Shown in pieces: positions 1-64,000 of a stretch of DNA of 64,000 bases. Origin of the DNA: Ignavibacteriales bacterium (GTDB taxonomy: Bacteria; Bacteroidota; Ignavibacteria; Ignavibacteriales; Melioribacteraceae); assembly GCA_026390775.1 (NCBI GenBank), contig JAPLFF010000007.1, positions 930,001-994,000 of the forward strand, read 5' to 3'. The notes under the pieces are model-generated. The model ran no database searches and was not told the DNA's origin. It was given only the letters and a program-made list of their open reading frames with translations. A program made the position numbers and the translations under genes. The number at the start of each line of letters is the position of its first letter. Positions within the stretch are counted from its first letter, which is position 1.

Positions 1-236
1 GCGGAATAAACATAAACAATTTAAAAAAGATGCTTCTTGCAATTTATGAACAGAATTTTACTGCTTATAAAATAAAACTGAATCACTCCGATTCAAAAAT
101 AATATCGAAGATTTATGAACTCGCTGAAGTTATCAACATAGATTATAATAACGAATATGTATCTCTTAATTATCGAACCAGTACAACGAATCATCATTTA
201 ATTAATAAACTGATATTAAAAAACCAGAGCAGGTAA
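1..236 (+). CDS. C-terminal end of an HflX-like GTPase (partial, cut by left edge)
   Basis: The reading frame is open from base 3 with no stop before 236, so this is the 3' end of a gene that begins outside the window. The first residues read GININNLKKMLLAIYEQNF, which fits the end of a GTPase G domain, where a Ser-Ala-x-x-Gly-x-x-Ile-x-x-Leu segment binds the guanine base. They are followed by about 50 residues resembling the small C-terminal domain of HflX (ribosome-associated GTPase). The P-loop and the other G motifs lie outside the window, so the family call is inference and another Era/Obg-type GTPase is possible. The stop codon sits inside a terminator hairpin. Confidence 0.5.
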   Translation, partial: GININNLKKMLLAIYEQNFTAYKIKLNHSDSKIISKIYELAEVINIDYNNEYVSLNYRTSTTNHHLINKLILKNQSR

Positions 237-252
237 TCTACTCTGGTTTTTT
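218..252 (+). terminator. Rho-independent terminator, possibly bidirectional
   Basis: A 12-bp perfect stem (218-229 with 241-252, arm AAAAAACCAGAG) closes an 11-base loop and runs into T residues. The upstream stop codon TAA (234-236) is in the loop. It lies between two convergent genes, and its A-tract/T-tract arms would let it work on both strands. Confidence 0.85.
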
Positions 253-273
253 AATGTGACCCTGTCTTGATTC

Positions 274-1935
274 TTATTTTGTCAAAGTCATCTTCTTCGA
301 GATGTTTACATTATTTCCGGTTAATCTATAAATATAAATTCCACTTGGAAGTTTTGACCCATCGAACTTCACTTCATACCTTCCCGCAGTTTTCTCTTCA
401 TTCATTAATTCGGCTGCTTCTCTTCCAAGTATATCAAATATTTTTAACGTCACTATTCCAGAAGTTGGTAGTTGATAACTGATGATAGTTTCCGGATTAA
501 ATGGATTAGGGTAATTCTGGTATAATTGAAATGATAATGGAATTTCATTTTCGTTTACATCGTCGGGGAGGACTGTTTTACAACTGATCGAATATGGATT
601 TTGCCAACTTGTTCCCGTGGCTGTCCCCTTAATTATAATATGATAAATCTTATCTTGAGCAGCATTGTTGACATCAAAGGTTTGGGTTCCGCTTTGAACA
701 GCTTTACTGCTAAGTATCGTTGTCCCATCATATACATAAAGCGAATCCGCTCCTGAGTTTGTATTTGTAAACGTGATTTCCAATTTGCCGGATTGTGAAG
801 CTTTATAAGAAAATGCATCAACATCGCGACTATTCCAATTCGTCCCGTGTGTAATGTATCCTTTTGTTAATTGGTTCTCCGGCAATTCATAAGCATAATT
901 TGGGTCGGAAGGTTCATCTATTCCGCGAATTATGGCATGAACATTATTAGGTTCTTCAATATGATTTATGTTCAATAAAAGTGTATCTGCAGATTGGGGT
1001 GTTATAGTTGTTCCTGAATAAAGCCATTGGCAGGAAAGGTCTACAAGACCATCTTCGTTCCTTCCTAAATAGTTTGATGTTATCCATGTGTACCAAATAT
1101 TTGATGGTAATGGTATTGCCGAATTAAAAGATGTTCCGCTATTTAAACCAGTAATTAAATCTACCGGTGAACCATTGCAGTTGACATCTTTGTTATATGG
1201 TTGAGGATTCCATGCATAAGCAGATTCATTTCCGCCGAAAAGATATGGTGCGGTTGGTGTTGTAGGTGTTGTAAATCTTAAATCTCTGCATGCTTCACTG
1301 CTCTCATCTATACCGCTTAGAATTAGAAAAAGAATACCTCCAGTATGGTTACTGCCTAGATGAGGTGTACCTAAAGTAACAACGCGTGCAACGGAATGTC
1401 CTGATGCTGATGATTGATCAACCCAGTTACTACCACGTCCATTTGTTGTTCCATCGTAACCTCTTTGCAAGTATTCCCTTATCTCAAGTCCTCCCATAGA
1501 ATGCCCAATAAGAATTACTTTAGATGCATTTTCAATTGTCAGTACTGCTCTAATCATTTCTTTAAGAGCTATTCCCTGTTTATAAATAGCAGATTGATTA
1601 CTTAATGTATGAGAGGAATGTCCCGTAACTTGGAATCTGGTGTTATCAAAATTCATCACGTACAAACGATTGGGAGAAGGAGTAGAATTTCCATCTCTCC
1701 AACCAATAATTGAAATATCATTTGTAAGAGATGCCGTCGCTCGGTTTCCGTCATGGTCTAGGCAGACATCAAAGACTTTTGCACTTCCGCCAAGCGCTGT
1801 AATTGCCTGAGTCCATGTATTGTCACTCGACACTAATCCATGAAGGAAAATAATAGGGTAGGGATACTTTGCTGTTTGGCTAAAAAGATTTACGGAAAAT
1901 ATTACTAAGATTAAAAAAAGTAATTTTTTTCTCAT
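274..1935 (-). CDS. Secreted lipase-like alpha/beta-hydrolase with T9SS sorting domain
   Basis: A signal peptide (MRKKLLFLILVIFSVNLFSQ) is followed by an alpha/beta-hydrolase domain. The oxyanion-region motif IIFLHGL and the nucleophile elbow GHSMGG (catalytic Ser in LIGHSMGGLEIREYL) resemble PGAP1-like and triacylglycerol lipases, so an extracellular ester hydrolase is likely. A PPC-like beta-sandwich precedes a roughly 85-residue type A T9SS C-terminal domain with YQNYPNPFNPETIISY and a closing GIYIYRL strand, which directs export across the outer membrane and cell-surface attachment. The start was set at the ATG at 1935 because CCTCC (1945-1949) gives GGAGG on the coding strand 9 bases upstream. 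An ATG at 1968 lies before this ribosome binding site, and the GTG at 1938 is an alternative. The substrate is unknown. Confidence 0.85.
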   Translation of the reverse strand: MRKKLLFLILVIFSVNLFSQTAKYPYPIIFLHGLVSSDNTWTQAITALGGSAKVFDVCLDHDGNRATASLTNDISIIGWRDGNSTPSPNRLYVMNFDNTRFQVTGHSSHTLSNQSAIYKQGIALKEMIRAVLTIENASKVILIGHSMGGLEIREYLQRGYDGTTNGRGSNWVDQSSASGHSVARVVTLGTPHLGSNHTGGILFLILSGIDESSEACRDLRFTTPTTPTAPYLFGGNESAYAWNPQPYNKDVNCNGSPVDLITGLNSGTSFNSAIPLPSNIWYTWITSNYLGRNEDGLVDLSCQWLYSGTTITPQSADTLLLNINHIEEPNNVHAIIRGIDEPSDPNYAYELPENQLTKGYITHGTNWNSRDVDAFSYKASQSGKLEITFTNTNSGADSLYVYDGTTILSSKAVQSGTQTFDVNNAAQDKIYHIIIKGTATGTSWQNPYSISCKTVLPDDVNENEIPLSFQLYQNYPNPFNPETIISYQLPTSGIVTLKIFDILGREAAELMNEEKTAGRYEVKFDGSKLPSGIYIYRLTGNNVNISKKMTLTK

Positions 1936-2053
1936 CACGGTATTCCTCCAATGCGATTTATACTTCATCTAAAACTAAGATTCATTTTATCTTTTGGAGA
2001 AAATTTCAAGTATCGCTTTGTTAATCTAATGACTATCTCAAAAATTTGAGTAA

Positions 2054-3757
2054 TTAGTCACTGATTATAATTTCGATCCTATTATTCTTTTTTCTTCCTT
2101 CGAAATTGGAATTTGAAGAAATCGGATTGTCTTCGCCGTATCCGATTGCAGAGATTTTGCCGGAAAGCTGCAGAGAGTTATTACTTAAATAGTCTGCTAT
2201 ATTTTTTGCTCTTTTCTTAGAGATTTCAATATTAGTCCTTTGCGCACCCACGTTATCAGTATAAGAACAAATTTGATGTTTCGAATTATCGAATTTTTCT
2301 AAAATGGGTATTAAGCCATTAAGAACCGCAGTTGCTTCATCATTCAAGCGATAGCCGACCGGTTTAAAATCTATATTATAAATTCTCATCAGTATATTAT
2401 CGCCATCTTCAAGTATTTCAATGTCTACTTCAGAGATTTTATTGAATATAGATTGGTTCGCTCTATATTTTGAAAGAGTTTGTGAGCTTGTTTTATCGTA
2501 TTGATTTATCTGTTGCGGTTTTTTCCCGTAGTCGGGTTTTTTATCAAACATAACAACAGGCTGATTCAGATTATCCCATATATTCCAGCTCATTATAACA
2601 TTTTCCCATGTCGTTTCTTTTTTCTTTATTGATTTTATTATGCGTGCAATCCAATTTGCTTTATCTAATTCTTGTTCGCATTCTTTCGCAATTGATTCAA
2701 CTTCTGCTTCAGTATATTTATCAGATTCGACAAGACTTTCGGCGTGGAAAAATAATTTCTTAGCATCGTCAAATGTCTTGGGCGCATAATCATCTAAATC
2801 CATATCACGAGCTAGCTCAAGTCTTTGTCTTGAAACAGATAAATACTTTTCCTTAACAGCAACCTTTTTGCTGATTATATATTTTTTATCCGCTTTATCA
2901 GCATAATCCTTTGCAGAATCATAATCTTTATCTTCAAGCTCCCTTCCGGCTTTTGTAAGAAGTTCTTCCGCACCAGCCCAATTTTCCGATGCATATATTT
3001 CAGCGCCGGCGCTTTGCGCTTGTTTTCTTGCATCAATACAATTGAAATATTTTCGGGAAAAATCATTAGCGGTTGTTGCAGATGATGTAAAATATTTCGC
3101 TGCTTCTGAAATATTTTTATTGATCTCTATTATTTCCTTTCCGTCTGCTAATCCATTTATTGCCGTAAAATAATATTTCAATCCTTTTTCATAAGCCGCG
3201 GGAGAGATAAGAGATGCTAATGAATTGTCGGCTTTTTTTATTGGATCCCAATTAAAAAGCAGATCAAGTGTTTTTTCTGTATATAAGTTTGCACGCGAAT
3301 AATAATTTATTATCGTATTAACCATGGAAGAAGCTTCTTCGTAATGGTGATCATTATATTTTTCAATGGCTTCAGAAAAAAGTCCGTCCGCTTTTTCCCA
3401 ATAGAAAAGAGAATATTTATCAGAATTAATTTTTAATGCATTCTGCCTTGTAGTCAGTACTTCCTTAAAGAACTCATTACTCTTTTCGATATCCTCATTT
3501 AATATCGTAAGAAGCGCAATAGATTTCTCTAATTCATCTTTTGTAGAACTCGTACTTCCTCTTCGTTTTAGAATATCTATTGCCTTGTTATAATGTTCGG
3601 TTGATTTTTTAAAATCTGATAAACTTAACATTTGTGCATTTCTGTCTAGTGCATCATTAAGGGTAATACGTGTTTCTTCGAACAGTTGTTCGTTTTGTGC
3701 ATTAACAAAAACAGAAATAGAAATAAATACAATTATCAGGATAGTTTTGAATCTCAT
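2054..3757 (-). CDS. OmpA-family protein with helical repeat region
   Basis: 567 residues with a signal peptide (cleavage near VFVNAQ). A long charged helical region (about residues 25-370, TPR/coiled-coil-like, rich in Ala, Lys and Glu) precedes an OmpA-type peptidoglycan-binding domain in the last 110 residues. There the segment ICSYTDNVGAQRTNIEISKKRA, followed by IGYGEDNP and GRKKNNRIEI, matches the OmpA/MotB peptidoglycan-binding signature. The protein should anchor an outer-membrane or periplasmic assembly to the cell wall. Its ATG directly abuts the TAA of the upstream lipoprotein gene (TAAATG), indicating translational coupling. It is the last gene of a four-gene envelope cluster. The partner is unknown. 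Confidence 0.8.
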   Translation of the reverse strand: MRFKTILIIVFISISVFVNAQNEQLFEETRITLNDALDRNAQMLSLSDFKKSTEHYNKAIDILKRRGSTSSTKDELEKSIALLTILNEDIEKSNEFFKEVLTTRQNALKINSDKYSLFYWEKADGLFSEAIEKYNDHHYEEASSMVNTIINYYSRANLYTEKTLDLLFNWDPIKKADNSLASLISPAAYEKGLKYYFTAINGLADGKEIIEINKNISEAAKYFTSSATTANDFSRKYFNCIDARKQAQSAGAEIYASENWAGAEELLTKAGRELEDKDYDSAKDYADKADKKYIISKKVAVKEKYLSVSRQRLELARDMDLDDYAPKTFDDAKKLFFHAESLVESDKYTEAEVESIAKECEQELDKANWIARIIKSIKKKETTWENVIMSWNIWDNLNQPVVMFDKKPDYGKKPQQINQYDKTSSQTLSKYRANQSIFNKISEVDIEILEDGDNILMRIYNIDFKPVGYRLNDEATAVLNGLIPILEKFDNSKHQICSYTDNVGAQRTNIEISKKRAKNIADYLSNNSLQLSGKISAIGYGEDNPISSNSNFEGRKKNNRIEIIISD

Positions 3758-5002
3758 TTATCTATGTCTCGTAGTATCTTGTTTAACTGATTCAAATTTT
3801 TGCTTGTAAAGAGTAGTATCGGAAGAACCGCTTGTTGTTATTTCAACTTTTTGTTTGGAAGCGAGTGCATCATATATAGAGATTAGAATATCATATCTAT
3901 TGCTGTCTAATTCGGTTTTTGATGATCCGATTCCCACAGAATATTTATCTAATGCGGTTGTTCCCTTGATAATAAAATTGGCCGTTGAATCATAAAGGGC
4001 ATAATCTGTTGAATCAGGATGAAGCACATAAATTTTAGCGAATAAAGTCCGGTTCTCATCTTTATCAACATCAACATCAAAATTCAGCATTCGATTTTGG
4101 GTAAACCCGTCAGCATCCAAATCAACCGGGTATGTCCACCATACTCTTTGAATTGAATAATAATAACTGTCATCATCTACCGATTCGAATTTTATATTAT
4201 TCAACAGAGGATCATCTTGATCCTTTAGAGCAACTAACGTGTTAATATCTGACCTCAATACTTCGATGCGGAAATCATACTCTCCTTTAGTTAGCTTAAG
4301 TTCCGGCTGGCCGAATACATATTTTATTGTATCGGCAGTTTGACCTATTACTTTGTAGTTATCAATTGACTTAAGAAGTGTGAATGTAGTTGATTCTGCT
4401 TTTTTGTAATAAATATTTACATCAACCGTCTTTGTTAAATTTTTATCGTTGTTTATATTTATGTTCATAGTAGCATATCGCCAGTAATTATTATTATTCC
4501 TGTCATAAATATCCGACCAACTATATTTGATAGTAAAAGAATTATCATTGTTTGATTCTTCAAAAGCGTTATTTAATAAAGCTGTTTTCGAACTGTCGGT
4601 TTTTACTGCTAGTTTGCTGCTGTTGGCTTCGAAAATTTCAACCGAGAAATCGTAGTATCCTCTGTTTAACTCTTTATTGGGCAAGCCGATGGAATAAAAC
4701 AAATTATTGTCGGTATTATTTCCGATTACTTCCGTTTCCTGAGTTACTCCGTAAAAAGTGAAGCTTGAGGAGCTTTTCAGTTTGTAATAGACGCGCGCTT
4801 GAATCTTCCTAGTAACTTGTTCGGCTATATTAATGTTGAAGTTCAATCTTTTAAACTGAGCATAGCCGTCTTGATTGCCGTCAATAACATCTGACCACCA
4901 TACTTTTTTAAATGAATAATTGTAATTCTCTTCAATCACAGTTGGATTGCATGAAACTGCAATAATGTAAAGCAGAATTAAAATTAATATTCTTTTAAGC
5001 AA
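3758..5002 (-). CDS. Lipoprotein made of three internal repeats
   Basis: A lipoprotein signal peptide with lipobox IAVSC (Cys18) is followed by three diverged repeats of about 120 residues (near residues 29-150, 157-275 and 281-405). Each opens with an aromatic W-S/T block, then an acidic D/N-rich loop (DGNQDGY, DRNNNNY, DLDADGF) leading into a strand (LNFNINI, MNININ, LNFDVDV). Each closes with a YDF/YDI strand and a final block such as LLNNAFEES or LLNNIKFES. Predicted beta-sandwich modules with possible Ca2+-binding Asp loops are inference. No named family was recognised. It lies between a second lipoprotein gene (23-base gap) and the OmpA gene (no gap), so the three are probably co-expressed and act together in the envelope. 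Confidence 0.75.
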   Translation of the reverse strand: MLKRILILILLYIIAVSCNPTVIEENYNYSFKKVWWSDVIDGNQDGYAQFKRLNFNINIAEQVTRKIQARVYYKLKSSSSFTFYGVTQETEVIGNNTDNNLFYSIGLPNKELNRGYYDFSVEIFEANSSKLAVKTDSSKTALLNNAFEESNNDNSFTIKYSWSDIYDRNNNNYWRYATMNININNDKNLTKTVDVNIYYKKAESTTFTLLKSIDNYKVIGQTADTIKYVFGQPELKLTKGEYDFRIEVLRSDINTLVALKDQDDPLLNNIKFESVDDDSYYYSIQRVWWTYPVDLDADGFTQNRMLNFDVDVDKDENRTLFAKIYVLHPDSTDYALYDSTANFIIKGTTALDKYSVGIGSSKTELDSNRYDILISIYDALASKQKVEITTSGSSDTTLYKQKFESVKQDTTRHR

Positions 5003-5025
5003 TGCAACCTCAAGAAATTATTTAA

Positions 5026-6717
5026 TCATTTTATAGAAACAGAATTAGAATCTTTTGGTTCAAATCTATTTTCCTTAGGTACTAGTTCCAACGGTATTTC
5101 TTTATACGTCATTGTCTGGGTAAATTTTTCATTCACAGAAGATGAACTTTCATAGTTGATACATACATCAAAACCTAATTTCCCGATTCCAATGGAGAAG
5201 CAGACTTCAAAATTTCCGTTTGATGATATTGTAACAGTTGCTCTAATAGTAAAATCTACGCATATATCTATTTTCCCTATAGAGAGACAAGCTTCACCAT
5301 GAAGTTTTACTCTTCCTCTAAATGTGAATGTACCGCTCTCATGTTTTAGAGTTACATCCGCGGATAATTCATAACCAAAATGCAACTTGCCTTTACTTAC
5401 ACTCAAACCATTACTCATATAACCGGTAAGCTCAAAGTTGCCGTTTCTTTCTGCATATCCTGTAACGCCTATACGGTTGAGACCTGCAACTACAACTTCA
5501 CCGGAAAAGTGCATTGAACTAGAATTTATTTCAAGAAAAGTATGACCCATATCTATTTTGTTGCCCAATATGTTGAGCGACGATTCGGATTTAAATCCTA
5601 ATTCCCACTCGGAGAATTCTGTTCCTATCGTTCCGTAAAATATTTCCTTTTGTTCGATCGGAACTAGGTAATCTAAAAAATTCCAATCCTGACCAATGAC
5701 TTGATAAAGAAAATCGCTGGGTGTAGAGGGCGGCATTTCGCGTTCGCCGACAAATTTTATTTGTGTCTTACCTGAATTTTCAACACCGAGATATAAACTT
5801 GCCTTTCCAAGAACGACTTCAACATTTAACCAATCCAAAACTTGATTATCAAGTGTTGCTTTTCCGTTGAGACCCATTTTAAACGTTGAATTTTTATTCG
5901 CGAAGAAGTCATCCGAATTTGAACCGGAAGAACCAATAGATAAAACTGCCTCACCGCTGAAAGCTATCGGGTATTTGTTCAGAGGTATTGTACCCGAGAG
6001 ATAAAAATTCCCTTTGAACGAGGGTATGTTATAACTTGTTACTAACGGTGTATACGGAATTAATCCTTGAACAGAAACTGCAATTCCTACATCTGATAGA
6101 TCGCCTAATTTTGATCCGTTAAAGTCGCATGATGTAAAGTAATAAGGATCGAGTGGATCTATTGCAACTTTACGGATATTCTGAAACTTAGATTTTGTTA
6201 TTAGTGCAGAATAAGGATTATCATTTTCGTAATAAAAATAATATCTATCCGGATCTACAGGCCATGCAAAAGGTCCGCTTTCAAATTCACTTCCCTTTTT
6301 AAAAACAAGCTTTGAAACCGGCATTCCCTCTAAAGCTAAATTGTTTAGTAATCCTTCATGCGGCAGTTCGGCTATTCCAAGTCCAGATATTTTTGAAAAG
6401 AAATTTCCGGTTGCATCTTTAACTAATTCAAAATCGCCATTGGATAATCTTATATCTCCATACTTAGAGTTTTCAATGTATACACTTCCCTTAATCCTGT
6501 AACCGTAATCGGTTTGAATAACACTTGCTTTGTTGGCTTTAAGTAGAAGCGCATTATTGCCGGAACCTAATTTAAAAGTTTGCGGATTTGGTTCCAAGCG
6601 TTGAGTTTCAAACGGATCAATCGGTTCTACAAAATTTTCTTTTGTGCATTGCATTAAAAAAAGAATGGAAATTGCAATGATAATAACCGGTAAATATTGT
6701 TTAATCTTTGTTTTCAT
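5026..6717 (-). CDS. Large beta-rich lipoprotein of unknown function
   Basis: From the chosen ATG at 6717 the product begins MKTKIKQYLPVIIIAISILFLMQC, a lipoprotein signal peptide. The longer reading from 6765 would place 16 polar residues before it and would overlap the upstream gene. The mature part (about 540 residues) is made of short alternating strands with repeated Gly-rich turns (for example GNFELTGYM, GNFEVCFSIGIG) and unusual paired cysteines near the C-terminus (GEACLSIGKIDICVDF, LGFDVCINYE). No family was recognised. A repetitive beta-solenoid or surface structure is a plausible inference. It is the second gene of the minus-strand envelope cluster. Confidence 0.7.
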   Translation of the reverse strand: MKTKIKQYLPVIIIAISILFLMQCTKENFVEPIDPFETQRLEPNPQTFKLGSGNNALLLKANKASVIQTDYGYRIKGSVYIENSKYGDIRLSNGDFELVKDATGNFFSKISGLGIAELPHEGLLNNLALEGMPVSKLVFKKGSEFESGPFAWPVDPDRYYFYYENDNPYSALITKSKFQNIRKVAIDPLDPYYFTSCDFNGSKLGDLSDVGIAVSVQGLIPYTPLVTSYNIPSFKGNFYLSGTIPLNKYPIAFSGEAVLSIGSSGSNSDDFFANKNSTFKMGLNGKATLDNQVLDWLNVEVVLGKASLYLGVENSGKTQIKFVGEREMPPSTPSDFLYQVIGQDWNFLDYLVPIEQKEIFYGTIGTEFSEWELGFKSESSLNILGNKIDMGHTFLEINSSSMHFSGEVVVAGLNRIGVTGYAERNGNFELTGYMSNGLSVSKGKLHFGYELSADVTLKHESGTFTFRGRVKLHGEACLSIGKIDICVDFTIRATVTISSNGNFEVCFSIGIGKLGFDVCINYESSSSVNEKFTQTMTYKEIPLELVPKENRFEPKDSNSVSIK

Positions 6718-6742
6718 AATCTCTATAACACAATTATTTTTT

Positions 6743-7861
6743 TCACAAAATAAATTTGTACCCAAAAATAACTTCTAAGTGATTCGAGCCGGGATACAAA
6801 GTATTATAATTACCAAATTCACCTGGTGCTGGTTCTTTGCCGAATTTCGCCTGTCTCGACATAAATAAAATGTATTGAACTTCTAAATAGAAACTGCTCA
6901 TGTTATAGATTAATCCTCCGCCGGTAATTAATCCGGGACCGGAATCCTTTTCTATATTATAATATCCTCCGACAGATCCATATTTAGTATTCTGAAAACT
7001 TGAGAACCAATAGTTACCGCCGATTAATGCATATGCTTCTAACTTACCATTGAACAGATTCAAGAATCTATAAAGTATATGAAAGTACGCTTGATGTGTT
7101 TTATTATAAAATGTAGTTAAGCGCGATTCGGTGTAATTATAACCTAATCTAAAACCAAAATTCCAATTTGCCCTGCTGTATTCTAAATATCCTCCAAGCG
7201 GATTGAAATAATTTTTCAAGTTTTTTTCATAAGGCATATGTAAAGCGCCATAAGATACACCAACGGCAAAGTATGGATAATTCTGGCCGGCAAGCATTTC
7301 AGAAAACTTTACATATCCCTTATCGGGATAAACTGTTTTGGACCAAACACCTTGAAAGTTTAATTGATCTTTTATGATCAACACCTTATCATTTTTTCTT
7401 AATAACCCGATTGTTGCAGAAGCATTCTCCATCTTTTCTTTAACAAAAACATATTCGTTCTTACAATAAATTATCTCCCATTCCCATTTCGAATATTCGT
7501 TTTCTTCAACGGGGTTATTGAATCTTTTATCAATATCTTTTTTCTCCGTGTAAGTCATGAGTGATTTTTCATGTATAAAACCATTTATGGGATAAACGAT
7601 TTTTTTCCAGCCGAATTTTTGCCACTCTTCTTCAACGATTAAAACTTTATCGCGGTAATAAACAAAGTTAATTGTATCGGCTTCATCAGACGGACTTTTT
7701 AGAACTGGAGCTTTTCCATCTTTAACATATAACACGTATGCAGTCCAGTTCTCGGGTGGTGATGTAAAAAAATTAAGTGGGTGAATTTCTATTATTAATA
7801 GAAAGAATAAAAAGAAGGTTAGGTTAACTTTAGATTTATATTTGTGTTCCCTCATCATCAC
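6743..7861 (-). CDS. Outer-membrane barrel protein with N-terminal SH3-like repeats
   Basis: An N-terminal hydrophobic signal (LTFFLFFLLIIEIHPL) is followed by two SH3b-like repeats (about residues 40-100 and 130-190). Each has a strand-Lys-Asp-Lys-Val-Leu-Ile pattern (RDKVLIVEEEWQKFGWKKIVYP and NDKVLIIKDQ with WSKTVYP) and ends with a GF/GYV segment. The last 180 residues are aromatic-rich alternating strands ending in GYKFIL, with a terminal hydrophobic residue typical of outer-membrane beta-barrels. SH3b modules often bind peptidoglycan, which would suit the OmpA partner downstream. It is the first gene of the four-gene cluster. The start site is uncertain because no clear ribosome binding site precedes the ATG-ATG-ATG run. 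Confidence 0.65.
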   Translation of the reverse strand: MMMREHKYKSKVNLTFFLFFLLIIEIHPLNFFTSPPENWTAYVLYVKDGKAPVLKSPSDEADTINFVYYRDKVLIVEEEWQKFGWKKIVYPINGFIHEKSLMTYTEKKDIDKRFNNPVEENEYSKWEWEIIYCKNEYVFVKEKMENASATIGLLRKNDKVLIIKDQLNFQGVWSKTVYPDKGYVKFSEMLAGQNYPYFAVGVSYGALHMPYEKNLKNYFNPLGGYLEYSRANWNFGFRLGYNYTESRLTTFYNKTHQAYFHILYRFLNLFNGKLEAYALIGGNYWFSSFQNTKYGSVGGYYNIEKDSGPGLITGGGLIYNMSSFYLEVQYILFMSRQAKFGKEPAPGEFGNYNTLYPGSNHLEVIFGYKFIL

Positions 7862-8016
7862 AGTGGATGAGAATGGAGCGAAATTGAAAGATACTCAATG
7901 AAAAATTAGCAATTTAATGTTAGAATGAAAAGCAATATTAATAAGAATGACGTGGTTATTTTCAATAAAATGCGTCCTAATGTCTTTGTAAAAGAAGACG
8001 AAGAATTGAATTCAGA

Positions 8017-8223
8017 TTATAGTAGATTATTCGTGGATTTCGGATTTTGAATTTTGTCTGTTGGCGGGCATGAATCGGATTTCTCTTTATAAATGCTTTC
8101 CTTACCCACTCTCTCTTTCTTATCAATCCAGCTGTCAATTTTTGCAATCAACAATCCGAATAAAGCTAACCCGATAACTATAAGCAGTGTTACAAAAATG
8201 AATACTATAGTATATAAACTCAT
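8017..8223 (-). CDS. Small single-pass membrane protein
   Basis: 68 residues with one strongly hydrophobic N-terminal helix (about residues 4-27, IVFIFVTLLIVIGLALFGLLIA), then a charged cytoplasmic-type tail rich in Lys, Glu and Ser. The coding strand has AAAAAGG about 7 bases before the ATG, supporting translation. The family is unknown. It stands alone between the envelope cluster and the divergently transcribed ammonia-lyase gene. Confidence 0.6.
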   Translation of the reverse strand: MSLYTIVFIFVTLLIVIGLALFGLLIAKIDSWIDKKERVGKESIYKEKSDSCPPTDKIQNPKSTNNLL

Positions 8224-8359
8224 CTTCGGCCTTTTTATTATCTAATTAGACGCACTAAAATCTAAATCTTTCTAAATTAACAATAATTTTCTTCCTCACT
8301 TTTTGGCAAACTCTTCTTAAGTTTGATTAGTCAATTTTCTATTTCACGGAGGAAATAAT

Positions 8360-9883
8360 ATGTCTGTTGTTCTTGATGGCTCAAATTTAACAATCGAAAA
8401 CCTAGTAGCAATAGCCCGCCACAATGAAAAAGTAGAATTACATCCCGATGCTTTAGAAAGAATTAAAATCTGCCGTGCAATGCTTGAAGAAAAAATTAAG
8501 GCCCACGAAATTATGTACGGTGTAAATACCGGAATAGGTGAATTTTCGGAAGTTGTGCTTAATGATGATCAAGTAAAAGACTTTCAAAAATATTTGATTT
8601 ACAACCACGCAGCTGGAATCGGCGATCCCGCCCCGATTGAATATGTAAGAGGTGCAATGGCAGGGCGCATTAACGTTCACGCACACGGCAACTCTGGATG
8701 CAGACCGGAAATCACGCTAACACTTGTTGAAATGCTAAACAAAAATGTAACACCTGTAGTTTGCCAGAAAGGTTCTGTCGGCGCTTGCGGTGATCTTGCC
8801 CCGATGAGCCAAATTGCTTTACTCATGATGGGAGAAGGTGAAGCTTACTATAATGGAGAAAGATTGCCAGGCAAAGTTGCATTAGAAAAAGCCGGCATAA
8901 AAATTCCCGGTCTTCAAGCAAGAGATGGACTTGCAACGATTAATGGTTCGAATCTTCTTACTGCGATGAGTGCCATTCATCTTTATGATATGAACAGATG
9001 GCTTAAGCAAGCAGAGATTGCATGTGCAATGTCTCTCGAAGCTTTGTTCGCAAATTTAAAACCCTACGATGTTCGTCTTCACGAAATTAGAGGATTCAAA
9101 GGAGCCGTTAGAAGTACAAAATCAATTATGAAATGTATCGAGGGAAGCGATCTGCAAACAGGCAAATTAAAAATGAAAGTTCAAGACGCTTACTCTATGC
9201 GTTCTTCACCTCAAGTTATCGGTACAGCTCACGATGCAATCGCTTATGCAAAGAGTCAAGTTGAAATTGAATTGAACGGCGTTGGCGATAATCCAATATT
9301 CCTTCCTCAAAATAAACTCACTCTTACGGGCGCAAACTTTCAAGGCTCACCGGTTTCGTTACCGATGGATATGGCTGGTATGGCAATTACTATGGTTTGC
9401 GTTTTGTCTGAAAGAAGATTAAACCGTTTGCTGAATCCTGCATTAAGTGTCGGGCTTCCTGCTTTTTTAACAAAAGGCGCCGGTATGTTTTCCGGTTTAA
9501 TGTTAAGTCAGTACACTGCAGATAGTTTAATTGTTGAACAAAGAATTTTATCTACACCTGCTTCGATTCAGTCTATACCAGCAGCAGCTGATCAAGAAGA
9601 TTTTGTTTCGATGGGCATGAATACTGCAATTAAGAACGCGCAGATAATTGATAACGCATTCGGAATTTTAGGGATCGAATTTATTGCTGCGGCTCAAGCG
9701 CTTGATTTCCGTGAGTTCACCCCTGGACGCGGAGTTGCAAAAGCAAAACAAGTCATTCGTAAATATGTAGATCATCTTGATGTTGATCGCCCGCTTTATC
9801 CGGATCATACAAAAATGAAAGAAGTAATAAAAAGCTGTGAGATTTTGGAAGAAGTTGAAAAGACGGTTGGATGTTTAGAATAG
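8360..9883 (+). CDS. MIO-type aromatic amino acid ammonia-lyase (HutH-like), variant Ala-Cys-Gly tripeptide
   Basis: 507 residues, the usual length of histidine ammonia-lyases. Family motifs are present in order: YGVNTGIGE (catalytic Tyr region), NHAAGIGDP, the MIO region GSVGACGDLAPMSQ at residues 138-151, NGVGDNPIF, QGSPVSLPMDMAG and DQEDFVSMG. Enzymes of this family eliminate ammonia from His, Phe or Tyr to give an enoate, using a methylidene-imidazolone formed from an internal Ala-Ser-Gly. Here that tripeptide reads Ala142-Cys143-Gly144 (codon TGC at 8786-8788). The NH in place of the usual SH before AAG, and the lack of hutU, hutI or hutG neighbours, leave the substrate open. GGAGG stands 7 bases before the ATG. 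The gene appears monocistronic. Confidence 0.85.
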   Translation: MSVVLDGSNLTIENLVAIARHNEKVELHPDALERIKICRAMLEEKIKAHEIMYGVNTGIGEFSEVVLNDDQVKDFQKYLIYNHAAGIGDPAPIEYVRGAMAGRINVHAHGNSGCRPEITLTLVEMLNKNVTPVVCQKGSVGACGDLAPMSQIALLMMGEGEAYYNGERLPGKVALEKAGIKIPGLQARDGLATINGSNLLTAMSAIHLYDMNRWLKQAEIACAMSLEALFANLKPYDVRLHEIRGFKGAVRSTKSIMKCIEGSDLQTGKLKMKVQDAYSMRSSPQVIGTAHDAIAYAKSQVEIELNGVGDNPIFLPQNKLTLTGANFQGSPVSLPMDMAGMAITMVCVLSERRLNRLLNPALSVGLPAFLTKGAGMFSGLMLSQYTADSLIVEQRILSTPASIQSIPAAADQEDFVSMGMNTAIKNAQIIDNAFGILGIEFIAAAQALDFREFTPGRGVAKAKQVIRKYVDHLDVDRPLYPDHTKMKEVIKSCEILEEVEKTVGCLE

Positions 9884-9918
9884 TATTTATGGTTTATTCT
9901 TAACTATGAAAAGATTTA

Positions 9919-9938
9919 GGCTTTCAAGCCCTTATTTT
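9919..9938 (+). terminator. Weak terminator-like hairpin after the ammonia-lyase gene
   Basis: GGCTTTCAAGCC forms a short 4-5 bp stem followed by CTTATTTTTT. The stem is short, so the call is tentative. Confidence 0.35.
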
Positions 9939-10096
9939 TTAGAAATTTTTAATCGAATTAACCCGGCAACTATTGTCTTGAATATTTTCTTTAATATTAT
10001 GCTTGTAATATTGTTATAGATTTTGCAGTTTAAAAAAAGGATTGGACACCTTAACCTAATAACAAAACAAAAAATCAACTAGACAGGAGGATATGT

Positions 10097-10453
10097 ATGA
10101 GAATTTCTAAAATTTTTATCATAATGTTTTTAGTTTTAACCTCATCTATGTTTGCACAACAAGTTCAAACCGGCACTTATCGGTTTGATAGAAACCTATC
10201 TGATTATACGTTGGATAAAAACGACGGCGATAGGGTTGTTCAGCTCGAAGTTACATTCAACAAACCATTTGAAGTAAAACCGGAGGTGCTGGTATCCGTA
10301 AATTTTATAGATTGCGATAAAACAACCAATCTCCGCTATGAAGTAAAAACCATCAGTGTTTCCCGTGACGGGTTTTTAGTTCAGGTTAAAACTTGGTCTG
10401 ACACAAGAATCTTTGCCATTGGTGGCGGGTGGATGGCTGTTAGCGGAAAATAA
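10097..10453 (+). CDS. Secreted H-type-lectin-like protein
   Basis: 118 residues. A signal peptide ends near SMFAQ. The mature part of about 95 residues carries the H-type lectin pattern: a VTFNKPFEVKPEV strand pair, then NLRYEVKTISVSRDGFLVQVKTWSDT and a final WMAVSGK strand matching the W-x-A-x-G ending of the fold. Members of this fold (discoidin and snail agglutinin type) form trimers or hexamers that bind N-acetylgalactosamine-like sugars, so secreted carbohydrate binding is inferred. GGAGG sits 8 bases before the ATG, and a strong terminator follows, making this a single-gene unit. The ligand cannot be read from sequence. Confidence 0.7.
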   Translation: MRISKIFIIMFLVLTSSMFAQQVQTGTYRFDRNLSDYTLDKNDGDRVVQLEVTFNKPFEVKPEVLVSVNFIDCDKTTNLRYEVKTISVSRDGFLVQVKTWSDTRIFAIGGGWMAVSGK

Positions 10454-10477
10454 TTTCCCAACTGCTTCTATTAAACA

Positions 10478-10506
10478 AAAAGCTCAGAGATCGTCTGAGC
10501 TTTTTT
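10478..10506 (+). terminator. Rho-independent terminator between convergent genes
   Basis: AAAAGCTCAGA (10478-10488) pairs with TCTGAGCTTTT (10494-10504) around loop GATCG, followed by more T. It is suited to stop transcription from both sides. Confidence 0.9.
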
Positions 10507-10507
10507 A

Positions 10508-10927
10508 TTATTTACTTAATTCGAAGTGGCTCCACAACACAGTCCTTCTACGAGTCGGCTCATCTGTTACATAAAAAATAATCTTGTAGATTCCCGTTTT
10601 ATAAGTTGAATCTAGTTGGATCTGAACTTCAATTGGAAGGTCGCTAATTTTTTCGTCCGAAGTTTTATCAAGAACACCCGATGTTATTTTTTCTAACAAC
10701 TTTCCTCCCGGTGTTTCTATATTTATATAATAAGATAGTTTTACGGAAAATTTATTGTTATTTTCCTTTTGCATAAATCCTTTTGCGCGAATTGTCGCAT
10801 TTAATTCCCAGCCGTTATCCATTGAATAAGCAAATGATTCCGCGCTGAAAAGTTCAAACTTTTCTTCTTTCTTTGAACATGCATTGATAGAAAATAAAAT
10901 AAATATTAGAAGAAAATATTTTTTCAT
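10508..10927 (-). CDS. Small lipoprotein of unknown function
   Basis: From the ATG at 10927 the product is 139 residues with a classic lipoprotein signal, MKKYFLLIFILFSINAC. A GGAGAG ribosome binding site lies just upstream, inside the longer frame that starts at 10945, so the later start is preferred. The mature part has alternating strands (FSVKLSYYINIETPGGKLLEKI, then IEVQIQLDSTYKTGIYKIIFYVTD), suggesting a single beta-sandwich domain of immunoglobulin-like type. No family was recognised. It precedes serC on the same strand's downstream side but is separated by about 85 bases, so it is probably independent or the last gene of that unit. Confidence 0.65.
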   Translation of the reverse strand: MKKYFLLIFILFSINACSKKEEKFELFSAESFAYSMDNGWELNATIRAKGFMQKENNNKFSVKLSYYINIETPGGKLLEKITSGVLDKTSDEKISDLPIEVQIQLDSTYKTGIYKIIFYVTDEPTRRRTVLWSHFELSK

Positions 10928-11011
10928 TACAATCTCTCCAGACATTAAAGAATAGGGTCGAATGATATTCGACCCCGATTAAACTCTTATTTCTGCTTTC
11001 TGACTTCTTGT

Positions 11012-12097
11012 TTAATTATTTTTCTTGAAGTCACTCATGAAAGAAACTAACTCTTCAACACCTTTCTTGGGGAAAGCATTGTAGATTGATGCTCGTATTC
11101 CGCCGACAGAGCGATGTCCTTTCAATCCGCTGAATCCTTTTGCCGATGCTTCCTTAATAAATTTTTCTTCCAGCTGTTCATTAGGCAATCTGTAAGTAAC
11201 GTTCATCAGTGACCGGTCTTCTTTTACAGTTGTTCCTTTGTAATAACCATCACTCGAATCAAATGCGTCATACAAGATTCTTGCTTTTTCAACATTGCGT
11301 TTATACATTTCATCGAGTCCGCCCATGTTTAATAACCACTTAAAAACTAATCCTGCAATATAAATTCCAAATGTAGTTGGGGTGTTGTACATTGATTCAT
11401 TATCAACATGAATTTTATAGTTCATATAAGTGTGAAGCGAATCGGAAGATCTTTCAAGCAAGTTTTTTCTAATAATTACAACAGTAACACCGGCGGGACC
11501 GATATTTTTCTGTGCACCTGCGTAGATCAAACCATATTTATTCATATCAAGTTTTTTGTGAAGGAAGTCTGAGGATGCATCGCAAACGAGTGGAACATTT
11601 CCGGTTTCAGGTTCGTTGCGCCATTCAGTCCCATAAATTGTGTTGTTGGAAGTGAAGTGAACATAAGATGCACCCGGGTCAAGTGTTAATTCTGATTGTT
11701 TTGGAATGCGTGTGTAATTATCTGCTTTAGTTGTTGCAGCAATATTTACTGTCCCAACTCGTTTTGCTTCTTTAACTGATTTTTCCGCCCATGAACCGGT
11801 AACAATATAATCGGCTTTATTTTTCGGCGGCATTAAGTTTAGCGGCACCATCGAAAATTGCAAAGTTGCACCGCCTTGCAAAAATAAAATCGCGAACTTA
11901 TCATCAATACCTAAAAGTTTTCTTAGATCTGCATCTGCTTCCTTAATAATCGCATCAAAAATTTTTCCACGATGGCTCATTTCCATTATACTCATTCCGC
12001 TTCCTTTATAGCTGAATAAATCTTTCTGAGCATCAAGCAAAACTTCTTCAGGAAGAATAGCGGGTCCGGCGCTTAAATTATAAATACGTTTTTCCAT
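11012..12097 (-). CDS. serC: Phosphoserine aminotransferase
   Basis: 361 residues, standard length for SerC, which converts 3-phosphohydroxypyruvate and glutamate to phosphoserine and 2-oxoglutarate with PLP in the cytoplasm. Characteristic segments are YNLSAGPAILPEEVL at the N-terminus, MEMSHRGK, LFLQGGATLQFSMVPLNL, the PLP-lysine region IYAGAQKNIGPAGVTVVI (Schiff-base Lys in GAQKN), NTPTTFGIY and GHRSVGGIRASIYNA near the end. AAAGGA precedes the ATG. It lies 21 bases downstream of a DUF1015 gene, probably the same operon. serA and serB are not in the window. Confidence 0.96.
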   Translation of the reverse strand: MEKRIYNLSAGPAILPEEVLLDAQKDLFSYKGSGMSIMEMSHRGKIFDAIIKEADADLRKLLGIDDKFAILFLQGGATLQFSMVPLNLMPPKNKADYIVTGSWAEKSVKEAKRVGTVNIAATTKADNYTRIPKQSELTLDPGASYVHFTSNNTIYGTEWRNEPETGNVPLVCDASSDFLHKKLDMNKYGLIYAGAQKNIGPAGVTVVIIRKNLLERSSDSLHTYMNYKIHVDNESMYNTPTTFGIYIAGLVFKWLLNMGGLDEMYKRNVEKARILYDAFDSSDGYYKGTTVKEDRSLMNVTYRLPNEQLEEKFIKEASAKGFSGLKGHRSVGGIRASIYNAFPKKGVEELVSFMSDFKKNN

Positions 12098-12118
12098 TTT
12101 TGATTTCCTTTTTGTTAT

Positions 12119-13351
12119 TTAGATTACGTGTACAAGTAACCCATCTCTGAGTTTTGGTTCAAACCAAGTTGATTTAGGCGGCATTGTTTCTCCTGCATCA
12201 GAAATTTTTATCAGATCATCAACTGAAACCGGATACATTGAAAATGCAACTGACGCTTTACCGTTATCAACTAATTTTTCTAATTCTTCCACGCCGCGTA
12301 TTCCGCCAATGAAATCAATGTTTGTGTCGGTACGTGGATCCTCGATTCCAATAACAGGATGGAGTAAATAATTTTGCAGAATGCTCACATCAAGATTGTC
12401 TCCCACGGTGACGCCGGGTTTTACATTAGCGTTCGGCTTCAATAAATACCATTTTTTATCAATATACATCGCAATTGTTCTTTTCGATGGCGGATTGGGC
12501 GAGCTTGTTTCTTCAATCGAAAAATTCCTTTCCACTTTTTTCATGAATTCGTTTTTCTTCATCTTCAAATCATATACCGCACGGTTGTAAGGAAGGATCT
12601 TCAACTGATCTGCCGGGAAAAGAACTCCTAGAAAATAATTATACTCTTCTTCTCCGGTGTGATTTCCGTTTTGATCTTTTTTTATTTTTCGTACGCGACT
12701 TGCACTTGCAGCGCGGTGATGTCCATCAGCTATGTAAAGATTTTTTACTTTGCCAATTTCATTTGTAATAATATCTACATACTCGTTCGATAAAATCCAC
12801 ACTTGATGTTTAATTCCATCGGAAGAAGTAAAATCATAAATCGGTTCTGTCTTTTTCAAGGTTTCGCTAATAACTTTATCAATTTCTACAACCGGTTTGT
12901 AAGTTAAAAACACCGGGCCGGTTTGAGCTTCCGTAGTAACGATGTGGTTAGTGCGGTCGTCTTCTTTTACTTTACGTGTCTTTTCATGTTTTTTGATTAT
13001 ATCATCATCATAATCATCAACCGAAAACGTTGCTGCAATTCCGACTTGAGAATGATTACCCATCGTAAGCTTATAAATATAAAAGTGAGAATTATTATCA
13101 TTGATTAGGGGTGCATCAATTTTTAATCGTTCCCAATTCTCTTTTGCTTTCTGATATACATTATGTGAATAAACATTAACATCTTTTTTCATTTCAATTT
13201 CTGAACGGGTAACACGTAAAAAACTTAATGGATTTCCTTTTGCTAACTCTGCAGCTTCTTCACGATTTACAACATCATAAGGTACGCTAGCGACAAGATG
13301 TGCAACTTTTTCGTTTGGTCTAACTGCTTTGAAGGGACGAATAACTGCCAT
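12119..13351 (-). CDS. DUF1015 family protein, possible serine-metabolism partner of SerC
   Basis: 410 residues matching the DUF1015 family: an N-terminal AVIRPFKAVRPN, VPYDVVNREEA, NPLSFLRVTR, and the central motif LYIADGHHRAASA. It stands directly upstream of serC (21-base gap), consistent with a role in serine metabolism. The xDGHHR motif resembles the box II motif of ParB/sulfiredoxin-fold proteins, a fold that includes archaeal and staphylococcal free-serine kinases. A serine-phosphorylating or related activity is therefore a reasonable hypothesis but is inference only. The start is followed by a plausible N-terminus with no signal peptide, so the product is cytoplasmic. Confidence 0.85.
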   Translation of the reverse strand: MAVIRPFKAVRPNEKVAHLVASVPYDVVNREEAAELAKGNPLSFLRVTRSEIEMKKDVNVYSHNVYQKAKENWERLKIDAPLINDNNSHFYIYKLTMGNHSQVGIAATFSVDDYDDDIIKKHEKTRKVKEDDRTNHIVTTEAQTGPVFLTYKPVVEIDKVISETLKKTEPIYDFTSSDGIKHQVWILSNEYVDIITNEIGKVKNLYIADGHHRAASASRVRKIKKDQNGNHTGEEEYNYFLGVLFPADQLKILPYNRAVYDLKMKKNEFMKKVERNFSIEETSSPNPPSKRTIAMYIDKKWYLLKPNANVKPGVTVGDNLDVSILQNYLLHPVIGIEDPRTDTNIDFIGGIRGVEELEKLVDNGKASVAFSMYPVSVDDLIKISDAGETMPPKSTWFEPKLRDGLLVHVI

Positions 13352-13485
13352 AATTACTCCATAGTTTCAAAAATTTTACTTATGAAAATTAGCACTTAAG
13401 GATATGAGAGTAAAATATATTTGGTGTGAATTGTTTTTCTGAGTGCCCAAGATGTAAACTCAGGCTCTAAGGAACTTAGAAACTT

Positions 13486-15372
13486 TTATTTCAATATTGC
13501 AATCATAGTGGAGAGTTCTTCAACTAATTCGTCTGCATTGCCGTCAAATCCAACGCTTTTGAATCTAATATTTCCATCTTTATCAATGATAAACTTTGTA
13601 GGTATTCCACTCACTTTATAGCTTTCAATAACTTTGTTGTCATTATCCAATAAAACATGGAAAGTATATTTGTTTTGTTTTATGAAATCTTCGGTATTCT
13701 TTTTCTTATCGTCAACATTTTTTTCCCAGGTATTTATGAATAAGAATTTTACGTTCGGATCGTTTGCAAACTTTTCAACTGTTTTTTGCATTCCGGGGAA
13801 AGATGCTTTGCATGGTCCGCACCATGTAGCCCAGAAATCTATAATAACAGTTTTTCCTTTTAACTCCTCAAGAGAAACTTTTTTACCATCTAAATCCACC
13901 AAAGTAAATTTTGGAGCCGGTTCATTAATCATTTTCTTTCTCATTTCATCAAGTGCTGCTTTCTGCGCGCTAGATTCTAAAGCAGAGAGATAATTATCAA
14001 AACCGGAATCGGAGCCTTTTGATTTTACATAAGTCTGCTTTAGCATTTCTTTCATGCCGACAGTACCTTTTCCGCTCGAAATAAATTTCTCTAAATTATT
14101 GTTAGCTTCATCTATTTTTCCATTTAATAATAATGCTTTTGCATATCGCTCGTTTATATCAGCATCTTTTCCTCCATCTAATTCATAAGCCTCTTTCATA
14201 TAATTTAATGCTTCCGCGTTTTCCCCAAGCTTAAGAAGGATGGCACCATAAGTATCAACGATAGCGTATGAAGAAGCTTTCATCATTTTAGAATATTCTT
14301 TTTCGGTGTAGTAAGGCGGTCTTTTCGTTTCAGGTGATTGAACTTCTTTTCTGCTTAACTCAACACCTTTTGCGGCAATATCTTTTGCGAGTTTCAAATC
14401 AGCATCTTTCTCGAACATTGCCCAGGCTATGCTGTTGTAATCTTGGCTTTCAGCTTTTTCGTTATTCTTTAAAGCATCGAAAGCTTCTTGATATTTACCT
14501 GCTTGTATTAATGCCTGTGTTGGATCAGGGAAAAGGCGGGTGAGATATCTCGATTTTGGAAATTGTGTTTTAAATTTTTCAGCTAGTTCAGCTTTCTTTG
14601 CGGCGTCTTTAGTTCCATAAGCTTCATTAAACTTTATTGCTTCAGCCGTCACTCCGGCTGGATATTTTTCTAAAATAATTGCTTGGACTTTTTCAAGCTT
14701 GTCTTTCATTTTTTGGTTGCTGTAAAGACTCATTAAGAAAGCAAGGTCTTCTTCGCTTTTAGTTAGTGTCTTTTCAAAATTTGCAGTCTCTTTTTTTATA
14801 TACTCTGCAGCTTTTTCTTTATCTACTTTGCCGTAAGCATAAATGTACATTGGAAAGATTTCTTTTTTTACAGAGGGATTAACAGCTAATTCTTCCTGGA
14901 ACAATTTAAATGCTGTTTCAACATCTTTGTCAATATTGAAAACGCTAAACCAAATTAAATATCCTTCTGCTAAACCGGAGGAAGCGTATTTAGCTAACTT
15001 TCCTTTCTTACCATATAAACGAATTGGAAAACATTTTGATCCGTTATTATCAAATTCAGTCCCATCTGTAAAACGAAGAACAACTCCAGCGCATGTATCC
15101 GCAGAAGAAAATTCTCCCGTCCAAACATTACCATTCTTTTTCAGTTCGGTTTCATCAGTATAATAAATTGTTTTTCCATAAGCATGAATAAGCATGGTAA
15201 CGTTAGTTGCATTTGCAAGTTTACTACCGTCGGGATTATATGTAACTGTAATTTTTTCTCCTGCTTTTGGTTTTTCAGGTTTGAATGAAAAATTTTTGCT
15301 GGTTTGCGCATTTGATAATGTGACGCTATAGAAGAAGATTAAAATTGCGGCAGCTGACAGAATCTTTTTCAT
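13486..15372 (-). CDS. Exported TlpA-type thioredoxin with TPR-like helical region
   Basis: 628 residues with a signal peptide (cleavage near LSNAQ). The first about 130 mature residues are beta-rich (a KPKAGEKITVTYNPDGS segment). The middle is helical and TPR-like (residues about 150-470). The C-terminal 140 residues are a TlpA/AhpC-TSA-type thioredoxin domain beginning PAPKFTLVDLDGKKVSLEELKG, with active site FWATWCGPCKASFPG near residue 516 and cis-Pro loop VSGIPTKFIID. It should reduce or exchange disulfides in the periplasm. GGAG lies 9 bases upstream of the ATG. Bacteroidetes encode many such fusions. The client is unknown. Confidence 0.9.
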   Translation of the reverse strand: MKKILSAAAILIFFYSVTLSNAQTSKNFSFKPEKPKAGEKITVTYNPDGSKLANATNVTMLIHAYGKTIYYTDETELKKNGNVWTGEFSSADTCAGVVLRFTDGTEFDNNGSKCFPIRLYGKKGKLAKYASSGLAEGYLIWFSVFNIDKDVETAFKLFQEELAVNPSVKKEIFPMYIYAYGKVDKEKAAEYIKKETANFEKTLTKSEEDLAFLMSLYSNQKMKDKLEKVQAIILEKYPAGVTAEAIKFNEAYGTKDAAKKAELAEKFKTQFPKSRYLTRLFPDPTQALIQAGKYQEAFDALKNNEKAESQDYNSIAWAMFEKDADLKLAKDIAAKGVELSRKEVQSPETKRPPYYTEKEYSKMMKASSYAIVDTYGAILLKLGENAEALNYMKEAYELDGGKDADINERYAKALLLNGKIDEANNNLEKFISSGKGTVGMKEMLKQTYVKSKGSDSGFDNYLSALESSAQKAALDEMRKKMINEPAPKFTLVDLDGKKVSLEELKGKTVIIDFWATWCGPCKASFPGMQKTVEKFANDPNVKFLFINTWEKNVDDKKKNTEDFIKQNKYTFHVLLDNDNKVIESYKVSGIPTKFIIDKDGNIRFKSVGFDGNADELVEELSTMIAILK

Positions 15373-15458
15373 ATTAAAAACTCCAACTTGAAATTGTATG
15401 CTGGGATTAAAATATAAATGATTAGCAGGAAAGACAATTCTATAATGTGTAAAATATG

Positions 15459-16166
15459 TTAAAATTCTAGAGTTATATCGAACAAAACAATTTTTGCGTT
15501 TTTTTCTGCTATTAATTCAAGGTTCTTTTCGTCAGTAATTTTAAGAGCGTCTCCTTTTTCAATTTTATTGCCGTTAACAATAAAAGTTCCATCAACCAAA
15601 TGAATATAAACACCGCGGTTATCTTTTACATCATAATTGAGTTTTATTCCTGTCTCAAGATCCGAGAGAAATATTTCTGCATCTTGGTTGATAAAAATTA
15701 TTCCATCTTCTTTTTTCCCGCTAACAACTTTTAGCAACTTGTTCTTCTTATCTTCGTGCGAGAATTTCATTTGCTCATAAGAGGGTGTTAATCCTTGTTT
15801 ATTGGGAATAAACCATATCTGCAAGAGTTTTAAAATTTCCGTATCCGAGGCATTAAACTCGGAATGCAAAATCCCTTTTCCGGCAGTCATTCTTTGAATT
15901 TCATTTACTGTGATTGTTCCCTCCCCGCCGGAACTGTCTTTGTGTGCAACTGTTCCTTCGAGAATGATAGTTACAATCTCCATTTCTTTATGAGGGTGGG
16001 TCGGGAATCCTTCACCCGGTTTAATGATATCATCATTCATAACACGCAGCGGGCCAAAGTGAATATTCCCCGGATCATAATATTCTCCAAAGGAAAAACT
16101 GTGGCGGCTATCCAGCCAATCTATTTTTGTATGACCGCGTTCATTACTTTTTCTTACTTCAATCAT
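15459..16166 (-). CDS. Pirin-family bicupin
   Basis: 235 residues. The N-terminal cupin has GHTKIDWLDSRHSFSFGEYYDP, then PTHPHKEMEIVTIILEG and GKGILHSEFN. The three His and one Glu in these segments are the metal ligands of YhhW-type pirins, which have quercetin 2,3-dioxygenase activity in vitro. The C-terminal cupin (VKDNRGVYIHLVDGTFIVNG) lacks the ligands, as usual. AAAGG precedes the ATG by 7 bases. A MarR-type regulator is encoded immediately upstream on the same strand (82-base gap), a common bacterial pairing connected with stress or electrophile responses. The physiological substrate is unknown. Confidence 0.92.
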   Translation of the reverse strand: MIEVRKSNERGHTKIDWLDSRHSFSFGEYYDPGNIHFGPLRVMNDDIIKPGEGFPTHPHKEMEIVTIILEGTVAHKDSSGGEGTITVNEIQRMTAGKGILHSEFNASDTEILKLLQIWFIPNKQGLTPSYEQMKFSHEDKKNKLLKVVSGKKEDGIIFINQDAEIFLSDLETGIKLNYDVKDNRGVYIHLVDGTFIVNGNKIEKGDALKITDEKNLELIAEKNAKIVLFDITLEF

Positions 16167-16248
16167 ATAACAACCTTTCCGTGGTTAATTTGTTTAATTA
16201 TAAGCCGATATAGTAAATTACGAGTTAGTAATAATAATAGAAAAATTT

Positions 16249-16707
16249 TTATTTAAGTTTACTAACCATCAAGCCTAATTTTTTCAAAAGTTCTCCCAGT
16301 GTTTTTTGTTCTTCGACTGAAAGGACAGACATTAATTTTGCAACATGGTCTGCGTGACTATTAAAAACTTCATCGAACAAATCTTTTCCCTTTTGTGTTA
16401 ACTGAATTAATATTGCTCTTCTATCTTCTAAACTGTGTACTCTTTCAATGAAACCCAATTTTTCAATATTATCTAATACTAAAGTCATATTGCCGCCGCT
16501 TACCAACATTTTATTGCAAATTTCACCAACCTTCAATGGTCCTAAATGCCCGATAATTTCTATAACAGCAAATTGCGGTTGCGTTAAACCGAATGTCCGA
16601 ATGCTCTCTATTGATCTTTTGTTGAATGAAGAAAATGCACGGGCAAGTTTAACCCATGTTGCAAGTGCAAGATCTGTTTTTTTCCCGTATTTCTTTGCTG
16701 TCTTCAT
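16249..16707 (-). CDS. MarR-family transcriptional regulator
   Basis: About 152 residues from the ATG at 16707 (a start at 16722 adds MVYYY and cannot be excluded). A winged helix-turn-helix is evident: GLTQPQFAVIEIIGHLGPLKVGEICNKMLVSGGNMTLVLDNIEKLGFIER followed by the wing SLEDRRAILIQLTQKG, matching the D-x-R signature of MarR proteins. The terminal helices would dimerise. It likely regulates itself and the pirin gene downstream. A near-perfect palindrome lies at its own start (see 16718-16733). A redox or phenolic ligand is typical for the family, but none can be assigned here. Confidence 0.92.
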   Translation of the reverse strand: MKTAKKYGKKTDLALATWVKLARAFSSFNKRSIESIRTFGLTQPQFAVIEIIGHLGPLKVGEICNKMLVSGGNMTLVLDNIEKLGFIERVHSLEDRRAILIQLTQKGKDLFDEVFNSHADHVAKLMSVLSVEEQKTLGELLKKLGLMVSKLK

Positions 16708-16717
16708 ATAATAATAA

Positions 16718-16733
16718 ACCAATTATAATTAGT
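16718..16733. promoter_or_regulatory. Candidate MarR operator palindrome
   Basis: ACCAATTATAATTAGT is a 16-base inverted repeat with 6 of 7 half-site matches (ACCAATT/AATTAGT around a central AT). It overlaps the MarR start region, 11-26 bases upstream of the ATG at 16707, where a bound dimer would block transcription or translation. It also lies in the divergent space shared with the DUF2203 gene. Assignment as an operator is inference. Confidence 0.4.
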
Positions 16734-16846
16734 ACGAGTTCAAAATAATTTTTTTTATATGTCTTGTCAAGTCACACATTTAATATTAAATTTGTTCGGA
16801 AATAAAATTTGAACCTAAATTTTTTGTTAGAAAGAAAATAATCTTT

Positions 16847-17236
16847 ATGTCACAAACAGAAATAAAATATTTTACTCGGTACGAAGCAAAGCGGACGTTG
16901 CCGCTCGTAAAACAGATCGTTCGTGATATTTTGATCAATGCAAATCAAATAAAGGATTTAGCGGAATCATGGGGAGGGAAAATAGAAGACAGTCAAGAAA
17001 TTCAGCAGCTCATTTCTGATATAGATTCTTTTATGAAAGAACTTAATGATATCGGTTGTACTTATAAAGACTGGAATTTTCAAATTGGCTTAGTTGATTT
17101 CCCGGCAATTATTGATAACGAAGAAGTTTTACTCTGCTGGCGAAGTGATGAAGATGATATTCGGTTTTATCATGGTGTTGAAGAAGGATTTGCTGGAAGA
17201 AAACCGATACCGGAAGAATATTTACAAAGAAACTAA
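16847..17236 (+). CDS. DUF2203 family protein
   Basis: 129 residues with the family pattern: YFTRYEAKRTLPLVKQIVRDI at the start, a coiled-helical middle, then GCTYKDWNFQIGLVDFPAII, EEVLLCWRSDEDDIRFYHGVEEGFAGRKPIPE at the end. The conserved GLVDFP, LCW, H and GFAGR elements are all present. The molecular function of the family is not established. It is divergent from the MarR gene and convergent with the osmC-like gene 24 bases away. No secretion signal. Confidence 0.88.
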   Translation: MSQTEIKYFTRYEAKRTLPLVKQIVRDILINANQIKDLAESWGGKIEDSQEIQQLISDIDSFMKELNDIGCTYKDWNFQIGLVDFPAIIDNEEVLLCWRSDEDDIRFYHGVEEGFAGRKPIPEEYLQRN

Positions 17237-17260
17237 TCTAAAAATTCCTCTTAACTATTT

Positions 17261-17686
17261 TCAGCTCTCAATAATTTTATAAGAATGATTTATCTCAACC
17301 GCCTTTTGCAGCATTGCCGTAACACTGCAATAAGTGTCCTGCGAAAGTTTAATTGCTCTCTCTACAGCTTCTTTGGGAATTCCTTTTCCATAAAAGACAT
17401 ATTCAAGATGAATCTTGGTGAAAATTTGCGGATGTGTTTCTTGGACATCAGCAGAGATATTCATTTCAAATCCATCTAGTTTAATTTTTTTCTTTTGAAG
17501 AATTGTCGCGACATCACTTCCCGTACATCCGCCAAGTGCAATAAGTAATAATTCTTTCGGCCGGGTTCCGGCATTGCTTCCGTCAAACTCTTTCGGTCCA
17601 TCCATCGTTATCCAGTGGTTTGAATCTGATTTCCCTAAAAAAGTAACCCCTTTAATGTGTTTTACAAATGCTTTCTTTGTCGCCAT
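17261..17686 (-). CDS. OsmC/YhfA-family protein
   Basis: 141 residues. The OsmC fold is shown by DGSNAGTRPKELLLIALGGCTGSDVATIL, where Cys in GGCTG is the peroxidatic-type residue, and by TYCSVTAMLQKAVEINHSYKI with the second conserved Cys. Members reduce organic hydroperoxides or bind small thiol-reactive compounds. The ATG at 17686 is preferred over the GTG at 17692 because GGAG lies 5 bases before it. MarR, pirin and OsmC within 1.5 kb suggest a small stress-related neighbourhood, though this gene has its own promoter region. Confidence 0.9.
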   Translation of the reverse strand: MATKKAFVKHIKGVTFLGKSDSNHWITMDGPKEFDGSNAGTRPKELLLIALGGCTGSDVATILQKKKIKLDGFEMNISADVQETHPQIFTKIHLEYVFYGKGIPKEAVERAIKLSQDTYCSVTAMLQKAVEINHSYKIIES

Positions 17687-17704
17687 TTTCACTCCATGTA
17701 ATTC

Positions 17705-17822
17705 GTTTTTAGCAATCAGCCCTCCGCCTTCAGCTTTTCATGTAGAATAAGATGAAAATTATTCAGTTTAGATTCTGCTTTTACTAAAGCTAATAACCAA
17801 CAGCTAAAAGCTATTCGCTTTT
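17705..17822. repeat. Intergenic word-repeat strip (agct/ataa motifs)
   Basis: The strip between osmC and the deaminase gene is built from recurring short words (TTCAGCTTTTC, AAAGCTAATAACC, CAGCTAAAAGCTATTCGC). Similar wording recurs near 22865-22895 (CAGTTATCAGC, GCTATAAGCTATT) and 28727-28785 (TATCAGTTATCGG, GATAGCTATTT). These look like decayed copies of an intergenic repeat, with no coding potential seen. Confidence 0.3.
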
Positions 17823-18263
17823 TTATTCCCCGATATCTTCATTCCATAATTTTGGATTACTCAAAATAAAATCTTCCATTAACTTTATACATGTTGAATC
17901 ATTTAATATTATTAACTCAACTCCGCGTGATCTAACATATTCTTCGGGTCCTTGGAATGTTTTGTCCTCGCCAATTATAATCTTGGGAATTTTATAAAGC
18001 AAAGCCGTACCGCTGCACATATCGCAAGGTGAAAGTGTAGAATATAAAGTTGCCCTTTGATAATCTTTTGCAGTTAATCTTCCGGCATTTTCAAAACAAT
18101 CCATCTCTGCGTGAAGAATAGCGCTGCCATTTTGAACGCGTCTGTTGTGTCCGCGTCCAACAATTTTATTATCAATTACTAACACTGAGCCTATCGGAAT
18201 TCCGCCTTCGCTTAATCCTTTTTTGGCTTCATCAATTGCTGCTTGTAGAAAATGATCAATCAT
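17823..18263 (-). CDS. Yeast-type cytosine deaminase (CDA fold)
   Basis: 146 residues from the ATG at 18263, chosen because GAGG lies 7 bases upstream and the longer frame would run into the permease gene. The zinc site is clear: HAE at residues 51-53 (His ligand, catalytic Glu) and SPCDMC at 79-84 (two Cys). Conserved stretches GGIPIGSVLV, RGHNRRVQNGSAILHAE, LYSTLSPCDMCSG and the C-terminus LWNEDIGE match fungal FCY1 cytosine deaminase far better than tRNA or guanine deaminases. The expected reaction is cytosine to uracil plus ammonia. It is 29 bases downstream of an NCS2 nucleobase permease gene, so the two form an uptake-and-salvage operon. Confidence 0.88.
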   Translation of the reverse strand: MIDHFLQAAIDEAKKGLSEGGIPIGSVLVIDNKIVGRGHNRRVQNGSAILHAEMDCFENAGRLTAKDYQRATLYSTLSPCDMCSGTALLYKIPKIIIGEDKTFQGPEEYVRSRGVELIILNDSTCIKLMEDFILSNPKLWNEDIGE

Positions 18264-18292
18264 ATAAACCTCATTAGTTTGCAGTTTATAGA

Positions 18293-19594
18293 TTAAAATG
18301 GATAAAAAACATAAAACAAAACCGAGAATCCAAACAACACCCACATTCCAACTGTTACGGTTTTGATTCTCCCGGCAATTAACATTGTTAACGGATAAAC
18401 AACAAATCCTGCAGTCATCCCGATTCCGAGATTATAAGTAAAGCTCATTAATGTCATTGTAACAAAAGCCGGAATTGTTTCTGCAAGATCATCAAACTTT
18501 AAATGTGAGACCGGAGAGATCATAAGCAAGCCGACAATAATTAATGCTGATCCGTAAGCATAAGGTGGAATTACCGCAAACAGCGGCGCGAAGAAAAGAG
18601 CAAACAAAAATAAAATTGCAGTTACTACTGCAGTCAGTCCGGATTTCCCGCCCGCTTCAATTCCGGTTGCCGATTCAATATAAGCTCCGCTTGTTGTTGT
18701 ACCGAATAACGCACCAAACACTGTAGCAAGTGCATCGCACAACATCGGTTTTTCAATTTCAGGAAGATTACCATTCTTGTCTAACATTTTTGCTTTGTAA
18801 CCAAGTCCGAGTAACGTTCCCATTGTATCAACAAAATCCATAATGAAGACGACAAGAATAACAGAAAAGAAACCCCAGCTTAACGCTCCAGTTATATCAA
18901 GCTGTAAAAGAACGGGGCGTATATCCGGCGGAAGGCTCATGATTTTTTCTGGAAGTTTTGTAATGCCAAATATAAAACCGAGAATTGTAGTTGTTAAAAT
19001 ACCAATCAATATTGAGCCATTTATTTTTTTAATCATCATCACACCGATGAAAAGAAAAGCAAATATCCCAAGAAGAACAGAGGGCTCGTGAAAATTTCCG
19101 ACGTGGACTGGCGCACCGAGAACGCCAATTTTTACAATTCCGGTTTCATTCAAACCTATGAAAGTTAAAAACAATCCGATTCCCGCTGCGAAAGCTATCT
19201 TTAAGCTTTCCGGAATTGCATAAGCAAGCCAACTTCTAATTTTAAAAACAGTAAGAAGTGTAAATAATATTCCGCCGATAAAAATTGCACCGAGCGCAGT
19301 CTGCCAGCTATAATGTAAAACATTTACAACAGTGTAGGCAATAAATGCATTCTCTCCCATATAAGGCGCAATTGCAAAAGGCCGCTTTGCATAAACTCCC
19401 ATTATAAGTGTTCCGAAAAAAGCACTCATGATAGTTGCAACCATTGATGCGCCGAACGGCATTCCTGCAGCTTCAAGAATCTTGGGGTTAACAATAATGA
19501 TGTAAGCCATCGTTACAAATGTTGTAGCCCCGGCAATAATTTCTTGTTTGATGGTTGTGTTAAGTTCTTTTAGGCGGAAAAATTTTGTAAGCAT
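18293..19594 (-). CDS. NCS2-family nucleobase permease (AzgA/PbuG type)
   Basis: 433 residues with about 12-14 hydrophobic segments. Family signatures include TIKQEIIAGATTFVTMAYIIIVNP at the N-terminus, PYMGENAFIAYTVV, FVDTMGTLLGLG in the central region, and GTTTSGAYIESATGIEAGGKSGLTA. The family imports hypoxanthine, guanine or adenine by proton symport across the inner membrane. Pairing with a cytosine deaminase suggests this member may take up cytosine or has a broad range (inference). The upstream region holds an inverted repeat at 19656-19673. I looked for a purine riboswitch there and saw none. Confidence 0.92.
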   Translation of the reverse strand: MLTKFFRLKELNTTIKQEIIAGATTFVTMAYIIIVNPKILEAAGMPFGASMVATIMSAFFGTLIMGVYAKRPFAIAPYMGENAFIAYTVVNVLHYSWQTALGAIFIGGILFTLLTVFKIRSWLAYAIPESLKIAFAAGIGLFLTFIGLNETGIVKIGVLGAPVHVGNFHEPSVLLGIFAFLFIGVMMIKKINGSILIGILTTTILGFIFGITKLPEKIMSLPPDIRPVLLQLDITGALSWGFFSVILVVFIMDFVDTMGTLLGLGYKAKMLDKNGNLPEIEKPMLCDALATVFGALFGTTTSGAYIESATGIEAGGKSGLTAVVTAILFLFALFFAPLFAVIPPYAYGSALIIVGLLMISPVSHLKFDDLAETIPAFVTMTLMSFTYNLGIGMTAGFVVYPLTMLIAGRIKTVTVGMWVLFGFSVLFYVFYPF

Positions 19595-19655
19595 GTCTTC
19601 CTCGTATTATTTCTAATCTATTTTTGGTGATAAATAATTCTACGTGAACCGGAAG

Positions 19656-19673
19656 ATGAATTAGCAAATTCAT
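19656..19673. promoter_or_regulatory. Inverted repeat upstream of permease operon
   Basis: ATGAATTAGCAAATTCAT has 7-bp perfect arms around AGCA, about 60 bases upstream of the permease ATG. It could be an operator for a dimeric regulator. No regulator gene is adjacent. Confidence 0.3.
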
Positions 19674-19921
19674 TCTTGTTTTCCAAAGAGACATAGTATC
19701 AATTAGAAATATAAAAGAATGGATATGCAGTTGCACGTATCAAAATATTGTTAGCATAAACATAATTTTATATATTCAAAAAGAAAATAAACTAAATAAT
19801 TGCTGATGAATTTAACTGTTAAAATTAGTACGGAGCTGCTCTGATCGAATCGAACGAAAGCAAATCAAAATCGGAAGATCAAAACGAATCTCTTCAATCC
19901 GAAGAAAAACTTTTTGATAAA

Positions 19922-20575
19922 ATGGATAACGCTACTGTTCCGTCCTCTCCCATTAAAAAGTTTTCCCGTTCAAAAAATAATGTGGTTATAACTGGAGTTT
20001 GTGCCGGAATTGCTGAGTATATGAAAACGGAACCGGCAAACATCCGGGTTATTGCACTCTTAACGCTCCTATTCGGCGGATGGAGTATCGTTGCATATTT
20101 AATAACTGCATCACTAATTCCGGTTGATAAAAATTCTTTGCCTCTTTCTCAACCAGAGATTATATCTATAAGAAAAGAAAATTTCAAAACTGTTGTCGGC
20201 GGATTATTAATACTTTTCGGATTTTATTTTGCTTTTAGAATAATTGGAATTGCCAGTAGTTCTAGAATTTTTATTCTTCCAGATGATTTTATCTTTTCTT
20301 TAGCAGCTTTTGCAATTGGAATTTATTTTTTAATAATTAAACCTTCAAATACCGAAATAATTTTATCAGTACTACCGGAAAAATTATTTAGATCAATAGC
20401 AGATAGAAAAGTAACCGGAGTATGCGGCGGTCTTGCAAAGTATATTGGGATTGATGCAACCATACTTCGCATAATTTTTATCCTTGCTACATTATTAACA
20501 TTAGGAATATTTGCTTTGCTCTATCTTATTCTTGTTGTTTTTATTCCTTACGAAGAAGGACAAAAATTTGAATAA
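19922..20575 (+). CDS. Double PspC-domain membrane protein
   Basis: 217 residues from the ATG. Two PspC domains are evident: NVVITGVCAGIAEYMKTEPANIRVIALLTLLFGG near the N-terminus and DRKVTGVCGGLAKYIGIDATILRIIFILATL near the C-terminus, each with a transmembrane helix, plus two more hydrophobic segments between them. PspC proteins sense or respond to envelope stress at the inner membrane. The ATG lacks a ribosome binding site. The frame is open back to 19829 and has CGGAG upstream of a CTG at 19841, giving a charged N-terminal extension (IESNESKSKSEDQ and so on), so the true start may be earlier. It overlaps the next gene by 8 bases. Confidence 0.85.
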   Translation: MDNATVPSSPIKKFSRSKNNVVITGVCAGIAEYMKTEPANIRVIALLTLLFGGWSIVAYLITASLIPVDKNSLPLSQPEIISIRKENFKTVVGGLLILFGFYFAFRIIGIASSSRIFILPDDFIFSLAAFAIGIYFLIIKPSNTEIILSVLPEKLFRSIADRKVTGVCGGLAKYIGIDATILRIIFILATLLTLGIFALLYLILVVFIPYEEGQKFE

Positions 20576-21068
20576 CAGAATCATACTTGGACTTAGTTTT
20601 TTGATTTTCGGCATATTTTCAATGCTTAGTGGCCGCAATATAATTTTACTAACATTTGAAGATGTCGTAGGGATTGTTTTTGTTTTTTATTCGATACCAA
20701 CAGTTTATTCTGCGTTGAATAATGGTGAGAGAGAAAAATTAACTGCATCAACAATACTGTTTTTAGTCGGAGTTGTCTTTTTAGTAAAATCGTATTTTGA
20801 GATTCTTGATACACGAGGAATAGTTTTTTTCTCGGTTCTTTTTATAAGTGGTTCCGTTTTAGTAATTCTTTTCATAGAAAACATAAAAGAAAAAATTTTT
20901 CTATATGCCGGCATTGCCCTTCTTGTATTGAGTTATTTAAGCATTACTCAATTCAAAAAGTTGGGATTGCTTAACGCTGCGAATAGAATTGGAAATTTGT
21001 CCGAAGTATTTTGGCCTGTAATATTGATTGTAATGGGAATGATAATTTTCGTCAACAGAAAAAAGTAA
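20568..21068 (+). CDS. Polytopic membrane protein coupled to the PspC gene
   Basis: 166 residues read from a TTG at 20568, chosen because GAAGGA lies 7 bases upstream and the start overlaps the TAA of the PspC gene, indicating coupled translation. It has five to six hydrophobic helices, with polar residues confined to short loops (GEREKLTAS, NIKEKIF, RIGNLSE) and a basic end VNRKK. It resembles LiaI/LiaF-type or DUF5668-like membrane proteins that accompany PspC domains, but no signature is decisive. A role in envelope-stress sensing with PspC is inferred from the overlap. Confidence 0.7.
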   Translation: MNNRIILGLSFLIFGIFSMLSGRNIILLTFEDVVGIVFVFYSIPTVYSALNNGEREKLTASTILFLVGVVFLVKSYFEILDTRGIVFFSVLFISGSVLVILFIENIKEKIFLYAGIALLVLSYLSITQFKKLGLLNAANRIGNLSEVFWPVILIVMGMIIFVNRKK

Positions 21069-21073
21069 TAGCT

Positions 21074-22213
21074 CTAATTAGCTCTGCCTTTCAGAATTTT
21101 ACCAGCCGTAGAACTCGATAAATAAATTATCGTTGAAGGTGTGGGTGATCCTTCGTTAGATTCAATTGTAACAAAGTATGATTCTATATTCTCTTTCGGG
21201 AGAAACGGAAAAGAATTTATTTTCAAATACTCGCTTCCGCTCGGTTGGTACACACCAAGTGAATAAGATTGACCTTTACTCTGAACCCATACCTGATAAC
21301 CTTGATTCGGCTGCAGCGGTTTTACATTCTTGAATTGTATCAATCCTTCTTTTTGATTGAAAGAAAGTAAAAGCTGTGCAGAACCTTTTTCTGCTGCGTC
21401 TGAGCTTGATAATCCGGTTACAATAATATCTTTGTAATTAAAAAATTCAATTAAAAATGTGTAATTGCTTATAAAATTATTTGCTGCACCAAGTTGATTT
21501 TTTAGTGAGTTAACCTGAGCTGTTAAATCATCAACAGTTCCATTGAGGGTTTTGATTGATGTAAACGTAAAATACCCTAGAATAGAAAAAAGAACTATAG
21601 ATAACAATAACGCTGACAATCCCATAATTCCTGATGAAGCTTTTTCCGGAGAAGTTGGTCTTTGTTGTTCAGTCGTGGCCTGCGCAATTAATTGAGGTGG
21701 CGCTATTAAAGATTTCGGCGTTGTTGTTTTATCAGGGGATTCTATTTTTTTAGATCCCATGGTTGGGGTTTTCGGTTCGGGTATTGGTGTTTTAGTTTTT
21801 CTGGGGGTAATAGGAATCTGAGCGTCATCATCTCCAAATTGAAAAGCCGATGTTGTTGTTGATGCTTTTCTATCTATAAAACTTATAGATTTATTCTTCG
21901 GCGAACCGACTGAGGATTTACTTAATTTTGTTGCTGCTGCAGTTGTTTTTTTCTTCTCTTCAATAATTTTTGTTTTGATCTCTTCTTTCATTCCGATCAA
22001 TTTTTTTGCAACTAAATCTTTGATTGACGGATCGGGTCTTTCTAAATCAAGAATAACCGGAATCATTGAAATAATATTTTGTAATTCTCCCAATTCTCCT
22101 TTCGGTAAGTATCCGCTTTCATCCATATAATCTTTGAACTGCATGTAATTTTGTTTATCCATGCAGCCGGCGGCAAATGCAGCAATCATTTCGCTCAATG
22201 CTTTGTCTGCCAT
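21074..22213 (-). CDS. Anti-sigma factor (RskA type)
   Basis: 379 residues. The N-terminal cytoplasmic region (ALSEMIAAFAAGCMDKQNYMQFKDYM) is helical and should hold the sigma factor. A Pro/Thr/Lys-rich linker leads to one transmembrane helix (GLSALLLSIVLFSILGYFTF), a short coiled coil (TVDDLTAQVNSLKNQL) and a C-terminal extracytoplasmic domain with LIQFKNVKPLQPNQGYQVWVQ typical of anti-sigma-K/RskA proteins. The ATG at 22213 overlaps the sigma gene's stop (TGATG), so the pair is translationally coupled and expected to be stoichiometric. The long low-complexity linker is unusual but plausible. Confidence 0.85.
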   Translation of the reverse strand: MADKALSEMIAAFAAGCMDKQNYMQFKDYMDESGYLPKGELGELQNIISMIPVILDLERPDPSIKDLVAKKLIGMKEEIKTKIIEEKKKTTAAATKLSKSSVGSPKNKSISFIDRKASTTTSAFQFGDDDAQIPITPRKTKTPIPEPKTPTMGSKKIESPDKTTTPKSLIAPPQLIAQATTEQQRPTSPEKASSGIMGLSALLLSIVLFSILGYFTFTSIKTLNGTVDDLTAQVNSLKNQLGAANNFISNYTFLIEFFNYKDIIVTGLSSSDAAEKGSAQLLLSFNQKEGLIQFKNVKPLQPNQGYQVWVQSKGQSYSLGVYQPSGSEYLKINSFPFLPKENIESYFVTIESNEGSPTPSTIIYLSSSTAGKILKGRAN

Positions 22214-22791
22214 CACTCACCCACCAGATTATCTCTTAGACTTGATAAAGCAGTCATAATTTTTCCGCGTACTGTTTCTACAGGAACATTAAGCTTATCG
22301 GAAATCTCATCTATCGCATATCCTTCATAATATGCTAAATGTAAAACATATTTCTGCGTATCGGTTAATTTTGATAATGCTTGTTCGATCTTCGGTTTAA
22401 TTGTGAAGGCTGTGTTAAAATCCAAACTATCCATATCATTTGGAAAAGAGGGAAGAATAAAATAATCCTCATAATCATCATCATAAAATTGAACTGTCGC
22501 TCCCGCAGCGCGCGCTCTTCTTAAACTATCAACTGCTTTATTCCGGGCAAGTGTTACAAGCCAGCTAAAAATATTTCCGTTATTTAAATCGAACTTGCCG
22601 ATTTTACGCCAGATGATTACAAAAACTTCAATGAGTATTTGTTCAGCAGTGGCTTGATCGGGGGAAATTTTCTTAATAACTGTATATAATAGTGATGAGT
22701 ACCTTTCGTAAAGTTCTTCCAGCGCACGTGATTCAAACTGGGCGATCTCCCGCATTAATTCTAAATCCGATAACTCTTTAAATTTACTCAC
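22213..22791 (-). CDS. ECF-type RNA polymerase sigma factor
   Basis: 192 residues. Region 2 is visible in ALEELYERYSSLLYTVI, TAEQILIEVFVIIWRKIGKFD and FSWLVTLARNKAVDSLRR. Region 4 has the helix-turn-helix LTDTQKYVLHLAYYEGYAIDEISDKLNVPVETVRGKI. It is read from a GTG at 22791. Followed immediately by its RskA-type anti-sigma factor, it should direct polymerase to a stress regulon when released. SigK-like membership is suggested by the RskA partner. Confidence 0.93.
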   Translation of the reverse strand: MSKFKELSDLELMREIAQFESRALEELYERYSSLLYTVIKKISPDQATAEQILIEVFVIIWRKIGKFDLNNGNIFSWLVTLARNKAVDSLRRARAAGATVQFYDDDYEDYFILPSFPNDMDSLDFNTAFTIKPKIEQALSKLTDTQKYVLHLAYYEGYAIDEISDKLNVPVETVRGKIMTALSSLRDNLVGE

Positions 22792-22933
22792 ACTTGTTCA
22801 ATTTTGTTGAATGTTTACAATCAAAAGTATCATTACTCTATCAAAATTGCAATTGGCAATATGCGGCCAGTTATCAGCGCTCGGCTATAAGCTATTTTTA
22901 TTATATTTGTTCATTAAAAACTTAGACTGACTT

Positions 22934-25732
22934 ATGACATCGAACGAAATACGACAGCAATTTTTAGATTTTTTCAAAAGCAAAGATCATAGGATTGTAC
23001 CGAGTGCGCCTGTTGTTCCGCATGGTGATCCAACTCTTCTTTTTACTAATGCGGGAATGAATCAATTTAAAGATGTATTTCTTGGAACCGGTTCGCGTGA
23101 ATATAAACGCGCTGCCGATACACAAAAATGCATCCGCGTTTCCGGAAAACATAATGATCTTGAAGAAGTTGGTCACGATACTTACCACCACACATTTTTT
23201 GAAATGCTTGGCAACTGGAGCTTTGGCGACCCCCCTTCAAAAGACGGAATCGGGGCAGGCTATTATAAAAAAGAAGCGATTGGCTGGGCGTGGGAATTAT
23301 TAACCGGAGTATGGAAACTTCCAAAAGAAAGAATTTGGGCTACTGTTTATCGGACGGATGATGAAACGTTAAAATTTTGGAAGAGTGAAACTGATATTAA
23401 TCCGAAACACATTTTAAAGTTTGATGAGAAAGATAATTTTTGGGAGATGGGTGAAGCCGGTCCGTGCGGTCCATGTTCTGAAATTCACATCAACTTAAGC
23501 GATGATTATGAAAATCCGAAATATGTAAATGCCGGATTACCGGAGTGCATTGAAATCTGGAATTTGGTTTTCATTCAATACAACCGCGATGAAAAAGGAA
23601 CACTTCATGAACTTCCGGCAAAACATGTTGATACCGGAATGGGATTTGAACGTGTCTGTGCGATTCTTCAGAAGAAAAATTCCAATTATGATACCGACGT
23701 TTTCACTCCAATTATAAAATCAGTTGAAAAACTTTCCGGTGTGAGTTATAAAAAAGAAGAAGATATGATTTCGATGCGCGTTATTGCAGATCATATCCGC
23801 ACTCTAACTTTTGCAATTGCAGATGGTTTAGAATACGGAATTCCAGATGCTTTACCTAGTAACGAAGGACGTGGATATGTATTACGCAGATTATTACGCC
23901 GTGCTGCTGTATATGCGGAAAAGATTAATTTGAATGAACCCTTCCTATTTAAGCTAGTTAATGTTGTCGTTCAAACTTTTGGTCATGTCTTTCCAGAAAT
24001 AAAAACGAATCAATCTAATATTGAAAAGATAATTAAAGCTGAAGAAGAAAGTTTCAATATAACACGCGATCGAGGAATTGAAGAGTATAATCAAGTTGCT
24101 TCTGGCTCATTGTGTAGAGCAATTTCAGAAAAAACTCCATACAATGCTTATGCAATATATGAATTTGAAAATATGGATTGGAGAATTATAATTGACAAGA
24201 AAGATGGTGTTAATGTTGAGAAAATATTTTTCAATAACATTAATCCGGAAACATTAAAAAAATATTGTTTAGATAATGTTGTTATTTCAGGCGATGACGT
24301 CTTTAAATTGAAAGATACTTATGGTTTTCCAGAAGACCTTACTAATATGATGGCACGCGAAAAAGGATTTTCAATTGACGAATCTCGCTTTACCGAATTG
24401 ATAGAGGAACAAAGAGAACGCGCAAGAAAATCAACGAAAGAAAAAATGAAAACATTAAAAATGCCTCTTTCTTGGGAAATTAAAACTATTGATTCAACGG
24501 AAAATAAAATAATTGTTCCAACCATCTTCACAGGATATGATGAACTTAGAACAGAAGCGGTTGTTGAAAATGTTTTTCCAGATGGAAACAATTTACTTGT
24601 TACATTGGATAAAACACCTTTCTATGTTTTCGGTGGCGGACAGGTTGAAGATAAAGGATATTTAATTGTTAACGATAGAAAATTTTACACAGCTGTAATG
24701 AAAAACGATAAAACGATTTATCACCTACTCATTAACGAAAAGAAAGATATTGTTCTAGAAAGTGGAACGAAAGTGATAGCCGAAGTTGATAAAAATAATC
24801 GCTGGGACATAATGCGCAATCATTCGGCAACACATTTTCTGCACAAAGCATTAAGACAAATTCTCGGTCAGCACGTACGACAGTCTGGTTCATATGTTGG
24901 TCCAGACGGCTTCCGCTTCGACTTCACTCATTTCGAAAAAATAAAAGAATCAAAACTTGAAGAGATTGAATTTTTAGTAAATGAAAAGTTGAGAGAAAAC
25001 TTACCTTTAATTCATCATCGCGACATACCTTTTGACGAAGCAATAAAAATGGGCGCGCTTATGTTCTTCGGTGATAAATACGGCGATAAAGTTAATGTAG
25101 TTCAGTTCGGCGACTTCACAATGGAATTCTGCGGCGGCACTCACGTAAAGAATAGTTCGCAAATTGGTTTGTTCAAGATAATAAGTGAATCCTCTATTGC
25201 AAGCGGTGTTAGAAGAATAGAAGCAGTAACAGGTGCGGGAGTTGAAAAATATATTAAGGAACAGCAATTGAGAATTGAGAATGGCGAATTGAGAATTAAT
25301 GAATTGCATGATGAAAAGAAAAAATTAGAGAAACAGCTCGCTGAGTTTCAGCTTAAAGAAAAGCTTGGCGGAATTAATTCGATTGTTTCTTCTCCAATTA
25401 ATGTGAACGGAATAAATTTATTTAAAGGAAAAGTCTCTGCATCTAATATGGATGAACTAAAATCTATGGGCGATGAACTCCGCGAAAAAATGAAAAGCGG
25501 TATTGGTGTGCTTATCTCTCAAATAGAAGATAAAGTAGGAATTGTTGCAGTTGTAAGCGATGATTTGATTAAGGAGAAAAAAATTCTTGCCGGAAATATT
25601 GTTAAAGAAGTCGCTAAAATTGTTGGCGGAAGCGGCGGCGGGCGTCCTCATCTTGCAACCGCCGGCGGAAAAGATGTTGAGAAAATTGATGATGCGCTAC
25701 AATCGTTAGAAGCAATCGTTAAAGGTTTTTAA
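22934..25732 (+). CDS. alaS: Alanyl-tRNA synthetase with an extra internal segment
   Basis: 932 residues. It charges tRNA-Ala with alanine and edits Ser/Gly mischarging. It starts TSNEIRQQFLDFFKSKDHRIVPSAPVVP with catalytic motifs LFTNAGMNQFKDVFLG, KHNDLEEVG and GRGYVLRRLLRRA. The editing domain has the zinc-binding HSATHFLHKAL and the MEFCGGTHV motif. The C-Ala domain ends GGSGGGRPHLATAGG. Between residues about 388 and 448 lies a segment with several aromatics (YEFENMDWRIIIDKKDG) roughly 50 residues longer than the usual link to ISGDDVFKLKDTYGFP. The coiled linker near residue 776 contains a repeat-derived stretch. The stop overlaps the convergent neighbour's stop. Confidence 0.96.
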   Translation: MTSNEIRQQFLDFFKSKDHRIVPSAPVVPHGDPTLLFTNAGMNQFKDVFLGTGSREYKRAADTQKCIRVSGKHNDLEEVGHDTYHHTFFEMLGNWSFGDPPSKDGIGAGYYKKEAIGWAWELLTGVWKLPKERIWATVYRTDDETLKFWKSETDINPKHILKFDEKDNFWEMGEAGPCGPCSEIHINLSDDYENPKYVNAGLPECIEIWNLVFIQYNRDEKGTLHELPAKHVDTGMGFERVCAILQKKNSNYDTDVFTPIIKSVEKLSGVSYKKEEDMISMRVIADHIRTLTFAIADGLEYGIPDALPSNEGRGYVLRRLLRRAAVYAEKINLNEPFLFKLVNVVVQTFGHVFPEIKTNQSNIEKIIKAEEESFNITRDRGIEEYNQVASGSLCRAISEKTPYNAYAIYEFENMDWRIIIDKKDGVNVEKIFFNNINPETLKKYCLDNVVISGDDVFKLKDTYGFPEDLTNMMAREKGFSIDESRFTELIEEQRERARKSTKEKMKTLKMPLSWEIKTIDSTENKIIVPTIFTGYDELRTEAVVENVFPDGNNLLVTLDKTPFYVFGGGQVEDKGYLIVNDRKFYTAVMKNDKTIYHLLINEKKDIVLESGTKVIAEVDKNNRWDIMRNHSATHFLHKALRQILGQHVRQSGSYVGPDGFRFDFTHFEKIKESKLEEIEFLVNEKLRENLPLIHHRDIPFDEAIKMGALMFFGDKYGDKVNVVQFGDFTMEFCGGTHVKNSSQIGLFKIISESSIASGVRRIEAVTGAGVEKYIKEQQLRIENGELRINELHDEKKKLEKQLAEFQLKEKLGGINSIVSSPINVNGINLFKGKVSASNMDELKSMGDELREKMKSGIGVLISQIEDKVGIVAVVSDDLIKEKKILAGNIVKEVAKIVGGSGGGRPHLATAGGKDVEKIDDALQSLEAIVKGF
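25265..25306 (+). repeat. In-frame GAATTGAGAAT-type repeat inside alaS
   Basis: The unit AATTGAGAAT occurs in three tandem versions (reading through GAATTGAGAAT, GGCGAATTGAGAATT) bounded by CAATT and AATTG. It is translated as RIENGELRINE in the flexible linker before the C-Ala domain. Repeats coding for similar RIENGEL peptides occur in many AT-rich genomes, so this may be an in-frame insertion of a short intergenic element. Confidence 0.4.
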
Positions 25733-26496
25733 GTCGGGAAAGTATGCCGCATAATGTTGGCATATCTATGGCTAAAATCAAAAGTCTCTTCCATGTTTTT
25801 TAGATGAACCGTATATGTTCTTTCGTTTGTCCGCACAATCTTATCTATACAATCCAGATTAATAATTGTAGCGCGGTGAATCTGCAAGAATAAATTCTTA
25901 GGTAAAATTTTTATCCAGTTTCTCAAAGATTTTCTTACAATAATTTTACAACCATCTTTTGTAATAATTTTGCTGTATTCTTTCATTGCAGTAACACAAA
26001 CCATCTCGGAAAATTTTACGAGTTTCAACTTGTTACCTATCTTAACGAGAACGTGATCATCATTTCCCGAACGTGAAGTAAATTCATCAAAAGTATCAAT
26101 CTCTTTGTCCAAATGGATCTTTACATTAGTAAACTTTTCAAATCTTTTTCGGACAGAGTTTAATAAACTTATTTCGAGTAAAGTTATAGGAATATAATCG
26201 TCGGCACCTAATTCCATTACTTCTCTTTGCTGTTCAAACGATGAATTGTTTGAAATAACGATCATAGGTAAGTTTGCTGTAGCTTCGTTATTGCAGATTT
26301 TTTTTATTAACTCTAAATCGTTCTTGCCGTTAGAGAAAAAGAAAAGAATTAAGTCTGGTAAATATCGCGAGGCGATTTCTAAACCATCTTTCTTATTGTG
26401 GGAGAAATAAATATCAAAATCAGTTTGTGGAAGAAGCAATTCAATTTGTTTTAGTTCTTCGCTAGCATTCTCGATTACCAAAATTCTTTTCAACAA
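25729..26496 (-). CDS. LytTR-family regulator with degenerate receiver domain
   Basis: 255 residues. Residues 1-120 have the fold pattern of a CheY receiver (ILVIENASEEL, LPDLILFFFSNG, MIVISNNSS, MELGADDYIPITLLE), but the phospho-acceptor Asp expected after DLIL is Phe (F52-F53), the acidic pair is reduced to Glu9-Asn10, and the conserved Lys after DDYI is replaced (PIT). Residues 145-255 form a LytTR DNA-binding domain: KLVKFSEMVCVTAMKEYSKIITKDG, FLQIHRATIINLDCI, HRYANI. It probably binds DNA without phosphorylation control. It is divergent from amtB across a 366-base gap, so it could regulate ammonium uptake (inference). Its TAA overlaps that of alaS. Confidence 0.85.
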   Translation of the reverse strand: MLKRILVIENASEELKQIELLLPQTDFDIYFSHNKKDGLEIASRYLPDLILFFFSNGKNDLELIKKICNNEATANLPMIVISNNSSFEQQREVMELGADDYIPITLLEISLLNSVRKRFEKFTNVKIHLDKEIDTFDEFTSRSGNDDHVLVKIGNKLKLVKFSEMVCVTAMKEYSKIITKDGCKIIVRKSLRNWIKILPKNLFLQIHRATIINLDCIDKIVRTNERTYTVHLKNMEETFDFSHRYANIMRHTFPT

Positions 26497-26862
26497 AACA
26501 CCAAGATTTAATATGAAAACTTAGAAAACAATTTCGAAAAATCCTTTATCAATATTATTTATTAAAAAATAAGTTTGCATTCTCAATTAAGCCATCTTGT
26601 CGCATTCGAAAATCAACTCGTCTGCGACAAAATTGCTGCGCTTGTTGAATATAATTATTCGCTCACAAAAATATTTCAAATTTTGCATACAACATTTTTA
26701 TTCGAAAAGATTAGTCAATCGTTCTTCAACTAATCAAGAAATAAATTATAAACGGAGAACGAAAATTTTTTTGTCTTATTACAACATCAGAACAGAAATT
26801 TCCTATTTAATTTTCAGAATTTCTGTCCAACAAAAACTAAATTAAAATAATTAGAGGTAATT
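26497..26862. promoter_or_regulatory. Divergent regulatory region between LytTR gene and amtB, with two inverted repeats
   Basis: This gene-free stretch holds TTGTCGCA/TGCGACAA arms (26597-26604, 26623-26630, 18-base loop) and ACAGAAATT/AATTTCTGT arms (26792-26800, 26818-26826, 17-base loop). The second lies 37 bases upstream of the amtB ATG and may fold in the leader mRNA or bind a protein. An 82-codon frame across the first half looks non-coding (Ser/Lys/Ile-rich, begins inside the first arm, no ribosome binding site). No known riboswitch was recognised. Confidence 0.45.
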
Positions 26863-28077
26863 ATGTTCGATACTGGAAGTACTGGATTTATGCTTGTCGC
26901 ATCAAGCTTAGTAATGCTTATGACACCGGGACTTGCATTTTTTTACGGCGGTCTAGTTGGAAGAAAAAATGTATTAGGAATAATGATTCAAAGTTTCGTC
27001 TCTTTAGTTTGGACAACCGTACTTTGGTTTGCGTTCGGGTACTCGCTTTGCTTCAGCGGCAGTGAAGGAGGAATCATTGGTAATCTTAACATGGCATTTT
27101 TATCGGGAACAAATCTGAATTCTATCTTCACCGGAAATAATCAAATTCCACTTTATGTATTTGTTGCTTATCAAATGATGTTCGCAATTATCACCCCCGC
27201 ATTGATAACCGGTGCATTTACAAACAGAGTTCGCTTCCCTGCCTACTTTTTGTTTTTAACTATCTGGTTAGTGGGCGTTTATTTCCCGTTAGTTCATATG
27301 ATTTGGGGCGGCGGTTTACTTGCTCAATGGGGCGTTCTTGATTTTGCAGGTGGGATTGTTGTTCATGCAAGTGCAGGAATGGCAGCGTTGGCATCAGTCT
27401 TCTATGTCGGTAAACGGAATGTTTTTGAGCGGGGTCCGCATAGCATTCCACTTGTTGCTCTAGGAACTGGTTTACTCTGGTTCGGTTGGTATGGATTCAA
27501 TGCCGGAAGCGAATTAAAAGTTGACACAATCACTGTCACAGCTTTTCTTAATACAGATGTTGCGGCATCATTCGCCGGAGTTACTTGGTTGTTCCTTGCG
27601 TGGATACTTGAAAAGAAACCTAAATTTATTGGCCTGTTAACAGGTTCTGTTGCGGGACTTGCAACTATTACTCCAGCAGCGGGATTTATTACTATTGGCA
27701 ATGCTGCAATTATTGGAATTGTTGCCGGAATAGTTTGCTACTTTGCCGTTGCATTAAAAAATAAACTCAAATGGGATGATGCGCTAGATGTTTGGGGAGT
27801 TCACGGAGTCGGCGGAACAATCGGTATTATTATGCTTGGTCTATTTGCTTCAAAAGCTGTAAATCCAATGGTTCATGTTGATGGATTATTTATTGGAGGT
27901 TCTGCTGAATTCTTTATGAAACAATTAATCTCAGTTATTGCAGTTGGCATTTATTGTTTCTTGTTCACTTATATAATGTTGAAGATAATCAATTATATAA
28001 CACCTGTAAAAGTAACAAGAGCTGAAGAAGAAGCCGGTTTGGATAGTTCACTGCACGGCGAGATTGCTTACGACTAA
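26863..28077 (+). CDS. amtB: Ammonium transporter
   Basis: 404 residues with about 11 membrane helices. It imports ammonium across the inner membrane as a trimer. Family motifs include TPGLAFFYGGLVGRKN in the first helix, the pore region DFAGGIVVHASAG (pore His) and DVWGVHGVGGTIGIIMLG (second pore His) and FGWYGFNAGSE. There is no clear signal peptide. AGAGGT lies 5 bases before the ATG. The usual glnK/PII partner gene is not adjacent, so control may rest with the divergent LytTR regulator or be encoded elsewhere. A strong terminator follows. Confidence 0.95.
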   Translation: MFDTGSTGFMLVASSLVMLMTPGLAFFYGGLVGRKNVLGIMIQSFVSLVWTTVLWFAFGYSLCFSGSEGGIIGNLNMAFLSGTNLNSIFTGNNQIPLYVFVAYQMMFAIITPALITGAFTNRVRFPAYFLFLTIWLVGVYFPLVHMIWGGGLLAQWGVLDFAGGIVVHASAGMAALASVFYVGKRNVFERGPHSIPLVALGTGLLWFGWYGFNAGSELKVDTITVTAFLNTDVAASFAGVTWLFLAWILEKKPKFIGLLTGSVAGLATITPAAGFITIGNAAIIGIVAGIVCYFAVALKNKLKWDDALDVWGVHGVGGTIGIIMLGLFASKAVNPMVHVDGLFIGGSAEFFMKQLISVIAVGIYCFLFTYIMLKIINYITPVKVTRAEEEAGLDSSLHGEIAYD

Positions 28078-28096
28078 GATTAAAAAAACATTTTAG

Positions 28097-28123
28097 GAAC
28101 TGCCCGGTAAAACGGGCAGTTTC
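28097..28123 (+). terminator. Rho-independent terminator after amtB
   Basis: AACTGCCCG (28098-28106) pairs with CGGGCAGTT (28113-28121) around GTAAAA, followed by TTCATTT. It separates two convergent genes. The T-tract is short. Confidence 0.8.
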
Positions 28124-28125
28124 AT

Positions 28126-28686
28126 TTAATGCTGCTTGTAACGATAACAATTTTCAATATGATCGTTCACCATTCCAACAGCTTGCATAAAAGCATAACA
28201 AATTGTAGAACCGACAAACTTGAATCCAAGTTTCTTCAAATCTTTGCTCATCGCATCTGATTCATTTGTCATAGCGGGAATCTCTTTGAGCGATTTCCAT
28301 TTATTTCTAATTGGTTTACGGTTTACAAATTGCCAAATGTATTTATCGAACGATCCAAATTCTTTCTGTATCTCAAGAAAACATTTTGCGGTTTGAATTG
28401 TTACTGCGATCTTTAATCTGCTACGTACAATTCCTTCGTTTTGTAAAAGTTGCTTAATTTTTTTTGAATCATATTTTGCAATTTTCTCCGCATCAAAATT
28501 ATTAAATGCTTTGCGGTAGTTTTCCCGTTTGCGGAGAATGGTAATCCAGCTTAATCCTGCTTGCGCTCCTTCGAGAATTAACATTTCAAAAAGTTTTCTA
28601 TCATCATGAACCGGTACCCCCCATTCTTCGTCATGATATTTTATATATAACGGATCATTTGTTGACCAGCCGCAACGTTGTTTCAT
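28126..28686 (-). CDS. tag: DNA-3-methyladenine glycosylase I
   Basis: 186 residues from the ATG at 28686, preferred over 28707 because AAAGGAAACGAG stands just before it. It excises 3-methyladenine from alkylated DNA. Family features are RCGWSTNDPLYIKYHDEEWGVP at the N-terminus, FEMLILEGAQAGLSWITILRKRENYR, NEGIVRSRLKI, and the C-terminal zinc ligands DHIENCYRY, which join the first Cys and His (CGW, YHDEEW). Helix-hairpin-helix base excision enzymes of this type are cytoplasmic. An Ada-type protein 7 kb away gives the strain a second alkylation-repair route. Confidence 0.95.
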   Translation of the reverse strand: MKQRCGWSTNDPLYIKYHDEEWGVPVHDDRKLFEMLILEGAQAGLSWITILRKRENYRKAFNNFDAEKIAKYDSKKIKQLLQNEGIVRSRLKIAVTIQTAKCFLEIQKEFGSFDKYIWQFVNRKPIRNKWKSLKEIPAMTNESDAMSKDLKKLGFKFVGSTICYAFMQAVGMVNDHIENCYRYKQH

Positions 28687-28726
28687 CTCGTTTCCTTTGT
28701 TTAACATTAGTTAAAAGTTATTTGTT

Positions 28727-28771
28727 ATCAGTTATCGGAGAAAAAATAATTATTAACAACCGATAACTGAT
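28727..28771. repeat. 12-bp inverted repeat between aldehyde dehydrogenase and tag
   Basis: ATCAGTTATCGG (28727-28738) pairs perfectly with CCGATAACTGAT (28760-28771) over a 21-base AT-rich loop. It follows the dehydrogenase stop on the minus strand but lacks a T-tract, so it is either an mRNA 3' hairpin or a copy of the intergenic word-repeat also seen near 22865. Confidence 0.45.
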
Positions 28772-28780
28772 CACCGATAG

Positions 28781-30145
28781 CTATTTAATCCAAACTGTTT
28801 TGATGTTTACAAATTCTTTTATTCCGTAATGAGAAAGTTCTCTTCCGTATCCTGAATTTTTAATTCCGCCGAATGGCAATCTCGGATCTGATTTTACCAT
28901 TCCGTTAATAAATACCGAACCGCTTTCTATTTTACTCGCTAACACTTTTGCTTTTGTAATATTTGAAGTCCATAATGAAGCACCAAGTCCGAACGGAGAA
29001 TCATTTGCAATTTTAATTGCATCATCTTCATCTTTTGCTTTTATTAAACTTGCAACGGGGCCGAATATTTCTTCATCATAAGCAGACATTCCTTTAGAGA
29101 GATTCGAAAGAATAGTCGGTTCATAATAAAATCCTTCTTTATTAATTCTTTTTCCTCCGCATAAAACAACAGCGCCCTTTGCAACAGATTGTTTAACTTG
29201 TTCGTCAAGTTCATTTAACAAATCTTCACGTGCAATCGGGCCAAGTTCGGTTTCTTTGTCCATCGGATCGCCGATTTTTACTTTACCCATTGCTTCAATA
29301 AATTTCTTTTCAAATTCATCATAAATTTTTTCTACAACAATAAATCTTTTTGCGGCAATACAACTTTGACCATTATTAATCAATCGTGCGGTTACTGCTG
29401 TTTTAACTGCTTCATCAATGTTAGCATCATTAAGAACAATAAACGGATCACTTCCGCCTAATTCTAAAACTGTTTTTTTTAATTTTGCACCGCACAATTG
29501 TGCAACTTGTTTACCTGCCGGTTCACTTCCGGTTAAAGTAACTGCTTTTACAAAAGGATGATCAATTACATCTTTAACCAGTGAAGAGCCGATAAGTAAA
29601 GTTTTAAATGTGTTTTTGGGAAAACCGGCTTCCAAGAAGATTTCTTCTATAGCAAGTGCGCTCATCGGAACATTTGATGCGTGTTTAAGCAAACAAACAT
29701 TTCCCACCATTAAAGTGGGTGTAGCAAAACGGAATACCTGCCAGAACGGAAAATTCCACGGCATAACAGCAAGCACTATTCCGAGAGGATCAAAGCGCAC
29801 ATAACTTTGTGAAGCATCAGTTTGAACAATTTCTTCACTAAGAATTTTTTCTGCATTATCAGAATAGTATTCACAAACCAAAGCGCACTTTTCAACTTCA
29901 GAAATAGCTTGAGTTATTGGTTTACCCATTTCAAGAGTTAATATTTTACCATAATATTCTTTTTTATCGCGAAGAATCTTAGCTGCGTTTTTCATGAGTT
30001 GCGACCTCAAGGTGAAATTTGTTCCTCTCCATTTGTGAAATGCGGTGTCCGAGCTCTCAATCATTTTAAGAACTTCTTCATTAGTATGTTCAATAAATGT
30101 CTTTTCGAGTTTACCGGTTGACGGGTTAATTGTTTGAATAGCCAT
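28781..30145 (-). CDS. NAD(P)-dependent aldehyde dehydrogenase (succinate-semialdehyde type)
   Basis: 454 residues from the ATG at 30145, which has CAGGA 9 bases upstream. The 30175 start would overlap the divergent promoter. The aldehyde dehydrogenase fold is clear: MPWNFPFWQVFR, LTGSEPAGKQVA, catalytic Glu in VLELGGSDPFIVL, catalytic Cys in NNGQSCIAAKRFIV, and EIFGPVASLI, with PFGGIKNSGYGRELSHYGIKEFVN at the end. This set of motifs is typical of succinate-semialdehyde dehydrogenases of the GabD/YneI (short) class. Without gabT or a related gene nearby the substrate is a family-level guess. Confidence 0.9.
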   Translation of the reverse strand: MAIQTINPSTGKLEKTFIEHTNEEVLKMIESSDTAFHKWRGTNFTLRSQLMKNAAKILRDKKEYYGKILTLEMGKPITQAISEVEKCALVCEYYSDNAEKILSEEIVQTDASQSYVRFDPLGIVLAVMPWNFPFWQVFRFATPTLMVGNVCLLKHASNVPMSALAIEEIFLEAGFPKNTFKTLLIGSSLVKDVIDHPFVKAVTLTGSEPAGKQVAQLCGAKLKKTVLELGGSDPFIVLNDANIDEAVKTAVTARLINNGQSCIAAKRFIVVEKIYDEFEKKFIEAMGKVKIGDPMDKETELGPIAREDLLNELDEQVKQSVAKGAVVLCGGKRINKEGFYYEPTILSNLSKGMSAYDEEIFGPVASLIKAKDEDDAIKIANDSPFGLGASLWTSNITKAKVLASKIESGSVFINGMVKSDPRLPFGGIKNSGYGRELSHYGIKEFVNIKTVWIK

Positions 30146-30269
30146 AATTTTATTCCTGCTTGTGTTAAATAACATCCTTAGAAAAGAATTTTTCGATAAA
30201 GAAAAAAAAATTTATTATGTTCCATCTGAAATTACTCAGAAATTCTTTCACAATAAATTATTGTTCTTT

Positions 30270-31610
30270 ATGAAAAAACCCAGTCCTAAAAATTTTGTTC
30301 TCGACACAAACGTAATCCTTCACGATCCTACTTGCATAAATCACTTCCAAGAAAATAATATAATCATTCCGCTTGTCGTGATAGAGGAGTTAGACCACTT
30401 CAAGCGCGGTAATCAAGTGATTAATTTGAATGCGCGCGAATTTGCCCGCACACTTGATTCAATCACCGGAAATGAAATTTTCAACGGCGGTGTATCTCTT
30501 GGAAAAGGAAAAGGCAAAGTACGAATCGTTATTACCCGCGGACTTGCGCAGGAAATCCATGATGTATTCCGCGAAGATAATGTTGACCACAGAGTTCTTA
30601 GTGCTGCTCTCGAAGCTAATAAATCCGGGAAAGAAAAAGAGCGGACGATTCTTGTAACGAAAGATGTAAATCTCCGCATGAAAGCAAAAGCACTTGGTAT
30701 TCCCGCAGAAGATTATACAACCGACTGGGTTACAAATGTAGAAGAGCTTTACAGCGGCAAAACTATTGTCGAGGATTTTGATGACGATATTTTACAGCGG
30801 CTTTATCAACCGCCGTTTGAAGTTCCCGCTAAACAAATCCTCAAGAAAATTAAAAATGAAGCTGTGCCGAATAAATTTTTTATAATGCGCAACTCAAGCC
30901 GTTCCATACTTTCCTGTCTTGATCAAGAGATGGAAAAATTTAAGCGCATTGATAAACAAGTTGCTTATGGAATTAAACCAAGAAATGCAGAACAAACTTT
31001 TGCTGTTGATGCACTTGTTAATTCCGATATCCCTCTTGTTTCAATGACGGGAAAAGCAGGGACCGGAAAAACTTTACTTGCACTTGCATGTGCGCTTCAA
31101 GTAAGAAAAAATTATAGGCAGATATATATTGCCCGTCCGGTGGTTCCTTTGAGTAATAAAGATATCGGTTACTTGCCCGGTGATGTAGAAAGCAAGCTGG
31201 CTCCTTACATGCAGCCGTTGTGGGATAATTTAAAAGTTATACAAGATCAATTTCCGGAAACCGACAAGAGTTATCAGCTTATTAACGCGCTGATAAAAGA
31301 TGAGAAACTTGTAATTGAACCTCTTAGTTACATCAGAGGAAGGAGTTTGCAAAGAATTTATTTTATTGTTGATGAAGCACAAAATCTTACTCCTCACGAA
31401 ATCAAAACAATTATTACACGCGCCGGTGAAGGTGCTAAAATTGTTTTAACTGGAGATATTTACCAGATAGATCACCCTTATCTTGATGCACAATCAAATG
31501 GTCTTTCTTATTTGATCGATCATTTCAAAGGACAAAAACTTTACGCACATGTTAATCTTGAGAAAGGAGAACGATCAGAATTAGCAGAACTTGCAAGCAA
31601 TCTCCTATAA
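30270..31610 (+). CDS. PIN-PhoH family ATPase/ribonuclease
   Basis: 446 residues from the ATG at 30270, which begins MKKPSPKNFVLDTNVILHDP, the canonical start of a PIN domain (acidic LDTN, then VVIEELDHFK and TKDVNLRMKA). The earlier frame from 30162 lacks a family match. The C-terminal half is a PhoH ATPase: Walker A TGKAGTGKTLLALA, LSNKDIGYLPGDVESKLAPYMQP, Walker B YFIVDEAQNLTPHEIKTI and TGDIYQIDHPYLD. Such PhoH2 proteins act as RNA helicase/ribonucleases, some as toxin modules. No antitoxin-like partner is seen, so a housekeeping RNA role is more likely. Cytoplasmic. Confidence 0.92.
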   Translation: MKKPSPKNFVLDTNVILHDPTCINHFQENNIIIPLVVIEELDHFKRGNQVINLNAREFARTLDSITGNEIFNGGVSLGKGKGKVRIVITRGLAQEIHDVFREDNVDHRVLSAALEANKSGKEKERTILVTKDVNLRMKAKALGIPAEDYTTDWVTNVEELYSGKTIVEDFDDDILQRLYQPPFEVPAKQILKKIKNEAVPNKFFIMRNSSRSILSCLDQEMEKFKRIDKQVAYGIKPRNAEQTFAVDALVNSDIPLVSMTGKAGTGKTLLALACALQVRKNYRQIYIARPVVPLSNKDIGYLPGDVESKLAPYMQPLWDNLKVIQDQFPETDKSYQLINALIKDEKLVIEPLSYIRGRSLQRIYFIVDEAQNLTPHEIKTIITRAGEGAKIVLTGDIYQIDHPYLDAQSNGLSYLIDHFKGQKLYAHVNLEKGERSELAELASNLL

Positions 31611-31623
31611 TTCCCTGCTGTAA

Positions 31624-31667
31624 GTTTGCTTCTTATAACACCTCTCGCTAAGTTTTCATAAGCAAAC
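31624..31667 (+). promoter_or_regulatory. Leader inverted repeat upstream of gatE
   Basis: GTTTGCTT (31624-31631) pairs with AAGCAAAC (31660-31667) across 28 bases, followed by an AT-rich run ATATATTTTTG. It may end the PhoH transcript or form a gatE leader hairpin. The long loop makes either tentative. Confidence 0.3.
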
Positions 31668-31735
31668 AATATATTTTTGTGTTTATGTTAAACTTTTTCA
31701 CTTCATTTATTCTCACCACGAAAACAAATTAGATC

Positions 31736-33640
31736 ATGAAAGATTTTTTGTTCAAACCGTTTGAAGAAATGACCGATAAAGATTATGAAACGGTTGGATT
31801 CAAATCCGGATTAGAAATTCATCAGCAGCTTTTCACTACGAAAAAACTTTTCTGCCGTTGTCCCGCGGGAAAATATAGCGACCGTTACGATGCTGAAATT
31901 CTGCGCCACATGCGTCCCACTCTTTCAGAACTTGGTGAATACGACGGTACCGCTTTGATGGAATTTAAAACAAAGAAAGATATTCTTTACAGAATCAATC
32001 GTGAAAGTGTTTGTACTTATGAAATGGATGACACACCGCCGTTTTTAATAAATGATGATGCATTAGACATTGCTTTACAGTGCGGTATGCTGTTCGATTG
32101 TTCAATCGTTGATGAACTTCATATTGCACGTAAACAATATTTGGACGGAAGTATTCCCACTGGATTTCAGCGCACTGCAATTTTTGCTCTTGATGGAAAA
32201 ATTCCATACAAGAACCGCACGATAGATATTGTTCAAATGTCGATCGAAGAAGATTCATGCCGCGAAATATCAGACTCCGGACATTTGCGAGTTTACAGAA
32301 CAGATCGTCTCGGGATGCCGCTCATCGAAACAGTAACCGGACCGAATATGCGAACACCGTTCGAAGTTGCAGAAGTTGCCGAGATTTGTGCGAATCTTGT
32401 TCGAAGTACAAACAAAGTCCGCCGCGGTATCGGATCGGCGCGTGAAGATGTTAACGTGAGTGTTGAAGGCGGAACACGAATTGAAATTAAAGGTGTGCCT
32501 AAGATCGGAAGAATTCCGCTCCTCACATATTACGAAGCAATGCGCCAGTGGAATCTTTTACGTTTACGTGATGAACTTCATCGAAGAGGAATTACAAAAG
32601 AAACTTTTGAAACAAAGTCCGACGACATTACTCGTATTGTAAAAAAAGCTCTCTACTTACCAATCCGCACTGCAACAGATCAGGGATTATTGGTGAAATG
32701 TGTTGTGCTTCGCGGTTACTTTGGACTTCTTCACTGGCAGACTCAAACAGACACTTATTTTTCAAAAGAAATTTCCGACCGCGTGCGCGTGATCGCTTGC
32801 TTAACAAATATTCCAAACATCATTCATTCGGATAGTAAGGGAGATACTTTAACTTCCGCTGATTGGCAAAACATTAAGCGTGCGGTTGGTGCAACAAACA
32901 ACGATACAATGGTTCTCGTTTGGGGAAATGAACAAGACACTGAAATGGCTGTGAAGGAAATTATTATCCGCGCAAAAGAAGCTACTGTTGGAGTTCCATC
33001 GGAAACACGGCAAGCGATGCGCGATGGAACAAATGGCTTTGAAAGAATTTTGCCTGGCGCAGATAGAATGTATCCCGATACTGATCTGCCGCCAACGAGA
33101 ATAACAGAAGAACGGTTGGAAAAACTTCGTTTAAATTTGCCCGAACATTTTTGGGATAGAGAAAAGTGGTATTGTAAACTTGGAATTCCAGAAGACACGT
33201 TACGTGAGTTATCAATTTCAAAATTCGCTCCGTTGTTTAAGTTTCTTGTTGATGAATGGAGAATGGATCCAATACTTACCGCAGTTGTGTTAATACAATT
33301 TCCCAAGCGGTTAAAGAGAAGTAGTTTTGATATTAGACTGTTCGATGAAGAAATAATGAGAGAAATTTTCCGGTCATACAAAGACGGTTTGCTTTCCAGA
33401 GACGGAATTTTAACCGCAATGCAAAAATCTATTAAGAAAGGAAAATTCTATCCCGAATTATTACCTAAACCTCTTACAACAAAAGAACTAGAAGAGATTA
33501 TAGCTGAAACGAATAATGAATTAAGTAAAGTGCGCTTGATAAATAATGAGAATAGAAAAGAAGTTTTAATGGGACTAGTAATGAACAAAGTAAGAATGAA
33601 TGTTGAAGGAAAAACAGTAACTAAAAAAATTAATGTTTGA
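31736..33640 (+). CDS. gatE: Archaeal-type glutamyl-tRNA(Gln) amidotransferase subunit E
   Basis: 634 residues. GatE binds Glu-tRNA(Gln), phosphorylates the glutamyl group and amidates it with ammonia from GatD. Diagnostic features are the N-terminal FKSGLEIHQQLFTTKKLFCRCP, EYDGTALMEFKT, QMSIEEDSCREI, RLGMPLIETVTGPNM, GSAREDVNVSVEGGTRIEIKG. A GAD/AspRS-like insertion domain (about residues 350-445, RVIACLTNIPNIIHSD through LPGADRMYPDTDLPP) is present in GatE and absent from GatB. A YqeY-type helical tail ends LMGLVMNKVRMN. gatD follows, separated only by a repeat element. GatDE is normally archaeal, so its presence in this bacterium is unusual. The start lacks a strong ribosome binding site. 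Confidence 0.93.
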   Translation: MKDFLFKPFEEMTDKDYETVGFKSGLEIHQQLFTTKKLFCRCPAGKYSDRYDAEILRHMRPTLSELGEYDGTALMEFKTKKDILYRINRESVCTYEMDDTPPFLINDDALDIALQCGMLFDCSIVDELHIARKQYLDGSIPTGFQRTAIFALDGKIPYKNRTIDIVQMSIEEDSCREISDSGHLRVYRTDRLGMPLIETVTGPNMRTPFEVAEVAEICANLVRSTNKVRRGIGSAREDVNVSVEGGTRIEIKGVPKIGRIPLLTYYEAMRQWNLLRLRDELHRRGITKETFETKSDDITRIVKKALYLPIRTATDQGLLVKCVVLRGYFGLLHWQTQTDTYFSKEISDRVRVIACLTNIPNIIHSDSKGDTLTSADWQNIKRAVGATNNDTMVLVWGNEQDTEMAVKEIIIRAKEATVGVPSETRQAMRDGTNGFERILPGADRMYPDTDLPPTRITEERLEKLRLNLPEHFWDREKWYCKLGIPEDTLRELSISKFAPLFKFLVDEWRMDPILTAVVLIQFPKRLKRSSFDIRLFDEEIMREIFRSYKDGLLSRDGILTAMQKSIKKGKFYPELLPKPLTTKELEEIIAETNNELSKVRLINNENRKEVLMGLVMNKVRMNVEGKTVTKKINV

Positions 33641-33742
33641 ATCTCCGCGCTCTTTGCGATCCGGCAGCTGCCGGATTTTGCGTTCTCTGCGTTAAATTTT
33701 TAAACCGCAAAGGACGCTGAGAAATTCGCAAAGCACACAAAG
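33641..33742. repeat. CTTTGCG/CGCAAAG inverted-word repeat, copy 1 (with embedded palindrome)
   Basis: Left-hand words CTCTTTGCG, TTTTGCGTTCTCTGCG and right-hand words ACCGCAAAGG, TTCGCAAAGC are mutual reverse complements around a central TTAAATTTTTAA. An 18-bp perfect palindrome (ATCCGGCAGCTGCCGGAT, 33659-33676) interrupts the left arm. Elements of this wording are common in intergenic spaces of many bacterial and archaeal genomes. Its right end (CACAAAGG) supplies the probable ribosome binding site of gatD. A second copy is at 54028. Confidence 0.8.
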
Positions 33743-33750
33743 GAAAAATT

Positions 33751-35136
33751 ATGGCAGATGACAATTACAAAGGTTACCGAGGCAAGACGCTTTCGGTTTT
33801 AAAAAATTTCAGTGCTCTTGTGTGGAGTGATGTTGAGATCACAACAACAAAAGGAAAATATAAGGGTATCATCCTTCCACGTTCCGAAACAGCAGATCCT
33901 TTTCACATCGTAATCAAAATGCCTGTCGGTTATAACATTGGGGTTGCCGCCGATTTGGTAACCGACATTCAAATAAGAGGACGTAAAGAAGCGCATTATA
34001 AAATTCCGGAAAAAGATTTTCCGCGCGATCCATCAAAGCCAAACGTAAAACTTCTCGGCACGGGCGGAACGATTGCATCGCGTCTTGATTACAGAACCGG
34101 CGCAGTTATTCCTGCATTCTCACCGGGAGAGCTTTACGGTTCCGTTCCCGAACTTGCCAACTACTGCAATCTCGAAACGGAAAAACTTTACGGTGTCTTC
34201 AGCGAAAATATGGGGCCCGATCAATGGAAAGGTACTGCAGAAGCAATAGGAAGAGAAATTGAAAAAGGCGTTGATGGAATTGTGATCGGTCACGGAACAG
34301 ATACGATGCATCACACAGCGGCGGTGCTTTCTTTCATGGTACAAAATTCTCCAGTTCCGATTGTTATGGTAGGTTCGCAAAGGTCGAGCGACCGTCCTTC
34401 CTCCGATGCGGCACTGAATTTAATGCACAGCGTTAAGACTGCGGCTGAAAGCGATATTGCAGAAGTTATGGTTTGTATGTTCGGTCCGACATCGGATTAT
34501 TACGGACTACTTCACCGCGGAACTCGTGTACGAAAAATGCATTCAAGTTACCGCTCAACATTCAGAACTATCGGCGATATTCCTATTGCAAAAGTCAGCC
34601 GCGATGAAATCACTCCTCTGCGACAAGATTATAAACGCCGACGCAAAGACCGCAATGTAAAAATTAACACTGCGTTCGAAGAAAAAGTTAGTATTGTTTA
34701 CTACTATCCGAATATGAAACCTGATATCATCGAATCACTTATTGATAATGACTACAAAGGAATTGTTATTGCAGGCACTGGACTTGGACACGTGAACAAA
34801 CCTTTGTATCCCGCACTTAAACGTGCACACGAAAAAGGAATTTCAATTTACATGACAGTTCAAACACTTTGGGGATACGTACAAATGTATGTTTACGATA
34901 CCGGTCGTGATATGATGGAGCTCGGTGTAATTCCCGGAGAGAATATGCTGCCCGAAGTTGCTTACATGAAATTATGCTGGGCATTAGGACAAACGACAGA
35001 TCAGAAAAAAGTGAAAGATATAATGTTAACATCTATCGCCGGAGAAATTACCGAACGCGAACCGAGCAATGGTTATTTAATCTATCAAGGTGGTTTGCCT
35101 GAGGTTGAAGAATTTATTTCTAAGTATATAAAATGA
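33751..35136 (+). CDS. gatD: Archaeal-type glutamyl-tRNA(Gln) amidotransferase subunit D
   Basis: 461 residues. GatD is an asparaginase-like glutaminase that releases ammonia for GatE only when Glu-tRNA(Gln) is bound. The first about 75 residues form the GatD-specific N-terminal barrel (SALVWSDVEITTTKGKYKGIILP, DLVTDIQIRG). The asparaginase domain follows, with nucleophile loop LLGTGGTIASRLDYRTGAV, IGHGTDTMHHTAAVL (Thr-Asp pair), GSQRSSDRPSSDAALNL, and MHSSYRSTFRTIGDIPIAKV. The N-terminal barrel and the RSSDRPSSD segment separate it from stand-alone asparaginases. AAAGGA precedes the ATG. I did not place the catalytic Lys with confidence. With gatE this makes a complete GatDE pair. Confidence 0.93.
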   Translation: MADDNYKGYRGKTLSVLKNFSALVWSDVEITTTKGKYKGIILPRSETADPFHIVIKMPVGYNIGVAADLVTDIQIRGRKEAHYKIPEKDFPRDPSKPNVKLLGTGGTIASRLDYRTGAVIPAFSPGELYGSVPELANYCNLETEKLYGVFSENMGPDQWKGTAEAIGREIEKGVDGIVIGHGTDTMHHTAAVLSFMVQNSPVPIVMVGSQRSSDRPSSDAALNLMHSVKTAAESDIAEVMVCMFGPTSDYYGLLHRGTRVRKMHSSYRSTFRTIGDIPIAKVSRDEITPLRQDYKRRRKDRNVKINTAFEEKVSIVYYYPNMKPDIIESLIDNDYKGIVIAGTGLGHVNKPLYPALKRAHEKGISIYMTVQTLWGYVQMYVYDTGRDMMELGVIPGENMLPEVAYMKLCWALGQTTDQKKVKDIMLTSIAGEITEREPSNGYLIYQGGLPEVEEFISKYIK

Positions 35137-35246
35137 TTTTTTAGATCACCCAGATACTTCTAAAAAATATCCATGTTCAATTTTCGGTGGACGCAATAAT
35201 TGAATGGTCGTATAATTGCTCGTCGAAATTTTGATGGGATTAATTT

Positions 35247-36308
35247 ATGAACACAGCTTCAAGCCAAAACACACTTCCTTCTTTGTTAGAGATGGAACAA
35301 GCATACAAAAAGAGCGATGGTTCATACGATGGAATTTTTTATCTCGCTGTTCGCAGTACGGGAATATTCTGCCGTCCGTCTTGTTCTGCAAGAAAACCAT
35401 TGCCAAAAAATGTTGAGTACTTTCCATCTGCACGTGAAGCAGTTTTTGCAGGCTATCGTCCATGTAAACGCTGCCGTCCTCTTGAAACTCATGGAACACC
35501 GCCTGAATGGGTAAATAAATTGCTTGATATGATTGATGCGAATCCTACCGCCCGTTACAACGATGCGTTTCTCCGTTCTGTCAAAATTAATCCGGCACGA
35601 GCAAGAAGATATTTTTTGAAAAATTACAATATGACATTTCAAGCATATTGCCGCGGAAGACGACTTGGAATTTCTTTCGAGCAGATTCGACAAGGGAAAG
35701 ATCTTGATGATGTAGCGCTCGGACACGGGTATGAATCGCACAGCGGATTCCGCGATGCATTTGTAAAAACTTTCGGCACACCGCCGGGCAAAAGTAAATC
35801 AAAAGATTGCATTCTAACTGCATGGATTGAAAGCCCGATGGGACCGTTGATAACTGCCGCAACTGATGAGGGAATTTGTTTACTCGAATTTTCTGACCGA
35901 AGAATGCTTGATGCACAGTTTACTACATTGAGAAAACTTTTTAAGTCTCCGATCGTTCCCGGTGAAAACAAACACCTCAATCATCTCCGTAAAGAATTGA
36001 AAAAATATTTTGAAGGATCTCTGAAAGAATTTACCGTTCCGATTATTTATCCCGGCAGTCCGTTCCAACAAAAAGTATGGAATGAGTTGTTAAAAATTCC
36101 GTTTGGAAAAACTGTTTCTTATGAAACGATTGCAAAAAAGGTTGGCGTTCCAAAAGCTCAACGAGCAGTTGGACATGCAAACGGATTGAACAGAATTGCG
36201 ATTGTCATTCCATGTCACCGTGTAGTTAATAAGAATGGAAATCTCGGCGGATACGGCGGAGGACTTTGGAGAAAGCAACGATTGTTAGAGCTTGAGCAAG
36301 GAAAATAA
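35247..36308 (+). CDS. ada: Ada-type bifunctional alkylated-DNA repair protein and regulator
   Basis: 353 residues in three parts. Residues about 14-80 are the Ada zinc domain with four Cys (FCRPSCSARKP and YRPCKRCRP), where methyl phosphotriester transfer occurs. Residues about 85-170 are an AraC-type helix-turn-helix (ARARRYFLKNYNMTFQAYCRGRRL, ALGHGYESHSGFRDAFVKTFGTPP). Residues 190-353 are an O6-alkylguanine-DNA alkyltransferase with active site IVIPCHRVVNKNGNLGGYGGG. It repairs alkylated DNA and, once methylated, should activate its own regulon. The gene is convergent with the AT-rich methyltransferase island starting 44 bases further on. Confidence 0.94.
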   Translation: MNTASSQNTLPSLLEMEQAYKKSDGSYDGIFYLAVRSTGIFCRPSCSARKPLPKNVEYFPSAREAVFAGYRPCKRCRPLETHGTPPEWVNKLLDMIDANPTARYNDAFLRSVKINPARARRYFLKNYNMTFQAYCRGRRLGISFEQIRQGKDLDDVALGHGYESHSGFRDAFVKTFGTPPGKSKSKDCILTAWIESPMGPLITAATDEGICLLEFSDRRMLDAQFTTLRKLFKSPIVPGENKHLNHLRKELKKYFEGSLKEFTVPIIYPGSPFQQKVWNELLKIPFGKTVSYETIAKKVGVPKAQRAVGHANGLNRIAIVIPCHRVVNKNGNLGGYGGGLWRKQRLLELEQGK

Positions 36309-36352
36309 ATGTATGGAAAAAAAATTTAATGTTATTTAAAATAAAAGTAGTA

Positions 36353-37606
36353 TTAAGAAATTGACAAGGGCAAATCTGAGTATATTTTTTTTGAGTCTCC
36401 TTTGCCATTCATTATTTCAAAAATTTTAAGCTTACCCTCATATTGATGAATTTTTTCTGGTGCGTATAAGTATAATTTCTTATTAATATTATTTTCTTCA
36501 CTAAATTTCTTTGAGGAAAGAATGTGAATATTTGTTTTTAGTTTATACTCTTGTAGCGCACGTTTTTTTAATGTCTCTATCATGAGAATTAGAGACTTGT
36601 CTTGTTTAATATTATCTGTAACAAAGTAAAGATTTAATTCTTTCTGTTTTCCATTTGTTAGAACAAAAAACCGGTTTGATTGATTTATATATTTTTTGTT
36701 GATAAAAGAGGATAGTTCTACCGCTGCTTTTACTTTTCTCAATTTGATGTTTTCTTTCTTAAATTCTCCAAGTGCTTTTTTATTTTTCACAGATTCTTTT
36801 TCGCTTTTTTCAAAAAATTTTTTTGCCCCAACTTTTACTTCTTTCTCAAAAGCTTTTCGATAATTTGTTGATAAATCAAAACCAATCGCTTTTCTGTTCA
36901 TCAAATTTGCAATTGCTAATACACTTCCTGAGCCGACGAATGGATCAAATACTAAATCCTTTTCATTAGTTGCAAGAGAAATTATTCTTTCAATCAATTC
37001 GAAAGGAAATGGGCAAAGATGTTTTTGATATCCCTTTCCCCATCCTCTGAGGGGAGAATTAAATTCCCAAATATTTGATGGGGCTTGTCCTTTTGAGCTA
37101 TATCTTTCCGGATAGCTCTTGAACCACTTTTTGTACTCTCCCAATTCCCGTATTTTGTCAATATTAAACTTGTACTCACTACCTTTTGAAAAAAATAGTA
37201 TGTATTCAAATGAATTTTTGAACCTTCCTTTAGCGTGCCAAGGAATATTTTTCTTTTTATTCCATATAATAATATCTCTAAGCTTCCAAGATTTGCTATC
37301 GCTCAATTTATTAATAATATCAAATGGGAGTGGTTTTAGCTCACCTTGTTTTCTAATAGTATCTACCACCAGCCAAAGAGTTGAATTTTTTGCAGCAATA
37401 GAAAAACATTGCTTTAAAACATTTATTACATCAATTAGGTAATTATCATAAGTCTGTTTATATCCCATTTGGTTCTTTTTATTATCATAATTTTTCAAAT
37501 TATGATATGGGGGTGAAGTTATAATTAATTTTGGTGAAAGAGGTTTCCGTTTTTTAAAATACAGTTCCGTATGTCTGGCATCAATTATTTCATATCTAAG
37601 CAACAT
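36353..37606 (-). CDS. DNA methyltransferase (SPPY class, N4-cytosine or N6-adenine) with extra C-terminal domain
   Basis: 417 residues. Motif IV TSPPYHNLKNY (SPPY at residues 31-34) comes before the SAM-binding motif I VFDPFVGSGSVLAIA (221-228) and IGFDLS (241-246), the beta-class order. Also present are LWLVVDTIRKQGE and DIIIWNKKKNIPWHAKGRFKNSFEYILFFSKG. SPPY occurs in N4-cytosine and some N6-adenine enzymes. The last about 155 residues, after a Lys/Glu-rich helix, form a separate alpha/beta segment (FFVLTNGKQKELNLYFVTD, KTNIHILSSKKF) I do not recognise. It could be for target recognition or partner contact. The start overlaps the preceding gene's stop (TAATG). Very low GC marks it as part of the island. 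No endonuclease was found beside it. Confidence 0.88.
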   Translation of the reverse strand: MLLRYEIIDARHTELYFKKRKPLSPKLIITSPPYHNLKNYDNKKNQMGYKQTYDNYLIDVINVLKQCFSIAAKNSTLWLVVDTIRKQGELKPLPFDIINKLSDSKSWKLRDIIIWNKKKNIPWHAKGRFKNSFEYILFFSKGSEYKFNIDKIRELGEYKKWFKSYPERYSSKGQAPSNIWEFNSPLRGWGKGYQKHLCPFPFELIERIISLATNEKDLVFDPFVGSGSVLAIANLMNRKAIGFDLSTNYRKAFEKEVKVGAKKFFEKSEKESVKNKKALGEFKKENIKLRKVKAAVELSSFINKKYINQSNRFFVLTNGKQKELNLYFVTDNIKQDKSLILMIETLKKRALQEYKLKTNIHILSSKKFSEENNINKKLYLYAPEKIHQYEGKLKIFEIMNGKGDSKKIYSDLPLSIS

Positions 37607-38604
37607 TAAATAATCCCTTCAAAATACTGAGGATAGTATCTATAATATTTAAAATAATTGTTGATATTGGTTTCCATATCTTCCAAATCAAACACTATGT
37701 TTTTTGTAATTTTTTTTATGTCTTTTTTCAAAATTTTACCATCTAAAAAATTCTTCTCGATCTTTTGATCCAAATATAATTTTTCCCTATAGGTTAATAT
37801 TGGCACATCAATATCAATTATTGTTTCGTCTGTTGAAACAAATTTTTCTTTTTTCATCTTTTCTTGCAAAAGATTATTCTCGTCAAACACACCACCAATA
37901 GTAAACATTGGCGTACTATCGTTATATGTAAAAGCAAATAGTTTGTAGAAATCTAAGTTTTTTTTATTCTTTATTTTTTCTTCAATAATATTAATTATAA
38001 CATCTTGAACAATTCTTGCAAAAGATTCTTGTTTTATAAATTTAATATGTTTGTATTGTGGTGAAATATATTGATCAATAGAATGAAAAATATTTCTTCG
38101 ATATTCTTCGGCTTCTTCTAGATCATTAGTTTTATTTAATTTTATGTCAATTGTAATAAGAAAAAAATCCTTGCCAATAGCCTTATCAACAACCAAAGAG
38201 ATATCGTCTTCTATTAATGATCTAAATTGTTTATCGTTTTCATCATAGATACCAAAATCGTAGTCTAACCATAGAATAAAATTAGAGTCATTTTTATAAT
38301 CTGATAAAAAATCAGTAGATTTTTTATTGTAAAACTCAACAAAATTATATGGCTTGTTAAATTCAAACCGCCTCTTTAGAGTTGAGTTGTCAATAGAAAT
38401 CATTTTTTTAATGTTCAAGAACTTGTGAAATAAAATAAAGTCATAATAAGATATCGAACCCATTCCTATATAATAATAATCACTTAGATTTACTATACTG
38501 ATATTTTGAATTTTATTAAGAATATCGATAAATATTTTCCTTTCTATTTGCTTTTTGGGTCTTAGCAAATAATCTATTTTTTCAAAGCTATATTTTTTAC
38601 TCAT
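37606..38604 (-). CDS. Rossmann/methyltransferase-like protein of unknown function in a GHKL-methyltransferase operon
   Basis: 332 residues with no signal peptide or membrane segment. Three stretches look like a SAM-dependent methyltransferase core: YYYIGMGSISYYDF (residues 43-56, glycine loop of motif I), KKMISIDNS (67-75, acidic end of strand 2) and FILWLDYDFG (109-118, possible motif IV). The usual catalytic NPPY/SPPY/DPPY or PC motif is missing, so it may bind SAM or a nucleotide without methylating, or act on an unusual target. Its start overlaps the GHKL gene by 8 bases and its stop overlaps the DNA methyltransferase start, implying tight co-translation. Family unknown. The GC content is extremely low (13 G/C in bases 37621-37680). 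Confidence 0.75.
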   Translation of the reverse strand: MSKKYSFEKIDYLLRPKKQIERKIFIDILNKIQNISIVNLSDYYYIGMGSISYYDFILFHKFLNIKKMISIDNSTLKRRFEFNKPYNFVEFYNKKSTDFLSDYKNDSNFILWLDYDFGIYDENDKQFRSLIEDDISLVVDKAIGKDFFLITIDIKLNKTNDLEEAEEYRRNIFHSIDQYISPQYKHIKFIKQESFARIVQDVIINIIEEKIKNKKNLDFYKLFAFTYNDSTPMFTIGGVFDENNLLQEKMKKEKFVSTDETIIDIDVPILTYREKLYLDQKIEKNFLDGKILKKDIKKITKNIVFDLEDMETNINNYFKYYRYYPQYFEGII

Positions 38605-39928
38605 CTTTCAGTCCCTCAAAATTCCAGAAATAATCAAAAGTATATTCACCAACTCCTTTATTACTTTTTAAATGATATGTTTGTTTTATTTTTTCAATTT
38701 GCTTTAGAGGTCTTTTATATGAAATGGGAATTAAATCTGTTTTCTTTTTCAATTTTGGAGGATTAAACTTTGCTTGTGGTTTTAGATCATCAATAAACTT
38801 AGTTTCCAATTTTTTTTCATCATCCTTGTCTTTCTTAATTTCTTGATCTATTTCTCTATCAACATTATCGATTTTATCTCTATTATATTTATTACTTAGA
38901 TACGTAATTATAGGTCTAGCAGTTTCTACCATCTTTTGCTTTATATAATGATAAAATGGATGTTCTAAATTAAAATTATTTTTTGTTGTATTTATAGGTA
39001 AAAGACCTGGGTCACTTGATTCAATCATCACGATACCGCGAAAATCATTATAAATGTTATGATAATTTGGAAGTTCATATTTTTGTCCACTCCAACCAGT
39101 TACTAAACTTTTATCATTAATCATTATTAATCGTTTATTCATAAATATATTCCAACCGTTTTTCTCTTGAATCTTAACAGCTCTTGAACGTGAGTCGGTT
39201 TTTTTTTCTACCCAACAATATATTTTATACTTTACGTTATCATAAGATTCCTTTATAAATATTGGTTTTATCTCTGGACTATAAGTAGCTTCTAAATCAA
39301 AAGCTTCTATTTGTTCATTATTAAATACAAATTGAATTTCCTTTTCAATAAAACGAGTATAATAAATGCTAAGATCATTTTTAAATTTATTAATAAAAAT
39401 TGTCGTTAAGATCCTTGAGATTTCTTCTTTGTATTTACTAATAGTGATTTTTGTAAAAGGCTTTTTCCCTTTTAGCGAAATATTATCCTTAAAATCCAGT
39501 GGTATATCCCAATCATCATCATCTTTTTTTTCCCATTCTGGAACATTCATAAATATTTTTGAATAATCTTTCCCATCATAAGTTTCAAAGACAAATTCAT
39601 TCGCAAGCTTAAATAATGCTCTTTTAAGACCAATACCATAGTAACCAATAGTTTGAGCAACAAATCCTGGTAATTCTCCTGATCTAAAAACATGATTCAC
39701 TAATGTGTCCCTATCAATACCTCCACAATTATCTTCGATTATTAGTGACTTGTTTGTCATTTCAATCTCAATTTTTCTTCTATCCTTTATTTTATGCCTA
39801 GCATAAGAATCAACAGAGTTATCAATTAAATCAAGTATGCTATCATGAACATTAATATCTTTTGTAATTATTTCAACAAGAAGACGCTTGGTAGGACGGA
39901 AACTGACAACATTTTCATTTTCTGACAT
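38597..39928 (-). CDS. GHKL/Hsp90-type ATPase, MORC/MutL-like
   Basis: 443 residues, first gene of the three-gene island. The GHKL ATP site is clear: N box SILDLIDNSVDS (residues 30-41), G1 box IEDNCGGID (64-72), G2 box IGYYGIGLKRALFKLA (94-109). The N-box acidic residue normally Glu is Asp34. Next comes an S5-like domain (VKYKIYCWVEKKT, NGWNIFMNKRLIMINDKS), then a Lys/Asp-rich coiled stretch (about 350-390) and a helical end. This layout matches prokaryotic MORC/MutL-like ATPases known to occur in predicted restriction-modification operons, where they are thought to form DNA-clamping dimers. Defence is inferred from the methyltransferase partner. GAGGGG lies about 10 bases before the ATG. 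Confidence 0.85.
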   Translation of the reverse strand: MSENENVVSFRPTKRLLVEIITKDINVHDSILDLIDNSVDSYARHKIKDRRKIEIEMTNKSLIIEDNCGGIDRDTLVNHVFRSGELPGFVAQTIGYYGIGLKRALFKLANEFVFETYDGKDYSKIFMNVPEWEKKDDDDWDIPLDFKDNISLKGKKPFTKITISKYKEEISRILTTIFINKFKNDLSIYYTRFIEKEIQFVFNNEQIEAFDLEATYSPEIKPIFIKESYDNVKYKIYCWVEKKTDSRSRAVKIQEKNGWNIFMNKRLIMINDKSLVTGWSGQKYELPNYHNIYNDFRGIVMIESSDPGLLPINTTKNNFNLEHPFYHYIKQKMVETARPIITYLSNKYNRDKIDNVDREIDQEIKKDKDDEKKLETKFIDDLKPQAKFNPPKLKKKTDLIPISYKRPLKQIEKIKQTYHLKSNKGVGEYTFDYFWNFEGLKDE

Positions 39929-40092
39929 GGATGTGTTCCCCTCTTGGTATGAATTATTTTATTATAGGAACAAATTATATAATTAAAATATACATGTGCA
40001 ACTAGTTTTTCACAATTCGACTCTCAGAACTCAGGATATGTTATTGCTATTAATAGACTAATTCCTGAATTATGCTCACCACAAGCCACCAA

Positions 40093-41514
40093 CTAAAACT
40101 TCCATCTCGAATCAAAAGCAAATGTAATTCTCTTTGCGGTATTCGGACTTACGACTGATTGAAAATCCGGTGTTCCTAAATTCATTTCAAGAAATCCAAA
40201 ATCAAAACCACAGCCCATTCCCCAATTAAATTTATCGAATCCGCCAAATGAAAATCCCGATCTCAATGCAAAAAATCCAAACTGCCAATCAGCACCTATA
40301 GAAAATCTTGGTTTGGTAGAATTACTTGGCTGATCATTAAATCCTTGATTGTAATCGAATGCCAACAACAATTTATTGTTAATGTTCATTGATGCACCGA
40401 GACGAAGTGCGGTTGCAAGCTGTGTTGAAAATTCGCTGATATATTTTCCGCCGTCTTTTCCGGTAAGAGCTTTAACTAAAGAATCGCGTTGGCTCTGGTT
40501 TGTAAGATCATCAAGATAGATCGGCTTGTTAGAAGAATACTCCGCAACATTTTTATTCCAGGTAATGCTTCCAATATCAGTAATTGCAAACCCGAAAGAC
40601 CAAACATCATTTAATTTTGCGTTCACTCCAAAATCAAAACCGAAACCACTTCCCGCGGGAGTTGGAAATGGAGAAAACTTAAAATCTTTTTTTACTGTTG
40701 TGCTTTTATCGAAATCGTACTTAACATTAAAATCCGGCGAGAAGGCGGCGTGCGCAAGAAAATCTCCTTTGCCGGTTATAATATTTCCATCACCTGTAGT
40801 TAATTGTGTGCCAACGTGATCAAGTCCCGCGTAAGCAAATCCTTGAATTAAGTTGAACGAAACACCGATAGAAATTTGTTGAAATACCGGAAGGATATTC
40901 AAACTGCGCGCATATGAAAGAGAATATTTACGTAACCACCATGCTTTCAGTTTTGTATCATTAAAATTATAGACTTGGTTCAGCAAGTTCCCTTCCAAAC
41001 CAAGATCAACTATTCCTTTCGGAAAAGTTACATTAGAAGAAATAACATCGCCCATTGAAAACGCAAACGTTCCAAAATCATTATTTGGTTTAACGGAGAT
41101 TGCAAAAAATTGCACGTTTAAATTACCTGTTATAGCTCCGCCGTTGGCAAATAAATTTTTTAATCTGCTTTTATCGGAATCAGTTAGATATCGGCCGATT
41201 GTTTTTCCGTTTGCATCGGTTGTTTTATATCCGAAAAAATAATTGTATTCATCAACCGTCATAAAATTTGTCCCGATATTGCCGGATATACTTGGGAGCG
41301 GCAAAGGAACTATAAATTCTACATGTTTTAATGAGTCGTTAAATAAATTTGCCGGGTTGTTTCCAAGCGCACGAAGGCCTAATGATGATGTTACACTTGT
41401 CTTTCCCATTGCGGCAGAGCGCGCATCGCTCATTCCAATAGAACCGCCGGATTGTGAATAAGCATTTGCGGAGAAAATGAAAACTAAAACGATAAATAAT
41501 TTGTATGGTTTCAT
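40093..41514 (-). CDS. DUF5723/PorV-like outer-membrane barrel protein
   Basis: 473 residues from the ATG at 41514, chosen because AGGGGA precedes it by 6 bases and it follows the upstream stop after one base. The signal peptide ends near ANAYSQ. The mature protein starts GSIGMSDARSAAMGKTSVTSSLGLRALGNNPANL, the typical opening of FadL/PorV-like barrels of the FCB group. Alternating aromatic strands follow, ending in ITFAFDSRWKF with a terminal Phe. The family includes the T9SS attachment component PorV, but this member is closer to DUF5723-type proteins, whose role is unknown. It is translationally coupled to a lipoprotein gene. Confidence 0.8.
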   Translation of the reverse strand: MKPYKLFIVLVFIFSANAYSQSGGSIGMSDARSAAMGKTSVTSSLGLRALGNNPANLFNDSLKHVEFIVPLPLPSISGNIGTNFMTVDEYNYFFGYKTTDANGKTIGRYLTDSDKSRLKNLFANGGAITGNLNVQFFAISVKPNNDFGTFAFSMGDVISSNVTFPKGIVDLGLEGNLLNQVYNFNDTKLKAWWLRKYSLSYARSLNILPVFQQISIGVSFNLIQGFAYAGLDHVGTQLTTGDGNIITGKGDFLAHAAFSPDFNVKYDFDKSTTVKKDFKFSPFPTPAGSGFGFDFGVNAKLNDVWSFGFAITDIGSITWNKNVAEYSSNKPIYLDDLTNQSQRDSLVKALTGKDGGKYISEFSTQLATALRLGASMNINNKLLLAFDYNQGFNDQPSNSTKPRFSIGADWQFGFFALRSGFSFGGFDKFNWGMGCGFDFGFLEMNLGTPDFQSVVSPNTAKRITFAFDSRWKF

Positions 41515-41515
41515 T

Positions 41516-43177
41516 TTAGTTCCCCTTCGGATTAATGTGGTAATTAGTTGAACCCGAGGCAAGGAACTTGATCATGTTATCTGTCTTAAACTTTACTGCC
41601 TGGTTTCCAGATCCCGACGTACTAAATCTAATTCGAACACGCATGAATGATGCTTTTGAAATTTTATCAACTTCACTTTTTAAGGTCTTCACTGTTACGT
41701 TTTGAATTGTGTTTGATATAACATTTCCGTTTGCATCAACCACAGCTCCGTCTACACTAACAATCGTATCTTGATCTGAATACTTAGGCGGGAAATACAT
41801 CAAAAAGTTTTTGCTCTGATCGTAAAGCTTAGCCGTAAAACTAAATGATGCCGGAATACCATTTGTAATTTTTAATGCCGCACCGAGAGAATTAACATCT
41901 TTTATCTGATTGCGGTCATCATTTGATAGATCAACTTTAACTGAATCACTAAACTCGCCGCCGCTCAAACCAAACTCAAATGGAAATTCCATTTTACTGC
42001 TTATTGTTACTTGATCATTCTTGTTCAGACTTATTGTTTTATGATTTGGATTAACTGTTCCCCCGGTGAAAACTACTATTGAATCCGGGAATTGTGAAAA
42101 TTTATTGAAAAAATTACTTACGCTGTCGGCATTGAATGTTATTATTGAATCAGTTTGCGAGATAAGAGTTGTATTCAAAGTTCGCGAACTAAGAGACATT
42201 ACGCTTCGTTGTCCGATTGCATTCCGCGCTTCAATACTTCCATCAATACTAAATTCCACATTTGCAGTTGATCTAAACCGGAGTTCAATTTTAGGATTCT
42301 TCAAATTGATCTGCTGAAACTGCAATTTTTTTTGTATGTCTTTCACATCAAGAGAAACTGCGCTTCTGGTTTTTTCCAACACGGTTGGTTTTAATTGCCC
42401 CGTATATTCAGAGACCATGAGCCTACGGTATCTTGTTTTTATTCTTAATGATTTGTCAGGTAAAGTAATTTGCTGTCCGCTGCTTCCTGTTGAAGAAATT
42501 TTAGATTCTAGACTCAACTGATTTTTTACCTTTACTCCAGGTGAAATTGGAATTGAATTTACTTTAGCTGTTTGCAATGGCAGAACTTCAATCGGCGTTG
42601 ATATCTGTGCGATGATTTCCCCAGATCCCGCATTTTTCAAAACTATGTTTCTAAGAGTTATGCTAACCGGTGAAGGAAAATAATTTGTAATTTCAAGATC
42701 AATAAGACCGGATTCAATTTTTATGGTTTCGAATTGATCGGCTAAACTAAAATTTCCTGTTACATTTGTTTCCGGAATGGGCGGAAGAACAACCTGCATA
42801 CCGGGACTAACAGGCGGACTTATCCATGAAAAATCAATATCGGAAGTAACTGAATCGGAATTGATGCTAATCGCTCCATTAACTCCGGGTAAATCTGATT
42901 GCAGTTTATTGCCCAATACGATCTTATCCATTTGCTGAATTTTTGAATAATAGAGCAAATTTCCATTTGTAACATCTGAGTAATGTTGGATTGTTGATGA
43001 TTTGCTTTCAAGAATATCAAACATCGTATAGCTCTTGTTGGCGATTGGAACATTCAGAGAAACATCCCAATTCGGTGCTGTTGGATTTGTATTAATATTG
43101 CAAGATTGAATCAGCGCGGTGAGGAACATAAAAACGAGTGCACAGAAAATTTTCGAATGCTTTTGAAATAAATTCAT
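41516..43177 (-). CDS. Large lipoprotein coupled to the barrel gene
   Basis: 553 residues with a lipoprotein signal (MFLTALIQSC) and AAAAGGA before the ATG. The mature part is beta-rich. It begins with WDVSLNVPIANKSYTMFDIL, then several Ser/Thr-rich sandwich-like segments (IKIESGLIDLEITNYFPSPVSITLRNI; VEFSIDGSIEARNAIG; FSFTAKLYDQSKNFLMYFPP). No catalytic motif is visible and I do not recognise the family. One base separates its stop from the start of the DUF5723 barrel gene, so the two probably form an outer-membrane complex. Confidence 0.7.
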   Translation of the reverse strand: MNLFQKHSKIFCALVFMFLTALIQSCNINTNPTAPNWDVSLNVPIANKSYTMFDILESKSSTIQHYSDVTNGNLLYYSKIQQMDKIVLGNKLQSDLPGVNGAISINSDSVTSDIDFSWISPPVSPGMQVVLPPIPETNVTGNFSLADQFETIKIESGLIDLEITNYFPSPVSITLRNIVLKNAGSGEIIAQISTPIEVLPLQTAKVNSIPISPGVKVKNQLSLESKISSTGSSGQQITLPDKSLRIKTRYRRLMVSEYTGQLKPTVLEKTRSAVSLDVKDIQKKLQFQQINLKNPKIELRFRSTANVEFSIDGSIEARNAIGQRSVMSLSSRTLNTTLISQTDSIITFNADSVSNFFNKFSQFPDSIVVFTGGTVNPNHKTISLNKNDQVTISSKMEFPFEFGLSGGEFSDSVKVDLSNDDRNQIKDVNSLGAALKITNGIPASFSFTAKLYDQSKNFLMYFPPKYSDQDTIVSVDGAVVDANGNVISNTIQNVTVKTLKSEVDKISKASFMRVRIRFSTSGSGNQAVKFKTDNMIKFLASGSTNYHINPKGN

Positions 43178-43351
43178 TTTTAATCCTTTTTGATTTATAC
43201 AACTTAACTACCTGAGAAAAGTTAGAGATTAATTTTTGTTTGAGCAAGGAGGTAGAACACAATTCAACGCAGCTTGTGATGAATTGTTAAAAGAGATTGA
43301 CGCAAAGAAATAATTTAGTTTGTTGTGGTCGCAAAATTTGTGATCATTACT

Positions 43352-44269
43352 TTATAAATTTTCATTTAAAAATATTTCTTGAGTCTGCATTGGTTGTGTT
43401 CTTGCTATATAGTATTCATTATAAAAATTGAATTGACTTCCAAACAACCATACTTTTATAAACATCCGCGCCCAAATTAAAAACTGCTGGATTATCATCA
43501 TCACTAATACGGCTATCATACTATTCATCCCAATCGCAGAATCCAGCCAGAGGTATAATATTGTGAGTATTATCAAAAGAATAATTATTAACAGATAAAG
43601 AGAATAAACTAAATGTATTCTTCTAATTATAAACTTGAATGAACTACGTAGCGCCTGCCATACCTTTTTAGAATCCTCTTTTACTAGAATTATCTTAGCA
43701 TAATCAGAGACTATAGTAATGAAAATGAAAAATATTATATGAAGAATCATCCATACCAAATAAGTGTAGAAGATAGTCGGTTCAGTAGAGGTCTCCGTCA
43801 TATTCATAGTCGCAACAGAAAATATTATTGCTATAACACCGAATACTATCAACTGGATCAAAAGTGTGTATAAACCGAGCCGGAGAAATCTTAAAAAGTA
43901 TTGTGCGCAACCAACAAAGAAATTTTTTCCGTTTACTTTATCAAGTTTTTGATTCATTAACCTGAAAACGCCTCCGGCAAAAAATACAGTAAATAAAAAG
44001 TAAAACATCGACAACCACCCCATTCCAGTAATGAAAGCTTTTACTAAGTCGCCGTAGTTATTCATGAAATCCGAGTAAATTGTAGAATCAAAATCATTAA
44101 GAAGTTTGTAAAGATTGGATCTTCCTTCAAGGGCAGTTACCATAACAGATTTAAATGTTGCAGCCCAAACTGCACTGAGAAGTAACGTGATGATAAATAG
44201 AAGTGTTACAATTTTCTTTTGACGCAATGCTTCTTTAAGTCCTGCTATGTATGAACCAATTATTTTCAT
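43352..44269 (-). CDS. Six-helix inner-membrane protein downstream of an M1 peptidase
   Basis: 305 residues with about six hydrophobic segments: IVTLLFIITLLLSAVWAATF, MGWLSMFYFLFTVFFAGGVF, LGLYTLLIQLIVFGVIAIIF, FYTYLVWMILHIIFFIFITIV, YSLYLLIIILLIILTILYLW and MIAVLVMMIIQQFLIWARM. The loops carry conserved-looking SDYAKIILVKEDSKKVWQALRSSFKFI. No transporter family was recognised. AGAGGTGAG lies just before the ATG. It is 14 bases downstream of the metallopeptidase gene, so likely co-transcribed. Confidence 0.7.
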   Translation of the reverse strand: MKIIGSYIAGLKEALRQKKIVTLLFIITLLLSAVWAATFKSVMVTALEGRSNLYKLLNDFDSTIYSDFMNNYGDLVKAFITGMGWLSMFYFLFTVFFAGGVFRLMNQKLDKVNGKNFFVGCAQYFLRFLRLGLYTLLIQLIVFGVIAIIFSVATMNMTETSTEPTIFYTYLVWMILHIIFFIFITIVSDYAKIILVKEDSKKVWQALRSSFKFIIRRIHLVYSLYLLIIILLIILTILYLWLDSAIGMNSMIAVLVMMIIQQFLIWARMFIKVWLFGSQFNFYNEYYIARTQPMQTQEIFLNENL

Positions 44270-44283
44270 TTCTCACCTCTCTC

Positions 44284-46296
44284 TTAGAACAACATTGAAG
44301 CTGTTAGCAATACATTTTCGAACCAGAACAAAAGTTTAGCGGTGTATTTTTCAAACACTCCGGATTCCGGTTCCGTAGTTAAACTGTTATTGACAACATT
44401 CACATCGAGCGGAATTTTGTAAAAAGGATCCAACTGTGCTGAGACAATTTTACTTTTACCTTTATACTCAAACTCGTATGTACGGGCTTGTCCATTCCAG
44501 TTCTCTACAATTTTTTTCCCATCATTGAATGTAATTAAAACCTCAACAGGCAGCTTTACCTCACCGGAGCGGTAAACAACAACAGAAGATTTGTACATAT
44601 TTTCTTCTGTTTGTCCTTTCACAAATTTTTTCTTTCCATTCTCGTCGAATATTCCATTTGGCTTTTCAATTTGCTGGTTGGAAATTGAACCCACTTTGTA
44701 ATCACAAATATCGCTTCCATAAAGCACCTGATCAAAATACCAGTTCATGTTATCTCCAAATTTTCTTCCATGTTTTTTTATTACGACTTCATTTGCAATA
44801 GCAATAAAATCTTTTACGCACGGATGTTTGAATTTCCACCGTTCATAATATGTTTTCATAATTTCATTCATTGTTTCAATACCAACTAATCCTTCAAGTG
44901 TTTTCAACATTACGGCAGTTTTGTTGTATGTTAAACTTCCATATCCGCCATTTTTATATTCCCACGATTTACGATATATCTCTGCTATCTTCGGATTTTT
45001 CATCCCAACGTAACCCTGCCGAGTAAATTCAAAATCTCCCATCTTAAAACCAAAAAGATTTATTGCTGAAGTTTTTTCACCGTAAGCAAAATTCATTATT
45101 CGCGTTTCAAAATATTGGTTGAAACCCTCATCAAGAAACGCCTCTTCAAATTCATTCGAGGCAAGCAGTCCCATAAAATAATTATGTCCAAACTCATGAA
45201 TAGTTACAATTTCCGGCAGTTTTATTCCTTCTGGTAATCCCCAAAGAGTTCCCGCAGTAATAAATGTCGGGTATTCCATTCCGCCAGAACCAAATCCGTT
45301 AAGCGGCGGATCAACAACAGTAATTGTTGTGTAAGGATACTTTCCCAAGTATTTATCAAAGTAATCGAGTGCGTATTTTACTGCTTTGACGTGGCGATCT
45401 GCTTGTGCGAAATGTTCCGGCTGAAGCATCACTTTTATTTTTACATTCTGCCATTGATCATTTACAATTTTAAATTTTGGCGAAGCTGTCCATGCAAAAT
45501 CCACAACGTCTTCTGCTCTATAGTGATGAGTTGCGGTTCCATAGCCATTATTTATTTTCGATTGAAGTACTCCAACAGCGCCTACAATGAATGATGATGG
45601 GACAGTAATGTTTACATCGAACACAGCGAAGTCCGCATAAAACTCGGAGTTAGCATGAAACTGATGACAGTTCCATCCTCCTTTTTCAGCATAACGAATT
45701 CCGGGATATTCATACACACCAATCTTTGGAAACCATTGACCGATTAAAAAATAATTATCGGCATACCCTGTACGTGCAAATATTTTAGGAAGTTTCGCGT
45801 TGAAATTTATTTCAAGTTGAATCTCTTCATTTGGTTTCAGCGGTTTATCAAGCGCAACAGAAATAACTGTTTGATCATCTTTGTTGTTGTCATCTGTCTG
45901 AATGAATTTGATATTTTTTGTCAGATCGTTTCCATCTTTTCTTTTCATCGAAAGAATATCGATCCAACCCCAAGATTTTTCATCATACTTATCAATACCT
46001 ATTCCACGTAGTTGTCCGCCGGATTCTTTCATAAACGTTGAGTTGGTATTTTTGAATGCATTAAGATAAAGATGAAGCTGAAGTTCACTTATTATACCCG
46101 GGGAAGTATTTTTCCAGCGCAAAATTTCCTTTCCGTTAAGCATTTTTTTATCCGCATCTAGCTTGACCGTAATTTCATAATTTGCTATTCGAGGACTCAA
46201 CGGTTGAGAAAAAATTATTTGTGAACGAATTCCTCCAAATGCAATGAGGAAGAGAAATAAAAACGAAGAAAAAATAAAATTGAGAGGTGTTTTCAT
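44284..46296 (-). CDS. Secreted M1-family metallopeptidase
   Basis: 670 residues with an N-terminal signal peptide (FIFSSFLFLFLIAFGG). The M1 (aminopeptidase N-like) catalytic domain is evident from the GGMEYP exopeptidase-type motif (FGSGGMEYPTFITAG) and the zinc site VTIHEFGHNYFMG with the third ligand Glu 19 residues after the second His (LDEGFNQYFETR). The N-terminal half is the usual beta-saddle (NYEITVKLDADKKMLNGKEILRWKN). It probably trims peptides in the periplasm or at the surface. The C-terminus ends in a hydrophobic stretch (LLFWFENVLLTASMLF). A six-helix membrane protein follows in the same operon. The YP in place of the usual EN in GGMEN is typical of some divergent bacterial groups. 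Confidence 0.9.
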   Translation of the reverse strand: MKTPLNFIFSSFLFLFLIAFGGIRSQIIFSQPLSPRIANYEITVKLDADKKMLNGKEILRWKNTSPGIISELQLHLYLNAFKNTNSTFMKESGGQLRGIGIDKYDEKSWGWIDILSMKRKDGNDLTKNIKFIQTDDNNKDDQTVISVALDKPLKPNEEIQLEINFNAKLPKIFARTGYADNYFLIGQWFPKIGVYEYPGIRYAEKGGWNCHQFHANSEFYADFAVFDVNITVPSSFIVGAVGVLQSKINNGYGTATHHYRAEDVVDFAWTASPKFKIVNDQWQNVKIKVMLQPEHFAQADRHVKAVKYALDYFDKYLGKYPYTTITVVDPPLNGFGSGGMEYPTFITAGTLWGLPEGIKLPEIVTIHEFGHNYFMGLLASNEFEEAFLDEGFNQYFETRIMNFAYGEKTSAINLFGFKMGDFEFTRQGYVGMKNPKIAEIYRKSWEYKNGGYGSLTYNKTAVMLKTLEGLVGIETMNEIMKTYYERWKFKHPCVKDFIAIANEVVIKKHGRKFGDNMNWYFDQVLYGSDICDYKVGSISNQQIEKPNGIFDENGKKKFVKGQTEENMYKSSVVVYRSGEVKLPVEVLITFNDGKKIVENWNGQARTYEFEYKGKSKIVSAQLDPFYKIPLDVNVVNNSLTTEPESGVFEKYTAKLLFWFENVLLTASMLF

Positions 46297-46541
46297 ATAA
46301 ATTCCGTTTTTAATCTATTTGACTTATAAAATCCTTTAACATCATATAAAAGTCAATTGTTAATTGTAACAATCCCTCCCTTCACATCTAAATAGTTTGC
46401 ACTAACAATTCATCGTCTTTAATCGGATACTGAGTCCATATCATAATGTTTTTCTAATTCTTTTAATTCAGATTAAAAAGAATTGATTATTTTTGAAAGC
46501 ATTATTCAAAAAAAATATTTTTTTATCCGGAGGAAATACTC

Positions 46542-46841
46542 ATGGCAATTATGATTACTGAGGAATGCATTTCTTGTAACGCTTGCGAAGTCGAATGCCC
46601 GAATACCGCTATTTACTCACCTGGATTAGCTTACAACGTAGGGGGACAAGAATATGCAGCTTTATCGGAAGAACTCACATACATCGTTCCAGAAAAATGT
46701 ACCGAGTGTGTTGGTTTTTATGATGAACCGCAATGCATTCCAGCTTGCCCAACAGAAGCAATCGCCCCAGATCCAAATCATGTAGAAACGAAAGAACAAT
46801 TGGCTGCAAAGAAAGAACATTTGGATAAAGTTGGAAGATAA
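46542..46841 (+). CDS. 2x[4Fe-4S] ferredoxin (YfhL type)
   Basis: 99 residues. Two cluster motifs are present: CISCNACEVECP, and CTECVGFYDEPQCIPACP, the second with the longer CxxC-x8-C-x3-CP spacing of the Allochromatium/YfhL-type ferredoxins. The C-terminal helical tail (ETKEQLAAKKEHLDKVG) also fits that group. It is a low-potential electron carrier in the cytoplasm. GGAGG lies 8 bases before the ATG and a strong terminator follows, so it is a single-gene unit, likely well expressed. The redox partner is not in the window. Confidence 0.95.
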   Translation: MAIMITEECISCNACEVECPNTAIYSPGLAYNVGGQEYAALSEELTYIVPEKCTECVGFYDEPQCIPACPTEAIAPDPNHVETKEQLAAKKEHLDKVGR

Positions 46842-46860
46842 CTTTTCTGTTTCTTATTCA

Positions 46861-46885
46861 AACCCCGACCAAGTCGGGGTTTTTT
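46861..46885 (+). terminator. Rho-independent terminator after ferredoxin
   Basis: AACCCCGAC (46861-46869) pairs perfectly with GTCGGGGTT (46873-46881) around CAA, followed by a T-run. Confidence 0.95.
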
Positions 46886-46945
46886 ATTTTAAACGGAACT
46901 TAGCTTACGACTTTCCTTTATAAGAATCAGCATATTTGGCATACA

Positions 46946-47389
46946 ATGAAATTCATAATAATTGGCTCATTGCTGGTTCTTTCTCCAATTATCTTAATGG
47001 CTCAGGAAGATTCAACCTTTTTTAAAAGAAATGAAAAAAATAAATTGGTGATTAAAGATAGTCTGAATAATAAATTATTTGTTGTACCGCAACTTCCGCC
47101 AAGAACTCTAATCATTAAAATGAAAGATCTTCAAGAGATTAAAAACCTAAAAGGAAATCCTTTTATTGTAATAGACGACACTTCAAGTTTTTCAGCAGAT
47201 GAATTAGCAAGCGGCCTATCGGAAGAGGAATTGGCTCGCTATAAAAAAAACAAAGAGGCTGTGAAAAGTTTGATAAAACTACCGCCTTCCGAAGAGGAGA
47301 CTTATCCTACAATTGCTAAAATTAGAAAGATATTAGGTGCGGCGAAAACAATTGGAGTAATAATCATCTTATTGTTGAGCATTTTATGA
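46946..47389 (+). CDS. Short secreted protein with C-terminal hydrophobic anchor, member 1 of a pair
   Basis: 147 residues with an N-terminal signal peptide (cleavage near LMAQ) and a C-terminal hydrophobic segment (TIGVIIILLLSIL). The middle contains SSFSADELASGLSEEELARYKKNKEAVKSLIKLPP. The next gene's product has a matching SGLSNDELMIFEQNKSLTRRML at the same relative position and also ends hydrophobic, so the two look like diverged duplicates. No family was recognised. The genes overlap by 4 bases (ATGA). They may form a hetero-oligomer in the periplasm or envelope (inference). Confidence 0.6.
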   Translation: MKFIIIGSLLVLSPIILMAQEDSTFFKRNEKNKLVIKDSLNNKLFVVPQLPPRTLIIKMKDLQEIKNLKGNPFIVIDDTSSFSADELASGLSEEELARYKKNKEAVKSLIKLPPSEEETYPTIAKIRKILGAAKTIGVIIILLLSIL

Positions 47390-47859
47390 AGCTTTTCCTT
47401 AAGACATTATTTCTCTTAATAATAATTACCGCTCAATTGTTTTCTCAAACAGAACATGACACCAGCAAAACTTTAAGTAATAAAAAGATTACTCCGAGCG
47501 ATAAGAAGCAATTAAGTACTAAATCTAATAGTTTAGATACGGAAAGACTCAATCGTCTCGAAATTCTGCAAGATAATTTTAAAGTTCCTTTAAATCTGAA
47601 AATTTATCAGAAAATATTTGCTGATGAAAAATTTGTGATCTACAGCTTTCCGCAGGAATATCTTAACAGCGGACTTAGCAACGACGAACTAATGATTTTC
47701 GAGCAGAACAAATCGCTAACCAGAAGAATGCTGTCGGATATTTATGGTGAAGATATAATTGATCTTAAAAAAATATTAGAGACACTGGGGATTACAAAAG
47801 ATCAGATAGTAATGGTTGCCGCTATTCTAAAATTCTTTTTATACAGCCCTATACTTTAA
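47386..47859 (+). CDS. Short secreted protein with C-terminal hydrophobic anchor, member 2 of a pair
   Basis: 157 residues with a signal peptide (LLIIITAQLFSQ), a Ser/Lys-rich region, the FVIYSFPQEYLNSGLSNDELMIFEQN segment shared in outline with the preceding gene's product, and a hydrophobic end (MVAAILKFFLYSPIL). Its ATG overlaps the upstream TGA (ATGA), so the two are co-translated. The function is unknown and I know of no homologous family. Confidence 0.6.
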   Translation: MKLFLKTLFLLIIITAQLFSQTEHDTSKTLSNKKITPSDKKQLSTKSNSLDTERLNRLEILQDNFKVPLNLKIYQKIFADEKFVIYSFPQEYLNSGLSNDELMIFEQNKSLTRRMLSDIYGEDIIDLKKILETLGITKDQIVMVAAILKFFLYSPIL

Positions 47860-48056
47860 GAAGAAATAATGTTTTGATGATATAAACAATACATTTATTA
47901 GACACAACTTTCCAGCCCAATTCTTTACTACTCTTTTTAAATTGGTCGGATCCACCAATTGAAAAATTTTAATAACCAATTGTGAAAATAGCTTTTTTAG
48001 TTATATTGCGATCAATTCTTTCCGTATGGATCTGTAAAACTATTAATAATTAAAAA

Positions 48057-48989
48057 ATGAAGCAGAAGCTTAGAGTTATCTTTATACTTTTTTTTATCAG
48101 TACGATTTATCTTGTTAAGTTATCCGCACAAGAAGATCCGAGTCTGTTTTTCTTTCAACTCGAAGATCATTCGTATACTATTCAGCAAGTATCTCCTATT
48201 ATAAAAACAGAAGACACAAATACATTTAATTGGCATGATCCTATTACAAAACTTCCTAGAGATTTTTATACTCTTGGTCAAAATGCTTTTAGTGCAAATA
48301 GTATTAGTACAATGGCAGAACTAACAATATTAACCGGGTTTCTCATTTCAATTGATCACAAAACCATTGAACCATTTAGGTCCAGCTATAGAACTTCCAC
48401 CACAATACATGAATGGAGTAAAAATATTTCTTGGTTAGGCGGTGGTGAATTTCATTTAATCATGGCCTCGGCTTTTGGCGGAGTCGGTCTTGCGTTAAAT
48501 GATAATAGAGCATTAAGAACAGCTCTTCAAATTGTTGAAGCCGAGCTTGCTACAGGAATTACAGTTCAAATTCTAAAACATATTAGCGGCAGAGAAAGTC
48601 CCCAATCGGCATCACACATTCACGGATTGTTTAGACCATTTCCAAACATGCAAGATTATTCACGCAATGAAACTAAATACTATTCATTTCCTTCGGGGCA
48701 TGTTTCAACATCTGCTGCAGTGCTAACTGTAATTGCAGATAATTATTCAGAAGCCTCTTGGATTAAACCTGTTGGCTACTCGGCAATCGGTTTGATAGGA
48801 ATCGGTTTAGTTGCAAGAGGGTGGCATTGGTTCAGCGATTTTCCTTTAGCGGTAGCCATAGGATATATGTTTGGAAAGGTTATCTCGGGCAGAAATAATT
48901 TAATACAAAATGATGGTGATAATTCTTCGTGGTCAATTTATCCTGATTATAATAATGGTATGGGGTTTGGTCTCGCCTATCATTTTTGA
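48057..48989 (+). CDS. PAP2-superfamily phosphatase
   Basis: 310 residues with an N-terminal hydrophobic signal/anchor. The acid phosphatase motifs are all visible: KHISGRESP (motif 1, KxxxxxxRP-like with a shifted Pro), YYSFPSGHVSTSAA (motif 2, PSGH) and VARGWHWFSDFPLAVAIGY (motif 3, RxxxxxHxxxD-like). Several membrane helices flank these. Members remove phosphate from lipid phosphates such as undecaprenyl pyrophosphate or phosphatidic acid at the outer face of the inner membrane. The natural substrate is unknown. No ribosome binding site of note. The gene stands alone. Confidence 0.85.
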   Translation: MKQKLRVIFILFFISTIYLVKLSAQEDPSLFFFQLEDHSYTIQQVSPIIKTEDTNTFNWHDPITKLPRDFYTLGQNAFSANSISTMAELTILTGFLISIDHKTIEPFRSSYRTSTTIHEWSKNISWLGGGEFHLIMASAFGGVGLALNDNRALRTALQIVEAELATGITVQILKHISGRESPQSASHIHGLFRPFPNMQDYSRNETKYYSFPSGHVSTSAAVLTVIADNYSEASWIKPVGYSAIGLIGIGLVARGWHWFSDFPLAVAIGYMFGKVISGRNNLIQNDGDNSSWSIYPDYNNGMGFGLAYHF

Positions 48990-49225
48990 TTCGTTCAGTT
49001 TGCAAGAAACATTTTATAAAAAGCCACCGCAGTAACTGAGACAATACTCGCAAATTATAATTGAAAATTAAAGACAATAATTTTTGTATATAAAAATTCA
49101 GTACCTATTTTTTCACTATTTTAACTTTTTTATGATTTCATAAAATCATTTAAAATAATTTCCTACATAAAACATATAATCCTTATAATTGTACAAAACT
49201 TTTTCAATTATAATTGGAATTTGAA

Positions 49226-49720
49226 ATGCGGCTCATAGTTGTAATTCTAATGTTTCTTGTTCTGATCCCGGCTTGCACAAAAGATGTTCCGGAAACTGAA
49301 AAACAAATTATCAAAACAACTGACGAAAATAATGCGCGAAAAACTATTCAAAGTTTTGCTGATGCTTACAACAGCAATGATTTAGAAAAAGCACTCTCTT
49401 TTTTTGATTTAGATTACAAAGGTGTTGTCGCCGATTCCGACGATCTTGCCGGAGTTGATGCGCTTCGTAATGAAATAGTAAATTCCCAAAAGAAATTTCC
49501 AGAAGGAAAATGGGAAATAATAATTGATGAGGGAAATATTTCCGGAGAGTTTGCATATTTTATTTGCAGCGGTTCTTTTCTAATGCCGGATGTTATAGAA
49601 AAAAAATTGAATCCGATTTATTCAGAAAAAGGTATAAGAATCTTAAAAAAACAAAAAGACGGCTCTTGGAAGATTTATAGATATGTTTCCACCCCGATTT
49701 TTACTTACGATCAGAAATAG
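49226..49720 (+). CDS. Lipoprotein with a SnoaL/NTF2-like domain
   Basis: 164 residues from the ATG at 49226 (TTGGA lies 7 bases upstream). The start at 49214 is a TTG. A lipoprotein signal (MFLVLIPAC) is followed by a cystatin-like alpha-beta cone: ARKTIQSFADAYNSNDLEKALSFFDLDYKGVVADSDDLAGVDAL, KWEIIIDEGNISGEFAYFICSGSFL, and GIRILKKQKDGSWKIYRYVSTPIF. This is the layout of SnoaL-like/ketosteroid-isomerase-like proteins. Its last 20 bases overlap the 3' end of the convergent anti-sigma gene. The binding partner or ligand is unknown. Confidence 0.8.
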   Translation: MRLIVVILMFLVLIPACTKDVPETEKQIIKTTDENNARKTIQSFADAYNSNDLEKALSFFDLDYKGVVADSDDLAGVDALRNEIVNSQKKFPEGKWEIIIDEGNISGEFAYFICSGSFLMPDVIEKKLNPIYSEKGIRILKKQKDGSWKIYRYVSTPIFTYDQK

Positions 49721-50936
49721 ATTTTAACTGCTCTTTGATTTCTTCCCACCATAAGTGCAGCATTTTTTTATCGGCTTTTATAATATCCATTCTAGTAACA
49801 TTGGCCGGCGGTGGAAAATGATTAGTGATTGCTTGAAATAAAATTTTTCTTTTTGTTTGAGAAGCACGTGGAATAATCGCCAAAAGTGTTAACATATCTG
49901 ACTTCCGTGCCGTAGAAATAATATTATCAATAGAATTATCGTCGCCATTATTGTAATCAAAGTTTTTTATTTCCTTTATCAATGTATCCGGCGCATCTGA
50001 ACGGTAAGGGGTTCCGGGGTTTTTCCCGTTCATTATATCGCAGACATATTTTTCACTAAGAAAATAGCTTTCACTATTATAATTAATTTCCGTAAAACCA
50101 AAATTTACAGAGACTTTAGCATTCCCATATTCATCAACTGAAACAGTGAACTCACCGCCCCGATCAATTACGGAACTATTTTTTAGATCTATGGCAAAAT
50201 CCGGTTCCTTAGAAACATTTTTGATCTTCACAGAACCTTTTTCTAACATAATCCTATTGTCGCTATCCTTGGCTTTTTTCAAAATTATTATTGAATTCTG
50301 GTTGACTTCAATACTTCCTATATGAGGTATTAAAATTTCCGCTTTTGAATTGTCGCTGCTTAATAAACTTTCATCCTCAGAAATCATTCCAGTGTTATTG
50401 TCCTTCCCGTTAATAAGTATTCTGCCTTCAGCAGTTTTTATTTCCCAAGGAGAATTATTTCTTTGCAAATCATAAACAATATAAGCTACGCCGAGAAGTA
50501 CAAAGGGTAAAAGAATTAAAATAATTTTAGACCAATTTAAGCGTGAACGGATGGGAAGTGATTTGGAAACTCCCGTCGCCATTAAAGTCATTGATAAAAT
50601 ACTTTTTCGCATGGCACCGCTAGATTCCCGAATACTTTTTTCAAGATTAATTTGCTCTTCTTTAATCTTTTCGGGATCCGAAGCAATCTTTTCTTTTAAA
50701 TCGTCCTTTATGCTATTTTCCAAAAGCTTTGATGAAAATGCTTGGATTATTCCTTCCGGAGGTTCTACAGTATTAGTAAGATCTTTTAGTTTATCGAAAA
50801 GATTTTTTAGCTTCTTGTATTCATTAAAACATTTATCACAAGTACGTAAATGAACTTCGATTTTATGTTTCATAATATCATCGGAAAGTTCATCTACAAA
50901 ATCATGGAGTCCGATTTTTATCTCTTCGCAATTCAT
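49701..50936 (-). CDS. Anti-sigma factor with zf-HC2 and FecR-like domain
   Basis: 411 residues. The N-terminal zinc-binding anti-sigma domain is clear (MNCEEIKIGLHDFVDELSDD, HKIEVHLRTCDKCFNEYKKL: H and two Cys of HxxxCxxC). A transmembrane helix (IILILLPFVLLGVAYIVYDL) follows at about residues 140-160. The extracytoplasmic part has a FecR-like segment (WEIKTAEGRILINGKDNNTGMI, SIEVNQNSIIILKKAKDS, MLEKGSVKIKN), then a less typical C-terminal helical region. The start overlaps the sigma gene by 4 bases. It should sequester its sigma factor until an envelope signal is received. FecR partners often respond to TonB-dependent receptors, but none is nearby. Confidence 0.82.
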   Translation of the reverse strand: MNCEEIKIGLHDFVDELSDDIMKHKIEVHLRTCDKCFNEYKKLKNLFDKLKDLTNTVEPPEGIIQAFSSKLLENSIKDDLKEKIASDPEKIKEEQINLEKSIRESSGAMRKSILSMTLMATGVSKSLPIRSRLNWSKIILILLPFVLLGVAYIVYDLQRNNSPWEIKTAEGRILINGKDNNTGMISEDESLLSSDNSKAEILIPHIGSIEVNQNSIIILKKAKDSDNRIMLEKGSVKIKNVSKEPDFAIDLKNSSVIDRGGEFTVSVDEYGNAKVSVNFGFTEINYNSESYFLSEKYVCDIMNGKNPGTPYRSDAPDTLIKEIKNFDYNNGDDNSIDNIISTARKSDMLTLLAIIPRASQTKRKILFQAITNHFPPPANVTRMDIIKADKKMLHLWWEEIKEQLKSISDRK

Positions 50937-51442
50937 ACGGATATCTTATTTATTAAATATTCCCGGGTGTTAATTAATTTACTTTTTATTTCGTCAATTT
51001 CTAAATCTTCAAAAAAATTGTGAATTTCTTTGTAGCTGTATCCTTCAATATCATGAAGTATAATGATGATTCTATCATTTTGGGGAAGTGACAATATGTG
51101 GCTTTCTAAAAATTCATGTTCGGAAGAACTTTTTATCGGTCTTTTTCTTTCAGCATAATTCTCATCTCTATTATTTAACATACTTATTGAATAACCAATG
51201 GCAATATTTTTCATCCAAATTGAGAAAGGAATTTTTCCATCATATTCTTTTATTTTTTCCCATGATTTTACAAAAGTATGAAGTGTGACTTTTTGTGCCT
51301 CATCCTCATTGGAAAGGAGGCGGTAGGAAATAGTGTATACGTTTCTGAGATTAATTTCACATAAATCAATAAACGATCGTTTTCTTCCATCTTTGGAATG
51401 TTCGATCAAATATTCAACATAGTTTGTGTTATCAACTGTCAA
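50933..51442 (-). CDS. ECF-type sigma factor, TTG start
   Basis: 169 residues read from a TTG. Region 2 is recognisable (NLRNVYTISYRLLSNEDEAQKVTLHTFVKSWEKI, PFSIWMKNIAIGYSISML) and region 4 is shorter than usual (ILSLPQNDRIIIILHDIEGYSYKEIHNFFED). It is less conserved than the other sigma factor in this window. It is coupled to the zf-HC2 anti-sigma gene (4-base overlap), which supports the assignment. The regulon is unknown. Confidence 0.8.
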   Translation of the reverse strand: MTVDNTNYVEYLIEHSKDGRKRSFIDLCEINLRNVYTISYRLLSNEDEAQKVTLHTFVKSWEKIKEYDGKIPFSIWMKNIAIGYSISMLNNRDENYAERKRPIKSSSEHEFLESHILSLPQNDRIIIILHDIEGYSYKEIHNFFEDLEIDEIKSKLINTREYLINKISV

Positions 51443-51724
51443 AGCATCATCTTAATATTATTAAATACCGTATAAAAAGCGGATTAAGCGGAGTAAAACA
51501 AACTCTTTAATTATTACACAAATATGATATAAATAAATTGCCTTTCCATCAAGCAAAAATTGATATCTTATATAATCCATGAAGTTCTATTTCGATAACT
51601 AAATTATAAGATACTACCTCTCCATAGAATTGACTTAGTCACAATAGCTTATTACGTTGAATAAACAAGTTGTTTGTTTCTTGTATTCTATAAGTGATTC
51701 TAATAGTAACAACGGTATAAAAAT

Positions 51725-52672
51725 ATGTTGAAGCGAGAAAAAGATTTTAACTATTCTGACAAGCCTGAACCTCATAAAGAGCGAACACGGGAGATCTTAA
51801 GAACACATCCCGAAGTAAGAGAGTTTCTTGGCCGTAATCCATACAGCATCTATTATATAATTGCAATTGTCGCTTTACAGATTACAATAGCTGTTTTACT
51901 CAGCGGTCAAGAATGGTGGCTGGCATTAATTGTTGCATACTTAGTTGGTGCATTTGCTAATCATACCTTGTTTGTTTTAATACATGAATCTTCTCACAAT
52001 TTAATTTTTAAGAGCAGAGCCGCCAACATGATTGCAGGAATTATTTGCGATCTGCCGATGAGCATTCCATCAGCAATTTCTTTTAGAAGTTACCATCTGA
52101 AGCACCATTCGTTTCAAGGCAATTACTATCTTGATGCCGATCTTGCAAGCAAATGGGAAGCAAAACTTATCGGGAATACTTTTATCGGGAAAGCATTATG
52201 GCTTTTATTTTTTCCTGTATTTCAAGGTCTGCGCACGCCAAGATTAAAAGAAATTGATTTTATAAATAAGTGGACAATAATTAATTGGATCGTTGTCTTT
52301 GGATTTGATGTCTTGCTGATTTATTTCTTTGGTTGGATTTCATTTTTATATATGCTCGTTTCCCTTTTCTTTTCGATCGGTCTTCATCCGTTGGGAGCCC
52401 GTTGGATTCAAGAACATTTTCTAACTTATCCGCCGCAAGAAACGTACAGTTACTATGGACCGCTAAATATTGTTGCCCTTAATGTTGGTTATCATAATGA
52501 ACATCATGATTTTCCATCTGTGCCGTGGAATAATCTTCCAAAAATAAAAAAGACTGCCCCAGAGTTTTATGATAATCTTATTTCACATAAATCATGGATG
52601 AAGTTATGGCTTAAATTTTTATTTGATCCTAGTCTTTCACTTTATTCCAGAATGGTTCGGGTAAATAGATGA
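51725..52672 (+). CDS. Fatty-acid desaturase closely resembling eukaryotic dihydroceramide Delta4-desaturase
   Basis: 315 residues with four to six membrane helices and the three histidine boxes of membrane desaturases: HESSH (87-91), HLKHH (124-128) and NEHHD (258-262). The N-terminus (DFNYSDKPEPHKERTREILRTHPEV) and the block ETYSYYGPLNIVALNVGYHNEHHDFP match the eukaryotic sphingolipid Delta4-desaturase DES1 almost motif for motif, including HxxxG (HPLGARWIQEH). DES1 introduces the 4,5-trans double bond into dihydroceramide. Whether the substrate here is a sphingolipid or an ordinary fatty acid is not shown. No serine palmitoyltransferase is in the window. No strong ribosome binding site. 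A DUF1569 gene follows after 25 bases, and the two may be co-transcribed. Confidence 0.88.
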   Translation: MLKREKDFNYSDKPEPHKERTREILRTHPEVREFLGRNPYSIYYIIAIVALQITIAVLLSGQEWWLALIVAYLVGAFANHTLFVLIHESSHNLIFKSRAANMIAGIICDLPMSIPSAISFRSYHLKHHSFQGNYYLDADLASKWEAKLIGNTFIGKALWLLFFPVFQGLRTPRLKEIDFINKWTIINWIVVFGFDVLLIYFFGWISFLYMLVSLFFSIGLHPLGARWIQEHFLTYPPQETYSYYGPLNIVALNVGYHNEHHDFPSVPWNNLPKIKKTAPEFYDNLISHKSWMKLWLKFLFDPSLSLYSRMVRVNR

Positions 52673-52697
52673 AGTATTCCTATAACTCAAGAATAAA

Positions 52698-53168
52698 ATG
52701 TTTTCAGAAAGGATTGTTTTGAATAAACCCCTTTTAAATAAACTAGAACTTCTCGTCGCTTTACATCAAGATACAAAACAGTTGTGGGGAAAAATGTCGG
52801 CTCAACATATGATTGAGCACTTGATTCTGGCAGTAAGAACAAGTAACGGTAAATTAAATATCGGCTGTTTTAATCCGCCGGAAAAGATTCCAACATTAAA
52901 AAGATTTTTAATGAGCGGAAGACCTTTACCGAAAGGATTTGTTAATCCGCTTATCGGTGAAGGCCTGTTACCTTTAGAATATGAAAACCTAGAAGAAGCA
53001 AAATTAGTTCTAGAGAAAGAATTAGAGGATTATTATAAATACTTTGAAGAACACCACGATGCTACTCTAGTTAATCCCACTTTTGGCGAACTCAATAAAA
53101 ACGAATGGGATGTCTTTCATGAGAAACATTTTACACACCATTTGGGACAGTTTGGAATAAACCAGTAA
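52698..53168 (+). CDS. DUF1569/DinB-like protein
   Basis: 156 residues, helical, with WGKMSAQHMIEHLILAVRTSNGK near the start and NPTFGELNKNEWDVFHEKHFTHHLGQFGI near the end. The His in the first segment and HFTHH in the last are the metal-ligand pattern of DinB-like four-helix bundles of the DUF1569 type. The function of the family is not settled. Some DinB-like proteins act as thiol-dependent transferases. The alternative TTG at 52719 has AAAGGA upstream and could be the real start. It follows the desaturase gene closely. Confidence 0.75.
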   Translation: MFSERIVLNKPLLNKLELLVALHQDTKQLWGKMSAQHMIEHLILAVRTSNGKLNIGCFNPPEKIPTLKRFLMSGRPLPKGFVNPLIGEGLLPLEYENLEEAKLVLEKELEDYYKYFEEHHDATLVNPTFGELNKNEWDVFHEKHFTHHLGQFGINQ

Positions 53169-53279
53169 AAAAATTGTCTTTGTAAAATCTTTCGAAATTA
53201 AAGTTTAACACTTTGTTTAATAAACTTCTTTTCTCTCTCCTAATTTTTACGGATTTTGTTATTAAAATCTTAGCTCTCA

Positions 53280-53789
53280 ATGTCAAATTTAAGGTATCCG
53301 GCTATAATCTTTTTTGCAGTTGTTACTTTATCTTTAATACTGCCGGTATTTTACTATCCGCACCTTCCCGAAACAATCGCATCACATTTTAATATGAGAA
53401 ATGAACCCGATGCCTGGATAAGTAAACAAACATCCATCGTTATTCATTTTGCAACAATGGTATTTCTTGCGGTAATGTTTTCTTGCATCATATATTTTGT
53501 ACCGAAACTGCCAAAGACAATGATTAATCTTCCCAATAAAGATTATTGGTTAAACGAGAAGAATCGGGAAGAAACCTTTCTTGTCTTCCGTAGATTCATG
53601 TTCTGGCTTGGAAGTATTACAATAGGATTCTTAACGTTTATAATTCAAGAAGTTTACAACACAAATATAAGCGGCAAAGGCAAATTAACATTTGCTGTCT
53701 GGATCTATTTTGCTTTTATGCTTATCACCATGTCCTTTCTAACAATTAAGATGATAATTTATTTTTCTAAAATTGACAAACAACCTTAA
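53280..53789 (+). CDS. DUF1648 membrane protein
   Basis: 169 residues with about four hydrophobic helices. The N-terminal segment (PVFYYPHLPETIASHFNMRNEPDAWISKQTSI) has the PxxIxxHFNxxGxPDxWxSK pattern of the DUF1648 family, which also occurs in SdpI-type immunity proteins. No SdpC- or other toxin-like gene is adjacent, so immunity is not supported here. The gene stands alone between a DUF1569 gene and a fragment of a hydrolase gene. Confidence 0.75.
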   Translation: MSNLRYPAIIFFAVVTLSLILPVFYYPHLPETIASHFNMRNEPDAWISKQTSIVIHFATMVFLAVMFSCIIYFVPKLPKTMINLPNKDYWLNEKNREETFLVFRRFMFWLGSITIGFLTFIIQEVYNTNISGKGKLTFAVWIYFAFMLITMSFLTIKMIIYFSKIDKQP

Positions 53790-53802
53790 CACGGATTCTA
53801 TA

Positions 53803-54027
53803 ATGAAAAAGATTTTTACTATTCTTTTTACTTTGATTCTACTCGTCATACCAAATCATGCCTATCAAAAAGAATTTGTTTCAATTATACCCAAACCGGC
53901 AAAAATGGAAATATCCTATAAAATTTTGTACTTTGAAAGCGGAGGCGATCAATCATTGAAACTTGAATACGAAACTGCCGACATGAGCAGAAGAATTGTT
54001 CCGGTAAGTTTGTTTTATATTAAATAA
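53803..54027 (+). pseudogene. Truncated GH20-like (beta-hexosaminidase) N-terminus
   Basis: 74 codons from the ATG (CGGA upstream) encode a signal peptide (KKIFTILFTLILLVIPNHA) and then EFVSIIPKPAKMEISYKILYFE, which resembles the start of the GH20b domain of secreted beta-N-acetylhexosaminidases. The frame then loses resemblance and stops at 54025-54027. A CTTTGCG-type repeat (54028 on) begins immediately after. I interpret this as a gene remnant truncated at the repeat. An intact short secreted protein is possible. Confidence 0.45.
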
Positions 54028-54118
54028 ACCCTGCGCACTTTGCGTCTTCTTCGCGTACTCTGCGCTTCAAAAACTTAACGCAAAGAACGCAAAAGATTTT
54101 GCAAAGGTCGCAAAGAAA
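54028..54118. repeat. CTTTGCG/CGCAAAG inverted-word repeat, copy 2
   Basis: CTGCGCACTTTGCGTCTTCTTCGCGTACTCTGCG on the left and AACGCAAAGAACGCAAAAG, TTTGCAAAGGTCGCAAAG on the right are reverse-complement words around a short AAAAACTTA centre. It is the same element type as at 33641, without the palindrome. It sits between a truncated GH20-like frame and the GH92 gene. Confidence 0.8.
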
Positions 54119-54129
54119 ATGGTGTTATT

Positions 54130-57078
54130 ATGATTAAAAAAATTTTTTTATTGTTTACATTTTTTATTGTGCTGAATGTATCCGCACAAAACAAAAAACT
54201 TATCGAGTATGTAGATCCATTTATTGGAACAGGCGGACACGGCCATACTTATCCCGGTGCGACTCTCCCGTTTGGAATGATTCAGCTTTCTCCGGATACG
54301 GGAATCGAAGGTTGGGATTGGTGTTCCGGTTACCATTACTCCGATAATTCGATTATGGGGTTCAGTCATACCCATTTAAGCGGAACAGGTGCAACAGATT
54401 TAGCCGATATTTTATTTATGCCGACTGTCGGCGATTTAAATTTTTTCCCCGGAAGTAAATTGAAACCCGGCGAAGGATATCGCTCACGCTTCAAACATGA
54501 AAATGAAATAGCTTCTCCCGGTTACTACAGCGTTTATCTTGATGATTATAAAGTAAAAGCCGAACTAACTGTTTCGTTGCGAGCGGGTTTGCATAAGTAC
54601 ACATTCCCTAAAGGCTACAGCTCGAATATAATTATTGATCTCAAACACGGGCTCGATTCCGACAGAGAAGCATATATAAAATTTGTAAGTTACAACAGAA
54701 TTGAAGGAATGAGAAAATCACGCGGTTGGGCTAAGGAACATTCTGTTTATTTTGTCGCTGAATTTTCAAAACCGATTACGCAATTCGGAACAGTTACGAA
54801 TGACGTTCTCAAGGATGGAAGCCGTGAAGCTTCGGGCAGGAATGTAAAAGCTTATCTGCGCTTTATAACAAATGAAGGTGAAGCAATACTTATCCGCGTT
54901 GGCATTTCTGCTGTGAGCATCAAGGGTGCGAGAAAAAATCTTGAAAAAGAAATTCCAAATTTTGATTTTGAAAAAATCAAAGCTCAAGCGGAAAAGATTT
55001 GGGAGAAAGAACTGAACCGGATTCAAGTTGAAAGTAAAAACGAAGATCTGAAAAAAATTTTTTATACAGCACTTTATCATACTTTAATAACTCCAAACTT
55101 ATTTACCGATGTTGACAAAAAATATTACGGTATGGACCGCAAGATTCACACAGCTAAAGATTATGATCATTATACTGTTTTTTCTTTATGGGATACTTTC
55201 CGCGCCGAACATCCTCTCTTTACTATCATAGATCAAAAACGAGCCGGTGATTTTGTTAAATCAATTTTAGCAAAATATAAAGATGGCGGATTACTTCCTG
55301 TTTGGGAACTCGACGGCAACGAAACTTGGTGCATGATCGGCTATCATTCCGTTCCGGTAATATTTGATGCTTACATGAAAGGTCTCCGCGGCTTCAATGC
55401 TAAGGAAGCTCTTGAAGCAATGAAGACTAGCGCTGAACGCGATCAGAACGGACAAAAATCTTATAGAGAGCGCGGATTTATTCCTGCCGATAAAGAAAAC
55501 GAATCCGTTTCCAAAACTCTTGAATATTGTTATGATGATTGGTGCATTGCTCAACTTGCAAAAGAGGTTGGTGCAAAAGAAGATTATAAAAAATATAATC
55601 AGCGTTCTCTCTTTTATCAAAATCTTTTTGATAAAACAACCGGTTTCATGCGCGGAAAAATGTCAGATGGTTCATGGATTACTCCGTTCGAACCGAAAGC
55701 AGTTACACAACAATATACAGAAGCAAATGCATGGCAGTATAGTTTCTTTGTTCCACACGATCTGAAAGGTTTGATTGATCTTTACGGCGGCAATGAAAAT
55801 TTTGTTAAAAAGCTTGACGGTTTATTTGCTGAGTCTGATAAACTCGAAGGAAGATTTCAGCCTGATATTTCCGGATTGATTGGACAATACGCACACGGAA
55901 ATGAACCTTCACACAATTTTGCTTATCTATATAATTATGCCGGTGCATCATGGAAAACTCAATGGCATGTTAGAGAGATTATGAAAAAACTTTACACATC
56001 AAAACCGGATGGACTATGCGGCAACGACGATTGCGGACAAATGTCGGCGTGGTATATTTTCTCAGCAATGGGTTTTTATCCTGTAACGCCGGGACAAAAC
56101 ATTTACGCAATCGGTTCACCGATCTTCGATAAAGTTACGATCAATTTGGAAAACGGTAAAAAATTTGTAATTCATACGGTGAATGCTTCCGATGAGAATA
56201 AATATATTCAGTTCGCTTCTTCAAACGGTAAAATTTATGAACACCCTTACTTTACACATGAACAAATTATGAATGGCGGAGAAACAATTTTCATAATGGG
56301 CGATACTCCAAATAAATCGTGGGGCAATGATAATTCCGAAATGTTTTCAATGCGTCCAGTAGAACAAGGAGTTTCGATGCCTTATGTTTCTTCCAGAGGA
56401 GAAACTTTTTACGATACTCTTTCAATAAAATTAATGTGTAGGACGGAAGATGCAAAGATTCGCTATACTATTGATGGAAGCGAACCGACTTTTGATTCTC
56501 CGCTTTATTCTAAACCGATTATTATTAATCAAACCGCTACGATCAAAGCTTTTGCTTACACAAGTGACAAGGACCGTAGCTTTACAATGAGTTCAAAGTT
56601 CATTAAATCAAAATATCCGCCGGCGAAATACACATTTAGTTTTAATGAAAGATATAACGGCGGCGGCGATGTGGCTCTTACGGATGGAAGGTTCGGAACA
56701 ACATATTTTCAAAGCGGTGAATGGCAGGGCTTTGAAGGAAATGATCTTGAAGCCGTGATTGATCTAACAAAACCAACACAATTAAATAATTTATCAATCG
56801 GATTTTTGAACGACCCAAATGTTTGGATTTTTTTCCCAACTGAAGTTATATTTTCTACTTCCGATGATGGAATAAATTTTAAGCAGATCGCCAATATCAT
56901 CAATAATATTCCGACAACTAACCAAGAATTGATGATCAAAAGATTCTCTGCAAAAGTTGATAACGTTAAAGCACGTTACTTAAAAGTTTTTGCAAAGAAT
57001 ATTGGCGTTTGTCCTGCATGGCATAAAGGCGCCGGCGGTAAAGCATGGATTTTTGCCGATGAAGTAACAGTTGAATAA
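54130..57078 (+). CDS. Secreted GH92 alpha-mannosidase with extra hexosaminidase-type C-terminal modules
   Basis: 982 residues with a signal peptide (FFIVLNVSAQ). The GH92 core runs to about residue 745: YVDPFIGTGGHGHTYPGATLPFGMIQLSPDTG, GFSHTHLSGTG, FSLWDTFRAEHPLFT, the catalytic region GNEPSHNFAYLYNYAGA, and GNDDCGQMSAWYIFSAMGFYPVTPG. These exo-mannosidases are Ca2+-dependent and usually end near residue 750. Here about 75 residues of chitobiase/hexosaminidase C-terminal type (RYTIDGSEPTFDSPLYSKPI) and about 130 residues of F5/8 type C-like sandwich (DGRFGTTYFQSGEWQGF through WIFADEVTVE) follow. It likely trims mannose from glycans outside the cell or in the periplasm. The tail probably binds sugars. 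Confidence 0.93.
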   Translation: MIKKIFLLFTFFIVLNVSAQNKKLIEYVDPFIGTGGHGHTYPGATLPFGMIQLSPDTGIEGWDWCSGYHYSDNSIMGFSHTHLSGTGATDLADILFMPTVGDLNFFPGSKLKPGEGYRSRFKHENEIASPGYYSVYLDDYKVKAELTVSLRAGLHKYTFPKGYSSNIIIDLKHGLDSDREAYIKFVSYNRIEGMRKSRGWAKEHSVYFVAEFSKPITQFGTVTNDVLKDGSREASGRNVKAYLRFITNEGEAILIRVGISAVSIKGARKNLEKEIPNFDFEKIKAQAEKIWEKELNRIQVESKNEDLKKIFYTALYHTLITPNLFTDVDKKYYGMDRKIHTAKDYDHYTVFSLWDTFRAEHPLFTIIDQKRAGDFVKSILAKYKDGGLLPVWELDGNETWCMIGYHSVPVIFDAYMKGLRGFNAKEALEAMKTSAERDQNGQKSYRERGFIPADKENESVSKTLEYCYDDWCIAQLAKEVGAKEDYKKYNQRSLFYQNLFDKTTGFMRGKMSDGSWITPFEPKAVTQQYTEANAWQYSFFVPHDLKGLIDLYGGNENFVKKLDGLFAESDKLEGRFQPDISGLIGQYAHGNEPSHNFAYLYNYAGASWKTQWHVREIMKKLYTSKPDGLCGNDDCGQMSAWYIFSAMGFYPVTPGQNIYAIGSPIFDKVTINLENGKKFVIHTVNASDENKYIQFASSNGKIYEHPYFTHEQIMNGGETIFIMGDTPNKSWGNDNSEMFSMRPVEQGVSMPYVSSRGETFYDTLSIKLMCRTEDAKIRYTIDGSEPTFDSPLYSKPIIINQTATIKAFAYTSDKDRSFTMSSKFIKSKYPPAKYTFSFNERYNGGGDVALTDGRFGTTYFQSGEWQGFEGNDLEAVIDLTKPTQLNNLSIGFLNDPNVWIFFPTEVIFSTSDDGINFKQIANIINNIPTTNQELMIKRFSAKVDNVKARYLKVFAKNIGVCPAWHKGAGGKAWIFADEVTVE

Positions 57079-57164
57079 ATCTTTGATGGGGTTAATTCTT
57101 GTACAAGAAAAAAATATTTATGAGAGTGTAAGTTATTATCGTATTTTTTTAATTTCTTGTATGA

Positions 57165-57287
57165 TCAACCGAAAAGTACAGAGTATAGTAGATAACCAAC
57201 CGTAAATACGATAGAGAATCCAAGAATTCCCATTAAAAAGTAGAAAGCAATATCATTTAATTTGTTCTTATTGCCGACAGTTTCCAT
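57165..57287 (-). CDS. 40-residue single-pass membrane protein
   Basis: A 41-codon frame (ATG at 57285-57287, stop TGA at 57165-57167) encodes a polar start METVGNKNKLNDI and one transmembrane helix with FLMGILGFSIVFTVGYLLY. GAGG lies 6 bases before the ATG. A layout of hydrophilic N-terminus then a helix with Gly/Tyr/Leu-Leu-Tyr is shared with the small gene at 59836. It is probably a membrane micro-protein that modifies a complex. The function is unknown. Confidence 0.6.
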   Translation of the reverse strand: METVGNKNKLNDIAFYFLMGILGFSIVFTVGYLLYSVLFG

Positions 57288-57421
57288 CAAAACCTCATTA
57301 TTTTTCTTAAAGTAGTAAAAACATTAAATGCACATTGCCAAGATAGTTATTATTTTTATTTCATAAAAATTTTGAACTAATTAATTATTCGGAACAATCA
57401 TTTAGCAATTAAAAAAATTAA

Positions 57422-58294
57422 ATGGCTCTTTTCAAATTAATCAAAGAACATAGAAAGGGAATTGCACTAATTACTTTTCTCATTTTTCTCGAAAATGTTG
57501 CATGGATTCTTGAGCCAACTTTATTTGGAAATTTAATAGATGCTTTTCTTCAAAGATCAAATCCAACTGTTCCGTCGGATAAATTTGCTCACATTGTTCC
57601 ATTAATTTTTTGGATAACTGCATATTTAATAAATTCAGCTTCCGGCACTTTTCGCAGAAGATTTGAACCGCGGGTATTTCAAAAAATGTATGTTGAACTT
57701 GTTACTAAGATTGCAGAAGCCGGTAATAAATTTAGACACGACACTTCTAAAACTGTTGCACGGGCACATCTCTCACAAGAATTTGTAACATTTGTTCAGT
57801 ATAGAATTCCGGAAATTGCCGAGCAGATTATTGCGATACTTGGCGCAGTTATAGCTTTAACTTTTTTTGATTTAAGAATTTCGCTGGTCTGTTTGTTAAT
57901 CTCTTTACCGCTGATAGTTCTAAGCATTCTTTACGGAAGAAATGTTGTAAAACTGCATGCAGAACTCCATGATACTTATGAAACAATTTATGATACATTT
58001 TCAAAGAGAAAGCCCGAACAAGTAACCACTATTTATAAAACAATGGCAAAGCTTCAAGAAAAAATTGCAACTTGGGGTGCGGCTAATTTCGGGATTATGA
58101 GATTTGTTTTGTTAATAATATTTTTGTTCGTTCTTTATATTGCTATTGATCTGGATAATTTTTCCCTGGGAAATATTTACTCGATCGTTGCTTATTTATG
58201 GACATTCGTTACCTCTGTTGAATACATCCCCGAATTATTAGAAAGTATAACATCATTACAAGACCTTTCAAAAAGAATTGAATCGGATTTATAA
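57422..58294 (+). CDS. Transmembrane-domain-only ABC-exporter-like protein
   Basis: 290 residues with the pattern of a type-1 ABC-exporter transmembrane domain (six helices: IALITFLIFLENVAWIL, FAHIVPLIFWITAYLI, IIAILGAVIALTFF, ISLVCLLISLPLIVLSILY, FVLLIIFLFVLYIAI, IVAYLWTFVTSVEYIPELL). No Walker A, signature or Walker B segments follow, and the frame ends cleanly 60 bases before the next gene, so the ATPase half is missing rather than truncated here. It may pair with a separate ATPase or act as a lone membrane factor. No signal peptide. Confidence 0.75.
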   Translation: MALFKLIKEHRKGIALITFLIFLENVAWILEPTLFGNLIDAFLQRSNPTVPSDKFAHIVPLIFWITAYLINSASGTFRRRFEPRVFQKMYVELVTKIAEAGNKFRHDTSKTVARAHLSQEFVTFVQYRIPEIAEQIIAILGAVIALTFFDLRISLVCLLISLPLIVLSILYGRNVVKLHAELHDTYETIYDTFSKRKPEQVTTIYKTMAKLQEKIATWGAANFGIMRFVLLIIFLFVLYIAIDLDNFSLGNIYSIVAYLWTFVTSVEYIPELLESITSLQDLSKRIESDL

Positions 58295-58353
58295 TTTCAT
58301 TGGACTTTTCTATATAGTTAGCTATTTTGTGCCAACTTTTTTAATCAACCTAA

Positions 58354-59781
58354 ATGATAGAAAAAAATAAAAAGACTGAGCTCGTCCGGGGATTAACATT
58401 AACTGCAACCATAATGATCGTTGCCGGTTCTATGATCGGTTCCGGTATATTTCGTAAACCATCAGTAATGGCGCAGCAACTCGGTTCTCCCGAATTGCTT
58501 ATTATAATTTGGATCGCCGCCGGAATCATTACATTTATTGGTGCGCTTATTAATGCTGAAATTGCCGGAATGATTGATGCGACAGGCGGACAGTATGTTT
58601 ATTTCAGAAAAATGTACGGCGATTTCACTGCATATCTTTATGGCTGGTCTATTCTTTCGGTAATTCAAACTGGAAGCCAAGCTGCAATAGCATATGTTTT
58701 TGCCGAATATCTCGGTTACTTTATAAAGTATCCGCAGTTATCACAGCACTGGCAGGATTTTGCAATATACATGCCTCTTGTTGGAAACATCCATCCGTTT
58801 TTGGATTTTGGAACTAAAGCAGTTGCAATTCTCTGCATTTTTTTCCTAACAGGTGTTAATTATATCGGCGTTGTCTTCGGTGGAGTTGTTCAAACAATTG
58901 TTACTTATGTAAAAATTATTTCCATCATTTTAATTTCTGTTTTTCTTCTTCTTTTGGGTAACGGAAGTTTTTCAAATATATACACTGGATTTGCAATTCC
59001 GGCATCTACTTCTCATAATTTAATAGCAATGATTGGTCTTGCGTTTGCCGGCGCATTTTGGGCATACGATGCATGGAACAGCGTTACTTATGTTGCTGGC
59101 GAAGTAATAAACCCGAAAAGAAATATTCCACTTAGTCTGTTGTGGGGAACGTTGATTGTAATCGGTGTATACGTTTTAATAAATATTGCTTATCTCTACG
59201 TTCTACCGATTAATGAGATGGCTAAATCTCCGCTTGTTGCTGCCACTGCGGCAGAAAAAATTTTCGGGACAAACGGCGGATCATTAATTGCTATTGCCGT
59301 TATAATTTCTACATTTGGTGCCCTCAACGGCAGTATACTTGCAACGGCACGAATTCCATATGCAATGGCGCGAACAAATTTGTTTTTCAGAGGTCTGGGT
59401 AAAGTTCATCCTAAGTTTGGAACTCCTCATGTTTCTTTGGTTGTGCAAGGAATTTGGTCATGTGTATTAGTAATGTCTGGCTCGTTCGATACCATTACAG
59501 ATTATGTAATATTCGGTGCATATTTATTTTATATGCTTGGCGCTTATGGTGTGTTCGTCTTACGCAAAAAAATGCCTGATGCAGAACGTCCGTATAAAGT
59601 TTGGGGTTACCCTTATACTCCAATAATATTTATTGTCTTTTCATTTTTATTTCTGGCAAACACAATTATATCAGATACATCAAATGCTATGATGGGATTA
59701 ATATTGATCGCGGCAGGTTTGCCAATGTACTTCTTCTGGAAATACAGGCAAAAGAAGTATCACATAAAAGATAATTTTTAA
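58354..59781 (+). CDS. APC-family amino acid permease
   Basis: 475 residues with 12 hydrophobic helices and the APC opening LTATIMIVAGSMIGSGIFRKP (helix 1 GSGIF binding motif), AGIITFIGALINAEIAGMI, and the central FAGAFWAYDAWNSVTYVAGEVINPKRNIP matching the LAT/SteT-type exchangers. It is expected to move amino acids across the inner membrane by exchange or proton symport. The substrate cannot be read from sequence. A strong terminator follows. Confidence 0.9.
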   Translation: MIEKNKKTELVRGLTLTATIMIVAGSMIGSGIFRKPSVMAQQLGSPELLIIIWIAAGIITFIGALINAEIAGMIDATGGQYVYFRKMYGDFTAYLYGWSILSVIQTGSQAAIAYVFAEYLGYFIKYPQLSQHWQDFAIYMPLVGNIHPFLDFGTKAVAILCIFFLTGVNYIGVVFGGVVQTIVTYVKIISIILISVFLLLLGNGSFSNIYTGFAIPASTSHNLIAMIGLAFAGAFWAYDAWNSVTYVAGEVINPKRNIPLSLLWGTLIVIGVYVLINIAYLYVLPINEMAKSPLVAATAAEKIFGTNGGSLIAIAVIISTFGALNGSILATARIPYAMARTNLFFRGLGKVHPKFGTPHVSLVVQGIWSCVLVMSGSFDTITDYVIFGAYLFYMLGAYGVFVLRKKMPDAERPYKVWGYPYTPIIFIVFSFLFLANTIISDTSNAMMGLILIAAGLPMYFFWKYRQKKYHIKDNF

Positions 59782-59788
59782 AAAAAAG

Positions 59789-59814
59789 AAAAGACGCGGT
59801 AACGCGTCTTTTTA
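59789..59814 (+). terminator. Rho-independent terminator after the permease
   Basis: AAAAGACGCG (59789-59798) pairs with CGCGTCTTTT (59803-59812) around GTAA, with further T. The A-tract upstream suggests activity on both strands. Confidence 0.92.
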
Positions 59815-59835
59815 ATTATGATATACTGAATAATC

Positions 59836-59994
59836 CTATTTGAAAATGAAATAAAGAAAATATCCCATACCAAAAATCATAACCAGGAAAATAAATCCCA
59901 AAAGCGAGTATAAGTACAAAAGCGAATTAGAAAGTTTGTAATTACCCGTGGCTTCATTTTGTTCTGAATTAGTTATTGAATTAATTTTATCCAT
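59836..59994 (-). CDS. 52-residue single-pass membrane protein coupled to ppa
   Basis: A 53-codon frame (ATG at 59992-59994, stop TAG at 59836-59838) encodes a polar first half (MDKINSITNSEQNEATGNYKL) and one transmembrane helix (LLGFIFLVMIFGMGYFLYFIF). Its ATG overlaps the TGA of the pyrophosphatase gene (ATGATG), with AAGGA six bases before. It probably belongs to the same operon. It has the same layout as the 40-residue gene at 57165. The function is unknown. Confidence 0.6.
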   Translation of the reverse strand: MDKINSITNSEQNEATGNYKLSNSLLYLYSLLGFIFLVMIFGMGYFLYFIFK

Positions 59995-60557
59995 CATAAT
60001 TCCTTTCCATAAATATCTTCGTAACGCTTTATTCCATCAAGAATAATTTTATATGCTTCCTCTTTACCGACAATTTTTTCCACAACAACATTTTTGTGTT
60101 CTAACTTTTTATAGTCTTCAAAAAATCTTTGCAATTGTATCATTGTATGCGGCGGCATATGTTCAAGATCGTCTATATAATTCACAGAAATATCATTCTT
60201 TGCTACGGCAATGATTTTTTCATCCTTCTCCTCATTATCAACCATTTCCATAACGCCGATAACTTTTGCTTCAATTAAACAGAGCGGATCAACTTCTACA
60301 GAACATATAACAAGAATATCAAGCGGATCTTCATCATCACTTAATGTGCGGGGAATAAAGCCATAGTTAGCGGGATAATGAACAGCTGAAAATAAAACGC
60401 GGTCTAACTTAAGAAGACCGCTTTTTTTATCGAGCTCGTATTTTGCTTTAGAGCCTTCCGGAATCTCTATTATTGTATTTACAAATACCGGAACATCATC
60501 ACCATAACTTACATGGTGCCAAGGATTGAAATACTTACTAATATTTTTTTGTGTCAT
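59994..60557 (-). CDS. ppa: Inorganic pyrophosphatase (family I)
   Basis: 187 residues, the length of bacterial family I enzymes. It hydrolyses pyrophosphate to two phosphates with Mg2+ in the cytoplasm. Signature segments are VNTIIEIPEGSKAKYELDKKSGLLKLDRVLFSAVHYPANYGFIPRTL and the active-site motif DEDPLDILVICS, equivalent to D-x-D-P-x-D, with further acidic ligands in KNDISVNYIDDLEHMP. It is 25 bases downstream of a TPR-protein gene and coupled to a tiny membrane protein, so probably part of the operon beginning at exbD/tonB. Confidence 0.95.
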   Translation of the reverse strand: MTQKNISKYFNPWHHVSYGDDVPVFVNTIIEIPEGSKAKYELDKKSGLLKLDRVLFSAVHYPANYGFIPRTLSDDEDPLDILVICSVEVDPLCLIEAKVIGVMEMVDNEEKDEKIIAVAKNDISVNYIDDLEHMPPHTMIQLQRFFEDYKKLEHKNVVVEKIVGKEEAYKIILDGIKRYEDIYGKEL

Positions 60558-60582
60558 GGTTTAATCTTGTTGCCTTATAAGT

Positions 60583-61974
60583 CTAATCAGCACTTAACAT
60601 TCGCAACCCCTTTTTTGCAACTTCGCTTTTAGGGTTTAATTTCAGAACCGCTCTGTACCATTTAATGGCTTCATCTATATTTTGTAATTGATGATAACAA
60701 ATAGCAATCATCTCTGTCGTACCAACATCTCCTGGCTTAGATAGAAGAATTTTTTTTAAATAAGGTAGGGCTGCACTATAATTCTTCCTATCATAAGCGC
60801 GTCTTCCCAAAAAATAATTTGCAGTAAAAATTTCATCTTTATGCTGTTTTTCTTTTCCTTCTGAAAGTCTAAGACATTTAATGTACTGTTCTGCGGCTTG
60901 ATCCGTTGAATCCATTTGGCTATAGGATTGCGCCAACCAATAATTTGTTTGAAAAGTTGTATCAACTATTTCTTTTGCTTTTAAAAATGATTGTCTTGCG
61001 CCATCCCATTTTTTCATATCATAATAAGCAAATCCCATATTGCGATATGCGGGCTCGTAGCCTGGATCTATTTTAATTTTTGCCATATAATATATTATCG
61101 CAAGAGAATCTTTTTTATTTCGGAAATAGATATTTGCCATCTCCATGAACAGACCTGATTGAGCGGGATCTTTCTTAATTACTTTTTCAAAATATTTAAT
61201 AGCAATGGAATCCGCTTTGATCATTTGAAACGCTTTGCCCGCGTTTTTCAAATCGCTTACTGTTAACTGAGAATCCTGAATTGCGGAATAATATTTTCCG
61301 GCATCTTCAAATTTTTGCAGACCAAAAGATGCAATTGCTGCACTCTTAGTTAAAGCTGCATCACCAGGATATTTAACTAATCCTTCAACTACATATTTAT
61401 ACGCTTTATCATAATTTTTTGATTCTAAAAAAGCTTTTGAGATTTTTTGATATGCATCCTTGGTTTGTTCAAGAGCTAAATATTTTTCGTAATAAGTAGC
61501 CGCCTCATTATAATATTTCGCCAGATAAAGAATAGTAGCAGTTTGTAAAATTGCTTTGGTATTATTTGGGTCAATCTGAATAATCTTCAAATATTTATTA
61601 CCGGCTTCTTTATATCTTTTTGATTTTGAGAGTAATTCTGCAGATTTAAATTTCAATTGAATATTTAATGAGTCCATTGCTTCGGCTTGTTCGTAATTTA
61701 TAATAGCATTCTCAGCAACATTCATTTTTGAATATGTATCGCCTAAATATTCAAATAGTTTAATGTCACTAAAATTCTTTTCGCGTAATTGAATTAAAAG
61801 TCTTAGAGCATCTGTTGTGTTGTTGCTATCAATAAACTCTTTGGCAATAGTTAAAGCTTTAGAGTACTCTTTATTTTTAATAGCTTTTTCACCATCAGCT
61901 ACTGAGCTCTGTGCATTTACATTAAACGACAAGACAAAAAAGATTCCAATAAATAAAAGGGCTGTTTTTTTCAT
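60583..61974 (-). CDS. Exported TPR-repeat protein
   Basis: 463 residues with a signal peptide (VLSFNVNAQ). The mature part is a run of tetratricopeptide repeats: for example YKEAGNKYLKIIQIDPNNTKAILQTATILY, YEPAYRNMGFAYYDMKKWDGARQSFLKAKE and IDEAIKWYRAVLKLNPKSEVAKKGL with the A8/P32-like pattern. It should serve as a periplasmic scaffold. The gene lies 15 bases downstream of the PstS-like lipoprotein gene, in the TonB/ExbD operon. This order (ExbD, TonB, PBP, TPR) is frequent in Bacteroidetes relatives. Confidence 0.88.
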   Translation of the reverse strand: MKKTALLFIGIFFVLSFNVNAQSSVADGEKAIKNKEYSKALTIAKEFIDSNNTTDALRLLIQLREKNFSDIKLFEYLGDTYSKMNVAENAIINYEQAEAMDSLNIQLKFKSAELLSKSKRYKEAGNKYLKIIQIDPNNTKAILQTATILYLAKYYNEAATYYEKYLALEQTKDAYQKISKAFLESKNYDKAYKYVVEGLVKYPGDAALTKSAAIASFGLQKFEDAGKYYSAIQDSQLTVSDLKNAGKAFQMIKADSIAIKYFEKVIKKDPAQSGLFMEMANIYFRNKKDSLAIIYYMAKIKIDPGYEPAYRNMGFAYYDMKKWDGARQSFLKAKEIVDTTFQTNYWLAQSYSQMDSTDQAAEQYIKCLRLSEGKEKQHKDEIFTANYFLGRRAYDRKNYSAALPYLKKILLSKPGDVGTTEMIAICYHQLQNIDEAIKWYRAVLKLNPKSEVAKKGLRMLSAD

Positions 61975-61989
61975 TTTTTTACCGTTGTT

Positions 61990-62847
61990 TTATTTCACCA
62001 TTTTAATTGGAACAGTTGCTGGTCCCAAATTATTTTTTGCTACAATTTTCTGGCCTTCAAAACTTGTTAAGAAAGTTGCAAATCCCGAAGCCAAACCAAT
62101 ACCAATTTCATTCAGAAAAATAGTTGTAGTCCGTGTAAAAGGATAATTCTGAGTTATCAAATAAGCGGCATATGGTTTATAATATAACACTTCTCCATCA
62201 CTCCTAATTTTTGAACCTAATTCCAAAACTTTAATTCCTTTTACATCAGTTAATGTGTTAACTCCTACAAAGCCAATACTTTTTTTTGTCTGTTTTATTT
62301 TGCTGATTACTTCTTCTTCACTTTTAACTATTGTAATATTCTGAAGTTCCTTTTTATCAAGTACGTTTTCCTTCAAATATTCATAAACACCGGAATTGTG
62401 TTCGGGAACAATAACTTTATAATTTGTTGTTTGCCCGGATATTAAACTTTTTATTTCTTGGACTGTAATCTGATATTTCGAATCGTTTTCACTTACAACT
62501 GGAACAACGGCATCATAACAAAAATTAATGTGGTGCAAATCTAATTTTGATTTTTCAGAAAATGCTTTTTCTTCAGCGTTCAATTCCCTGGTGCTGATAA
62601 AAATCTTTGCTTCTTGATTAAGAACCGATGCAATTCCTTCGCGCGCTTTAACTGAAACTAATTCTATACTGCTGCCGGGGTAATGCACAACAAAAGTATC
62701 TCTTGCTGCTTTAACAACATTGTAAAGAGATTCATCAACATAACATTTAAGTGAGCCCTTGAGCGGAGATATTTGACGTTCGTTGCAAGCAGTGAACATC
62801 AAAATAAAATGAAAAAACAGAAAAGATATTTTAGTTAGAGTCCTCAT
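61990..62847 (-). CDS. PstS-like periplasmic binding lipoprotein in TonB operon
   Basis: 285 residues with a lipoprotein signal (HFILMFTAC). The sequence LKCYVDESLYNVVKAARDTFVVHYPGSSIELVSVKAREGIASVL, with IFISTRELNAEEKAFSEKSKLDLHHINFCYDAVVPVVS and KSIGFVGVNTLTDVKGIKVLEL, matches the PBP-like fold of phosphate-binding proteins. The LFFHFILMFTAC lipobox indicates membrane anchoring. The start overlaps the small membrane gene upstream by 17 bases. A phosphate-binding role is uncertain because no pst ABC genes are present. Confidence 0.8.
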   Translation of the reverse strand: MRTLTKISFLFFHFILMFTACNERQISPLKGSLKCYVDESLYNVVKAARDTFVVHYPGSSIELVSVKAREGIASVLNQEAKIFISTRELNAEEKAFSEKSKLDLHHINFCYDAVVPVVSENDSKYQITVQEIKSLISGQTTNYKVIVPEHNSGVYEYLKENVLDKKELQNITIVKSEEEVISKIKQTKKSIGFVGVNTLTDVKGIKVLELGSKIRSDGEVLYYKPYAAYLITQNYPFTRTTTIFLNEIGIGLASGFATFLTSFEGQKIVAKNNLGPATVPIKMVK

Positions 62848-63043
62848 TTTTTATGCGTCTTTTAACCTTGAACATAGTAGATAAAATTCTGAATGCGCCA
62901 TAGAGAAAAAGAACAATTCCCATCGTTATTTTAAGTTGAGAAGGAAGATGGGCCGGAAATAAGTTTGTAAACAAAATTGCCAGCCCAAGTAAAATAAAAA
63001 TAACGCCCGCAGTGTATGCAATATATGTCATCAAGTTTTTCAT
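62831..63043 (-). CDS. Small two-helix membrane protein
   Basis: 70 residues with two hydrophobic segments (YIAYTAGVIFILLGLAILFTNLF and LKITMGIVLFLYGAFRILSTMF) and a basic tail (KVKRRIKNEDSN). The start overlaps the tonB stop (TAATG) with AGGA upstream, and its end overlaps the next gene by 17 bases, so it is a true operon member. The function is unknown. It may aid the TonB-ExbD assembly. Confidence 0.75.
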   Translation of the reverse strand: MKNLMTYIAYTAGVIFILLGLAILFTNLFPAHLPSQLKITMGIVLFLYGAFRILSTMFKVKRRIKNEDSN

Positions 63044-63777
63044 TATTCCTGTAATTGGAATCTATATGGTAAAACTATCCAAACAGCAATCGGGTGATTA
63101 TTCTGCAATGCAGGAGTAAAAGCCGATTTCATAGCTGCTGCAATCGCTGCATCATTAAACAAATCTGAATCTGTTTTAATTACTACTGCCCTTTTCGGTT
63201 TACCTTCTTTATCAACTAAGACTTTCACAAAAACTTTTCCGGTTATACCTGCGCGTTTTGCAATTTCAGGATATTCCGGTTTTACGGCAACTACCATCTC
63301 GGGTAATTTCTCCACTGCTACGAAAGCATCTATTCCCGGCTCTTCTTCAATTTTTATATCTTGAGTGATTTGAGTTTGTCCGCCTATATCATTACCCAAA
63401 GCTGGCGCAACCTGCTGGCTCATCTCTTGTTGAGTAGCAATTGTAGCTTCAGGTGGAGCTTGTTCATCAGGAACAGGGACAGGAACACCAACCGTAGGAG
63501 GAGCTACTGGGCCTGCAACAGATATTTGCGGAGGTGCTTCATTTGTAATAGAAGGCGGTGGACCAAGGTCACTATATTTTAATACTCTGCCTACCGTCGG
63601 CGCATTATCAAAATCTTCGCGAGTAATCTCTTGATATATATAATAAGATGCTATCAACGATAAGTGAAGAAGTATCGCAATCGTTACTCCGATCGCATAA
63701 TTTCTTGGGTAGAGCTTTTTTAATTCGAAAGCTCCATATATTCCGCCATTTTTTTTAAGTGCTATTGTTTCAGACAT
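63043..63777 (-). CDS. TonB-family energy transducer
   Basis: 244 residues. It links proton motive force sensed by ExbB/ExbD to outer-membrane receptors. It has one N-terminal transmembrane helix (YAIGVTIAILLHLSLIASYYIY), a Pro/Val-rich periplasmic spacer (APPTVGVPVPVPDEQAPPEA) and the C-terminal TonB domain (YPEIAKRAGITGKVFVKVLVDKEGKPKRAVVIKTD, FTPALQNNHPIAVWIVLPYRFQL). GGAGG lies 7 bases before the ATG. ExbD is directly upstream. Confidence 0.92.
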   Translation of the reverse strand: MSETIALKKNGGIYGAFELKKLYPRNYAIGVTIAILLHLSLIASYYIYQEITREDFDNAPTVGRVLKYSDLGPPPSITNEAPPQISVAGPVAPPTVGVPVPVPDEQAPPEATIATQQEMSQQVAPALGNDIGGQTQITQDIKIEEEPGIDAFVAVEKLPEMVVAVKPEYPEIAKRAGITGKVFVKVLVDKEGKPKRAVVIKTDSDLFNDAAIAAAMKSAFTPALQNNHPIAVWIVLPYRFQLQE

Positions 63778-63791
63778 AATTTTCCTCCGGC

Positions 63792-64000
63792 TTATATGGT
63801 TGCTTTTGACATTTCTTTTTTATCGATTTCAGTCATTGGTGCAAAAGCACGACTGTTAAGATTGGCTTGAACACATTCGTCAACCAGATCAATCATAACA
63901 TGATATTTTGCTTTTCTATCTATCTTAAGAAGTACAACAAATTTTGGGTTCTCTTGTCTTTTCTCTTTTAGGAATTTTGGTAATTGCTCAAAAGTAAGTT
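63792..64000 (-). CDS. ExbD/TolR-family protein (partial, cut by right edge)
   Basis: The minus-strand frame is open from the right edge to the TAA at 63792-63794. It encodes LTFEQLPKFLKEKRQENP, then FVVLLKIDRKAKYHVMIDLVDECVQANLNSRAFAPMTEIDK, the C-terminal periplasmic part of ExbD (strand-helix-strand with the typical K-x-D/R-x-x-x-Y pattern). The N-terminal transmembrane helix lies outside the window. The gene precedes tonB by 14 bases. Confidence 0.85.
   Translation of the reverse strand, partial: LTFEQLPKFLKEKRQENPKFVVLLKIDRKAKYHVMIDLVDECVQANLNSRAFAPMTEIDKKEMSKATI

What the first reader, a model, noticed from the sequence alone, without database searches (positions are those of the whole stretch)
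36353..39928. Three-gene GHKL ATPase / methyltransferase-like / DNA methyltransferase island, probable new defence module
The three minus-strand genes overlap one another (8 bases, then 1 base), so they are one translational unit. The first is a MORC/MutL-like GHKL ATPase with an S5-like domain, the third a beta-class SPPY DNA methyltransferase, and the middle one a Rossmann-like protein with no clear catalytic motif. Direct base counts show the block is foreign in composition: 13 G/C of 60 at 37621-37680 and 12 of 60 at 38281-38340, against 22 of 60 at 40261-40320 and 26 of 60 at 34321-34380. Prokaryotic MORC-like ATPases with DNA methylases were proposed as restriction-linked systems (Iyer, Abhiman and Aravind), but I know of no characterised system with this exact trio and no visible nuclease. 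I infer DNA modification with ATP-driven clamping or exclusion.
Basis: partly seen in the sequence, partly recalled or inferred. Interest (0 to 1): 0.82.

Follow-up and report, generated by a model that had tools for sequence, protein, structure and literature searches.

The report
MORC ATPase plus methyltransferase-like defence cassette
A laterally acquired three-gene cassette pairs a MORC-type ATPase and a methyltransferase-like partner, two genes that were found together wherever both sides could be read, with an interchangeable DNA-marking enzyme, and it probably helps the bacterium tell its own DNA from that of invaders.

Summary
The three overlapping minus-strand genes are real, AT-rich and recently acquired: the junction is empty in one same-genus genome and holds other cassettes in three. 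Gene 1 is a prokaryotic MORC ATPase by motif and predicted fold. Gene 3 is a beta-class DNA methyltransferase.

Main new result: genes 1 and 2 form a fixed dyad (adjacent in 30 of 30 readable loci, distances co-varying), while the DNA-modification partner changes: beta-class methylase 3 (window included), C5 methylase 15, class 1 DISARM 8, Dnd 1, BPTD_3080 restriction operon 1, divergent SNF2/methylase set 1, cut contig 1. A Pf filamentous phage carries it.

PADLOC matches neither dyad protein, and the papers I could search and see do not describe the pair. Best reading: an exchangeable self/non-self module of R-M-like defence, the partner supplying the self mark and the dyad acting on unmarked DNA. 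Defence activity and effector chemistry are inferred. New variant of a known kind.

The parts
38597..39928 (-). Gene 1: MORC-type GHKL ATPase with S5-like domain (443 aa)
   Evidence: PF13589 E 9.9e-10; profile hits TopoVI-B, HtpG and MORC2/3 in PDB; AF2 model pLDDT 76.3: Foldseek ranks Hsp90 first and MORC2 sixth, VIA ranks MORC2/3/4 and SMCHD1 in the first nine rows, Z 19.3-20.7, Hsp90 from 19.3; MORC motif GhXhhpXXRhl strict in 25 of 27 dyad ATPases, the window one position off; relaxed form absent from the 14 other GHKL-hit loci of the genome that were examined, of 18 other hits
37606..38604 (-). Gene 2: PF20553 (Methyltransf_35), class I SAM-methyltransferase fold (332 aa)
   Evidence: PF20553 E 7.7e-69; AF2 model; Foldseek top Trm1 1e-7; VIA Z 14.1 RlmO, 13.7 Trm1; invariant in 28 of 28: D55, H60, acidic at 72, R79, N83, W112, D114
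36353..37606 (-). Gene 3: beta-class DNA methyltransferase (TSPPY at residues 30-34, DPFVGSGS at 221-228), with a C-terminal extension from about residue 255 of unknown role
   Evidence: PF01555 E 4.8e-46 over residues 26-254; PADLOC MTase_II; best solved chains are a putative modification methylase (2zie), MboIIA, RsrI and a cytosine-N4 methyltransferase; 43% and 45% identical to the partners in L012 and L010
36304..40085 (.). Acquired segment: unaligned stretch between the Ada/MGMT gene and the DUF5723 gene; the aligned ends lie 37 bp apart in same-genus genome G176
   Evidence: blastn ends: window 36303 with L049 8052, window 40086 with L049 8090; tblastn synteny

Best explanation
This is an R-M-like, laterally mobile defence cassette. 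(1) The beta-class methylase marks host DNA. (2) The MORC ATPase, probably an ATP-closed dimeric clamp, loads on DNA together with its obligate partner, the PF20553 protein. (3) The dyad is tolerated on marked DNA and acts on unmarked incoming DNA, by clamping or compacting it, by a PF20553-catalysed reaction, or by calling in a nuclease where one is present. The dyad is the conserved discriminating/acting half and the modification half is exchangeable. Shown here: gene identities, fixed pairing, exchange of modification partners, mobility and insertion at a shared spot. Inferred: defence activity, complex formation, discrimination of marked from unmarked DNA, and the effector step.
For: The two dyad genes are adjacent in 30 of 30 loci with both sides readable. 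These include all 14 distinct genomes over the Pfam cut-off in profile searches, of which 4 are the centres of the draws and so known beforehand. Pairwise distances of the two proteins co-vary: r 0.98, 0 of 2000 permutations as high, 26 loci. 29 of 30 have a DNA-modification gene next to the dyad or in the neighbouring gene cluster: beta-class 3, C5 15 (PF00145 in 15 of 15), class 1 DISARM 8, Dnd 1, BPTD_3080 operon 1, divergent SNF2/NOV_C/methylase 1; 1 is cut at the contig edge. The DISARM label needs 4 changes on either tree, at least 3 forced (L077-L079 not in the trees). Mobile setting: a Pf phage, a plasmid, and a spot shared with other cassettes. MORC fold and motif. Published precedent for MORC in R-M operons: PMC2292703.
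Against: I found no phage or plasmid protection data for the dyad in the papers searched. No nuclease family was found in the window trio, so the damaging step is unknown. The position aligned with the GHKL catalytic Glu (assignment recalled) is Asp in 27 of 27, so ATP turnover may be unusual. Dyads next to helicases or nucleases could be accessories of those systems and not a module of their own. DISARM-type loci without the dyad look common: 64 plasmid records match a DrmB query but only 1 matches a PF20553 query (some DrmB hits may not be DISARM, and remote PF20553 may be missed).
Confidence: 0.55

Rival explanations
1. The dyad is a helper that loops DNA and recruits an endonuclease (MutL/Vsr-like logic of Iyer et al.); in the window the nuclease is unlinked, or hidden in the methylase's C-terminal extension.
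For: Nuclease neighbours in relatives: Vsr in L013 and L028 and in the Microvirga plasmid, HNH_2 in L039 and L040, DUF2161 after the trio in L012, Mrr in L027, BPTD_3080 in L077. Published looping model (PMC2292703).
Against: No nuclease family in the window trio at E up to 1. The ORF lists around L005, L014, L016 and L042 show no obvious nuclease next to the dyad, but those neighbours were not scanned by HMM. Where present, the nuclease family differs from locus to locus.
Confidence: 0.25
2. Not defence: an epigenetic or maintenance unit in which the MORC-PF20553 pair controls where or when the methylase acts, or regulates genes.
For: Orphan methylases with regulatory roles exist (general knowledge). 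No effector is visible in the window trio.
Against: The dyad is kept when the modification chemistry changes: methylases of two classes, phosphorothioation, DISARM. Sparse distribution (centres of the draws left out: 2 of 394, 4 of 397, 2 of 390, 0 of 295 and 3 of 287 genomes over cut-off) and mobile setting fit defence better.
Confidence: 0.1
3. PF20553 is an effector methyltransferase: MORC senses unmarked DNA and switches on PF20553, which methylates RNA or DNA to block the invader or arrest the cell.
For: The predicted fold ranks closest to RNA methyltransferases (Trm1 spans residues 11-324; RlmO). D55, H60, an acidic residue at 72, R79, N83, W112 and D114 are kept in 28 of 28, so an active site is plausible.
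Against: The class I methyltransferase fold is shared by enzymes with very many substrates; all 50 rows shown lie within 2.7 Z of the best. No sequence relation to a solved methyltransferase.
Confidence: 0.1

Closest known systems
MORC / paraMORC-containing R-M operons (Iyer, Abhiman and Aravind 2008, PMC2292703)
   Same: GHKL+S5 MORC-type ATPase next to DNA methylases, sometimes with Vsr or helicases; patchy and mobile; the paper states that a minority have methylase or restriction enzyme genes but no helicase.
   Different: The PF20553 partner is not named in the text read (parts 1-3 of 4) or found by term search; figures are not held, so a box in Figure 2 cannot be excluded. DISARM and phosphorothioation do not occur in that text.
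Class 1 DISARM
   Same: 8 loci carry the dyad within the class 1 DISARM set, between drmMI and drmA (with one extra gene before drmA in L027 and three in L022).
   Different: The window trio and 10 flanking genes match no Drm model in the matches shown. Dyad-less relatives look common.
HEF_HK / Response_reg_2 paraMORC-related pair (PMC8011034)
   Same: HATPase_c_3 protein plus a conserved partner next to C5 methylases.
   Different: Neither PF19191 nor PF19192 matches the three proteins at E up to 1; the partner here is a methyltransferase fold.
VcSduA (Shedu type I-D with GHKL domain, PMC12137116)
   Same: Experimentally anti-phage GHKL ATPase, of an organisation earlier called paraMORC3 (passages).
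   Different: VcSduA carries its own DUF4263 nuclease; the window ATPase has no nuclease domain by family search.
MZA system (MzaB)
   Same: MzaB is the ATPase of an anti-phage system; weak similarity to gene 1.
   Different: 15.5 bits against a cut-off of 850; genes 2 and 3 match no MZA model in that search.

Membership tests
Prokaryotic MORC family | GHKL nucleotide-binding motifs | tested here: met
   PF13589 above cut-off; N37, D66, G70, G95, G98, G100 and K102 kept in 26-27 of 27. The residue aligned with the usual Glu (role recalled) is Asp33 in 27 of 27.
Prokaryotic MORC family | S5-fold domain C-terminal to GHKL | tested here: met
   AF2 model superposes over residues 7-348 with the MORC3 ATPase-CW cassette, Z 20.7, rmsd 4.1, 297 aligned.
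Prokaryotic MORC family | GhXhhpXXRhl motif in the S5 domain, family level | tested here: met
   Strict in 25 of 27 dyad ATPases (0.4% of shuffled sequences); relaxed form absent in the 14 examined of 18 other GHKL hits of the genome, some of them cut. L077-L079 were not tested.
Prokaryotic MORC family | The same motif in the window protein itself | tested here: inconclusive
   GWNIFMNKRLI: ten of eleven positions fit; M263 stands at the 'polar' position. The published motif is a consensus.
PF20553 Methyltransf_35 | Profile match over curated cut-off | tested here: met
   232.8 bits against cut-off 27.
PF20553 Methyltransf_35 | Methyltransferase activity | not testable with these tools
   Fold and conserved residues only.
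Beta-class amino-methyltransferase | PF01555 with motif IV before motif I | tested here: met
   TSPPY at 30-34 and DPFVGSGS at 221-228.
Classical type II R-M | Cognate restriction endonuclease next to the methylase | tested here: inconclusive
   No nuclease family in the trio at E up to 1; no restriction-enzyme model among PADLOC matches of 10 flanking genes; the methylase C-terminal extension was not modelled.
Class 1 DISARM | drmA, drmB, drmC with drmD and drmMI | tested here: not met
   No Drm model among the matches shown for the trio (gene 3 has 54 matches, 25 shown, all methyltransferase models; genes 1 and 2 none) or among 10 flanking genes.
HEF_HK / Response_reg_2 | PF19191 and PF19192 | tested here: not met
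   No match at E up to 1.
MZA | MzaB equivalog | tested here: not met
   15.5 bits against cut-off 850.

The most novel reading that the evidence does not exclude
The MORC-PF20553 dyad is a general, nuclease-independent restriction module that plugs into chemically unrelated self marks (m4C/m6A, m5C, phosphorothioate, DISARM modification): MORC closes on DNA lacking the mark and PF20553, a Trm1-like methyltransferase, is the switched-on effector, an anti-phage use of a methyltransferase as weapon instead of label.
Probability: 0.12. Interest if true: 0.88.

Novelty: new variant of a known kind. Interest (0 to 1): 0.62.

Why it matters
Bacterial MORCs have been predicted in R-M operons since 2008, but a 2021 paper still calls their biochemistry poorly understood (PMC8011034, passage). 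A two-gene MORC unit with one fixed partner, swapped between methylases, DISARM and a phosphorothioation island and carried by a Pf phage, is small enough to clone and dissect. It offers a direct test of how MORC ATPases read DNA marks, a question shared with eukaryotic silencing MORCs, and of what PF20553 does. Adding two profiles would also let defence finders see such loci as a unit, where PfAC20 was listed as an incomplete system with one cytosine methylase (PMC11878078, passages).

Tried and rejected
Rejected or unproductive: (a) MZA membership, weak MzaB hit only. (b) HEF_HK family, no match. (c) PF20553 related to TcmP, which occupies the same genomic spot in two relatives: profile comparison gave probability 0.1% (only two TcmP rows). 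(d) Sequence link of PF20553 to a solved methyltransferase: none; only two unrelated hits at E 0.7. (e) Promoter and terminator scan: 24 promoter-like sites against 25.9 expected, 2 terminator-like against 1.0, no information. (f) DndH (TIGR03237; that this model is DndH is recalled) in the Dnd-bearing genome G398: nothing found, but the model rang in no control genome, so this shows nothing. (g) Two PF20553 hits below the cut-off (L071, L076) match neither dyad profile at E up to 1 and were dropped. (h) L030 was dropped from the adjacency count because its contig begins at the PF20553 gene. (i) L005 and L014 are near-copies (94% identical C5 methylases), so the 30 loci hold at most 29 independent ones. 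(j) Plasmid search with the window protein: no match; with a DISARM relative: one plasmid. Phage search: one record, PfAC20. (k) Viral fold library: various methyltransferases, no closer relative. (l) Viral contigs: one locus, L030. (m) PADLOC on 10 flanking genes: only weak Nhi/AbiO/PDC matches of the PhoH-type protein at 30162-31610. (n) Literature: searches for the Pfam name and accession found nothing; the other searches listed no paper that I could see describing this dyad, but several lists were capped (20 of 2,574 papers, 15 of 118, 20 of 522, 20 of 29). Subscription papers, the original DISARM paper among them as far as I know, and supplementary files were not consulted.

What was seen: PMC2292703, parts 1-3 of 4 of the full text plus a term search; PMC8011034 and PMC12458937, abstract, outline and passages; PMC12137116, PMC11878078, PMC9523054, PMC9142583 and PMC12409349, passages; all others, search listing only. 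Recalled and from no call: the role of the GHKL catalytic Glu, regulatory orphan methylases, MORC clamping in eukaryotes, SPPY as a leaning to N4-cytosine, GatDE as archaeal. Vsr-like genes in L024, L038 and L040, and the phage-like genes beside L014 and L030, were judged by eye only.
Full report
What is there. Two of the three have lower G+C than every one of 126 other ORFs of at least 300 aa sampled from the same genome; for the third, 2 of 126 are as low.

Recent arrival at a shared spot. The segment sits between an Ada/MGMT gene and a DUF5723 gene. None of the seven other genomes of the genus has the PF20553 gene. I looked for the right-hand flanking gene in those seven (found in 6) and read five of the places. 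In G176 the two flanks are convergent neighbours with 37 bp between the aligned ends, against about 3.8 kb in the window. In G999 and G389 the same gap holds a DUF5131-type gene and a TcmP gene, in the same order and orientation relative to the flanks, although the two TcmP proteins are only 28% identical (DUF5131 was confirmed by HMM for G389, and by near-identity for G999). In G047 it holds a PIN gene with a 258-aa partner. The fifth place, in G082, ends at its contig edge and tells nothing. So this junction takes up different cassettes: empty in 1 and differently filled in 3 of the 4 readable relatives.

Gene 1 is a MORC. Family search gives HATPase_c_3. A profile of 18 dyad ATPases hits topoisomerase VI-B, HtpG and MORC2/3 among solved structures. 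The predicted model (pLDDT 76.3; residues 355-400 poorly modelled) is ranked nearest Hsp90 by Foldseek, with MORC2 sixth; the VIA alignment puts MORC3, MORC2, MORC4 and SMCHD1 in the first nine rows (Z 19.3-20.7), Hsp90 following from 19.3. The S5 motif that Iyer et al. say unites MORCs (PMC2292703) is met strictly in 25 of 27 dyad ATPases; the window and L010 deviate at one position. A relaxed form of it is absent from the 14 other GHKL-hit loci examined, of 18 other hits in this genome (some loci are cut). The residue aligned with the usual catalytic Glu (that role is recalled) is Asp in 27 of 27.

Gene 2 is PF20553. The model (pLDDT 82.6) is a class I SAM-methyltransferase; Foldseek ranks Trm1 first (1e-7), and among the closest VIA rows are RNA methyltransferases such as RlmO (Z 14.1) and Trm1 (Z 13.7, aligned from residue 11 to 324). 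All 50 rows shown lie within 2.7 Z, so the substrate is not told. An acidic residue at 72 and W112-x-D114 are kept in 28 of 28.

Gene 3 is a beta-class amino-methyltransferase by domain and motif order; its best matches among solved chains are a putative modification methylase, MboIIA, RsrI and a cytosine-N4 enzyme. SPPY leans to N4-cytosine by general knowledge; this is not tested. The part after about residue 255 is poorly conserved among the three trio methylases and has no credible family match.

The unit is the dyad. A pattern-based scan of 84,980 species genomes for PF20553 relatives matched 53 stretches and returned 18 loci; all 18 have the MORC gene directly before the PF20553 gene. 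Profile searches of five genome draws (395, 398, 391, 296 and 288 genomes; the first and third overlap) gave 14 distinct genomes over the Pfam cut-off. Four of these are the centres of the draws (the window's own genome, G404, G396, G401) and so not independent finds; two further hits lay below the cut-off and match neither dyad profile. All 14 carry the dyad. Four of the 14 are also among the 18. With the Pf phage PfAC20 and a Microvirga plasmid the total is 30 readable loci, 30 with the dyad. One further locus, L030, starts at the PF20553 gene and was left out; L005 and L014 are near-copies. Distances between the two proteins co-vary over 26 loci (r 0.98, 0 of 2000 permutations), as expected of obligate partners.

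Partners change. Of the 30: beta-class methylase in 3 (window, L010, L012; one clade, 100/100 in both trees); C5 methylase in 15, confirmed by PF00145 in 15 of 15: 5 downstream, 3 convergent downstream and 7 upstream; class 1 DISARM in 8 (PADLOC models in L019 and for drmA in L024; BLAST to L019's drmMI and drmA in all seven contigs, L019 itself included, drmB in six of them; annotation in the plasmid); Dnd in 1 (DndC, DndD and the Dnd-associated methyltransferase TIGR04096 above their curated cut-offs; DndE above Pfam's cut-off but below NCBIfam's); a BPTD_3080 restriction enzyme with two methylase-like genes in 1; a divergent SNF2 / NO VEIN-C / methylase set in 1; and 1 with no modification gene in view because the contig starts just upstream (L018). 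The DISARM label needs four changes on either tree, at least three forced by supported branches (the trees hold 28 and 27 rows, without L077-L079), so the setting has changed repeatedly.

Mechanism. A pair that keeps its partner but exchanges the marking enzyme, across methylation of different kinds and phosphorothioation, most simply works against DNA that lacks the mark, whatever the mark is. MORCs are ATP-driven DNA clamps in eukaryotes (general knowledge; MORC2 with DNA is among the matched structures), so the step I favour is clamp closure on unmarked DNA, with PF20553 as co-sensor or effector. Where nucleases are present (Vsr, HNH_2, DUF2161, Mrr, BPTD_3080) the dyad may direct them; in the window trio none was found. 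I saw no protection assay for any such locus in the papers searched; PfAC20 was listed by its authors among phages with incomplete defence systems, with a cytosine methylase (PMC11878078, passages; the phage has two genes annotated so).

Known or new. MORC ATPases in R-M operons were proposed in 2008, including some with methylase but no helicase (PMC2292703). Not seen in the searches made (several with capped lists): the PF20553 partner as a fixed dyad, or its presence within class 1 DISARM, in a Dnd island, or on a Pf phage. PADLOC 2.0.0 matches neither dyad protein; DefenseFinder was not available. I therefore rate it a new variant of a known kind: well supported as a recurring module, probable as defence, open as to chemistry.

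Noticed in passing
window 31736-35136: GatE-like (PF02934) and GatD-like (PF00710 with GatD_N) genes side by side in a bacterium; GatDE is known to me (recalled) as an archaeal amidotransferase. Both are present next to each other in the three genus relatives whose stretch reached that far (L049, L051, L053).
   Followed up: no
L051 9398-10976, L053 7122-8935 and L050 175-1426 (same-genus genomes, same junction as the window island): TcmP (TIGR04474) plus a DUF5131-type gene occupy the insertion spot in two relatives, in the same orientation relative to the flanks but with only 28% identical TcmPs; a PIN gene plus a 258-aa unknown in a third: a small integration hotspot beside an Ada/MGMT gene.
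   Followed up: partly
L054 111-10071: Dnd island in a Simkania MAG: dndC, dndD and a DndE-HerA-like fusion, followed after about 350 bp by the MORC-PF20553 dyad, with a convergent TIGR04096 methyltransferase; the dyad sits where a restriction half might be expected.
   Followed up: partly
L031 4840-22592 (Microvirga terrae plasmid): C5 methylase, Vsr, drmD, MmeI-like gene, ATP-binding protein, O-methyltransferase, drmA, DUF1998, drmC in one run: an extended class 1 DISARM with the dyad and a second methylase.
   Followed up: partly
window 38597-39928, residue D33: The residue aligned with the usual GHKL catalytic Glu is Asp in 27 of 27 dyad ATPases, suggesting altered ATP turnover.
   Followed up: no
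L041 7780-15352: Dyad divergent from a 469-aa unknown, a SNF2 helicase, a NO VEIN C-terminal protein and a methylase; the 469-aa protein has no Pfam or NCBIfam match at E up to 0.01.
   Followed up: partly
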